The translations under genes were made by a program, and so were the position numbers. 33,169 bases of DNA from a virus. Each line of letters opens with the position of its first letter. The first letter of the stretch is position 1. Positions 1 to 33,169 of the stretch are shown here, piece by piece. Below the pieces are notes generated by a model. That model searched no databases and had not been told where the DNA came from. It saw only the letters and a list, made by a program, of their open reading frames with translations. The DNA is taken from IMG/VR virus record IMGVR_UViG_3300009155_002377, positions 1 through 33,169 of that record; one strand, 5' to 3'.

Positions 1-3000
1 AGTGGCTAAGATTGAGTTTGGTCGATCATAAACACTGCTTAGGATAGAATAGAAACCACTCAAACTATTTCTCGACACATTTGACAAATCTGGTATTAGT
101 GTCTGACAATTGTTTATTGTTATAACTGATCCAGCACTTTGCGTTATGGCATAGGAAGTATTGGTAGCAGAGTAAATCAGCGTGTCAGAAAGTTGTAGCG
201 TTCCTAGTGTCAGTGTCACCGGACCCATACTAATAACTGCTTTGGCTAAAACTCCAGCGGCCGCATTGTTCACTGTAAGTGTAAAATAATTACCACCACT
301 TAGTATTGTTGTGCCGCCACCAGTGATGCTCATTGTGGATGAAGATAAATCACACCCTCTAAAATTTGTATATGCTGTTGATGTTTTTGTAGTTGCTGTT
401 GTTACTGTACAACCAATAATATCAATCGAACCTCCTGCTGATGATCCTGAAATAACAAGATTGGTCATCTTTAAACCATCAATGGTACATCCTGTTGTAA
501 GAGTCAATGTACCACTCAGTGTTGTACTTTTACCCACCAACTCGTGTGTGGTTAAAACAGTGTACTGAGTATCAATTGTTACATCTTCTGTATAACTGCC
601 CGGATGTAAGATAATTGTCTTTCTTTGGCCAGCACCTGTTGTTTCAAATGCCGCGGCTAAGAGTACCTTGGCACGAGCAATGGTTTTAACTGGATCACCA
701 ATGGTTCCGTTGCCAGTGTCATCAACCGCAACAGGACTAACGTGTATTTCCGAACTGTATCCTGTGATGTATATGCTTGCCGCATCTATATAGTTACTAT
801 AGGTGACAACGTTGGTTGACGGATTATACTGTAAAATTCTTTTAGTTGCATAAGCACTAGTAGCACCACTTTGAGCATAAACGCCGGGAAAGGCTGTGGC
901 TTGATTAGTGCCATCTGGGAATGTTAGATTGCCATCTTCACCAAACTGCCATCTACGCAGTGTTGAATCTGCCAAGTTGATGTCAATGTTGATGTTGCCG
1001 TTGCTCTTGATATCACCTGGTAGTGTTAGGCTACCATCTGTACCAAACTGCCATAGTTTACCACTGGTGGCAGTTCCTGTTTCAATCTGAAACTCTTTGT
1101 CAACAGCAGCAGTAAAGTTAACTGTGCCAACACCTCTCGGTGCCCCTAGCGTAAGTCCTGTTGGAAATGTGGTGTTGCCAGTTGATCCAAATGTCCAGTC
1201 ATACGCACCATTATTAATCTTACCTACACTAGGTAATGTCAATATACCATCTTCACCGAACTGCCATCTGCGCAGAGTTGAATCTCCGAGGTTGATGTCA
1301 ATGTTGATGTTGCTGTCGCTGCGGATATCACCTGGGAGTGTTAGACTGCCATCTGTGCCAAAGTTCCAAGACTGACCGTACGCTGAAGAAAGTGAAACTG
1401 CCTTAGTACTAGCGTTATAACTATCACGAATAAGAGTTAGAACAGCTCTTAATTGAGCATAGAATGATGACGTCATTGGTGGCTGAATAATCAATGTTGC
1501 ACCAGGAGTACTTTGTAAGGTCCAAGCATTTAGCAAGAAGTCAATATAGCCTTGAGCAGTGGCGCCAGTTGGATACCAGTTGACCATTGGGTAATATTGA
1601 ACAAGTGCCTGACCGTTAGCAATCCTACTTGCAATCTCTCCGCCGCGAATACTTTCCCATACAGCCAATGCTGCGTCATAGGCAGTGGTACTTTGTCGTA
1701 GTTCACCATTGTTTGATAGTATAATTGGTCCTGCTACAGTTAAACTGCCATCAGATCCAAGGCTAACAGTTTTTGCGCCGTTGACCAAACTGCTTACACT
1801 GCCAAGCCAGGCTGTGGTTTGTACTGTGTTGTTGGGGAATGTCAAGCTACCATTTTTATCAAACTGCCAAGTGCGTAATGTTGTTCCATCATCTGTTCTT
1901 ACGAACACTCTGCCATTCTCTCCGTCAGCAACAACTGCCGCTGTTAGATCGTTTCGAACTTCTACAGATAATCCTTGATCAGATAACCCTTGATAGACGG
2001 TTGTGCCTACACTGACCAATTGGAGATTATTGTTTTTGGTGATTACACCTGGAACTCTCAAGGCGCCAGTGTTCTCAAAACTGAATGTGTTGGCGCCTGC
2101 CACAATGTCAATGTTGCGTTGCAGTTCTTTGTATGCTAGGTAAAGATCGCTTGCGGTCTTGGCTGTGGGAGCCATAGCCCCTAACGGTGGTAATTGTCCG
2201 CCAGTTGGCTGATAACCCACCACTAATGGATATGCTGTGTAGCTGGGCATGCCTGCCCACGGTCTTGTTCTCGGAGCATTTGTTATTGCATCTTCAGTAC
2301 GTATATCTATCCACGTCTGCTCAGCCCCCAACCAAGTTTCTAGAGCAGTTTGTATTGTGGCTGTATCTGTGCTGGCACCAGCTCGATAGATTTTAGCTGA
2401 GACAATTTGATTCACATTGGTCAGTGTAGCTGACTGTGCTGGTAGCGTCAATGTGCCATCCGAGCTAAGGCTCACTGTCTTTGTACCGTTGACCAAACTA
2501 CTTACACTGCCAGTCCATGCTGTGGTCTGTACCGTGGCATTGGGGAATGTCAAGCTACCATCTGTGCCAAGACTCCACTGTTTAACACCATCAGAAGTTT
2601 GTGTTTCAATTTGCAACACTTTGTTAAGATCAGCGGTTATAGTAGAGTAAGGCGTGCCATTTTTCCGAAAGGTGAGTCCTGACGGCAATGTTAAGACGCC
2701 ACTAGAACTAAGGCTCACAGTTTGTGTGCTGTTGACTAAACTGCTAAAACTGGTAGGGATAGTTGGCTTGCCAGTTAGGTCAGCATAGGCACCTGTGGTA
2801 GCCACAGCGGTTAATGCGGGTTTACCTGACAAGTCAGCATAACTACTTGTTATTAAACTGCCGTTGACCAATAGATTACCTGCACCGTTTACAGATAATG
2901 CTGTGCCACCCAAGAAAATTGTGTTGTTGCTCACATACAGGCTGCGCCAAGGTCTAGCAGATGAGCCTAGATCACCACCAAGAGCCACACTGGGCAAAAC

Positions 3001-3249
3001 GTCTCCACCCACTGACAGGTTGCTGGTAATAGTAGTTGCCTGATCAATCACAATAGCTGAACTATCAGTAGTAGTCATTATACTGCCGTTGAATTCAAAC
3101 GCACCGAGATTTAAATTAACGTCTGCATTTATTCCCAATGCAGTGTACAGTTCAGTAAAGTTTTCATTGATTTTTGTAAATGCACCTCGTAAACTGTCGC
3201 CCTGTTCGTCGTTGGGTGTTGCACCAGTATTGATTGTCTGTTTAGTCAT
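1..3249 (-). CDS. Long tail-fibre-like virion protein (C-terminus beyond window)
   Basis: An open frame runs from ATG at 3249 to the window edge (at least 1083 codons) with no stop. The N-terminus (MTKQTINTGATPNDEQGDSL) is followed by a segment of the 'AFTKINENFTELY' type common in phage fibre proteins. The middle carries many degenerate copies of WQFGxDGxLTxP alternating with 'SLVNGTKTVSLSSDG' blocks, a pattern known from tail-fibre-like proteins of marine T4-like phages. The distal part (about nt 1-720) has a 'KTIARAKVLLAAAFETTG...IILHPGSYTEDV' segment typical of a right-handed beta-helix. It overlaps the upstream gene by 8 bp. The role in host adsorption is inferred from family resemblance; all plus-strand ORFs here are shadows. 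Confidence 0.85.
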   Translation of the reverse strand, partial: MTKQTINTGATPNDEQGDSLRGAFTKINENFTELYTALGINADVNLNLGAFEFNGSIMTTTDSSAIVIDQATTITSNLSVGGDVLPSVALGGDLGSSARPWRSLYVSNNTIFLGGTALSVNGAGNLLVNGSLITSSYADLSGKPALTAVATTGAYADLTGKPTIPTSFSSLVNSTQTVSLSSSGVLTLPSGLTFRKNGTPYSTITADLNKVLQIETQTSDGVKQWSLGTDGSLTFPNATVQTTAWTGSVSSLVNGTKTVSLSSDGTLTLPAQSATLTNVNQIVSAKIYRAGASTDTATIQTALETWLGAEQTWIDIRTEDAITNAPRTRPWAGMPSYTAYPLVVGYQPTGGQLPPLGAMAPTAKTASDLYLAYKELQRNIDIVAGANTFSFENTGALRVPGVITKNNNLQLVSVGTTVYQGLSDQGLSVEVRNDLTAAVVADGENGRVFVRTDDGTTLRTWQFDKNGSLTFPNNTVQTTAWLGSVSSLVNGAKTVSLGSDGSLTVAGPIILSNNGELRQSTTAYDAALAVWESIRGGEIASRIANGQALVQYYPMVNWYPTGATAQGYIDFLLNAWTLQSTPGATLIIQPPMTSSFYAQLRAVLTLIRDSYNASTKAVSLSSAYGQSWNFGTDGSLTLPGDIRSDSNINIDINLGDSTLRRWQFGEDGILTLPSVGKINNGAYDWTFGSTGNTTFPTGLTLGAPRGVGTVNFTAAVDKEFQIETGTATSGKLWQFGTDGSLTLPGDIKSNGNINIDINLADSTLRRWQFGEDGNLTFPDGTNQATAFPGVYAQSGATSAYATKRILQYNPSTNVVTYSNYIDAASIYITGYSSEIHVSPVAVDDTGNGTIGDPVKTIARAKVLLAAAFETTGAGQRKTIILHPGSYTEDVTIDTQYTVLTTHELVGKSTTLSGTLTLTTGCTIDGLKMTNLVISGSSAGGSIDIIGCTVTTATTKTSTAYTNFRGCDLSSSTMSITGGGTTILSGGNYFTLTVNNAAAGVLAKAVISMGPVTLTLGTLQLSDTLIYSATNTSYAITQSAGSVITINNCQTLIPDLSNVSRNSLSGFYSILSSVYDRPNSILAT
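900..2620 (-). repeat. Degenerate in-gene repeats encoding WQFGxDGxLTxP
   Basis: On the plus strand the repeats read as recurring variants of 'GGTAGTGTTAGGCTACCATC...CCAAACTGCCA', for example near 916-956, 1018-1056, 1237-1273, 1333-1370, 1838-1873, 2440-2470 and 2545-2580. Each encodes a short beta-rich unit. This suggests the shaft grew by duplication and may vary in copy number by recombination. Confidence 0.75.
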
Positions 3250-3478
3250 TGTTGTTCATTCCACTAAGTTTGCGTATTCTTTCTAACTCCGAATCGTCGC
3301 CCTGTTTGCTCATAAAGCGGACGATTTCGTTGTATTTGTCCATGCCGACAACACCATGTTGACTGAGTTTCGTTACAATTTCTGCAACATCGTGGATGTC
3401 AGCATCGTCTTTGATTTCTTCGCGGGCCAGTTCTAGCAGGCGAATAAAAAGGGGCACGTCCAGTTTGATTATATCCAT
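3242..3478 (-). CDS. Small acidic protein of unknown function upstream of fibre gene
   Basis: About 78 aa, starting MDIIKLDVPLFIRLLELAREE and ending KLSGMNNND. It is mostly helical and charged, with no recognised domain. Two in-frame ATGs exist (3484 and 3478). The downstream one is preferred because a late-promoter-like octamer GATAAATA sits at 3486-3493, leaving only 1 nt before the first ATG but 7 nt before the second. Its stop overlaps the start of the fibre gene by 8 bp, so the two are probably translationally coupled. In cyanophages small genes in this position accompany virion proteins; here that is only inference. Confidence 0.75.
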   Translation of the reverse strand: MDIIKLDVPLFIRLLELAREEIKDDADIHDVAEIVTKLSQHGVVGMDKYNEIVRFMSKQGDDSELERIRKLSGMNNND

Positions 3479-3485
3479 AGTCATA

Positions 3486-3493
3486 TATTTATC
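3486..3493 (-). promoter_or_regulatory. T4-type late promoter octamer GATAAATA
   Basis: The minus strand reads GATAAATA seven bases before the preferred ATG of the small gene ahead of the tail-fibre gene. It matches the NATAAATA late consensus known from T4-like cyanophages. It is back to back with a plus-strand octamer at 3495-3502. Confidence 0.5.
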
Positions 3494-3494
3494 G

Positions 3495-3502
3495 GTTAAA
3501 TA
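3495..3502 (+). promoter_or_regulatory. Late-promoter-like octamer GTTAAATA before ALAS
   Basis: GTTAAATA lies 8 nt before the ALAS ATG at 3511. It departs from TATAAATA at two positions. No TTGACA/TATAAT pair is visible in the gap, so late expression is possible but unproven. Confidence 0.35.
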
Positions 3503-3510
3503 ACATTACT

Positions 3511-4713
3511 ATGATAGACAAAAAACCATTTAACACCCTACTTAAAACACTCAAAGACAACGGCAAATATCGTGTTTTTAACGATATCCTACGAGAAAGC
3601 GGCAAGTTTCCAGAAGCTATTTGGTACGGCCCGTACAATATTAAAAACATTGTAAACTGGTGTTCAAACGACTATTTGGGCATGGGGCAGCACAAGGTTG
3701 TGCTAGATGCCATGCATACAGCCCTAGACATGACAGGCGCAGGATCTGGTGGTACTCGCAATATCGGTGGCACCAGTCACTATCATGTGGCCCTAGAACA
3801 TGAACTTGCAACCCTACATAACAAAGCCAAAGCCCTGTTATTTTCATCAGCTTATGTAGCTAACGAATGGACGCTTATCGCTCTGAGCAAGATCATTCCA
3901 AACATACATTTTGTCAGCGACAGCGAAAATCACAACAGTCTTGTTGTAGGCATGATCCACAGCAAAGCACCCAAAACAATATTTGAACATAACAATCTAC
4001 AACAACTAGAAGATGCTCTTGCCGCAGTAAGATTAACAGGCAATGTTCCTTGCGTTGTGTTTGAATCAGTCTACTCAATGGATGGCGATGTAGGGCATAT
4101 CAAAGAGATTTGTGACCTGGCCGATAAGTATGATGCCATTACATATATCGATGAAGTACATGCGGTAGGACTCTATGGTCCCCACGGTGGTGGGAAGGTC
4201 GAAGAGCTTGGGCTACAATCCCGTATTGACATAGTCAATGGTACATTAGGGAAAGCCTATGGAGTCCAAGGTGGCTATATTGCTGCCGATGTTGAGGTCA
4301 TCGATGCCATCCGTTCAGTAGCTGCGGGTTTTATATTCACCACAAGCATGAGTCCAGTTAGTTGTGCAGGCGCACTTGCGGCCGTCAAGTATCTTAAAGA
4401 TCATAATGAAGTGCGTGACAAGCACCAAGAACGTGCTCGTAAGCTCAAGCATAGATTAACTGTTGCAGGACTACCTGTTATGGAATGTTCAACAACACAC
4501 ATTGTACCTATTCTAGTTGGTGAAGCTAAGAAATGTAAAGCTATCAGCGATGAACTGTTGAATGAACATAACATTTACATTCAACCTATCAATTCACCTA
4601 CTGTTGCTGTGGGAACAGAACGATTGCGACTAGCACCTACTCCGTTTCACGATGATGGAATGATTGAAGATTTGATCTCTGCTCTGACTGCTACGTTTAG
4701 TAAGTTTGATTAG
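3511..4713 (+). CDS. hemA: 5-aminolevulinate synthase (viral ALAS)
   Basis: Full-length 400-aa PLP enzyme of the alpha-oxoamine synthase family, condensing glycine and succinyl-CoA to 5-aminolevulinate (Shemin pathway). ALAS signatures are intact: [17 protein letters not shown] (77-92), DSENHNS (137-143), [10 protein letters not shown] (184-193), [12 protein letters not shown] (212-223, PLP-contacting D214 and H217), the Schiff-base lysine K248 in NGTLGKAYG, and [15 protein letters not shown] near the C-terminus. These favour ALAS over 2-amino-3-ketobutyrate CoA ligase. It is the only plus-strand gene between two minus-strand blocks, and its 3' end overlaps hldD tail-to-tail by 17 bp. Viral ALAS has been reported from aquatic phage metagenomes. 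The likely role is boosting host heme or other tetrapyrrole supply during infection. Confidence 0.93.
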
Positions 4714-5563
4714 TCTTTAGATACTTGACATATTCTTTAATACCCTGCCAAGGTTCAAACAGTTGAGTGGTATCAAAGCCGGCTGCTGATAAACTTGCGG
4801 TATCTGCTCGGGTATCTAATTGATACTGTGCTTTTAAATCCTCTGGCATAGGGATGTACTCTTTAGTTCCGCTGCCAAACTCGTTGATTACACAATTGGC
4901 AATGATTTCAAATGACACACTTTCTCCTGTGCCTACATCATATATTCCCGGATGATAGTTGTTGACAAAGTGATGTATTACTCGAGCAACATCTTCAACC
5001 CAAATAAAATCTCTACGATAACCATTGCTGTTTTCAAATACCTTAAGGGTATTATTTTCTTTTAACTGTTGGTACCAATGATACACTGTACTGGCCATTC
5101 GCCCTTTGTGGTATTCATTCGGCCCATACACATTGAACAATCTAAGAACAACTCCTTGTATTTCACTTTCACTAACCTGTTTGCTGAATGCATAATGATT
5201 TAACGGACCATTGCCGTTACCATAAACTGCTGCGCTGGAAGTAAAGATAAAAGGAATATTATTGTCTGTACAGAATTGATTCCAACGTCGAGTAGAAAGC
5301 ACGTTGGTTTTATACAGGCTTGCCCAATCAGTAGTAAGTGTGCTTGAGTCTGCACCTATATGTATTACGCAGGTAAGGTCTTTAGGATCTTGGAATATCT
5401 CTTCTGTTGAGTGTAAAGAAATATATTGTTTACCAACGAGATTTTTATACTGTGAGCCTGTGGGCAAATCATCAAACAATACTATATCGTCAATACCTTG
5501 ACTGTTTAAATATCCTAATACCACGCTGCCGATAAAGCCGCCTGCGCCTGTTAAAGCAATCAT
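4697..5563 (-). CDS. hldD: ADP-L-glycero-D-manno-heptose 6-epimerase-like SDR
   Basis: A 288-aa extended short-chain dehydrogenase. The Rossmann motif GAGGFIG is at residues 6-12, followed by a DDL at the end of beta2 and a segment ([21 protein letters not shown]) closely resembling HldD. Catalytic residues are S109/S110 and Y124-xxx-K128 (YAFSK). HldD interconverts the D,D- and L,D- forms of ADP-manno-heptose, the last step before LPS inner-core assembly. It is the last gene of the operon; its start overlaps the stop of the kinase gene by 4 bp. It is slightly shorter than the bacterial enzyme (about 310 aa). Another NDP-sugar epimerase is possible, but the neighbours support HldD. Confidence 0.85.
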
Positions 5564-6324
5564 CCCATTTCCTCTAAGGTAGGAGCATACACTCCTAGGT
5601 GTTGTACAGTTACCGAGCTTGCCTGTATGGCAAACTGTATAGACTGTTCCATATCGCCACTAGTGTTCAAGTGCTGAAAGCACAAGGCAGCAAGGAATGT
5701 ATCACCAGCACCGCATACATCTGCAACTTCTACAGGTTTAGCTGGAAACTTTTTGTCCTTCCACGTTGCACCCTTGTCTCCGTGTGTAACAATAACATCA
5801 GTGTACTCGCTTGGAAAGCTGGTTAACCTACTGTACTCCTGTGCATTGATTTTAATGATACAGGTTTCTAATTGTAGCATGTCAGTTTTCTTTGTATCAA
5901 CAAAGATAGGTCCTATGAACTCTTCTGTCAGTATGCGAATCAAATCGTAGTTGACATAACCCTTATCGTAGTCGCTGATCACAATAGCATCAAAGTCATT
6001 AAGATCGTGTTCGATGTCTGGAAATAACAATGGCTGGCTTCTGTTATCATTGTCGATCCTAACTATCTGTTGTTTGCTACGGATATCAATTAGTCTTGTC
6101 TTAACGCTGGTTGTTCCACAAAGGTAAGCAACACTGCATCCTAGTTCTTCTAGGTTGGCTTTTACATTTCGAGCCATGCCTCCACGCTCATGACGATGAC
6201 TGTATTTGAATACCGGTACAGGAGCCTCTGGACTGATGCGATCGACTGTACCGTATTGGTACACATCCATGCAATCATCCCCTATCAATAATATCTTGAA
6301 TTGTTTTTGTTGTTGAGTATTCAT
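5560..6324 (-). CDS. D-beta-D-heptose 7-phosphate kinase domain (HldE N-terminal type)
   Basis: A PfkB/ribokinase-family protein of about 254 aa. 'ILLIGDDCMDVYQYG' and 'RISPEAPVPVFK' match the HldE kinase N-terminus, GGMARNV (48-54) the sugar-binding loop, and VCGAGDTF (203-210) the catalytic GAGD with base D208. HldE kinase makes heptose 1,7-bisphosphate from heptose 7-phosphate. The ATG at 6324 is preferred over the longer frame from 6366 because homology begins right after it; even so the gene overlaps the nucleotidyltransferase gene by about 50 bp out of frame. It is shorter than the bacterial kinase domain (about 320 aa), with sequence missing between the sugar-binding loop and the DNDN segment. 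It probably acts with the next two genes. Confidence 0.85.
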   Translation of the reverse strand: MNTQQQKQFKILLIGDDCMDVYQYGTVDRISPEAPVPVFKYSHRHERGGMARNVKANLEELGCSVAYLCGTTSVKTRLIDIRSKQQIVRIDNDNRSQPLLFPDIEHDLNDFDAIVISDYDKGYVNYDLIRILTEEFIGPIFVDTKKTDMLQLETCIIKINAQEYSRLTSFPSEYTDVIVTHGDKGATWKDKKFPAKPVEVADVCGAGDTFLAALCFQHLNTSGDMEQSIQFAIQASSVTVQHLGVYAPTLEEMG

Positions 6325-6676
6325 ATAGTCTTTCAAAAAAATTAATTTCGATACAGAACTCAGCACCTACTATGGGCTTGTTTCTATAGTCGCTGCCTTT
6401 GACCATGATGTTTGGCTTGTATTCGCATAACTGATCTTCTAGTTCTATATCGCTGTTAAAAATCCAAACATCGTCAACTGCTTTGAGATTCTTTAACAGC
6501 AACATTCTTTCCCATTGATTATTGATGGGCCTATCCTGTCCTTTTTTATAGCTGACCAGTGCATCACTATCTATACAGACCAATAGATAATCCCCTAAAC
6601 CTTTTGCATAGTTTAGTAATTCTATATGTCCTCTGTGTAGTATATCAAAGGTACCGTTGACTACAATTCGTTTCAT
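6275..6676 (-). CDS. Heptose 1-phosphate adenylyltransferase domain (HldE C-terminal type)
   Basis: A 133-aa cytidylyltransferase-like nucleotidyltransferase. It has the GTFDILHRGH signature (8-17, the HxGH being H14 and H17), KGQDRPINNQWERM and IMVKGSDYR, all characteristic of the HldE C-terminal domain that makes ADP-heptose from heptose 1-phosphate and ATP. In E. coli this domain is fused C-terminal to the kinase; here it is a separate gene transcribed before the kinase, so the order is reversed. Its start overlaps the GmhB stop by 4 bp. A generic glycerol-3-phosphate cytidylyltransferase is less likely given the KGxDRPIN motif. Confidence 0.87.
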   Translation of the reverse strand: MKRIVVNGTFDILHRGHIELLNYAKGLGDYLLVCIDSDALVSYKKGQDRPINNQWERMLLLKNLKAVDDVWIFNSDIELEDQLCEYKPNIMVKGSDYRNKPIVGAEFCIEINFFERLYEYSTTKTIQDIIDRG

Positions 6677-7293
6677 GCTAGGGTGTCGACAAATGCTGCC
6701 AAGTCATCAAATATAATAGTCCTACGTTTAAGTTCACGATAGGTCCACTTGTTCAATTCTTTTTCGGTTTCTAATCCGTAGCCTGTACGCACCAATACGG
6801 GTTTGGCTCCTGCATTTACAGCGGCTTTGAGATCTTTGATCTTGTCACCCACATAGTAACCTTCTTTAAACTTGATATCTTTATGTTCTTTTTCACAGCG
6901 TTTGAACATGCCTGTATTGGGTTTGGCAAACGGATCTCGCTTGTCACTGCTGGCTGAATAGTATAGAGCATCAATGGACAAACAGCCTACCTGTCCTAAC
7001 AGTTCCATTAGACGCATGTTGGTATTGTCTACATCCTCTTGTGTGAACAGACCTTTTTCAATGCCGCCTTGATCTGTAATAATTACTATCTTGTAACCTT
7101 TACGTCTAAGGCTTGCCACAGCATCCATACTTCCGGGTATAGGATCTAGATCCTCTGGACGGAAACAATATGTTCCGAGGTCTCTATTCAAGACTCCGTC
7201 ACGATCTAAACCTACTACACATTTTGATCGTAGGTTTTCTGCTCCGCTATAAAAGACTCTAGGTGTTTGCGATTGGTTCTGTGGGGGCTGCAC
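6673..7293 (-). CDS. gmhB: HAD-IIIA phosphatase, heptose-1,7-bisphosphate 7-phosphatase-like
   Basis: A 206-aa protein with the HAD motif GLDRDGVLN (nucleophile D30, acid/base D32), the second motif ITDQGG and the GmhB-like QGGIEKG, then KPNTGMF and YYVGDKIKDLKAA (motif IV). GmhB removes the 7-phosphate of D-glycero-D-manno-heptose 1,7-bisphosphate. The paired Cys/His zinc site between HAD motifs II and III of bacterial GmhB is absent: that stretch reads YYSASSDKRDPFAKPNTG. The start appears to be GTG at 7293, overlapping the cupin gene by about 35 bp; no in-frame ATG precedes the catalytic motif. Context supports GmhB; a HisB-type or other HAD phosphatase is the alternative. Confidence 0.8.
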   Translation of the reverse strand: MQPPQNQSQTPRVFYSGAENLRSKCVVGLDRDGVLNRDLGTYCFRPEDLDPIPGSMDAVASLRRKGYKIVIITDQGGIEKGLFTQEDVDNTNMRLMELLGQVGCLSIDALYYSASSDKRDPFAKPNTGMFKRCEKEHKDIKFKEGYYVGDKIKDLKAAVNAGAKPVLVRTGYGLETEKELNKWTYRELKRRTIIFDDLAAFVDTLA

Positions 7294-7657
7294 TTTGACT
7301 ATCTCCTGGAATAATTCTATAATTGTCTTCTACTGAATCTGCTGTGCTAACTTCGAACACCATTGAATCGGGTTCTAATGCAATCAGCTGATGTGGCATC
7401 ATTGGAGGGTTCCTCCAAGTGTCACCTTCTTTGAGTATCTTCTCAACATAGGTAGCTGTGTTAGTATCGCAGTAAATTAACTTAAAACTTCCTGCGTTGA
7501 CAAACCACGTTTCATCTTTTTCTTTGTGGAAGTGCATACTAAACTTAGCGCCTGCTTTTTCAAATACCAAAATCTTTCCTGCGTAGTGGTCGTTGGTTGC
7601 CCATATGAGTTCATATCCCCAACCCTTGTCTACTTTTCCTTGTAATCGTTGTGTCAT
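7259..7657 (-). CDS. Cupin-domain protein (mannose-6-phosphate isomerase type II-like)
   Basis: A 132-aa single-domain cupin. Motif 1 is FSMHFHKEKDETWFVNAG, with HxH and a downstream E as metal ligands; motif 2 is PPMMPHQLIAL. 'DKGWGYELIWATNDHYAGKIL' resembles the cupin domain found next to nucleotide-sugar genes. It may be a sugar-phosphate isomerase or epimerase, which makes it a candidate to supply the missing entry step of the heptose pathway, but no sedoheptulose-7-phosphate isomerase (GmhA) fold is seen. It starts in a TAATG overlap with the SGNH gene upstream. Confidence 0.8.
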   Translation of the reverse strand: MTQRLQGKVDKGWGYELIWATNDHYAGKILVFEKAGAKFSMHFHKEKDETWFVNAGSFKLIYCDTNTATYVEKILKEGDTWRNPPMMPHQLIALEPDSMVFEVSTADSVEDNYRIIPGDSQSAAPTEPIANT

Positions 7658-8436
7658 TATAGTCCTTTTATACAGTTATAGCAATCCCAATTCATTTGAT
7701 CTATATACAATTGGCGTATGTCTTTGTAGTGTGTTGCCGTTTCTAATACTGTTTCTGCTTGCTCTGCCCACATCTTGTCTAACTCTATATTCAATTTATC
7801 CTTTAAGTAAAGGTCGACATACTGATAATGAGACATTGGCGTTGGGTGTTCATCTACTACAGATTTTGAAGTTACCAAACCTACTTTTTGTATTAGTTCT
7901 TTTTTTGGTAAGCCGCTGTTGTTAAACCAATCATACATTGGAGGAGCCCAATCTATGCTGTCGTATATTTCGAGATATGCACCAAGCTCGAGAAACTTGG
8001 CAATGTCTTGACGTAGATCGTCTGCACTTAGAAATATCCATTTACATCCCTGTTGTTCTAATAGACGTTGAGCAATTGAAATAAAGTTTGCTGTGTGCAT
8101 TACATAACTGTATTCATTCCAATACTGTTTGAGCCAAGCGTCTGAGCTTAGATACAATTTGCGGACATCACCTTTGGGTATCCATCCTTGATGTTCTGGA
8201 CTGTCTTTTTTGTGTAGATCAAATCTATGTGGTGTCGCCCATTGTACGATCACAACATCATCGGGCCCCGGGTCTTGATGTATCAGCAGTTCGTTTAATC
8301 GTTCTAACAATGCACGATTGCCAATGCCAGCGTGTCCCCAATTCTCAAACTCGTCGTAAGAACGTCCTAGGATATTTGCCCAGGTAGGCCAAAAATGTCT
8401 AGTAAGGCTAGACCCTAATGTATAAAGTTTTGCCAT
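7657..8436 (-). CDS. SGNH/GDSL hydrolase-like protein, copy 1
   Basis: 259 aa. Block I appears as LGSSLTRHFWPTW (Ser 9/10 as nucleophile candidate), block II as NWGHAGIGNRAL, block III as DDVVIVQWATPHR, and block V as DEHPTPMSHYQYV with the D-x-H dyad. The canonical block III Asn is replaced. The family removes or adds O-acyl groups on sugars and lipids; a role in surface polysaccharide acylation fits the heptose operon, but the substrate is unknown. It is paralogous to the next gene upstream, and TAATG overlaps couple it on both sides. Confidence 0.72.
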   Translation of the reverse strand: MAKLYTLGSSLTRHFWPTWANILGRSYDEFENWGHAGIGNRALLERLNELLIHQDPGPDDVVIVQWATPHRFDLHKKDSPEHQGWIPKGDVRKLYLSSDAWLKQYWNEYSYVMHTANFISIAQRLLEQQGCKWIFLSADDLRQDIAKFLELGAYLEIYDSIDWAPPMYDWFNNSGLPKKELIQKVGLVTSKSVVDEHPTPMSHYQYVDLYLKDKLNIELDKMWAEQAETVLETATHYKDIRQLYIDQMNWDCYNCIKGL

Positions 8437-9158
8437 TATAATCCGGGATAGGTTTCTAAAAACCCTCTATCAATTCCGGGCCAGGTTGATTCCCAGCCCT
8501 CTGCATGTGTGTACCAACTGTCTGCCAATTGTTGATCCCAGGCATTTGCTAGAGTATCGTCTTCGGGTGCCCACTGTGGCAACACCTGTGATAAAAATTT
8601 ATAATGCTCACCTGGAGTTGGATGTGGATCTTTTATTAAAATCCGTTTACACAATGTTCTAGACTTTAATTCTCCAATTACTGTTTGGTAGCTGGGCTTC
8701 ATTATGTTTAGATATTCTGCATACAATCCCGACACATCTTCTGAGAATGCGTAATCATTTAAACTTAGATAATGATATTCACAGCCAATGTTATCTAGTA
8801 TGCGAGTAATCGCAGCAATCATTGTTAGATCACGTATTAGGAACCCTCTAGGATCTACATATTGTTTGATGTATTCTTTGGGATAACTTTTTGCAATGCT
8901 ACCATTGGTATGCCACATGCCATTTAGATATCTCGCTTCCCTCATCATTTCAGTCCACTGAATGATAATTAAATCGTCTTTGGTAAACTGATGACGCTCG
9001 TGCATCTCAACAAAATGATGAAATATAAAGTTGTTGGCTGCTCCACTTCTGCCGTAGTTATGATATTTGCCTGGAAACTTTAATCCAACAAAGTCACTCC
9101 ACGTGGGCCACGCAAACGCAGTATAACTACAGCCAAAAGCAAAAAACCTTGCTGTCAT
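8436..9158 (-). CDS. SGNH/GDSL hydrolase-like protein, copy 2
   Basis: 240 aa, with the same architecture as its downstream neighbour: block [14 protein letters not shown] (nucleophile in GCS), block [13 protein letters not shown], block [13 protein letters not shown], and block [13 protein letters not shown] with D-x-H. Shared features (xxWPTWxxxxG, IIxQWT, HPTP) show tandem duplication followed by divergence. Its ATG overlaps the clpP stop (ATGA). The N- and C-termini differ from copy 1, so the two may act on different substrates. Confidence 0.72.
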
Positions 9159-9742
9159 CGTTTGTCAATAACCTTATCAACTAATCCATATTCAAGAGCT
9201 TCTTCGGCTGACATAAAGAAATCACGTTCCATGTCTGCTATCAGTTGATCGTATGTCTTACCCTTGCTGTTGTGTTTAGCATATATCTTTGTTAGAGATT
9301 CTTTCATCTTTTGAATCTCACGTGCTTGAATTTGAATATCAGTTGCTTGTCCACGAGCACCGCCGCTTGGCTGATGGATCATGTGACGAGCATTGGGCAA
9401 CATAAAACGTTTGCCTGGAGCACCTGCTTGTGCTAGTAGACTGCCCATCGAGCAAGCCTGTCCCATAACATAAGTTGCCACATCACATTTGATAAACTGC
9501 ATTGTATCGTAGATGCTCATGCCGGCTGTTACTACGCCGCCTGGGCTGTTAATGAATAGACTGATATCCTTGTCTGGGTTTTCGCTTTCCAAGAACAGCA
9601 ATTGGGCAACAACCAAATTGGCCATATGGTCTTCTACTTCTCCATTGAGCATTACTACACGTTCTTTAAGCAAGCGACTGTAAATGTCGTAGGCTCGTTC
9701 GCCTTTGCTGGTTGACTCAATTACCATTGGTACTAAACTCAT
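9155..9742 (-). CDS. clpP: ClpP-type serine protease
   Basis: 195 aa, normal ClpP length. The catalytic triad is complete: S98 in GQACSMG, H123 in MIHQPSGG, and D174 in [19 protein letters not shown]. The [16 protein letters not shown] segment forms the substrate-binding strand. ClpP works as a tetradecamer with a Clp/Hsp100 unfoldase; none is encoded in the window, so host ClpX or ClpA is the likely partner. It is the first gene of the minus-strand operon. A Shine-Dalgarno AAGGATCG sits just before the ATG, with a predicted promoter at 9794-9822. Phage ClpP can act in prohead processing or host takeover; which applies here is unknown. Confidence 0.95.
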
Positions 9743-9779
9743 TTTCGATCCTTTTTGTTGATTAACTTATTAAGTGTAC

Positions 9780-9805
9780 ACTCTTTAATAATTATTGTAA
9801 AGAGT
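9780..9805. promoter_or_regulatory. Inverted repeat ACTCTTTA...TAAAGAGT over clpP promoter
   Basis: Perfect 8-bp arms at 9780-9787 and 9798-9805, separated by 10 bp. The symmetry covers the predicted clpP -10 (9794-9799, minus strand), so it may be an operator in the clpP/HNH divergent gap. Confidence 0.4.
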
Positions 9806-9822
9806 CTTGCGTTTCAAGTAAA
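9794..9822 (-). promoter_or_regulatory. Predicted promoter for clpP-heptose operon
   Basis: On the minus strand, TTTACT (9822-9817), 17 bp, then TACAAT (9799-9794), about 50 nt before the clpP start. It matches sigma70 at 4/6 and 5/6 positions. Confidence 0.45.
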
Positions 9823-9835
9823 CTGAGCCTATAAT
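9807..9835 (+). promoter_or_regulatory. Predicted promoter for HNH gene
   Basis: TTGCGT, 17 bp, TATAAT (9830-9835), about 36 nt before the HNH ATG. It overlaps the opposing clpP promoter, so the two would compete for polymerase. Confidence 0.5.
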
Positions 9836-9870
9836 GGTATTTTTGTAAATACTTGTTTAAGATTCACATC

Positions 9871-10380
9871 ATGACAACCCTAGTTCTAAATGCAGACGCA
9901 CAGCCTGCAACTCTATTACCGTTAAGCATAGTAGATTGGCAAGAAGCCATTCGTTATATCGTCTTGGACAAAGTATCAGTAATGAGTTGGTACGATGATT
10001 GGATTGTGCGCTCTGCTCGTTGGGAAACTCGTGTGCCAGCGGTTATCATGCTTAAAGAATACCAAAAACCAAAAGCCACTGTTCGATTAACCAAACGCAA
10101 TATTTTTCTACGTGATCATTATGCTTGCCAATTTTGTGGCATAGCAGTTACAGATCAAACCGCCACGTTGGATCATGTACAGCCAGTTAGTCAAGGCGGT
10201 AAAAGCACATGGGTCAATTTAGCAACTGCTTGCAAGCCCTGTAACTATCGTAAGGCCAATCATACCAAAATGAAACCTGTGCGTGTGCCTTACAAACCAG
10301 ACTATTGGGAACTTGTAGACAAGCGTAGACAGCGTGGATATACTATGGCTCACCCTAGCTGGGCAGACTATTTGGGTTAA
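9871..10380 (+). CDS. HNH endonuclease
   Basis: 169 aa from the ATG at 9871; an upstream in-frame TTG at 9853 is less likely. The C-terminal zinc-ribbon HNH domain is complete: C86xxC89, the catalytic DH at 101-102 (LDHVQPVSQGG), N116 and C121xxC124N. The N-terminal half (LVLNADAQPATLLPLSIVDWQEAIRYIV) is the conserved head of bacterial and phage HNH proteins of this type. It may be a homing-type or packaging-associated nuclease. A ligase and GIY-YIG genes follow within 5 kb, suggesting a DNA-processing cluster. Confidence 0.9.
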   Translation: MTTLVLNADAQPATLLPLSIVDWQEAIRYIVLDKVSVMSWYDDWIVRSARWETRVPAVIMLKEYQKPKATVRLTKRNIFLRDHYACQFCGIAVTDQTATLDHVQPVSQGGKSTWVNLATACKPCNYRKANHTKMKPVRVPYKPDYWELVDKRRQRGYTMAHPSWADYLG

Positions 10381-10397
10381 CCAATCCAAAATACCAC

Positions 10398-10426
10398 TTG
10401 ACAGGACCTTCGGGTCCTGTTATACT
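10398..10426 (+). promoter_or_regulatory. sigma70-like promoter with spacer-filling palindrome
   Basis: TTGACA (10398-10403), 17 bp, TATACT (10421-10426). The 20 bases from the ACA of the -35 to the base before the -10 form a perfect hairpin, ACAGGACC-TTCG-GGTCCTGT (10401-10420). It drives the ParB-like gene and lies just after the HNH stop, so it may also fold at the 3' end of readthrough HNH mRNA. Confidence 0.8.
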
Positions 10427-10460
10427 TTATACAGTGCGCAGAAACGGTTGGAGTATGCAG

Positions 10461-10473
10461 AGCACACAATTTG
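10461..10473 (+). promoter_or_regulatory. AGCACACAATTTG element in 5'UTR of ParB-like gene
   Basis: The same 13-mer recurs at 32847-32859 inside a palindromic promoter, and its CACACAATT core appears inverted at 20782-20790. It is a candidate protein-binding site. Confidence 0.35.
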
Positions 10474-10491
10474 TTTAACAAGGACAAGACA

Positions 10492-11709
10492 ATGAAACAT
10501 AACACAACAGCCTTATTGGCTCAAAAACAGCAATCAAGCTGGAATCCAAAAATAGCTATTAAAAAAGCTCTAGCTCAATTTAGCATTAAGTTTGATGCTG
10601 AATCAGACTATATCGACCTGCGAACTATGTCGCAAAATTATGCTCACATGCATGATATTATCCCTGCAAACGACATTCATGAATTGATTGTTGCAGTGCT
10701 AGGACCAAATTATACCACACGGATAAATTCAAAATATGATCCGTTGTTTGGAAATGTTTGGAGCCCTCCAAACGTTCCAGGTGCAGGACCAAAGATGGAT
10801 TATATTACTTGGGATCAAGTTTATCTATATTCTGTTTTTCAACGCGATGTATCCCCAAGACACATTGCAAAAATTCTAAAAGACTTTGACCACTCAGCAG
10901 TCATTATACCCTGTGCTATCAAATTTACTTGGCAAGGAAAAGTATATTACTGTATCTGGGACGGTCACCATACCATGCAAGTTTTAAAACTCGCAGGCTA
11001 CACACAATTTCCTGTTTGGTATATTGATGTTGATAAAGTTGATTCCGCAACTATAACATCTGCAGGATTTGCCGATGATGAAGAAGGTCGTATCAAGTAC
11101 GGCTGTTGGATTGCTGGACGAAACATGATTCGTATCAACAGTACAAACAAGCGTGGACTTGAGCATTATGACAAGTTTATGATTCTGCTTAATACACTAG
11201 ATGCCAAAGCAGTAAAAATGAATCGAATCATTCAAACAACCAACTGTGTAGTTAACCGAAAAGCAAAGACTCCGGGTTCTTGGACACAGATTAATTCAGG
11301 TGAAGAATGTTATGACCTATTGCTAGGCAATGGATTGCCAAGTAACGGAGTGTTTTGGCAACATGCTCTAGAGTTTCACCGCAGGGTATGGCCTAAAGCA
11401 CCGTTGGTGTTGGAGATGTTCCGCCCAATGAGTTATCTCTATCAAGCATTCAATTCTGGAAACTATGTTATTGATGCACAGTTTGACACAGAGCTTGAAA
11501 ACATTATCACTGCTAGATATGGTGATCCAGAGACAGCACAAGAAGAGATTAAGAAAAGTTATAATGATGCAATCATAAACAATCTTGGACGTGGCCAACT
11601 GCTTAAGAACGATACTGCAATTGTAATGAACGGTCTTATTAATCTTTATAATCAAAGCTGTGGACGATTAGCTGTGCTTCCAACTTCTGATTATGTTTGG
11701 AGTGTGTAA
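10492..11709 (+). CDS. ParB/sulfiredoxin-like domain protein
   Basis: 405 aa from the ATG at 10492, which has AAGGAC at a good distance; the TTG at 10471 lies inside the leader. Residues of about 100-180 (VFQRDVSPRHIAKILKDFD...CIWDGHHTMQVLKLAGYTQFPVWYIDVD) match the ParB/Srx fold, with the DGHH motif standing in for the canonical DGHRR/GxHR CTPase loop. No helix-turn-helix typical of chromosomal ParB was recognised in the C-terminal 220 aa. Such phage proteins can be CTP-dependent clamps, nucleases or regulators; the exact role is unknown. Its stop overlaps the next start (TAATG). Confidence 0.7.
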   Translation: MKHNTTALLAQKQQSSWNPKIAIKKALAQFSIKFDAESDYIDLRTMSQNYAHMHDIIPANDIHELIVAVLGPNYTTRINSKYDPLFGNVWSPPNVPGAGPKMDYITWDQVYLYSVFQRDVSPRHIAKILKDFDHSAVIIPCAIKFTWQGKVYYCIWDGHHTMQVLKLAGYTQFPVWYIDVDKVDSATITSAGFADDEEGRIKYGCWIAGRNMIRINSTNKRGLEHYDKFMILLNTLDAKAVKMNRIIQTTNCVVNRKAKTPGSWTQINSGEECYDLLLGNGLPSNGVFWQHALEFHRRVWPKAPLVLEMFRPMSYLYQAFNSGNYVIDAQFDTELENIITARYGDPETAQEEIKKSYNDAIINNLGRGQLLKNDTAIVMNGLINLYNQSCGRLAVLPTSDYVWSV

Positions 11710-12101
11710 TGGCCAAATGGTTATACGCATTTAAAGACCCGATGGGTTCTGGTGATGTTAAAGTAGGCATCACCAGCAACCCAAAGATGCGACTTGGAGT
11801 CTATCAATGTTCTTACAGTGCCAAGAGTCATCGTGCTTGTTTTGATTATGTATGGGAAGGCCCGTCAAAGCAAATAGAAAGACTTGAACGTGTGTTAAAA
11901 GAACAATACAAATGGGAAATCGAAAGTGACAGGCTAGGTGAGTCTGAATGGATCACCGATATCACGATCGATAATCTTATCACAGTAGTGAATAGTGAAA
12001 TACAAGGATGGCGATTCCACATTGCTCCGTTGGATTTTGAATTTCCAATTAAGCAAGATGATGTTAACTTTAAGATAGGCGGTGAAGAATGGCGAAAGTA
12101 A
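11709..12101 (+). CDS. T5orf172/GIY-YIG-type domain protein
   Basis: 130 aa from an ATG overlapping the previous stop. WLYAFKDP...GDVKVGITSNPKMRLGVYQ (4-33) resembles the T5orf172/Mug113 branch of the GIY-YIG superfamily, where KVGIT replaces YIG; R28 matches the conserved arginine, and ERLERVLKEQYK supplies a candidate metal-binding Glu. It overlaps the start of a second GIY-YIG gene by 13 bp. It is probably a small nuclease; activity is not certain. Confidence 0.65.
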   Translation: MAKWLYAFKDPMGSGDVKVGITSNPKMRLGVYQCSYSAKSHRACFDYVWEGPSKQIERLERVLKEQYKWEIESDRLGESEWITDITIDNLITVVNSEIQGWRFHIAPLDFEFPIKQDDVNFKIGGEEWRK

Positions 12102-12634
12102 ATCGTACTAAGTTTTATAAATTTGTAGGTGATGTCTTTGAACATTACGAACAAGATCGTAGTTCAAAAGAACGAACACACTCAGACAATGGCTGGCGCT
12201 TGCGTAATAAAAAATACGGACCAACGGCCACCTTTGCCAAACTGCCGTTAACTGAAACTCTAGAGCAACGTCCCTGCCCGCTCAAAGAAGGACAGCCTGG
12301 CATTTACATTCTACGTGACTCGGTGTTTCCACAGGGTTTTTATATTGGCAAGGGCAAAGACATCTATGATCGTATTTGGAAGCACGGTGTCAAACTAGAC
12401 GGCACTGACAAATGGAACAAGGGCGTAGGAACTACAGAGAACTTTGCCAAATATCGCGAACTGCGTTTAGAAAAAGGATTAACAACCTGGGATGATGTTG
12501 AAGTAGCATTTTGGTTTACTGATAAGTTTGATGAGCTTGAAGATCAGCTTATGGGTGCATATGAAGCCAAGTATGGTATGATACCATTCTGTAATTCAAC
12601 CGAAGAAAGTCTATTCCAAGTTTGGGATATTTAA
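12089..12634 (+). CDS. GIY-YIG endonuclease family protein
   Basis: 181 aa. GIYILRDSVFPQGFYIGKGKDIYDRIWKHG (71-100) has both the GIY and YIG halves plus a downstream arginine, and EDQLMGAYEAKYG near the C-terminus carries the candidate catalytic glutamate. The N-terminal 60 residues are a separate basic and aromatic segment with no recognised fold. It may be a free-standing homing endonuclease. It directly follows a more divergent GIY-YIG-type gene, which suggests paired or duplicated nucleases. Confidence 0.8.
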   Translation: MAKVNRTKFYKFVGDVFEHYEQDRSSKERTHSDNGWRLRNKKYGPTATFAKLPLTETLEQRPCPLKEGQPGIYILRDSVFPQGFYIGKGKDIYDRIWKHGVKLDGTDKWNKGVGTTENFAKYRELRLEKGLTTWDDVEVAFWFTDKFDELEDQLMGAYEAKYGMIPFCNSTEESLFQVWDI

Positions 12635-12693
12635 GGCCACTTTTGCCAGACTTTTTGATCGGAGACCATAAGTATTAGCACAAGGAGAATTCT

Positions 12694-13593
12694 ATGACCG
12701 TACAGGCTCAAACACAAAAAATATTAATCACAAACAAAATAGGCAGACAGATGTGGGTATGGGATAGCGACAGCTTCTATACTCAGCGACTACAAGCAGG
12801 ACCTTACCAAAAGCAAAACCTTTTACATCTTCGCGAACTATGTCCTAGTCCACGCAAGATACTAGATATTGGTATGAACATTGGTATGAACACTTGGGAG
12901 TATGCAACCTTTGCTCAAGAGGTACACGGCTTTGAACCCGTGCCAAGTACATATCAAGTAGCACTAGACAACATTGCTCTTAACATTAATCACCAAGATC
13001 CTAATAACGGTTGGTGGAAGCAGCCAGACGGCACATGGGCAAGTCTTGCTGTGTCGGGCAAAATACAAACATACAATGTGGCGTTAGGTCCTGTCGCAAG
13101 CACCGTTGAAATGCACATTAAAAAGAACGACGGACACAATCGTGTAAGTAACGACGGCTATCAAACTGTTACCGGCAAGGCTGTTAAAGTAAACACAGGC
13201 TATCAGCGTGTTAGTGTTCCACAACTTACATTAGACAGCTATAACTTTACAGATGTTGACATTATCAAGATTGACGTAGAAGGTTATGAACTTAATGTGT
13301 TAGAAGGTGCAACCAATACTATTGCTACTAATCGCCCAATCGTACAGGTCGAGTGTGTTGAAACACAACCTCGTGCATTTGGTAAAACCATACAGGACTT
13401 AATGGATTTCTTTAATACTCGTAACTATGTTATTACAACTGCGGACGGAGTAGTTCGTGGTAAAGATTGGTGTTATGTTAAAAAGATGATGGATCGTTTT
13501 ATGATTCCTGCAGAACGAACAGATCTGTATGATCCAAATAATGTAGAAACCGTTACTTCTAGCACATTTACCGAATTGTTCACTGAAGAATAG
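12694..13593 (+). CDS. FkbM-family SAM-dependent methyltransferase
   Basis: 299 aa with AAGGAG 9 nt before the ATG. SAM motif I is ILDIGMNIGMNTWEYA (56-71), motif II HGFEPVPSTYQ, and TLDSY...VDIIKIDVEGYELNVLEGA is the FkbM signature. FkbM enzymes O-methylate sugars or small molecules, so it may cap a glycan on the virion or host surface, in keeping with the heptose genes. A convincing promoter was not found; TTGCCA-N18-CATAAG (12643-12672) is weak. Confidence 0.85.
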   Translation: MTVQAQTQKILITNKIGRQMWVWDSDSFYTQRLQAGPYQKQNLLHLRELCPSPRKILDIGMNIGMNTWEYATFAQEVHGFEPVPSTYQVALDNIALNINHQDPNNGWWKQPDGTWASLAVSGKIQTYNVALGPVASTVEMHIKKNDGHNRVSNDGYQTVTGKAVKVNTGYQRVSVPQLTLDSYNFTDVDIIKIDVEGYELNVLEGATNTIATNRPIVQVECVETQPRAFGKTIQDLMDFFNTRNYVITTADGVVRGKDWCYVKKMMDRFMIPAERTDLYDPNNVETVTSSTFTELFTEE

Positions 13594-13596
13594 TTC

Positions 13597-13625
13597 TTGA
13601 CTTTTCTACCAAATGATGCTATACT
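13597..13625 (+). promoter_or_regulatory. sigma70-like promoter for DNA ligase
   Basis: TTGACT (13597-13602), 17 bp ending ATGATGC, TATACT (13620-13625), in the FkbM-ligase gap. It has the TG extended -10 seen in the early cassettes. Confidence 0.75.
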
Positions 13626-13655
13626 ATTGTTATAGTAAACGATTAGGAGCCACGT

Positions 13656-14975
13656 ATGCGTACACAACCAGAAGTAATTATTCAAAGTCTAGAAGCAGAT
13701 AACTCACGACTTGCCAAAGAAGACATCCTTGCCAAAGCGATGGATGAAGAGCTTGATGAGTTTTTTGAGGGGCTGCGCATGGCTTTAGATAAACTCTATA
13801 CCTTTGGTGTTAAGCAGGTTCCTATTAAAGAAGAGGAAGGTGGACAGGGATTGTCTTGGCCTAACTTCTTACAGTTAGCTGATGCGCTGTATCGACGTAA
13901 ACTAACAGGACACGCCGCACGTGATGCTATTAATCTAGCAATGGGTGTAGCAACTAAGCCTCAATGGAACGATTGGTATCGCCGTATTCTTATCAAAGAC
14001 ATGCGAGCAGGCTTTAGCGAAAAGACAGTTAACACTGTTGCAAAGAAAGCCAAGAAACCACAGTACGCTGTTCCTGTGTTTGATGTACAACTGGCCCACG
14101 ACGGTGCTAATCACGAAAGCAAGATTACAGGTGTTAAACTAGTTGAGCCTAAACTAGACGGTGTTCGTTGTATCACTGTTGTAGATTTTGAATCTAGAAC
14201 TGTTGTACAGTATACTCGTAACGGTAAAGTATTAGAAAACTTCAGCCATATTACAGACGGTATCCTAGCCAACATTGATGAGCTGGGACGTAGTTATATT
14301 TTGGACGGTGAGGTAGTTAGCAATTCATTTAACGACCTTATGAAGCAGGTTCATCGTAAGGATAACGTACAGGCACAAGATGCCCGTTTAATGTTGTTCG
14401 ACATTGTGCCACTGGTAGAGTTTAAAGCTGGCCAGAGTGTGATGGCACAACGTCGACGTTCTAATCTGTTGCGTTCATTTAAAAATCTATTTGAACAAAT
14501 GGGTCATATTGATATTATTCCACAAAAGGAATTTAATCTAGATGTGTTCACTGATGAAATAGAATTTAAAGACTACAACAAGGAAATGGTTAATGCTGGT
14601 TTTGAAGGCATTATGATTAAGGACCCAGAGGCAAAATATGAGTGTAAGAGATCAACTAGCTGGCTTAAGCAAAAGCCTTTTATTGAAGTGTCTTTGGAAG
14701 TCACAGCAGTTGAAGAGGGCACTGGAAGAAACGTTGGAAAACTTGGTGCATTGGTCTGTGAAGGTGTCGACGATAATAAACGCATTGTCGTCAACGTTGG
14801 CTCCGGTTTTACTGATGCTGATCGTGCTGAGTATTGGGAGTCAAATAATGATGTCATTGGGCAGGTTGTAGAAGTACGTGCCGATGCTGTTTCACAAAAT
14901 CAAGACGGCACATATAGCCTGCGCTTTCCTCGATTCTTACGTTTTCGTGGATTTAAAAAGGGCGAAAAGATCTAA
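13656..14975 (+). CDS. ATP-dependent DNA ligase
   Basis: 439 aa. Adenylation motif I is EPKLDGVR with nucleophile K166; YILDGEVV is motif III-like, GFEGIMIKDP motif IV, and STSWLKQKP motif V. A helical N-terminal DNA-binding-like region (1-140) and a C-terminal OB-fold region (VGSGFTDADRAEYW, LRFPRFLRFRG) complete it. It seals nicks during replication, repair or recombination. Length and layout resemble T4-like and T7-like phage ligases. AGGAG lies 7 nt before the ATG. It converges with yqgE, leaving a 3-bp gap. Confidence 0.93.
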   Translation: MRTQPEVIIQSLEADNSRLAKEDILAKAMDEELDEFFEGLRMALDKLYTFGVKQVPIKEEEGGQGLSWPNFLQLADALYRRKLTGHAARDAINLAMGVATKPQWNDWYRRILIKDMRAGFSEKTVNTVAKKAKKPQYAVPVFDVQLAHDGANHESKITGVKLVEPKLDGVRCITVVDFESRTVVQYTRNGKVLENFSHITDGILANIDELGRSYILDGEVVSNSFNDLMKQVHRKDNVQAQDARLMLFDIVPLVEFKAGQSVMAQRRRSNLLRSFKNLFEQMGHIDIIPQKEFNLDVFTDEIEFKDYNKEMVNAGFEGIMIKDPEAKYECKRSTSWLKQKPFIEVSLEVTAVEEGTGRNVGKLGALVCEGVDDNKRIVVNVGSGFTDADRAEYWESNNDVIGQVVEVRADAVSQNQDGTYSLRFPRFLRFRGFKKGEKI

Positions 14976-14978
14976 GGA

Positions 14979-15530
14979 TTATAGCCAACTGCTCACAGCC
15001 TGATGGCTGCTGAGCGTTGTAGCATTGTCCCAAATCAATTCAACTGGCTGTTCGAACAGCCATTCTGGCCCTAGGTTCTCTGCCAATAGCCAACTGTTGT
15101 TATGGTTCCAGGGCGGCATACCATCTATCTCACTTTGTAGTTGATTCTTACCCCAACTGCAATAGCCTAGCATCAATCTAAAGTGTTTAGGAAAATTGCC
15201 ATTGGCTAGGTCTCTAAACATTTCTACGTTTGATGTCATGGCCCACTCGTCATCAACTGGTACTGTATGTTCGCAACTCCACCCTGCATCGTGTAACATC
15301 CAAACAGTGTTTGGACTTACAGGGCCGCCCCAATATAACGGAAAGTTTAAGTTGGTATCAATACCTAATTCGGAAATGATATCTTGTAGTGTGTGCTCTG
15401 TTGGACGATTAACACAAAGAGCAAAGCTGCCGCCTTTATGATCATGTGTGAGCATTAAGACAGATTTTTTAAATCTAGGATCTGGAATCCTAGGCGGAGC
15501 GATTAAAAGGTCCGAGCTTTTTGGTGTCAT
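14979..15530 (-). CDS. yqgE: YqgE/AlgH family (UPF0301) protein
   Basis: 183 aa. LLIAPPRIPDPRFKKSVLMLTHDHKGGSFALCVNRPTEHTL at the N-terminus, YWGGPV and GYCSWGKNQLQSEI are the family hallmarks. YqgE/AlgH proteins are common in Gram-negative bacteria, and their function is not settled (a regulatory role is proposed for AlgH). A phage copy could mimic or titrate the host protein. Its ATG overlaps the stop of the upstream gene (ATGA). Confidence 0.9.
   Translation of the reverse strand: MTPKSSDLLIAPPRIPDPRFKKSVLMLTHDHKGGSFALCVNRPTEHTLQDIISELGIDTNLNFPLYWGGPVSPNTVWMLHDAGWSCEHTVPVDDEWAMTSNVEMFRDLANGNFPKHFRLMLGYCSWGKNQLQSEIDGMPPWNHNNSWLLAENLGPEWLFEQPVELIWDNATTLSSHQAVSSWL
14986..15019. other. Long hairpin at ligase/yqgE convergent 3' ends
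   Basis: CAAC-T-GCTCACAGCC / TGAT / GGCTG-C-TGAGC-GTTG gives about 14 pairs with two single-base bulges. It lies just after the ligase stop and within the last codons of yqgE. There is no U-tract, so it is more likely an RNA 3'-end protector or a chance coding structure than a classic terminator. Confidence 0.4.
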
Positions 15531-16057
15531 GACCAGTCTGGTAATGGGCCGCCGTATTTTTTGCCCTTGATTTTCTTGCCGCGGACTTTGACTCTTTCTG
15601 AACCTACCTTGTGACTCTTGCCACCTTCACGGCTGCGATAGCCTTGACTTTTACATGATGCCAATTGACTAGCACCTAATGCACTATCTGGTTTTCCTGA
15701 TGTGCAAAGATCTCTACTGGCCGGTTCTTCATCTACAACACTTTCATCTAATCCCTTATCACCCATTTCGTCTAGGTCGCTGTCAGTTGCGGAACTGCCG
15801 TTAAACATCAGGTCGTCGTTGATTGGAAAGTCAAGTTCGAGAAAGCGTTCTGGCAGTTGACTGTTGCTGATAATAAAGTCTAGCTCTTCATCTGTTGGAT
15901 GTACTTTTAATAATACTTTAGCAGCCTCATCATGAGCTTCACCGTTTTCCCATACGTTGATATCGTAATGGTTTTTATACAGTTCAGCAACGGCCTGCAT
16001 GACCTTGTGATAGTCTGTTGTGAATATGTTTTCGGTAATGATTTCTGATATTTTCAT
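15527..16057 (-). CDS. Phage protein of unknown function, basic C-terminus
   Basis: 176 aa starting MKISEIITE, a head found on many phage-encoded proteins. The N-terminal 70 residues are helical and acidic (HKVMQAVAELYKNHYD...VHPTDEELDFII), the middle is low-complexity acidic, and the C-terminal 45 residues are strongly basic (SHKVGSERVKVRGKKIKGKK). The split charge suggests nucleic-acid or scaffold binding, but no family was recognised. It ends in a 4-bp overlap with yqgE. Confidence 0.7.
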   Translation of the reverse strand: MKISEIITENIFTTDYHKVMQAVAELYKNHYDINVWENGEAHDEAAKVLLKVHPTDEELDFIISNSQLPERFLELDFPINDDLMFNGSSATDSDLDEMGDKGLDESVVDEEPASRDLCTSGKPDSALGASQLASCKSQGYRSREGGKSHKVGSERVKVRGKKIKGKKYGGPLPDWS

Positions 16058-16060
16058 AGT

Positions 16061-16294
16061 TTAACTCAATTGTGCTACAGCATAGATAGCAGTAACCAAC
16101 GCTGTTTTTAATTCTAGGTCGTCTGCTTCTTCATCTAGTCTATCCATACGAACTAGGTCTCTACATAGTTCTTCGTACTCTGGACGAGTAATACCGCCTG
16201 CATTATATTGCTCAGTAATCTGCACAGCAAAGGCCGCACGTTCAGCTGCCCAAGGACGTCCACATCCTGCAATGTTACGTAAATCGTCTAACAT
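16061..16294 (-). CDS. Conserved-looking small phage protein
   Basis: 77 aa, helical, starting MLDDLRNIAGCGRPWAAERAAFAVQITEQYNAGGI. No functional domain was recognised. Its ATG overlaps the stop of the lipoprotein gene (TAATG), and a 3-bp gap separates it from the next gene. Position in a lipoprotein/virion block suggests a late function, by inference only. Confidence 0.75.
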   Translation of the reverse strand: MLDDLRNIAGCGRPWAAERAAFAVQITEQYNAGGITRPEYEELCRDLVRMDRLDEEADDLELKTALVTAIYAVAQLS

Positions 16295-16683
16295 TAGAAT
16301 CTCCCCAATATGGCTGAAGCCGCTGACTTAGCCTGAGTTTGTAATAGTTTCTTTTTGATTTCGCAGTAGCCTTTAGAACCCTGTCCTTCAGTGCTACGCT
16401 TTACCCAATCAGCAACTGACTCCTGCATGGGTGCAATAATTTTCTGTACATCTTGTTGGCGTCCTCCCTTGCTTTCACTGTACAGTTCAAACCAACGTAG
16501 GTCTGACTGTAGCTGTTGTGCCTGGGGCAACTGAGCCTGTTCGCAATTGATCATGTCAGTCTTTAGTCTAACATCAACAATTTTAGCTGATTGATTATCG
16601 TCCCAAAAGCTGGGAATCATGTTGGCTATTGAAGCACAACCTGTTAACGATATTAATGTTATGATAGCAAGTAATCGACGCAT
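16294..16683 (-). CDS. Small lipoprotein
   Basis: 129 aa from the ATG at 16683 (a TTG lies one codon upstream). MRRLLAIITLISLTGC is a signal peptide with lipobox LTGC, so Cys16 would be lipidated. The mature part is helical and Gln/Lys-rich (LPQAQQLQSDLRWFEL, EIKKKLLQTQAKSAASAI). It could be an outer-membrane spanin or a superinfection-exclusion lipoprotein, but no inner-membrane spanin partner is seen beside it. A late-type octamer AGTAAATA lies 4 nt before the ATG. Confidence 0.8.
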   Translation of the reverse strand: MRRLLAIITLISLTGCASIANMIPSFWDDNQSAKIVDVRLKTDMINCEQAQLPQAQQLQSDLRWFELYSESKGGRQQDVQKIIAPMQESVADWVKRSTEGQGSKGYCEIKKKLLQTQAKSAASAILGRF

Positions 16684-16687
16684 CAAG

Positions 16688-16695
16688 TATTTACT
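16688..16695 (-). promoter_or_regulatory. Late-promoter-like octamer AGTAAATA before lipoprotein
   Basis: The minus strand reads AGTAAATA, then CTTG, then ATG. The spacing to the start is 4 nt, similar to the other octamers in the window. Confidence 0.4.
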
Positions 16696-16709
16696 CTCGC
16701 AGCAGGAAA

Positions 16710-17288
16710 TTAATGCAGTGTGAAATTAAGCGAGATGCTTTCGTTATCTGTGCAGTTGGGTTCAATACGATGGCTTAGCCATGCAGGCCATAACACCATG
16801 CGCCCTACTTTTGGTGGAATGTATTGTACAGGCATGGTCTGACCATCGTATGGAAACATACCTAATGCTGATGCATGATTGGGATTGTTAAAACGTAGGG
16901 CTCCGTCTTCTCCGTTGGTCTGATAATAGTAAACTCCACATACCCTAGCTTCTGCGTTGAGGTGATCAAACTGGAAACCGCCCTTCTTGTACCAAGTGAA
17001 CCAACTGTCTTTTAGTCTTAGATCCAAGCCCTGATAGCCGATTTCACCTAGATATTCCACTGTGGCTCTGACAATGCCCTTGGCAGTGTTTTCTAACACA
17101 AAGCTCATGATGTCTTGATTTCTGCCCGGCTTGAAGGTTGTGCTGACGTTATCACCCCAGGGTGCTGCCATTGACGAATTCAATATATTGGGTAAATTCT
17201 TTGTGATCTCTGCTTGAATGTCAGCAAGCTCTCTATCTTCAAAATCTAATACTAAAACGGGTACTGCGAAAAAATCCATTGCGGGCAT
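16710..17288 (-). CDS. Putative 2OG-Fe(II) oxygenase
   Basis: 192 aa from the ATG at 17288, which has AAGGA 6 nt upstream; the TTG at 17294 is less likely. The jelly-roll core is GGFQFDHLNAEARVCGVYYYQ (103-123) and GRMVLWPAWLSHRIEPN (162-178), with distal H173. The metal motif reads H109-L-N111 instead of HxD/E, so iron binding may be altered. It resembles the phage '2OG-FeII_Oxy_5' type proteins that occur near virion genes in marine T4-like phages. The substrate is unknown. Its start overlaps the stop region of the next oxygenase gene. Confidence 0.72.
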   Translation of the reverse strand: MPAMDFFAVPVLVLDFEDRELADIQAEITKNLPNILNSSMAAPWGDNVSTTFKPGRNQDIMSFVLENTAKGIVRATVEYLGEIGYQGLDLRLKDSWFTWYKKGGFQFDHLNAEARVCGVYYYQTNGEDGALRFNNPNHASALGMFPYDGQTMPVQYIPPKVGRMVLWPAWLSHRIEPNCTDNESISLNFTLH

Positions 17289-17290
17289 AA

Positions 17291-17875
17291 TCAATCCTTA
17301 AAGTGTAAGTATGTACTCAAAATGTACTTAGTGTTTATTGTGGGCATCAGCCCTCTATGTGGGAACTGCCAATTGGGTGGAAACAGTACCATGCGCCCTT
17401 GTTCAGCTGAAACGGTAAACTGTTCCTGTGGAAACTCTGTACCAGCTTCGTTGTTATTGAGATAGATCAAACAGGCTATAAATCTACAGGCGTTGTCACG
17501 ATTGCCCTGATCTACATGCAGCCTAAATTCGTGTACGTTGGGCTCATAGCTCTTGACTCGTATGCCTTCCATAGACCATACCTGCGGAGTCATTAGGTAA
17601 GGGTCCCAACGAGCTCGATAATCGGTTGTCATTTCCACCACTGTTTGGGCTATGCTGTCTGTCAGTGGGTTCCAACGTCTAGCTCTGGCTTCTAGTTTGG
17701 GGTTCCATTTGCCCTGCCCTCGTTGATCATAAGTTTCTAGCTCTATGTAACGATCCCCGTCGTGGTGATGCAGTGTGTGATCACGCTTGAACTCTGCGAT
17801 GATCTGCTCGCAGAGTTCCGAGCTCACAGCGTTGTCAATCACCCTGATGAAATTGTTGTCATAAAAAACCGCCAT
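17291..17875 (-). CDS. 2OG-Fe(II) oxygenase (prolyl-4-hydroxylase-like)
   Basis: 194 aa with a complete dioxygenase site: H120-x-D122 (FRLHVDQGNRDN), distal H173 (WQFPHRGLMP) and K183 as the likely 2-oxoglutarate ligand. CRFIACLIYLNNNEAGTEFP is the P4Hc-type core. It may hydroxylate a virion or host protein or a modified base; there is no direct evidence. It is adjacent to a divergent second oxygenase in the same operon. A late-type octamer lies 4 nt before the ATG. Confidence 0.82.
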   Translation of the reverse strand: MAVFYDNNFIRVIDNAVSSELCEQIIAEFKRDHTLHHHDGDRYIELETYDQRGQGKWNPKLEARARRWNPLTDSIAQTVVEMTTDYRARWDPYLMTPQVWSMEGIRVKSYEPNVHEFRLHVDQGNRDNACRFIACLIYLNNNEAGTEFPQEQFTVSAEQGRMVLFPPNWQFPHRGLMPTINTKYILSTYLHFKD

Positions 17876-17879
17876 GCAC

Positions 17880-17887
17880 TATTTAAT
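17880..17887 (-). promoter_or_regulatory. Late-promoter-like octamer ATTAAATA before oxygenase pair
   Basis: The minus strand reads ATTAAATA, GTGC, ATG. It is in the short gap after the downstream end of the next structural gene. Confidence 0.4.
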
Positions 17888-17917
17888 GCACAGCGGCTGT
17901 GACTGCGTTGAACCTGA

Positions 17918-18607
17918 TTACAGTGGAACTTCTTCCCAAAGCAGTTTGCCTGCTACTGAGAATGCTGTGGCTGTTGTGGTGTTTAACAGTGCAATTACGC
18001 CACCTGGTGGCACAATCAAACCACCCTCAAACAACTGGATGCCGCCAACGCTGGGCTGTAGTGTAGTTGAACCTAAAGTGGTATAGGTAACAGCACCCAT
18101 GGTGTTGAAGTCTGCTGTTTCCATTACCACTAGGTTATTGGTCAGCCCAGTTAGTGCTGTTGTTCCAGTGAATGTTTTGACCTGACTGCCCTGTTGTGTT
18201 AGACTCTTACGGTTCCAAGGTGCACCACCTGTGGTAATACCTGAATTGTTAACACTGACTGCCCAAACAAATGCGCCTGGAGCAGCACCTGAGGTTAAGT
18301 TGTTGGCCATTACCTGTAGGTTAGCCTTGAGCAGGACCACGTTGTTGGTGTTGTTTATAGGATTCCATAGGCCCAGTATAGGAGTACATGAAGCTGTTAA
18401 TGTACCAATTTGATTGGTAGAAGTCAGTGCTGCCGGAGCTGTTTGCCCAGTGCTGAATAGGTTGCCACGATAGGTCTGCTCATAGTAAAGACCATGTAGT
18501 TCTGATACGATAACTTCGCCTAACTGTCCTTGACGCATACTAGGATTCGTGCCAGCTCCCAGCGATGTATTACCCGATTGTGGGCCCACTTGTCCTTGAA
18601 TAATCAT
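17918..18607 (-). CDS. Probable virion structural protein (beta-rich)
   Basis: 229 aa, rich in Thr, Asn, Gly and Val and poor in charge, starting MIIQGQVGPQSGNTSLGAGTNPSMRQGQLGEVIVSELHG. Repeated short beta segments end in 'GGIQLFEGGLIVPPGGVIALLNTTTATAFSVAGKLLWEE', a jelly-roll-like pattern common in phage decoration or surface proteins. AGGAGAG precedes the start. It forms a three-gene late block with the next two genes. The exact virion location is unknown. Confidence 0.7.
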   Translation of the reverse strand: MIIQGQVGPQSGNTSLGAGTNPSMRQGQLGEVIVSELHGLYYEQTYRGNLFSTGQTAPAALTSTNQIGTLTASCTPILGLWNPINNTNNVVLLKANLQVMANNLTSGAAPGAFVWAVSVNNSGITTGGAPWNRKSLTQQGSQVKTFTGTTALTGLTNNLVVMETADFNTMGAVTYTTLGSTTLQPSVGGIQLFEGGLIVPPGGVIALLNTTTATAFSVAGKLLWEEVPL

Positions 18608-18618
18608 TTCATGCTCTC

Positions 18619-19017
18619 CTAGCTGATATTATTTTTTGTGTATTCTGCACGTAGATTGTCTACGTCTCTGTTATCAATATTTAGCCCTTGAGCCAGTATT
18701 TGATTCATTACCTTAAGCTCTGTGAGTATTTGAAATTGCAGTTCTTGTGCTGTGACATCCTGTGCTAGATCCATTTCATAATAGACATTGATCACATCAG
18801 TAGCACTATGGCTAGCAGTGGCCACTTCCAGGGTCACTACCCCACGATTGACAGCAGTGACTCCATAGCCTATAGCACCTGGTGCATACAGTATAGCATT
18901 GCGTGTGACGTTGATAACTCCGTAGAGCCGGTTGATGTTGAATGTGCCTAGGGTACGAAAGTCCAATGTACCTAGGGTGGGGTTAAACTGTGGCTTATAC
19001 TGTATTAATGATTTCAT
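18619..19017 (-). CDS. Probable virion-associated protein
   Basis: 132 aa. The N-terminal two-thirds is beta-rich (LGTLDFRTLGTFNINRLYGVINVTRNAILYAPG), and the C-terminal third is a helix (AQELQFQILTELKVMNQILAQGLNIDNRDVDNLRAEY) that could trimerise. It lies between two structural-looking genes; its start overlaps the end of the upstream gene region (TAATATG). No family was recognised. Confidence 0.7.
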   Translation of the reverse strand: MKSLIQYKPQFNPTLGTLDFRTLGTFNINRLYGVINVTRNAILYAPGAIGYGVTAVNRGVVTLEVATASHSATDVINVYYEMDLAQDVTAQELQFQILTELKVMNQILAQGLNIDNRDVDNLRAEYTKNNIS

Positions 19018-19018
19018 A

Positions 19019-19750
19019 TTAGAATGCTAGTCCTAGTGCAAACACCTGAGGCTCAGTGGCTATGCGTTGTCCGTTAAGGGTACCTACTCCAACCAGTGTA
19101 GGGTTCTGGGGGTCACTGCGCTCTACAGTAAACGCCAAGTTATATGTGCCTGGGCTAGGGTTAGATACAGACACACTAGAGCCCACACCATAGTTGACTG
19201 TGCTGGTAGAGCCCACAGTGATCACGGGTGGGGGTCCTATCACATAGCCTGCATCACTGGTATGCTGATCCTCGTAGGTTACTATTAGATTGCCCAGTTC
19301 ATTCACTGACAAGTCTATAACACCCGGGCCAGGTTCACCCTGCTCACCACGTTGCGGAGCCAGTTCTATAATAGTAGTAGTGTCCTGCCCTGTGGGGGTA
19401 ATAACAGGCTGTAGAGTGGCAGAGACCAGTGCATCACCAGCGGCTGTGACCACATGTGCTAGATCCGCAGTGATAGTGTTATAACGTGTTTGTCGCCGAG
19501 CTATTCCCGCCTGTATGTTCAATTCAAACTGAGCTAGCCAAGCTGAGTTCCAAGCACGACTGTTAGTGTACTGAGTAGAGCCTATGCGCAAGCTGGCAAT
19601 GGTCTGTGGCGACTCCACGACAGGCACACTGGGTACTGTTACTTCTTCTGGCAGATACTTTATGTGTAGCTGTTGTTGTACCGCAGTGAAACTGACTCCA
19701 GGGGCTGCAAGAGTTAATTGTTGTAGTAGATCTAGACTGAATGTGATCAT
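19019..19750 (-). CDS. Fibre/structural protein with short collagen-like segment
   Basis: 243 aa. An N-terminal helical part resembles fibre-attachment or base-plate proteins (QYTNSRAWNSAWLAQFELNIQAGIARRQTRYN). A central RGEQGEPGPG collagen-like stretch is followed by a beta-rich C-terminus with 'TVGSTSTVNYGVGSSVSVSNPSPGTYNLAFT'. This layout suits a small phage fibre or decoration protein. A perfect TATAAATA lies 6 nt before its ATG. It is the first gene of the three-gene late block. Confidence 0.75.
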   Translation of the reverse strand: MITFSLDLLQQLTLAAPGVSFTAVQQQLHIKYLPEEVTVPSVPVVESPQTIASLRIGSTQYTNSRAWNSAWLAQFELNIQAGIARRQTRYNTITADLAHVVTAAGDALVSATLQPVITPTGQDTTTIIELAPQRGEQGEPGPGVIDLSVNELGNLIVTYEDQHTSDAGYVIGPPPVITVGSTSTVNYGVGSSVSVSNPSPGTYNLAFTVERSDPQNPTLVGVGTLNGQRIATEPQVFALGLAF

Positions 19751-19756
19751 ATAGTG

Positions 19757-19764
19757 TATTTATA
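19757..19764 (-). promoter_or_regulatory. T4-type late promoter TATAAATA
   Basis: A perfect match to the T4 late -10 element on the minus strand, 6 nt before the ATG at 19750. It is the best single case for a gp55-like late sigma system. Confidence 0.65.
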
Positions 19765-19860
19765 GGCTCGTTTGGATAGCGAGGATAATTCACGGGCAGC
19801 TCGAAGAGCTGCGCGAAGCGCAAAAATTTTCAAGCAAATTCCAATAATTATCTGCGTATA

Positions 19861-20079
19861 TTATATGTAGCTCTTCTTGTGCGCTATGCGTAGTCCCGAA
19901 TCCATTAACATGACTAGGCTGGCAACGGCCTCAGGTACATAAAAGTCCAAATGGCCAGCGGCACCTGCATGACATGATCCTCCTGCGCTCTGTACCAGTG
20001 TCCAAACTCGTTCTGGATCAACTCTACAGCGATATGGATCGTAGGTAATACAGTATAGTGTTATGTAAGATTCTAACAT
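19861..20079 (-). CDS. Small hypothetical protein
   Basis: 72 aa, MLESYITLYCITYDPYRCRVDPERVWTLVQSAGGSCHAG... with a plausible protein-like composition and a helix near the C-terminus (EAVASLVMLMDSG). No clear Shine-Dalgarno precedes the ATG and no domain was recognised. It is divergent from a small membrane-protein gene at 20133. Coding status is moderately supported. Confidence 0.5.
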   Translation of the reverse strand: MLESYITLYCITYDPYRCRVDPERVWTLVQSAGGSCHAGAAGHLDFYVPEAVASLVMLMDSGLRIAHKKSYI

Positions 20080-20119
20080 GGCGCCCCCGGAGTCTTATAC
20101 TAGTATGTATTCAAAAGCG

Positions 20120-20127
20120 TGTAAATA
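20120..20127 (+). promoter_or_regulatory. Late-promoter-like octamer TGTAAATA
   Basis: TGTAAATA lies 5 nt before the ATG at 20133. No -35 is required for T4 late promoters, and none is seen. Confidence 0.3.
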
Positions 20128-20132
20128 TCGAT

Positions 20133-20270
20133 ATGGACAAAGACACAAAACGCATAGTAGAAATCATTGTAATGGATGAACTCTATTACTGTGTGCTACT
20201 GTTAGTGATGTGTGCCCTGTGCTTTGGATTGGGTATGATCGCTGGTATACTATATAGCGAGTTGATATGA
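20133..20270 (+). CDS. Small single-pass membrane protein
   Basis: 45 aa. The short charged head MDKDTKRIVEIIVMDE is followed by one strong hydrophobic helix (LYYCVLLLVMCALCFGLGMIAGIL) with a Gly-rich end. The start at 20133 is chosen over an upstream ATG because the residues before it look noncoding. The function is unknown; small phage membrane proteins include holin-like and exclusion proteins. Confidence 0.5.
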   Translation: MDKDTKRIVEIIVMDELYYCVLLLVMCALCFGLGMIAGILYSELI

Positions 20271-20304
20271 CTAAGAACGCTGCGCGAGCCCTAGAGGATT
20301 ATAT

Positions 20305-20568
20305 ATGCTACTGACAGTATACTACATAGTACACAAAGATACAGGTGAAAGACTGCGCTACTATAAGACTCGTGCTGGCGCACGAATCGCCCAACATGCT
20401 CGTAACTCGCATTTGGGCTTTGATAACAGAATAGAACGAGTAGAGCTATACGACAACTGTGAAGTAGAACAGTATCTTCTGCCGGACGGCACAGTGGTGA
20501 CGGGAACATACTGCATAGTAGAAGATACAGTAGAACAAATGGACTTAACTATAGGCCCCGCTGCGTGA
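20305..20568 (+). CDS. Small hypothetical protein ending in IGPAA
   Basis: 87 aa, MLLTVYYIVHKDTGERLRYYKTRAGARIAQHARNSHLG... The sequence suggests a compact beta-alpha fold, but no family was recognised. Its last five codons (IGPAA) and stop come from a copy of the ATAGGCCCCGCTGC repeat (20551-20564). A second gene at 20982 ends the same way. Confidence 0.6.
   Translation: MLLTVYYIVHKDTGERLRYYKTRAGARIAQHARNSHLGFDNRIERVELYDNCEVEQYLLPDGTVVTGTYCIVEDTVEQMDLTIGPAA
20551..20564 (+). repeat. GGCCCCGCTGC element, copy 1
   Basis: ATAGGCCCCGCTGC, overlapping the 3' end of the gene at 20305 and encoding its terminal IGPAA. Confidence 0.7.
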
Positions 20569-20709
20569 TTGTGCGCATACGTATATGATGTGCATAGTGT
20601 GATTTACTGTAGGATTACGCTGGATTTTCTGTAGAGAACAGGCTCAGTAAGTGTGGTTTTGCGTGGTAAAGTGTGATTTACTGTCAGTGATAGAGTATGC
20701 ACCCTGCGT

Positions 20710-20723
20710 ATAGGCCCCGCTGC
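20710..20723 (+). repeat. GGCCCCGCTGC element, copy 2
   Basis: ATAGGCCCCGCTGC in noncoding sequence, preceded by GCGT. Confidence 0.7.
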
Positions 20724-20958
20724 TGTGGTATTGGTACGCGACACAGTAGTAGAAAGTGCAATAAAGTGTGGAATTGTGTAGAATTGTGTGACCATTTGAG
20801 CATAGCCAGTCATTCCACCGTTCTTAATAATTTTTTATTATATCAAATCTATCTCTACTCTGCTCAAACGGTTCGGATTCAGGGTTTCTTCCACAATGAT
20901 CTACAATAAAAGTACCGTGATCAACCATATACCAGTGCGTATACGGTGATCAAACGGT

Positions 20959-20969
20959 GGCCCCGCTGC
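20959..20969 (+). repeat. GGCCCCGCTGC element, copy 3
   Basis: The core GGCCCCGCTGC without the ATA prefix. It runs directly into CGTAAATA, the late-like octamer before the gene at 20982. Confidence 0.65.
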
Positions 20970-20976
20970 GTAAATA
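20969..20976 (+). promoter_or_regulatory. Late-promoter-like octamer CGTAAATA
   Basis: CGTAAATA lies 5 nt before the ATG at 20982. Its first base is the last base of repeat copy 3. Confidence 0.3.
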
Positions 20977-20981
20977 TATAC

Positions 20982-21176
20982 ATGATCTCCGTTGATGAAG
21001 CCACAAGAGTCTTATACACTGTACTATGTACTCGACAGTATACACCCGCGGGTTACTATACAGTAGTACAGTATAAGAGTGATCCCTTATACAGTGTACA
21101 AGATACTGAGTTTACTTTAGATCCCATTCTAAATCATCCAAAATTTATCACGACTAACATAGGCCCCGCTGCTTGA
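20982..21176 (+). CDS. Small hypothetical protein ending in IGPAA
   Basis: 64 aa from the ATG at 20982 (MISVDEATRVLYTVLCTRQYTPAGYYTVVQYKSD). No family was recognised. Like the gene at 20305 it ends in IGPAA-stop through an in-frame repeat element (21159-21172). The upstream part of the longer frame overlaps repeat copy 3 and is not counted. Confidence 0.5.
   Translation: MISVDEATRVLYTVLCTRQYTPAGYYTVVQYKSDPLYSVQDTEFTLDPILNHPKFITTNIGPAA
21159..21172 (+). repeat. GGCCCCGCTGC element, copy 4
   Basis: ATAGGCCCCGCTGC at the 3' end of the gene at 20982, one base before the TTGACA of the next promoter begins. Confidence 0.7.
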
Positions 21177-21201
21177 CATTATCAAAGTTTGACTGTATAA
21201 T
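21173..21201 (+). promoter_or_regulatory. sigma70-like early promoter
   Basis: TTGACA (21173-21178), 17 bp ending TTTGACTG, TATAAT (21196-21201). The implied start site near 21208 rules out the ATG at 21208 as the start of the next gene. Confidence 0.85.
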
Positions 21202-21249
21202 AACTACATGCTTAAGAAGCGAAGATTATCACAGTCAAGAGAGGACCCT

Positions 21250-21519
21250 ATGACATTACCAGATGAACGCTATCGTGCTGTTGTACAAACACAGCAGTTC
21301 TTACAGGATCTCTGCAGTGCAGCAGCTACTCCACGTGTACCTCGGGAGATCCGGCAGCGAGCATTAAGTCTGCTGCGACACTTTCCTTCTGATTATGATT
21401 TGGATCGTGCCAGCGAAAGTGGTGCGCAGCATGTGTTCCAGAAGCGGATGGAACCCTTGTACAAGATGGTATTACAGAAGAGCCTAGAGGATCAAGTAGA
21501 TGAAGATTACAAACTTTAA
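21250..21519 (+). CDS. BPSL0761-family protein
   Basis: 89 aa from the ATG at 21250, with GAGAGGA just upstream; the in-frame ATG at 21208 coincides with the predicted transcription start. MTLPDERYRAVVQTQQFLQDLC...TPRVPREIRQRALSLLRHFPSDYDLDRASE matches the BPSL0761 family, small proteins of unknown function found mostly in beta- and gamma-proteobacteria. It hints at a proteobacterial host. It overlaps the next gene by 20 bp. Confidence 0.8.
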   Translation: MTLPDERYRAVVQTQQFLQDLCSAAATPRVPREIRQRALSLLRHFPSDYDLDRASESGAQHVFQKRMEPLYKMVLQKSLEDQVDEDYKL

Positions 21520-21793
21520 AAGTCGTGCAGCAGCTTATGCACCGCCACGTGGGTGGGAGTGGGATTTCTCAGCTGAAGAGATCGTACGTATACCCGAGGA
21601 TCAATCAGGGTTTCGTCCAGATGCGGATCAGATTGGACCAGAGGAGATGGAACGGTTCTTTGCAGCATTGGAATCAGCTGCTGACACAGCTATAGACCCC
21701 GATCAGTTCAGCAGCACATGGACACGTGATCAGAACAACAGCGCAGCAGCACAGGACAAGGGGCATCCACTCAAGGGCACGGGGCTGGCCTAG
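21500..21793 (+). CDS. Small hypothetical protein
   Basis: 97 aa, MKITNFKSRAAAYAPPRGWEWDFSAEEIVRIPEDQSG..., acidic in the middle and likely disordered at the end (SSTWTRDQNNSAAAQDKGHP). It is co-transcribed with the BPSL0761-like gene, which it overlaps by 20 bp, with GAGG 9 nt before the ATG. No domain was recognised. It ends 12 bp before a tRNA gene. Confidence 0.65.
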   Translation: MKITNFKSRAAAYAPPRGWEWDFSAEEIVRIPEDQSGFRPDADQIGPEEMERFFAALESAADTAIDPDQFSSTWTRDQNNSAAAQDKGHPLKGTGLA

Positions 21794-21805
21794 CAGCATC
21801 GATAC

Positions 21806-21883
21806 GGGCCCTTAGCTCATGTTGGTTAGAGCAGTGGACTCATAATCCATTGGTGCCCAGTTCGACTCTGGGAGGGCCCACCA
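21806..21883 (+). tRNA. tRNA-Ile2 (CAU anticodon, probably lysidine-modified)
   Basis: 78 nt including an encoded CCA. The 7-bp acceptor stem GGGCCCT/AGGGCCC is perfect; the D arm AGCTC...GAGC, anticodon stem TGGA/TCCA with loop CTCATAA (anticodon CAT) and T-arm CCCAG-TTCGACT-CTGGG are all present. The overall sequence resembles E. coli tRNA-Ile2 (ileX), including the CTCATAA loop, so AUA decoding after TilS modification of C34 is favoured over elongator Met. It is probably transcribed from the promoter at 21173. Confidence 0.9.
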
Positions 21884-21889
21884 CAACAC

Positions 21890-21976
21890 GTTCGTGAACA
21901 GCGAACAACCCTAGCCGCAGTAGGGTCGATCCAGGAAGGAGAGTGCCGCAGCGGATCGCCAAACTGTGGCTTTTTT
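21890..21976 (+). ncRNA. Candidate structured RNA: three hairpins plus terminator
   Basis: Downstream of the tRNA are tandem perfect stems: GTTCG/CGAAC (21890-21906), ACCCTA/TAGGGT (21908-21926) and CGATCC/GGATCG (21927-21958), then a U-tract hairpin. GCCGCAG occurs in the loop of stem 2 (21914-21920) and again in the loop of stem 3 (21945-21951), which also exposes AGGAAGGAG. There is no ORF. It could be a small RNA processed from the tRNA transcript or a 3' stability element. Confidence 0.45.
21958..21976 (+). terminator. Rho-independent terminator after tRNA
   Basis: GCCA-AACTG-TGGC followed by TTTTTT. The stem is short (4 bp), but the U-tract is good and the next promoter begins 16 bp later. 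Confidence 0.55.
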
Positions 21977-21991
21977 GCACCAAAATAACGG

Positions 21992-22020
21992 TTGACATCG
22001 GGCCCAATCGGTGTTATACT
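21992..22020 (+). promoter_or_regulatory. sigma70-like early promoter
   Basis: TTGACA (21992-21997), 17 bp, TATACT (22015-22020). ACATCG and CGGTGT at the two ends of the spacer can pair (one G-U), a weaker version of the palindromes at 10401 and 23169. Confidence 0.85.
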
Positions 22021-22049
22021 ATATGCATAGTAAGAGATTGGAGCGAACA

Positions 22050-22373
22050 ATGTCACGTAAACCCAGAGTAGATCGTAATCATATCATATATGAGATCGTC
22101 ACACCCCAAGGGTCCTACATCGGCGTTACTGCCAAAACCGAATCAACAGTACTAAAGAGCCTGCGTAGCCGTGCTGCCAAGCACTTCTATCGTGCCAAAA
22201 CAGAAGCCAAAGATTGGCTGTTGTGCCAATACCTGCGTACACTGGACGACAAGCTGGCCATAGACATACGTGCCGTAGAAATGGTACGTGGTAAAGCGGC
22301 AGCACATCGCCGAGAAGTAGAACTGCGCAGACAGTTCAAACCCGCACTTAACACTGACACACGAGGAGATTGA
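22050..22373 (+). CDS. GIY-YIG-like small protein
   Basis: 107 aa from the ATG at 22050, which follows GGAGCGAACA; ATGs at 22025 and earlier are upstream of or too close to the start site. HIIYEIVTPQGSYIGVTAKTESTVLKSLRSRAAKHFYRA resembles the GIY-YIG core (IYEI..GSYIGVT) with following arginines, and EVELRRQFKPALNTDTRG resembles the catalytic-Glu/tail segment. It is probably a mini GIY-YIG nuclease or a degenerate DNA-binding relative. The next gene starts right after its stop. Confidence 0.65.
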   Translation: MSRKPRVDRNHIIYEIVTPQGSYIGVTAKTESTVLKSLRSRAAKHFYRAKTEAKDWLLCQYLRTLDDKLAIDIRAVEMVRGKAAAHRREVELRRQFKPALNTDTRGD

Positions 22374-22374
22374 C

Positions 22375-22764
22375 ATGCGCTATTATGACACACTGGCAGA
22401 ATACACGCGAGCAGGCTTTGACATCATCGTAGACAAGACCTGGGAAGACTTGCCCCTAGAGGACCTGTTCGACACCGGCCTAGACCCAGACACGGGCCTG
22501 CCCTACTACGATGTTCAGCAGATGGCACGTGACATTGACTCGGGCAAGCTGGACTACTTCATGCTCAGGGTCCGCGCCATGTACGAGGACGTGGAACTGG
22601 CTGTTAACTATGTAGGGGGCTTTGTCTACGAGGATGCTGCAGAAGTCTTGCGGGATGGAGTCGCTGAGGACATGATCAGTGAGACCATCGAGGACGCCAA
22701 AAAGCGAGTAACCCAGATACTTGAAGGGTTATCTAAAATACCGGTTGACAACGTGACAGTTTGA
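22375..22764 (+). CDS. Acidic hypothetical protein
   Basis: 129 aa, MRYYDTLAEYTRAGFDIIVDKTWEDLPLEDLFDTGLDPD..., strongly acidic with a C-terminal helix (SETIEDAKKRVTQILEGLSKI). Acidic small early phage proteins often mimic DNA or bind host enzymes; nothing specific is recognised. GAGGAGA precedes the ATG. Its last codons overlap the next promoter. Confidence 0.7.
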   Translation: MRYYDTLAEYTRAGFDIIVDKTWEDLPLEDLFDTGLDPDTGLPYYDVQQMARDIDSGKLDYFMLRVRAMYEDVELAVNYVGGFVYEDAAEVLRDGVAEDMISETIEDAKKRVTQILEGLSKIPVDNVTV

Positions 22765-22773
22765 GCATATAAT
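22745..22773 (+). promoter_or_regulatory. sigma70-like early promoter
   Basis: TTGACA (22745-22750), 17 bp ending TTTGAGCA, TATAAT (22768-22773). The -35 sits inside the coding end of the previous gene. Confidence 0.87.
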
Positions 22774-22803
22774 ATACACTTACTTAACAACATGGAGCGA
22801 AGC

Positions 22804-23157
22804 ATGGAACAAGCACAGAGAGAGTATTTTGTACGTCGTCTTAACGAAATTGCACAGGCCAAGGTTGAGGCCAAGGCTGTAGCACTATTTGGTCCTACTG
22901 GCCGTCCGCAACAGCCTACATGGGGCATGGTGTTTGAAGGCATTGCGTCCGGAGAGATCACCCTTAAAGAGGAAAAGCGGGACTACACTGGTCCTTACCT
23001 TAACCCTACAGACGTTGAGTGGCCTGCTATGGAAGCAAAGTCTGCAGAGCTAGAGGCTTACAAGACTACAGTAGCACAAGAGCGCCAACGAGCTGAGGAC
23101 TCTGCTATGTTGGATGCAGATGCACAACAAGCCCTTACTGCTTTCCAGGGTATTTAA
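22804..23157 (+). CDS. Small hypothetical early protein
   Basis: 117 aa from the ATG at 22804, preceded by GGAGCGAA; the ATG at 22792 is part of that Shine-Dalgarno. MEQAQREYFVRRLNEIAQAKVEAKAVALFGPTGRPQQPTWGMVFEGIASGEITLKEE... is helical at both ends (AELEAYKTTVAQERQRAEDSAML). No family was recognised. Confidence 0.75.
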   Translation: MEQAQREYFVRRLNEIAQAKVEAKAVALFGPTGRPQQPTWGMVFEGIASGEITLKEEKRDYTGPYLNPTDVEWPAMEAKSAELEAYKTTVAQERQRAEDSAMLDADAQQALTAFQGI

Positions 23158-23165
23158 AAAAGAGG

Positions 23166-23194
23166 TTGACACGGGCTCCGGCCCGTGTTATAAT
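23166..23194 (+). promoter_or_regulatory. sigma70-like early promoter with spacer-filling palindrome
   Basis: TTGACA (23166-23171), 17 bp, TATAAT (23189-23194). A perfect 8-bp hairpin ACACGGGC-TCCG-GCCCGTGT (23169-23188) fills the span from the -35 to the -10, with the same geometry as at 10401-10420. Confidence 0.87.
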
Positions 23195-23228
23195 CTAGGC
23201 TTACACACACTTAATAGGAGCGACGACT

Positions 23229-23699
23229 ATGGGTACCAGAGCACTTACTTTTGTATACGATGGCGAAACGCCCATCATCAACATGTACCGTCAATACGAC
23301 GGCTACCCCAGCGGACACGGACAAGAGCTAGCGGAGTTCCTTACACAGGGCAAGCTGGTAAACGGTTTGAGTGGCAAGAACGAAACAGTATTCAACGGCA
23401 TGGGCTGCTTGGCAGCACAGATGATCGCTAACTTCAAACAGACCCCCGGCGGGTTCTACATCCACCCTGTAACAGACACTGAGTGCGGGCAGGACTACGA
23501 GTATCACGTCTACGAACGTGAGAATGAGCTCCGTGTACGTGTTACCAATCGCGGCTTCAACATGTTTGGGCTTACGATGGATGACACCAACGAGACTCTG
23601 TTCGACGGTAACGTGATCGAGTTCCTGGACTACTGCAACCCTGAGAAGGAACAGTTTGAAGTTGATCTTACAGAAGGCCAAGCTGTTGGCCGTGGCTGA
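23229..23699 (+). CDS. Conserved phage protein of unknown function
   Basis: 156 aa. MGTRALTFVYDGETPIINMYRQYDGYPSGHGQELAEFL resembles an uncharacterised family found in phages and bacteria, with a conserved QYDGYPSGHG loop and 'NGMGCLAAQMIANFK'. It has AGGAGCGACGACT before the ATG and its own palindromic promoter. It is a single-gene transcript unit. The function is unknown. Confidence 0.8.
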   Translation: MGTRALTFVYDGETPIINMYRQYDGYPSGHGQELAEFLTQGKLVNGLSGKNETVFNGMGCLAAQMIANFKQTPGGFYIHPVTDTECGQDYEYHVYERENELRVRVTNRGFNMFGLTMDDTNETLFDGNVIEFLDYCNPEKEQFEVDLTEGQAVGRG

Positions 23700-23723
23700 A
23701 TAACAACAGGGCCAAAACAGGGG

Positions 23724-23752
23724 TTGACAAAGCCCTTGTTTGAGTGCATAAT
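23724..23752 (+). promoter_or_regulatory. sigma70-like early promoter
   Basis: TTGACA (23724-23729), 17 bp ending TTTGAGTG, CATAAT (23747-23752). Confidence 0.8.
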
Positions 23753-23785
23753 AGAGACTTACTAACAAACATTGGAGCGAAAACA

Positions 23786-24859
23786 ATGCCAGCAATTATC
23801 GAAATAGCAGAGGGTACTTACAAAGTTCGCGGACAAGACGTGTCTATGAGCGGTATCCGTTTTGAACTAGTAGAAGGTTTCAAAGAGGGTGTTAACGGTG
23901 GCTATGTTACTGTTGACGGCTCAACTGCTAACCCTAGTAGCTCAGGTATCCCTGATCGCAAGATCCGTATCAAATGCATTAGCGCACAGAGCTACGTGGT
24001 CGTGGCAGGGGACGTCAGTGCCTCACCCGTAGGAGAAAAGAGTTTGGAACAGATCAAAGTGTCAGACGCTGTTGTAGCGCACGAAACGGATGAAGAGATC
24101 ATCGAGCGTACTCGCAACCGTTTTGCCGTGTTAACAGAGATGACTAAGGCTGTGAAAGCTGGTACTGTTCGTGCTATGATTGTCACAGGGCCCCCAGGCG
24201 TGGGCAAGAGCTTTGGTGTTGAAGAAGTACTAAGCAAAGACGATCTGTTTGACGTAATGGGTCAGCGTAAACCCAAGTATGAAGTTGTCAAGGGCGCAAT
24301 GTCCGCGATTGGCTTGTACAGCAAGCTCTATCAATACAGCGAGAAGGGCAATGTTATCGTGTTCGATGACTGTGACTCAGTGCTGTTAGATGACTTGTCG
24401 CTGAACATTCTTAAAGCGGCTTTGGACAGTAGCAAGAAGCGTACCATTTCGTGGAACACGGACAGTCGTGTACTGCGAAGCGAAGGAGTGCCAGATCGCT
24501 TCGAATTCAAAGCAGGTGCTATCTTTATCACCAACATCAAGTTTGAGAATGTGCGTAGTAAGAAACTGCAGGATCACTTGGCGGCACTAGAGTCACGCTG
24601 TCACTATATCGACTTGCAAATGGACACAGATCGTGAGAAGGTGCTCCGTATCAAGCAGATCGTTGAAGACGGCATGTTGGACTCATACGAGCTTGAGGAT
24701 GTACAGCGCGATGAAGTTGTAGACTACATTGTAGAGAATCGTGCTAAGATGCGTGAGCTCAGCTTGCGTACGGTACTGAAGGTAGCAGACTTGCGTAAGA
24801 GCTTCAGTGCTAATTGGAAATCTATGGCAGAAGTAACTGTTATGAAGAGAGGTGTGTAA
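23786..24859 (+). CDS. AAA+ ATPase
   Basis: 357 aa from the ATG at 23786 after GGAGCGAAAACA. An N-terminal beta-rich region (1-95) precedes the AAA core: Walker A GPPGVGKS (135-142), Walker B VIVFDDCDS (190-198) and a sensor-1-like GAIFITNIKF. Its closest recognisable resemblance is to the AAA proteins of T4-like marine phages. It may remodel protein or DNA complexes. Its stop overlaps the next start (TAATG), so it is coupled to a zinc-finger-like protein and a membrane protein. Confidence 0.85.
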   Translation: MPAIIEIAEGTYKVRGQDVSMSGIRFELVEGFKEGVNGGYVTVDGSTANPSSSGIPDRKIRIKCISAQSYVVVAGDVSASPVGEKSLEQIKVSDAVVAHETDEEIIERTRNRFAVLTEMTKAVKAGTVRAMIVTGPPGVGKSFGVEEVLSKDDLFDVMGQRKPKYEVVKGAMSAIGLYSKLYQYSEKGNVIVFDDCDSVLLDDLSLNILKAALDSSKKRTISWNTDSRVLRSEGVPDRFEFKAGAIFITNIKFENVRSKKLQDHLAALESRCHYIDLQMDTDREKVLRIKQIVEDGMLDSYELEDVQRDEVVDYIVENRAKMRELSLRTVLKVADLRKSFSANWKSMAEVTVMKRGV

Positions 24860-25113
24860 TGTACGACGGTCCAATCAAGGAGTGCCAATACATTGGTGCT
24901 GAACAGAAGGAGTGGCCGTATACATTCTGCGGCCAAAAGAGCATAGAGGGCAAGAGCTACTGTGCTGAACACTATCATCAGATGTATCGTAAGGGATCCA
25001 GCAACACGGGTGCCAAGCGTATGGAGAAGCTGATAGAGAAAGAGTTGGCAGAACTCGAACTGCACAAACTAATCGCCGAACAAGAGGCGGACGTGGAGGA
25101 CGTAAATGTTTAA
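24859..25113 (+). CDS. Small zinc-binding protein, GcrA C-terminal-like
   Basis: 84 aa from the ATG at 24859. CQYIGAEQKEWPYTFCGQKSIEGKSYCAEHYHQMY carries C9, C24, C35 and H38 in the spacing of the C-terminal motif of GcrA-type regulators (C...FCG...GKxYCxxH). The GcrA N-terminal DNA-binding half is missing and is replaced by a C-terminal charged helix (KRMEKLIEKELAELELHKLIAEQEA). It could bind RNA polymerase or the sigma factor as GcrA does; that is inference. It is coupled on both sides. Confidence 0.65.
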   Translation: MYDGPIKECQYIGAEQKEWPYTFCGQKSIEGKSYCAEHYHQMYRKGSSNTGAKRMEKLIEKELAELELHKLIAEQEADVEDVNV

Positions 25114-25306
25114 GACTTTGGGTGTCGCGATAGCGGCAGTGTTGGTATTGATTTTAGTAATTGCGGGACCGTTCTTTGTAATTTGGGCCTGGAATACTCT
25201 GTTTGGATCGGTGTGCGCAATCGACTACACCTTCTGGACATGGGCGGCAACCTTGATCTTGGGCACGTTTATTCGTAGCCCGGTTAAGATTTCCAAAAAG
25301 AGTTAA
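25106..25306 (+). CDS. Small two-helix membrane protein
   Basis: 66 aa with two hydrophobic segments (residues about 5-32 and 40-56: VAIAAVLVLILVIAGPFFVIWAWN and FWTWAATLILGTFI) and a basic tail RSPVKISKKS. It overlaps the previous gene by 8 bp, so it is coupled to the AAA+/zinc pair. No family was recognised; membrane anchoring of the module is possible. Confidence 0.65.
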   Translation: MFKTLGVAIAAVLVLILVIAGPFFVIWAWNTLFGSVCAIDYTFWTWAATLILGTFIRSPVKISKKS

Positions 25307-25322
25307 ATCGGTAATATGCGAT

Positions 25323-25352
25323 TTGACAAGGGTAATGGTAAGGCTTTATACT
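25323..25352 (+). promoter_or_regulatory. sigma70-like promoter
   Basis: TTGACA (25323-25328), 18 bp, TATACT (25347-25352). The spacer is one base longer than in the other early promoters. It rules out starts upstream of 25353 for the next gene. Confidence 0.7.
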
Positions 25353-25400
25353 AATAAAATGCTGATGAACTTCAGCTATAACAATAAAGGAAAAAGGCAA

Positions 25401-25682
25401 ATGAAACGTATTTCTAAAAATACAAAAACTTTCAAAGTGTTTAATGCACTTTACAATGGCGCTTCTCTAACACAGAGCCAAGCCACTAAGCAATTCGGCG
25501 TAGGTAACTTGGCCGCTGAAGCTTCACGTATCCGTCAACATGGTTACGCTGTTTATGCCAACAACCGCAAGGCTGGCAATGGTGTGACTGTTACCGAATA
25601 CGTAATGGGCAAGCCATCACGCGAAATCGTTGCACTTGGTTACAAGGCTAAGGCAGCTGGTTTCACTTTAGAAACAATCTAA
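25401..25682 (+). CDS. Small winged-helix-like DNA-binding protein
   Basis: 93 aa from the ATG at 25401 after AAAGGAAAAAGGCAA. KTFKVFNALYNGASLTQSQATKQFGVGNLAAEASRIRQHGYAVYANNRKAGNGVTVTEYVMGKPS is a helix-turn-helix with a beta-wing, closely resembling small conserved proteins of marine T4-like phages. It is a likely regulator. Its 3'UTR carries TTCGCTCCCG and a strong terminator. Confidence 0.8.
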   Translation: MKRISKNTKTFKVFNALYNGASLTQSQATKQFGVGNLAAEASRIRQHGYAVYANNRKAGNGVTVTEYVMGKPSREIVALGYKAKAAGFTLETI

Positions 25683-25709
25683 AGTAACCGTTTCAAACAG
25701 ACAAGCCGA

Positions 25710-25719
25710 TTCGCTCCCG
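25710..25719 (+). promoter_or_regulatory. TTCGCTCCCG motif in 3'UTR (complement of early Shine-Dalgarno)
   Basis: TTCGCTCC is the exact complement of GGAGCGAA, the Shine-Dalgarno of five early genes. CTCC at 25714-25717 can also pair locally with GGAG (25721-25724), so it may be partly masked. The same decamer recurs at 32465-32474. Confidence 0.45.
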
Positions 25720-25733
25720 GGGAGTCTTTTGAG

Positions 25734-25761
25734 GGTGTTGTAGAAATACAACACCTTTTTT
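25734..25761 (+). terminator. Strong rho-independent terminator
   Basis: A perfect 9-bp stem GGTGTTGTA-GAAA-TACAACACC followed by TTTTTT, with a GAAA tetraloop. It ends the HTH gene transcript. Confidence 0.93.
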
Positions 25762-25780
25762 CTTGGCCGGCACTCCCTGG

Positions 25781-25809
25781 TTGACAAATTGGATACATAG
25801 TGTTATAAT
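25781..25809 (+). promoter_or_regulatory. sigma70-like early promoter
   Basis: TTGACA (25781-25786), 17 bp ending TAGTGT, TATAAT (25804-25809). Confidence 0.88.
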
Positions 25810-25838
25810 AGACACATACTAAGAGATTAGGAGCGAGA

Positions 25839-26468
25839 ATGCAATTCACAGCAGAACAGGTATGGGGTTTAGCCGTAGCCGCAGATCGTATCAACGGTGG
25901 CTACTTCAAAGACGCTCAGTTCGCAGAAGATATGGTAACAGTCCTGCGAACAGCCAACAAGACCCTAGTCAAAGGTTGGCTACGCGAGGGCAACTTCTCA
26001 GCTGCAACAGCAGCAGACATCACCCAGGGACAAGAGATCCGTCATTACTTCAACGGCCTGCTGCTGAAGGAACTGTCCGGGAAGATCAACGACTTCGAGC
26101 GTCAGGCACTGCGTATCGCCCAAAAGGACGAGTTCACAGGGCGCGACATGCTGGACTTTGCCATCATCAGCTGCTTGCCAGCTGCTATGCTGCGAGAAGA
26201 AAGCCGTAAGGAGCTAGACAGCGAGATCCGTAGCTCCACCCAACTGAGTGCTGCTGTAGGAGATCGCGTCCAGGGAGAGATCGAAGTGATCAAGAGCTTC
26301 TACAGTAAGGACTACAACAAGTTCCGTATCACTGCCAAGCTAGGGGATTCGTTCGTGGACTTCTGGTTCGGAACAGCGTTAGAGGGCCGTGTGGGAATCA
26401 AGGGCAAAGTAAAAGCCCAGCGTGGCAATAATACAACACAATTAAACTTTGTGAAAACTACCGGTTGA
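25839..26468 (+). CDS. Hypothetical early protein
   Basis: 209 aa, MQFTAEQVWGLAVAADRINGGYFKDAQFAED..., after AGGAGCGAGA. The N-terminal 150 residues are helical; the C-terminal 60 form a small beta domain (DRVQGEIEVIKSFYSKDYNKFRITAKLGDSFVDFWFGTALEGRVGIKGKVKAQ) resembling an OB-like fold. It may bind nucleic acid. Its own promoter and the promoter after it bracket a single-gene unit. Confidence 0.78.
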   Translation: MQFTAEQVWGLAVAADRINGGYFKDAQFAEDMVTVLRTANKTLVKGWLREGNFSAATAADITQGQEIRHYFNGLLLKELSGKINDFERQALRIAQKDEFTGRDMLDFAIISCLPAAMLREESRKELDSEIRSSTQLSAAVGDRVQGEIEVIKSFYSKDYNKFRITAKLGDSFVDFWFGTALEGRVGIKGKVKAQRGNNTTQLNFVKTTG

Positions 26469-26493
26469 CAGCAAAGCAATTTGGTGTTATACT
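26465..26493 (+). promoter_or_regulatory. sigma70-like early promoter
   Basis: TTGACA (26465-26470) overlapping the previous stop, 17 bp ending TTTGGTGT, TATACT (26488-26493). Confidence 0.87.
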
Positions 26494-26545
26494 TATGATA
26501 CTGAGAAAGTAATTGTTTAACCCGTAAACTTAAAGAGGTCTTAAA

Positions 26546-27631
26546 ATGGCAAAAAACACAGATCAAAGCATTCGTCTAGTTGGCCCAAAAGCCGCTAAGA
26601 AAGCAATCCGCAAAGCACTAACCACACGCCGTCCTGTGTTCCTTTGGGGCCCTCCAGGCATTGGCAAGAGTGATATCGTCAAACAGATTGGCGATGACGC
26701 AGGACGCGAAGTCGTTGACGTTCGACTAGCCCTGTGGGAACCTACAGACATTAAAGGTATTCCTTATTACAACAGTGACATGGGCAAGATGGTGTGGGCT
26801 CCTCCAGCAGAACTGCCTACAGACCCAGAGTCTACTGCAATCATCTTCTTGGATGAATTGAACTCTGCTCCTCCGGCTGTTCAAGCCGCGGCATATCAGT
26901 TGGTGCTTAATCGTCGAGTTGGCACATACAGTTTGCCTAAGGGTGTTGACATCATCGCGGCAGGTAACCGCGAAGGTGACCGTGGCGTGACATACCGTAT
27001 GCCTAGCCCACTGGCTAACCGCTTCATCCACTTGGAAGCCAAAGTAGACTTTGACGACTTCCAGGACTGGGCTACCCTTAACAAGGTGCATCCAGAGGTT
27101 GTGGGTTATGTAGGCTTCGCCAAGCAGGACTTGTATGACTTTGACCCTAAGGGTTCTTCAAAGGCATTTGCAACTCCACGCTCTTGGGTGTTCGTTAGCG
27201 ATTTGCTCAAAGATGACGACACTGATCAGGATACCCTGCACAACTTGATCGCTGGTGCGATTGGTGATGGTTTGAGCGTTAAGTTTATGGCTCACCGCAA
27301 GATTGCAGGTAAACTGCCTAAGGCAGAGGACATCCTCGACGGTAAGGTCAAGGACCTGCAGATCAAAGAAGTGTCAGCGATGTATTCATTGACAGTCTCT
27401 TTGTGCTATGAGTTGAAGGACCGTGCAGAGAAGAAAGCCAAAGGTTGGGATGCTATGGCTGACAAATTCTTCCGCTACATGATGGATAATTTCCCAACTG
27501 AGTTGGTTGTGATGGGTGCTAAGACAGCACTTACCAACTATGACTTGCCACTGGACGCAACTAAGATGGAGTCGTTTAGCGAGTTCCACAAGCGTTTTGG
27601 TAAGTATGTTTTGACTGCTATGGAGAATTAA
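26546..27631 (+). CDS. MoxR-like AAA+ ATPase
   Basis: 361 aa. Walker A GPPGIGKS (35-42), Walker B AIIFLDELNSAP (98-109), the sensor N141 in IIAAGNREGDRG and R159 in SPLANRF are the features of the MoxR/AAA_5 group. MoxR ATPases pair with VWA-domain proteins and act as chaperones inserting metals or remodelling complexes; a VWA gene follows after a terminator-promoter gap. AAAGAGG lies 8 nt before the ATG. Confidence 0.9.
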   Translation: MAKNTDQSIRLVGPKAAKKAIRKALTTRRPVFLWGPPGIGKSDIVKQIGDDAGREVVDVRLALWEPTDIKGIPYYNSDMGKMVWAPPAELPTDPESTAIIFLDELNSAPPAVQAAAYQLVLNRRVGTYSLPKGVDIIAAGNREGDRGVTYRMPSPLANRFIHLEAKVDFDDFQDWATLNKVHPEVVGYVGFAKQDLYDFDPKGSSKAFATPRSWVFVSDLLKDDDTDQDTLHNLIAGAIGDGLSVKFMAHRKIAGKLPKAEDILDGKVKDLQIKEVSAMYSLTVSLCYELKDRAEKKAKGWDAMADKFFRYMMDNFPTELVVMGAKTALTNYDLPLDATKMESFSEFHKRFGKYVLTAMEN

Positions 27632-27646
27632 GACCTCTAACATAGC

Positions 27647-27688
27647 ACGGGCGGGGGGCTTCTCAGGGCTTGCCCGTCCACCTTTTTT
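27647..27688 (+). terminator. Probable terminator after MoxR gene
   Basis: ACGGGC (27647-27652) pairs with GCCCGT (27672-27677) around a G-rich loop, and TTTTTT follows at 27683-27688. The stem-to-U distance is 5 nt, longer than ideal. Confidence 0.5.
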
Positions 27689-27690
27689 GG

Positions 27691-27719
27691 TTGACAGATG
27701 TGTAGAACGATGCTATAAT
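27691..27719 (+). promoter_or_regulatory. sigma70-like early promoter
   Basis: TTGACA (27691-27696), 17 bp ending ACGATGC, TATAAT (27714-27719). Confidence 0.88.
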
Positions 27720-27744
27720 ATACACATACTAAGGAGAGCGAACA

Positions 27745-28962
27745 ATGAATGATCCAATCGTAGAAAAACTAACAACTGCCCGTATCGGCTTATTGCTCAA
27801 AGCACCGTTCTTTGGCAACATGGCAACCCGTATGCGTTTAGTCCAAGCAGACGACTGGTGCCCTACTGCGGCAACTAACGGTCGTGACTTCTATTACAAT
27901 ACAGAGTTCGTTAAGAAGCTCAGCACAAAGAAACTAGAGTTCCTCTTTGGGCATGAGATATGTCACTGCATCTTTGATCACTTTGGTCGTGTTGGATCAC
28001 GCGATCGTCAGCTCAGCAACATAGCACAAGACTACGCTGTCAATCAGATCCTTGTAGACGAACGCATTGGTGAGAAGATCACTGAAGTTAAGATCTGTTT
28101 AGATAACAAATATCGCGGCTTGGCTTGGGAAGAGATCTACGATCAATTGTATGAGAAAGCAGAAAAGATCTCTATGCCACAACTGCTTCAGCAACTGGGC
28201 GACTTGTTGGACGAGCACATTAACGAAGAAGAAGGTGCCGGTGCTGGCGACAAGGAAGGCAAAGACGGCAAAGGTAGCGGCGGTAAGCCTAGCCTTACTA
28301 AAGAAGAAGCACAGGCTATCCGTGACGAGATCAAACAGGCTATGGTGCAAAGTGCCGCGGCGGCTGGTGCTGGCAAAGTTCCTGCAGGAATCCAGCGTAT
28401 GATCAAAGACATGACAGAGCCTAAGATGGATTGGCGTCAATTGGTTCGTCAAGAGATCCAGAGCATTGTGCGTAATGACTTCTCCTTCCAGCGTTTCAAT
28501 CGTAAGAGTGCTCACTGTGGCGCAATCCTTCCAGGCATGAAGGAAGCAACTACAATTGACGTAGGCATTGGTATTGATATGTCAGGTAGTATTGGCGAAG
28601 AGGATGCTTCAACCTTCTTAGGTGAGATCAAAGGCATTATGGATCAATACGAAGACTTCAAGATCAACTTGTGGTGCTTTGACACAGCCATTTACAATCA
28701 TCAAGAGATCACACATGACAACAGTGAAGACTTGATGGACTATGAACCTCAGGGTGGTGGTGGCACAGACTTTGAAGCCAATTGGGAGTTTATGAAAGAG
28801 AACGGCATTACTCCTAAGAAGTTCATTATGTTCACAGACGGCTACCCATGTGGTAGTTGGGGTGACGAGGACTACTGCGATACAATCTTTATCGTTAAAG
28901 GTAACACAGAAGCCAAAGCACCGTTCGGCGAAACTGTTATCTACGAGAAAGAAGTGGCTTAA
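27745..28962 (+). CDS. VWA-like/metallopeptidase-like protein (DUF2201 type), MoxR partner
   Basis: 405 aa. The N-terminal part carries HEICH (70-74), an HExxH zinc motif, within LEFLFGHEICHCIFDHFGR. A Gly/Lys/Glu linker (about 160-185) follows. The C-terminal VWA-like domain has the MIDAS DMSGS (278-282), the conserved Thr in GGGGTDF (337-343) and MFTDGYP (362-368). DUF2201-type proteins pair with MoxR ATPases. This gene directly follows the MoxR gene, so the two probably form one module. The substrate is unknown. Confidence 0.88.
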   Translation: MNDPIVEKLTTARIGLLLKAPFFGNMATRMRLVQADDWCPTAATNGRDFYYNTEFVKKLSTKKLEFLFGHEICHCIFDHFGRVGSRDRQLSNIAQDYAVNQILVDERIGEKITEVKICLDNKYRGLAWEEIYDQLYEKAEKISMPQLLQQLGDLLDEHINEEEGAGAGDKEGKDGKGSGGKPSLTKEEAQAIRDEIKQAMVQSAAAAGAGKVPAGIQRMIKDMTEPKMDWRQLVRQEIQSIVRNDFSFQRFNRKSAHCGAILPGMKEATTIDVGIGIDMSGSIGEEDASTFLGEIKGIMDQYEDFKINLWCFDTAIYNHQEITHDNSEDLMDYEPQGGGGTDFEANWEFMKENGITPKKFIMFTDGYPCGSWGDEDYCDTIFIVKGNTEAKAPFGETVIYEKEVA

Positions 28963-29138
28963 TGTTCTACGGGTGGCTGTTGGCGGAAAACTTTACTGTC
29001 CTAGGATACAGCCTTAATACAGAGAAAACCATGCGCGGTGCCAACTCTGTGCCCACCTATACAGGAGTGCCAGGGGGTGTGGCTAAAAAGCCACACTCTG
29101 CTATTAGGCCCCGCTGCTACACGTATGCGTATATCTAG
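28962..29138 (+). CDS. Possible 58-aa ORF after VWA gene
   Basis: MFYGWLLAENFTVLGYSLNTEK... begins in a TAATG overlap with the VWA stop, which favours translational coupling. However, the frame runs through a hairpin and a GGCCCCGCTGC repeat, and the C-terminus looks random. It may be a real micro-protein or noncoding spacer. Confidence 0.3.
   Translation: MFYGWLLAENFTVLGYSLNTEKTMRGANSVPTYTGVPGGVAKKPHSAIRPRCYTYAYI
29076..29097 (+). other. Hairpin GTGTGGCT/AGCCACAC
   Basis: Perfect 8-bp stem with loop AAAA (29077-29096). No U-tract follows, so it is more likely an RNA 3'-end stabiliser than a terminator. It lies just upstream of repeat copy 5. Confidence 0.5.
29104..29117 (+). repeat. GGCCCCGCTGC element, copy 5
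   Basis: TTAGGCCCCGCTGC, about 8 kb from the other four copies. It again lies in a module boundary just before a promoter. Confidence 0.7.
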
Positions 29139-29141
29139 GTC

Positions 29142-29170
29142 TTGACATCTAGATAGATTGGTGCTATAAT
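29142..29170 (+). promoter_or_regulatory. sigma70-like early promoter
   Basis: TTGACA (29142-29147), 17 bp ending ATTGGTGC, TATAAT (29165-29170). Confidence 0.88.
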
Positions 29171-29200
29171 ACACTTACACTAACAGAGATAGGAGCGGTT

Positions 29201-29347
29201 ATGGAAATGATCTTAGTATTCTTAGCAGGTATGATTGTCATGGACGTTATGTGGGCTTGGCGTCTTGGCATTCCTCAAACGATGTACGCGATGTGGAAGT
29301 ACAAACGAGCCCTTCGTAATCAACCTCAACCTAACTTCGAGGAGTAA
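29201..29347 (+). CDS. Small membrane protein
   Basis: 48 aa, MEMILVFLAGMIVMDVMWAWRLGIPQTMYAMWKYKRALRNQPQPNFEE. One N-terminal transmembrane helix is followed by a basic amphipathic stretch. AGGAGCGGTT precedes the ATG. It is the first of four tightly packed small genes. Confidence 0.7.
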   Translation: MEMILVFLAGMIVMDVMWAWRLGIPQTMYAMWKYKRALRNQPQPNFEE

Positions 29348-29349
29348 TC

Positions 29350-29478
29350 ATGAGAGCATTTATCTTTGGTACAATCTTTGGGCTTGTGTTAGCAACTGTG
29401 GGGTTCTCTGGAATCGCACGTATGCTAGACAAGGGTGTTGACACTGTTAAAGAGAAATCTGTGGAGATTGCGCGATGA
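29350..29478 (+). CDS. Small membrane protein
   Basis: 42 aa, MRAFIFGTIFGLVLATVGFSGIARMLDKGVDTVKEKSVEIAR. It has one transmembrane helix with Gly spacing and a charged tail, resembling tiny conserved membrane proteins of T4-like cyanophages. It starts 2 nt after the previous stop; GAGGAG lies inside the end of that gene. Its stop overlaps the next start. Confidence 0.7.
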   Translation: MRAFIFGTIFGLVLATVGFSGIARMLDKGVDTVKEKSVEIAR

Positions 29479-29651
29479 GCATGTTGAAAGAAGTAGCATA
29501 CGATATCGAGCAACTGTATATCGAAGGTGAGCATCCTACATCTATCGCTCGCAACTTGGGCATTCCATTGAGCTTGGTATACGATTGGCTCCAAGACACA
29601 CATGTCGACGAGGGCGATGAATACAGCCCACACGGGACTATAAATAGTTGA
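29475..29651 (+). CDS. Small helix-turn-helix protein
   Basis: 58 aa. MLKEVAYDIEQLYIEGEHPTSIARNLGIPLSLVYDWLQD is a Homeodomain-like/resolvase-type helix-turn-helix. It is likely a DNA-binding regulator or adaptor. ATGA overlap with the previous gene. A TATAAATA octamer lies in its last codons. Confidence 0.75.
   Translation: MSMLKEVAYDIEQLYIEGEHPTSIARNLGIPLSLVYDWLQDTHVDEGDEYSPHGTINS
29639..29646 (+). promoter_or_regulatory. Late-promoter-like TATAAATA before gene at 29653
   Basis: A perfect TATAAATA lies 6 nt before the ATG at 29653. It lies inside the end of an early-type gene, so it may be a second, late promoter for 29653 or chance. Confidence 0.4.
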
Positions 29652-29652
29652 T

Positions 29653-29979
29653 ATGAGCAAACTGGAATATCTAGCACGTCCGTTAGTGGCATTTGATCCT
29701 AGCAATAAGGATCACCGTAGATATTATGCAGAGTTTCTAGAATACGGCGGATGGGGCATGAGCCCTGTCCGTTTTATCTGCCCAGAGGATCATGGTATGG
29801 ATCTACCTACTATGATCCAGCATAGCTTGATCCGCTACTACGTTGAGCGAGAGTTCGGGGGTGGCAAACTGGCACGAGCACGTTCCGACGTCATGAAGGA
29901 AACAGCAGACGCGATGTATAAGGAAGCGGGCAGGCTACGCAAAGAAGCTTCAGCTCTACTAAAACCCAGACGTTCGTAG
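29653..29979 (+). CDS. Conserved T4-like phage hypothetical protein
   Basis: 108 aa. MSKLEYLARPLVAFDPSNKDHRRYYAEFLEYGGWGMSPVRFICPEDHGMDLPTMIQHSLIRYYVEREF resembles a small protein conserved in T4-like marine phages, here with a longer basic C-terminal helix (GRLRKEASALLKPRRS). The function is unknown. It starts one base after the previous stop; its 3' end forms a terminator. Confidence 0.8.
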   Translation: MSKLEYLARPLVAFDPSNKDHRRYYAEFLEYGGWGMSPVRFICPEDHGMDLPTMIQHSLIRYYVEREFGGGKLARARSDVMKETADAMYKEAGRLRKEASALLKPRRS

Positions 29980-29987
29980 GGTCTTTT
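29964..29987 (+). terminator. Terminator overlapping a stop codon
   Basis: ACCC-AG-ACG/CGT-A-GGGT then CTTTT. The stem includes the TAG stop of the upstream gene. It shares CGTAGGGTCTTTT with the terminator at 32492. Confidence 0.6.
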
Positions 29988-29996
29988 CCAAACCGA

Positions 29997-30025
29997 TTGA
30001 CAACTTGACATTTTGGTGCTATACT
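29997..30025 (+). promoter_or_regulatory. sigma70-like early promoter
   Basis: TTGACA (29997-30002), 17 bp ending TTTGGTGC, TATACT (30020-30025). Confidence 0.85.
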
Positions 30026-30051
30026 ATGGGTATAGACAATAAGGAATGTTC

Positions 30052-30288
30052 ATGCCGAAATTCAAATTCGAACTATACCGAAGAAGCATCACGTGTGAAA
30101 CCTATTGGGTCGAAGCTGACACCGAAGAAGAAGCCATAGAGAAAGCCGGCAACTGCGAAGCTGAGGGCCCGGATCTAGAGTTCCTCGATTGGTACGATGA
30201 CAACTACGTGGTGGAAAGCAAGGAATGTATTGACCCTTTATACGTCATGGTTAAAGACTACAAATCGGTTGACAGTTTGGATGTTTGA
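30052..30288 (+). CDS. Small acidic hypothetical protein
   Basis: 78 aa from the ATG at 30052; the ATG at 30046 abuts AAGGA too closely. MPKFKFELYRRSITCETYWVEADTEEEAIEKAGNCEAEGPDLEFLDW resembles the small 'xxYWVEADTEEEAIEKA' beta-alpha fold common in phage proteins. The next promoter overlaps its 3' end. Confidence 0.75.
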   Translation: MPKFKFELYRRSITCETYWVEADTEEEAIEKAGNCEAEGPDLEFLDWYDDNYVVESKECIDPLYVMVKDYKSVDSLDV

Positions 30289-30297
30289 TGTTATACT
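30269..30297 (+). promoter_or_regulatory. sigma70-like early promoter
   Basis: TTGACA (30269-30274), 17 bp ending TTTGATGT, TATACT (30292-30297); the -35 and spacer lie within the coding end of the gene before it. Confidence 0.87.
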
Positions 30298-30326
30298 ATA
30301 GGTATAGTGAATAGTTAGGAGCGAAG

Positions 30327-30575
30327 ATGATTGAAGAACAAGAAAGAGTTTTAAAGATCCTTAAGGGATGGCAGTGGGACCGTAAGCAACACGGTTGCCT
30401 GTTTGATCGTGGCAGTGCCGATTCATACTACGGTCGATCACGTGATCCGCACTATGGTGGTGTGGGTGGCAACAGTGGTGCCCGTGTTGAGTCGCTGACT
30501 GCTGAAGAAGTAGCAGAGTATCAAGCAGGATACACCTACAACGAACTCTACGGCGATCGTAAGGATTACTCCTGA
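30327..30575 (+). CDS. Conserved small phage protein
   Basis: 82 aa after GGAGCGAAG. DRGSADSYYGRSRDPHYGG...LTAEEVAEYQAGYTYNELYGDRKDY is a conserved pattern seen in short proteins of T4-like marine phages: a Tyr/Arg-rich loop then a helix. The function is unknown. Its stop overlaps the SWIM gene start (TGATG). Confidence 0.8.
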   Translation: MIEEQERVLKILKGWQWDRKQHGCLFDRGSADSYYGRSRDPHYGGVGGNSGARVESLTAEEVAEYQAGYTYNELYGDRKDYS

Positions 30576-30892
30576 TGGAAGCGTTGAGAGAAACCACTGG
30601 GGGACAGTTTCACCCTCATGTCTATCTCCTAGATGGGACAACACTGGTAGCCTACATTAAGGCTGGCACACGGAGTCCCATCTACTTCAAGAAGGGAATC
30701 AAAGGCTTCGACAAGCGAGGCAGACAGTTTGAAGCAGTTAAACCAAATCCATTTAAAGAAAGTAAATCAAATGCAATCACAATCACTGGTTCTAAGGGTC
30801 AAGTCTACACAGTCGACCCAGACGCAAAAACCTGCTCTTGCCCAGGATACACTTATCGAGGTACCTGCAAACACTTGGCAGAACATGGTTGA
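30575..30892 (+). CDS. SWIM zinc-finger protein
   Basis: 105 aa. The C-terminal SWIM domain VYTVDPDAKTCSCPGYTYRGTCKHLAEH has the ligands C87, C89, C98 and H100 (CxCx8CxH). SWIM domains bind DNA or proteins. The N-terminal 60 residues are a separate beta-rich region. It is coupled by TGATG to the previous gene. Confidence 0.85.
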   Translation: MEALRETTGGQFHPHVYLLDGTTLVAYIKAGTRSPIYFKKGIKGFDKRGRQFEAVKPNPFKESKSNAITITGSKGQVYTVDPDAKTCSCPGYTYRGTCKHLAEHG

Positions 30893-30917
30893 CTTTTTGT
30901 CCAAATGACTGTATAAT
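30889..30917 (+). promoter_or_regulatory. sigma70-like early promoter
   Basis: TTGACT (30889-30894), 17 bp ending AATGACTG, TATAAT (30912-30917); the -35 overlaps the SWIM gene stop. Confidence 0.83.
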
Positions 30918-30947
30918 AAACATATTAACAACACATAGGAGCGAACT

Positions 30948-31577
30948 ATGCCAAATTGGTGCAACAACAACTTAACACTGCAACACGAAGACCCTGCAAT
31001 GATCAAGCGAGCCGCTGAGGCCCTTGAGCGTGGAGAGTTCCTGAGTGAGTTTATTCCAGTGCCGAAGGATCTGCAGATAGTCGCGGGATCCGTTGGTGAT
31101 CCTGTTGAGCAGGCAGAACTCGAGCGTAAGACTGCTGAGAATGTAGAGAAATACGGTTATGGCAACTGGTATGACTATCAGGTCAACGAGTGGGGCACCA
31201 AGTGGGATGTGGGTGCTGATAGCACAACTGATGTGCATCCGGATGGCAAGATGCTACACACCTACTTCGACTCAGCATGGAGCCCTCCGATCGCGGCCTA
31301 CGAGAAGTTGACTGCAATGGGCTTTACTGTAGGCGCAATGTATTACGAACCCGGCATGGCCTACTGCGGTGTTTGGGAAGAAGGCAATGATGAATACTAC
31401 AACCTAGAGGGTATGAATTCATCGCAGGTAGAACAGGACTTGCCCGTAGAACTTGACGAGGCTTTTGGTATCTCAGAATGCATGGCTGAATACGAGGCTG
31501 AGCAAGAAGAAGAGCTCACTGAGTGGATCAAAGATGGCGTTGAGCAGAACAAGAAGTTGGGTTTGGTTTCAGAATGA
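30948..31577 (+). CDS. Api92-like (DUF1281-type) protein
   Basis: 209 aa starting MPNWCNNNLTLQHEDPAMIKRAAEALERGEFLSEFIPVPKDLQ, the characteristic head of Api92/YubB-like ferredoxin-fold proteins. KWDVGADSTT... and FDSAWSPPIAAYEKLTAMG are the matching core motifs. These proteins are widespread on phages and plasmids with no settled function. The C-terminus (EAEQEEELTEWIKDGVEQNKKLG) is acidic and helical. AGGAGCGAACT precedes the ATG. Confidence 0.87.
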   Translation: MPNWCNNNLTLQHEDPAMIKRAAEALERGEFLSEFIPVPKDLQIVAGSVGDPVEQAELERKTAENVEKYGYGNWYDYQVNEWGTKWDVGADSTTDVHPDGKMLHTYFDSAWSPPIAAYEKLTAMGFTVGAMYYEPGMAYCGVWEEGNDEYYNLEGMNSSQVEQDLPVELDEAFGISECMAEYEAEQEEELTEWIKDGVEQNKKLGLVSE

Positions 31578-31885
31578 GGCAGACTCTAAAGAAGCTGGAT
31601 CGTAGGTTCAATGGCTGGGGCCATTGGACCCACAGAACGGATCCCGAAGGGTTCAAGACGGCCACAGACTGGCAAATGAACTTCTTAGAGTATCGCAACT
31701 GGATGTGGGCTAACTACGGTCCGGGCTGTAGAGAATCAGAAGCAACTGCGTTTGTGGCTCTAGGTCGTGAAGTGCCGATTTGGGGTTGGGATGAGTATGG
31801 TTCGATCTATGCCCGTGATGTAGCAATGACCACACTGCTGTTGGCAAAGGATCGGTTTACCAAGAGGTATGTTAACAATGACTAG
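31574..31885 (+). CDS. Hypothetical early protein
   Basis: 103 aa, MRQTLKKLDRRFNGWGHWTHRTDPEGFKTATDWQMNFLEYRNWMWANYGPG..., rich in Trp and Arg. No family was recognised. ATGA overlap with the Api92-like gene. Confidence 0.75.
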   Translation: MRQTLKKLDRRFNGWGHWTHRTDPEGFKTATDWQMNFLEYRNWMWANYGPGCRESEATAFVALGREVPIWGWDEYGSIYARDVAMTTLLLAKDRFTKRYVNND

Positions 31886-32066
31886 AGAATATGTATACAC
31901 GTTTAGGGTTACCTGTGCGGGAGAGGGTACACCCAATTTGACTCGAGTCGAGGAACTGATTGACTTGAGTATGCAGGATCTGGTCTATGACGACGAGTTC
32001 ATCGTTGCCCTGGACGAGAAGGAGTCGGTAACCATTCAAGTGATACCAATGAATTTGGACAAATGA
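31878..32066 (+). CDS. Small hypothetical protein
   Basis: 62 aa from the ATG at 31878 (MTREYVYTFRVTCAGEGTPNLTRVEELIDLSMQDLVYDDEFIVAL), giving better spacing from AAGAGG than the ATG at 31869. A compact beta-alpha-beta fold is likely. It overlaps the previous gene by 8 bp. Confidence 0.65.
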   Translation: MTREYVYTFRVTCAGEGTPNLTRVEELIDLSMQDLVYDDEFIVALDEKESVTIQVIPMNLDK

Positions 32067-32070
32067 ATGG

Positions 32071-32099
32071 TTGACGATTTGGTAGTTTGATGCTACAAT
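32071..32099 (+). promoter_or_regulatory. sigma70-like early promoter
   Basis: TTGACG (32071-32076), 17 bp ending TTTGATGC, TACAAT (32094-32099). Confidence 0.8.
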
Positions 32100-32154
32100 A
32101 ATAACATGCTGCTAGTGCAGCTAACTTAAACACACACAGAAAGAGGTAACACAA

Positions 32155-32460
32155 ATGGCAACTGAAAAGAAATTTAGCGTAGCAGGCGTTAGTACACTTA
32201 GCGGTAAAACTAAGATCCGTTTCGCCAACGATGCAATGCGCATCAAGATCCTGGCCAAGAACGGTCACCAGGACGTGGATCTCATTGATCTTCCACGTGA
32301 AATGACTAAGGGCGAGATTGCTCAACACCTTGTTGACGTTGATTACGCCAAAGGCCGCAAAGCTGTTGCAGACGCAATTGCTTACGTAGCCAAGAAAAAC
32401 CCCGAGGCTGCGCCCGTGGTTAAACAAGCAGCTCCAGTGAAGGCTGCTGTAACAGCCTAA
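32155..32460 (+). CDS. Conserved-looking small phage protein
   Basis: 101 aa, MATEKKFSVAGVSTLSGKTKIRFANDAMRIKILAKNGHQDVDLIDLPREMTKGEIAQHLVDVDYAKGRKAVADAIAYVAKKNPEAAPVVKQ, ending in an Ala/Val/Pro/Lys tail. It has a basic beta-alpha N-terminal domain and resembles small proteins of marine T4-like phages; the function is unknown. AAGAGG precedes the ATG. Its 3'UTR has TTCGCTCCCG and a strong terminator. Confidence 0.78.
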   Translation: MATEKKFSVAGVSTLSGKTKIRFANDAMRIKILAKNGHQDVDLIDLPREMTKGEIAQHLVDVDYAKGRKAVADAIAYVAKKNPEAAPVVKQAAPVKAAVTA

Positions 32461-32464
32461 ACGG

Positions 32465-32474
32465 TTCGCTCCCG
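32465..32474 (+). promoter_or_regulatory. TTCGCTCCCG motif in 3'UTR, second copy
   Basis: TTCG-CTCC-CGAA forms a 4-bp stem that presents CTCC in a tetraloop, the mirror image of the early Shine-Dalgarno GGAG. It is placed between the stop codon (32460) and the terminator. Confidence 0.5.
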
Positions 32475-32491
32475 AATCTAGGCTTTGAAAG

Positions 32492-32520
32492 GCCCTACAT
32501 TACGTAGGGTCTTTTTTTTT
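32492..32520 (+). terminator. Strong rho-independent terminator
   Basis: CCCTAC-ATTAC-GTAGGG then TCTTTTTTTTT (9 T). Confidence 0.92.
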
Positions 32521-32522
32521 GG

Positions 32523-32551
32523 TTGACATTTTGGACAAAGTGCGTTATAAT
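32523..32551 (+). promoter_or_regulatory. sigma70-like early promoter
   Basis: TTGACA (32523-32528), 17 bp ending AAGTGCGT, TATAAT (32546-32551). The start site near 32558 rules out the ATG at 32554. Confidence 0.88.
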
Positions 32552-32580
32552 ACATGCTTACACACACAAAAGGACACACA

Positions 32581-32832
32581 ATGTTAACACAGTGCATAGC
32601 ATACGCAAAACTAGTTTACAATAAAAAACTTAATTCCTACAAAATGCAAATTGCATTTAACGTACACAAAGAGTTAGTAGGTACTAACTATAAAATGCGT
32701 TTTCCTGTACAAAAGCAATGTAACTATGTAAGCGGAGATTTGCTTGCAGATAACATAGATGCAGAGGTGCAACGCACAATTATAACAGCACAAAAGATGT
32801 TGCGCACAAACAACATTGTAATAGTAGAGTAA
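32581..32832 (+). CDS. Small hypothetical protein, A-rich codon use
   Basis: 83 aa from the ATG at 32581 (MLTQCIAYAKLVYNKKLNSYKMQIAFNVHKELVGTNYKMRFPV), preceded by AAAAGGA. Coding sequence uses more A and less G/C at third positions than the neighbours, as does the next gene. No family was recognised. Confidence 0.7.
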   Translation: MLTQCIAYAKLVYNKKLNSYKMQIAFNVHKELVGTNYKMRFPVQKQCNYVSGDLLADNIDAEVQRTIITAQKMLRTNNIVIVE

Positions 32833-32846
32833 TTTAGTACAGTATT

Positions 32847-32880
32847 AGCACACAATTTGCCCAAAATGCAATTGTGTGCT
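32847..32880. promoter_or_regulatory. 11-bp inverted repeat around promoter spacer
   Basis: AGCACACAATT (32847-32857) and AATTGTGTGCT (32870-32880) are perfect complements, 12 bp apart; the right arm ends on the first T of the -10. A likely operator. The left arm plus TG is identical to 10461-10473. Confidence 0.6.
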
Positions 32881-32885
32881 ATAAT
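32857..32885 (+). promoter_or_regulatory. sigma70-like promoter with weak -35
   Basis: TTGCCC (32857-32862), 17 bp ending TGTGTGC, TATAAT (32880-32885). Confidence 0.7.
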
Positions 32886-32912
32886 TGTTTTTTAAGCAGT
32901 AAAAGGAGCAGT

Positions 32913-33169
32913 ATGTTGTTTAACACAAAGCAAATACGTGCATTAGCACGTAACGTAACTAGCGTAAGCGCAAGTTATACGGACAGGACAACTAAAAACA
33001 AAGCAAGCAAAAGACGTACAGTAGTATTTTGTTTTAGAGATGCACAGGCGGCGGACACGTTAGCAAACTACTTACGTGCTACTTGTGCAAACGAAGTAAC
33101 ACGCACAGGTGTTGCAAGCAACTTTGCAACATACACATTTGGCGGACAGTATGTACGTGTAAAAGCAGA
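32913..33169 (+). CDS. Hypothetical basic protein (3' end beyond window)
   Basis: At least 85 codons, open to the window edge: MLFNTKQIRALARNVTSVSASYTDRTTKNKASKRRTVVFCFRDAQAADTLANYLRATCANEV... It is strongly basic at the N-terminus and A-rich in codon use. AAAAGGAGCAGT precedes the ATG. No domain was recognised. Confidence 0.6.
   Translation, partial: MLFNTKQIRALARNVTSVSASYTDRTTKNKASKRRTVVFCFRDAQAADTLANYLRATCANEVTRTGVASNFATYTFGGQYVRVKA

Follow-up and report, generated by a model that had tools for sequence, protein, structure and literature searches.

To our knowledge, little has been established about how early genes are shut off in large phages that lack a worked-out genetic system. The standard example is phage T4, in which a nuclease recognises GGAG sites. 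The T4 endoribonuclease RegB is phage-encoded and inactivates a large number of early transcripts at their GGAG Shine-Dalgarno sites; it prefers a 3' extension of this motif and its own mRNA is also a target (PMC3014915). The c4 antisense RNA of phages P1 and P7 (RF01695) is a phage RNA that blocks a phage mRNA at the ribosome-binding site, and its complementary stretches probably lie in loops (PMC12197685). The Alpha-r14/NfeR1 ('cuckoo') sRNAs of alpha-proteobacteria use redundant motifs that mask the ribosome-binding site and thereby silence numerous mRNAs (PMC10746234). These bacterial RNAs are encoded by an independent gene, carry a generic CCUCCUCCC motif and act on host metabolic targets. 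The PHIKZ298 3'UTR RNA of phage PhiKZ is abundant, about 100 nt long and assumed to be cut from the 3'UTR of a jumbo-phage mRNA, and thus provides a precedent for the accumulation of such RNAs; it has two stem-loops, the second of which may be a terminator (PMC8545117).

The locus described here shares features with each of these systems. As in Alpha-r14/NfeR1, several hairpins with divergent stems carry the same ultraconserved anti-Shine-Dalgarno loop (PMC10746234), but here the hairpins are located in phage 3'UTRs, the putative targets are the phage's own genes, and the seed runs past the Shine-Dalgarno sequence to read a lineage-specific tag. The CCUCCUCCC motif is absent from the loops, which are TTCGCTCC or ATGTTACTCCCTACC, and no sequence or Rfam match to the Alpha-r14 family was identified here. 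Whereas c4 controls a single gene, ant, one seed faces about 9–19 leaders in most genomes of the present group and sits in the 3'UTRs of unrelated genes. The GGAG-plus-extension motif would be read by an RNA loop rather than by a protein nuclease such as RegB. Unlike the hairpins described here, the PHIKZ298 RNA has no targets assigned to it in the portion of PMC8545117 considered.

The window, meaning the whole stretch of DNA analysed, is 33,169 nucleotides long and derives from the fragmentary IMG/VR virus record IMGVR_UViG_3300009155_002377. The seed TTCGCTCC occurs seven times in the window, twice on the + strand (25710 and 32465) and five times on the − strand, compared to a chance expectation of 0.54; 0/100 shuffles reached seven. 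Both + strand copies read TTCGCTCCCG and, as the initial annotation had stated, they follow the genes at 25401 and 32155, between the stop codon and a strong terminator. The first gene, P0001 (25401..25682, +), encodes a small winged-helix protein (Pfam HTH_39, PF14090, E=3.7e-7); the target motif is missing from the leader of this gene. Seed copy 1 (25710..25717, +) is placed between the stop codon at 25680–25682 and a Rho-independent terminator-like hairpin (25731..25758, +) that would form the end of candidate RNA 1. The predicted fold of the 3'UTR hairpin containing this copy (25693..25732, +) is composed of an outer stem TCAAA.AGAC/GTCTTTTGA, an inner stem CCG/CGG and a 9-base loop ATTCGCTCC, in which the seed bases are unpaired with a probability of 0.89–0.98. 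This element recurs in nearly all 3'UTRs of P0001 homologues.

The second gene, P0002 (32155..32460, +), is small, has no match in Pfam or PHROG and likewise has a leader without the target motif. Seed copy 2 (32465..32472, +) is placed between the stop codon at 32458–32460 and the terminator-like hairpin at 32487..32515 (+), the predicted Rho-independent end of candidate RNA 2; the two terminator-like hairpins are the region's strongest terminator matches. The terminator and a U-tract are the features of a released RNA that can be recognised in the sequence. The outer stem of hairpin copy 2 (32455..32483, +), GCCTA/TAGGC, overlaps the end of the gene, including its final codon and some of the stop codon, and homologous copies of this hairpin exist. 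The TTCG-CTCC-CGAA structure originally described for copy 2 is its predicted minimum fold, with TTCG paired and only CTCC exposed. This fold is peculiar to this phage, however; the conserved fold of its relatives has a loop of 7 to 9 bases that exposes the whole TTCGCTC(C).

The complement of the seed is an extended Shine-Dalgarno sequence, GGAGCGAA, and nine promoter-led leaders, all on the + strand, are predicted to pair with the seed. Five of them contain GGAGCGAA itself and correspond to the − strand seed matches at 22040, 22794, 23774, 30318 and 30938. The leader at 22040..22047 precedes a gene of unknown function (22050–22373; promoter 11/12 at 21992–22020; duplex −13.7/−17.2 kcal/mol) and that at 22794..22801 precedes gene 22804–23157 (promoter 12/12; −14.1/−16.7). 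The third, at 23774..23781, belongs to an AAA ATPase gene (23786–24859, phrog_1250; promoter 11/12; −13.9/−14.6), for which GAGCG is found in 65/68 homologous leaders. The remaining two are at 30318..30325 (gene 30327–30575; promoter 11/12; −14.1; 23/33 homologous leaders) and 30938..30945 (gene 30948–31577; promoter 11/12; −13.9/−18.3; 23/44). Leaders reading GGAGCGA are present at 23217..23223 (gene 23229–23699; promoter 12/12; −13.1/−13.6; 6/6) and 25830..25836 (gene 25839–26468; promoter 12/12; −13.4/−13.8; 56/63). The leader of a VWA/metallopeptidase-like gene (27745–28962) at 27733..27742, GGAGAGCGAA, pairs with a bulge (promoter 12/12; −13.8/−17.3; 39/43), and that of a small gene (29201–29347) at 29192..29197 contains GGAGCG, reading GGAGCGG (promoter 12/12; −12.1; 14/20). 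The seven leaders first listed are all predicted to pair, including the five perfect sites and the 7-base site at 25830; one position, given as 23218, is corrected to 23217, and the list omitted 27733 and 29192.

From 22040 to 30938, GAGCG is present in 9/9 GGAG leaders that follow a promoter, and it is absent from GGAG sites that lack one. The nine tagged leaders form predicted duplexes of −12 to −18 kcal/mol with the seed, compared to −3 to −10 kcal/mol for untagged promoter-led starts, and the duplex spans the GGAG core and adjacent bases in all cases. Most homologues of the non-seed genes have a GAGCG leader.

The pairing was also looked for in relatives, as the initial annotation had suggested, and the 3'UTR hairpin is conserved in about 100 related viral contigs. 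Viral 15-mer matches behind L166, L178, L194 and L218 were left out since they looked like unrelated phages. The loop TTCGCTC is kept in 125/127 distinct hairpin copies, whereas both stems around it, outer and inner, differ between copies through compensatory substitutions. The alignment contains 18 pair cells with both sides changed (0/500 shuffles), and its covariation score was 0.376 versus 0.182 (0/500 shuffles), with far lower scores for slid versions. Pairing of the outer arms was −13.4, compared to −8.3 (sd 0.4) after permuting arms among copies. One of the two loop exceptions, TTCGCTT, still pairs through a G-U wobble, and pairing is similarly retained for TTCGCTCT in L008/L017. In L078–L080 the loop edge is altered (GTCGCTCC) and the leaders have no matching change. 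All elements lie on the leader strand (32/32, with 0 on the opposite strand). GGAG is extended by CGA in 55% of leaders with a promoter versus 5–7% of others, counts that are not independent as the source genomes are related, and CGA or AGCG is missing from about a third of the promoter-led GGAG leaders of lineages 1/2. In lineage 2 the seed hairpins occur in tandem, the second and last being the terminator, so that the seed is placed in a terminator loop with unrelated stems.

A distant group, lineage 3, exhibits a different yet complementary combination, in which the leaders are GGAGTAAC and GGTAGGAG and the invariant loop is ATGTTACTCCCTACC. The lineage 1/2 pairing set is loop TTCGCTCC with GGAGCGAA leaders, while that of lineage 3 is loop ATGTTACTCC(CTACC) with GGAGTAACAT / GGTAGGAG leaders. 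The lineage 3 loop CCTACCTATGTTACTCCCTACCTA is exact in 33 stretches with variable stems, and GGAGTAA is found in 51% of 55 promoter-led leaders versus 5% of others. At ≤ −12 kcal/mol, 73% of lineage 3 leaders pair with their own loop and 2% with loop 1; conversely, loop 1 pairs with 71% of its own leaders and 3% of those from lineage 3. Overall, cross-lineage pairing at this threshold is 2–9%, compared to about 72% within lineages, and shuffled loops matched the observed mean pairing in 1/500 and 0/500 cases. A conserved, predicted single-stranded seed complementary to the translation initiation regions of several mRNAs was found, and seed and target co-vary between lineages. The absence of such co-variation had been named initially as what would refute the proposal; co-variation was found on comparing lineages 1/2 with lineage 3.

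Direct RNA–RNA pairing at the ribosome-binding site is the best account because it covers the tag, the hairpin, stem covariation while the loop stays fixed, the constant strand and the lineage-specific co-change. The elements are likely antisense RNAs derived from 3'UTRs that keep ribosomes off a tagged set of early genes, probably constituting an RNA off-switch for a whole viral gene block. Loop–leader pairing is strongly supported by the sequence comparisons, whereas RNA release, action in trans, repression and early timing are inferred. Two transcripts would end in a structured RNA made up of the seed hairpin and an intrinsic terminator, the latter coming directly after the hairpin or, in lineage 2, being fused with it, and the hairpin would present its invariant loop to the tag GGAGCGA[A] of most promoter-led leaders in the early block. 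The 3'UTR RNA would accumulate as a processed sRNA or an intact mRNA end and pair in trans with every tagged leader, stopping 30S binding and lowering the whole set together as seed-bearing transcripts accumulate. An intact 3'UTR could act in the same way without release of a small RNA. The initial reading, in which 3'UTR RNAs use a single seed against a group of early genes, is supported by the co-variation of seed and Shine-Dalgarno and by the compensatory stems. In lineage 1, to which this phage belongs, P0001 and P0002 have no tag and would escape, while in lineages 2 and 3 the leader of the seed-bearing AAA or MoxR gene is tagged or partly tagged, which would give negative feedback.

The pairing may be real but take place in cis or between intact mRNAs, with no small RNA made; in the cis form, the 3'UTR would fold back within its transcript onto the leader at the start or, after read-through, onto that of the next gene. 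The lineage 2 AAA gene with tandem seeds and a tagged leader, the GGAGTAA leaders of some seed-bearing MoxR genes in lineage 3, and the location of seed 25710 120 bases upstream of the tagged leader at 25830 are consistent with this. Seed-bearing genes of the window's lineage are never tagged, however (GAGCG in 0/84 distinct leaders of P0001 homologues and 0/43 of P0002 homologues), and the gene following seed 2 (32581) has an untagged leader. Most genomes have one to three seeds for their tagged leaders, so most targets could be reached only in trans, and this explanation is considered unlikely. It is more doubtful still that the pairing occurs without repression, either protecting the tagged mRNAs or letting them act as a sponge that keeps the hairpin RNA from some other target, for instance a host mRNA. 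The direction of the effect cannot be told from sequence, but the duplex covers the GGAG core, as in the repressing NfeR1 and c4 (PMC10746234, PMC12197685), and no host target is needed to account for the tagged phage leaders, of which each lineage has dozens.

Explanations that do not involve pairing between loop and leader are far less probable than antisense blocking. If GGAGCGAA/TTCGCTCC were a site in double-stranded DNA, bound perhaps by the HTH_39 protein P0001, the two orientations would be one site, and this winged-helix gene does adjoin one copy. A DNA-binding site was rejected as extremely improbable due to the single orientation of 32/32 hairpin copies, the covariation of the stems as RNA helices, the lineage 2 terminator-loop fusion with unrelated stems, and the joint change of site and loop in lineage 3. 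TTCGCTC also resembles the T-loop consensus, TTCRANY, at 6/7 positions, and the hairpin might instead be a protein-binding RNA or tRNA T-arm mimic that matches the leaders by chance. C replaces the T-loop A58 in every copy, and the unrelated lineage 3 loop again fits its own leaders, which leaves this interpretation with hardly any credibility. Chance was rejected from the shuffles of the window motif, the loop shuffles and the comparison of own- with cross-lineage pairing. Recent copying of promoter-leader cassettes leaves the complementary hairpins unexplained.

Among the relatives examined, those whose leaders share no tag also lack the hairpin. In PA5oct, the closest relative with a name, neither a TTCGCTCC hairpin nor GGAGCG leaders occur within the 99 kb examined, and the Burkholderia phage FLC6 match contains no seed. 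Lineages 4 (L411, L460–L538) and 5 (L413, L571–L649) had leaders in which no single extension predominated, and a search of about 10 kb around the MoxR gene revealed no matching hairpin; the candidate loops inspected in lineage 4 were mostly inside conserved coding sequence. Exact 15-mer matches in bacterial genomes were widely scattered among phyla, about 480 chance matches being expected in the collection. An Rfam search of the window gave nothing at the gathering score except tRNA, with a weak suhB/mmgR match at 22.9 bits (cut-off 41). The elements in L388–L390 had no Rfam match, and the c4 model RF01695 had none there or in the window.

The hairpin, which is not represented in Rfam, appears to do a job similar to that of the T4 nuclease across a wide range of phages from aquatic environments. 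One to three hairpins appear to address ten or so genes through a common tag, so the target set is legible directly from the sequence, and the co-change of loop and tag leads to clean, testable predictions. Because a seed RNA working in trans could silence the tagged early genes of a co-infecting phage with the same code, the lineage-specific loop–tag pairs might form an RNA address code giving RNA heteroimmunity, although this is regarded as improbable. If true, it would resemble c4 in P1/P7 but extend across the whole early regulon; phages whose code differs, as in lineage 3, would escape, and heteroimmunity would drive code change. Only a single clear code change was found, between lineages 1/2 and lineage 3.

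Comparison of related viral sequences establishes a conserved RNA hairpin, predicted in the 3′UTRs of two genes of the window, that is complementary to a tag overlapping the Shine-Dalgarno of other genes, and the two change together among lineages. The window, 33,169 bases long, takes up an entire IMG/VR record and is probably a genome fragment. Its 22–33 kb region is a block of small genes on the + strand, most with a near-perfect sigma-70 promoter of their own, and is presumably early given its promoter type and gene content. The block encodes an AAA ATPase (23786–24859, +), a MoxR-type ATPase (26546–27631, +) and a VWA/metallopeptidase-like protein (27745–28962, +) with the Pfam putative metallopeptidase and VWA-like domains (DUF2201_N, DUF2201). 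PHROG 1314, the family of the last protein, is named "HNH endonuclease", a label at odds with these domains that looks wrong. Judged by the MoxR protein, the closest named relatives are Pseudomonas phages of the PA5oct group (51% identity). A tRNA-Met (CAT) gene at 21806–21883, directly upstream of the tagged block, resembles those of Acinetobacter phages.

The initial annotation had described a Shine-Dalgarno shared by early genes. TTCGCTCC is present at every site it named (seven occurrences in the window against 0.54 expected), and the target set proved larger, gaining the leaders at 27733 and 29192. GAGCG occurs in 9/9 promoter-led GGAG leaders between 22040 and 30938. In 940 promoter-led leaders from 229 loci, GGAG is followed by CGA in 55% and by AGC (GGAGAGCG) in 10%, compared with CGA at 4.6% of 1,417 sites lacking a promoter; a stricter set gave 55% against 7%, with starts and promoters predicted by simple rules and source sequences that are related rather than independent. 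Information content is highest at A-GGAG-CG(AA) and small across the rest of the leader. The 16S tail matches only GGAG here, and pairing with it does not account for CGAA. The tag is gene-specific: GAGCG is found in distinct leaders of the AAA (65/68), VWA (39/43) and 25839 (56/63) genes and is absent from those of MoxR (0/67), the HTH_39 winged-helix gene P0001 (25401–25682; 0/84) and P0002 (32155–32460; 0/43). The leaders of MoxR (26530–26545) and P0002 (32140–32154) belong to a different type that the two share, with AAAGAGGT close to the start. The TTCGCTCC matches of several large genomes are packed within 10–14 kb, as in G011 (94,472–105,218 of 147,567 bases) and G003 (20,888–34,216 of 198,723 bases).

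The complementary seed, (A)TTCGCTC(C), lies between stop codon and terminator in P0001 and P0002 homologs despite differing flanks. In the predicted fold the outer stem is variable, the inner stem short and the loop open. Among 41 distinct inner hairpins, two-sided changes occur at 4/4 pairs; 18 cells carry changes on both sides, where shuffles give 3.4 (18 reached by 0/500), and slid structures score far below the true register. Most copies have A.C at the closing position, and ten have G-C or A-U. The outer arms average −13.4 kcal/mol, against −8.3 (sd 0.4) after arms were permuted among 53 thinned copies. The loop TTCGCTC is kept in 125/127 distinct copies, and the variants TTCGCTT and TTCGCTCT (two contigs) retain pairing through wobble. 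All 32 elements in 19 large regions lie on the leader strand, and 0 on the opposite one. Computed duplexes of both window seeds with the nine tagged leaders range from −12 to −18 kcal/mol; seven untagged starts give −3 to −10, in energies that leave ribosome competition out. The P0002-type outer stem includes the last codons and the stop codon, and passage of a translating ribosome would be expected to unfold it. An extra (T)TCGCTCC or CGCTCC with no clear stem, possibly an additional unstructured seed, directly follows the stop codon in some 3′UTRs (L393:2207, reverse complement; L014; L053; L112).

In a second lineage (L388–L391 and about a dozen other loci), tandem seed hairpins follow the last gene of the block, an AAA ATPase where checked. 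The terminator is as a rule formed by the second hairpin, with stems of unrelated sequence around an invariant CCGATTCGCTCCCGG; a third copy, in L388, has GCTAG/CTAGC as its stem. The seed thus moves among genes, with loop and position constant.

A third lineage (L414–L426), retrieved with the PA5oct MoxR protein as query, has leaders that differ from those of lineage 1 (the window phage) and lineage 2. In its MoxR 3′UTR a long variable stem encloses the invariant loop (G)CCTACCTATGTTACTCCCTACCTA, and a terminator comes next; 33 stretches of the viral collection contain the loop 24-mer. Of the two leader forms in this lineage, GGAGTAACAT is complementary to ATGTTACTCC, and GGTAGGAGT pairs with ACTCCCTACC, one base being bulged. 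GGAGTAA is found in 28/55 promoter-led leaders of this lineage versus 14/270 others. At or below −12 kcal/mol, the lineage-1/2 loop pairs with 71% of its own leaders versus 2–3% of lineage-3 leaders, and the lineage-3 loop with 73% of its own versus 9% of lineage-1/2 leaders. Of the shuffled loops, 1/500 and 0/500 reached the mean for the own lineage; with leaders of the other lineage, the two loops do not stand out from shuffles (z −1.4 and −0.4). The proposed co-change of seed and Shine-Dalgarno in relatives, the decisive test, is thereby borne out: loop and leaders both differ in lineage 3, and each loop fits its own. No such hairpin was found in the genome parts examined of PA5oct and two further lineages, all without a dominant tag; absence from part of a genome carries little weight as evidence. 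PA5oct carries RNA-seq-based "putative lncRNA" annotations (L408:31117–31735; L409:8263–8498 and 21951–22401), which offer RNA data from a related phage.

The seed-bearing 3′ end would accumulate as RNA, as suggested by a PhiKZ 3′UTR RNA (PMC8545117), and would meet tagged leaders in trans, where the duplex would exclude the 30S subunit. We infer repression of the tagged genes from the duplex position and the precedents of NfeR1 (PMC10746234) and c4 (PMC12197685). The system would work like alpha-r14/NfeR1 and c4. It would be a functional counterpart of T4 RegB, which cleaves early mRNAs at GGAG and prefers a particular extension 3′ of it (PMC3014915). Seed genes of the window lineage would escape the switch, and the leaders suggest that MoxR and P0002 form a second gene class exempt from it. 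Seed-bearing genes of lineages 2 and 3 are tagged or partly tagged, which would give feedback. The loops lack the alpha-r14 motif, and Rfam gave no match to either alpha-r14 or c4; the seed hairpin is a member of neither family. The chemistry is already known, whereas for a phage-wide tag read by relocatable 3′UTR seeds in a lineage-specific code no account was found in the open-access literature covered.

Some P0001 homologs without the seed hairpin (L139, L142, L143, L130, L148, L155) carry a perfect palindrome, GGTTAGGCCTAACC or GGATAGGCCTATCC, in the 3′UTR ahead of the terminator. Its arms co-vary around AGGCCT, and it may act as an operator or form a kissing hairpin. The element GGCACTCC, mostly CCGGCACTCC, at 25769–25776 is conserved between the post-P0001 terminator and the next promoter in about 50 related contexts and may be a DNA operator.
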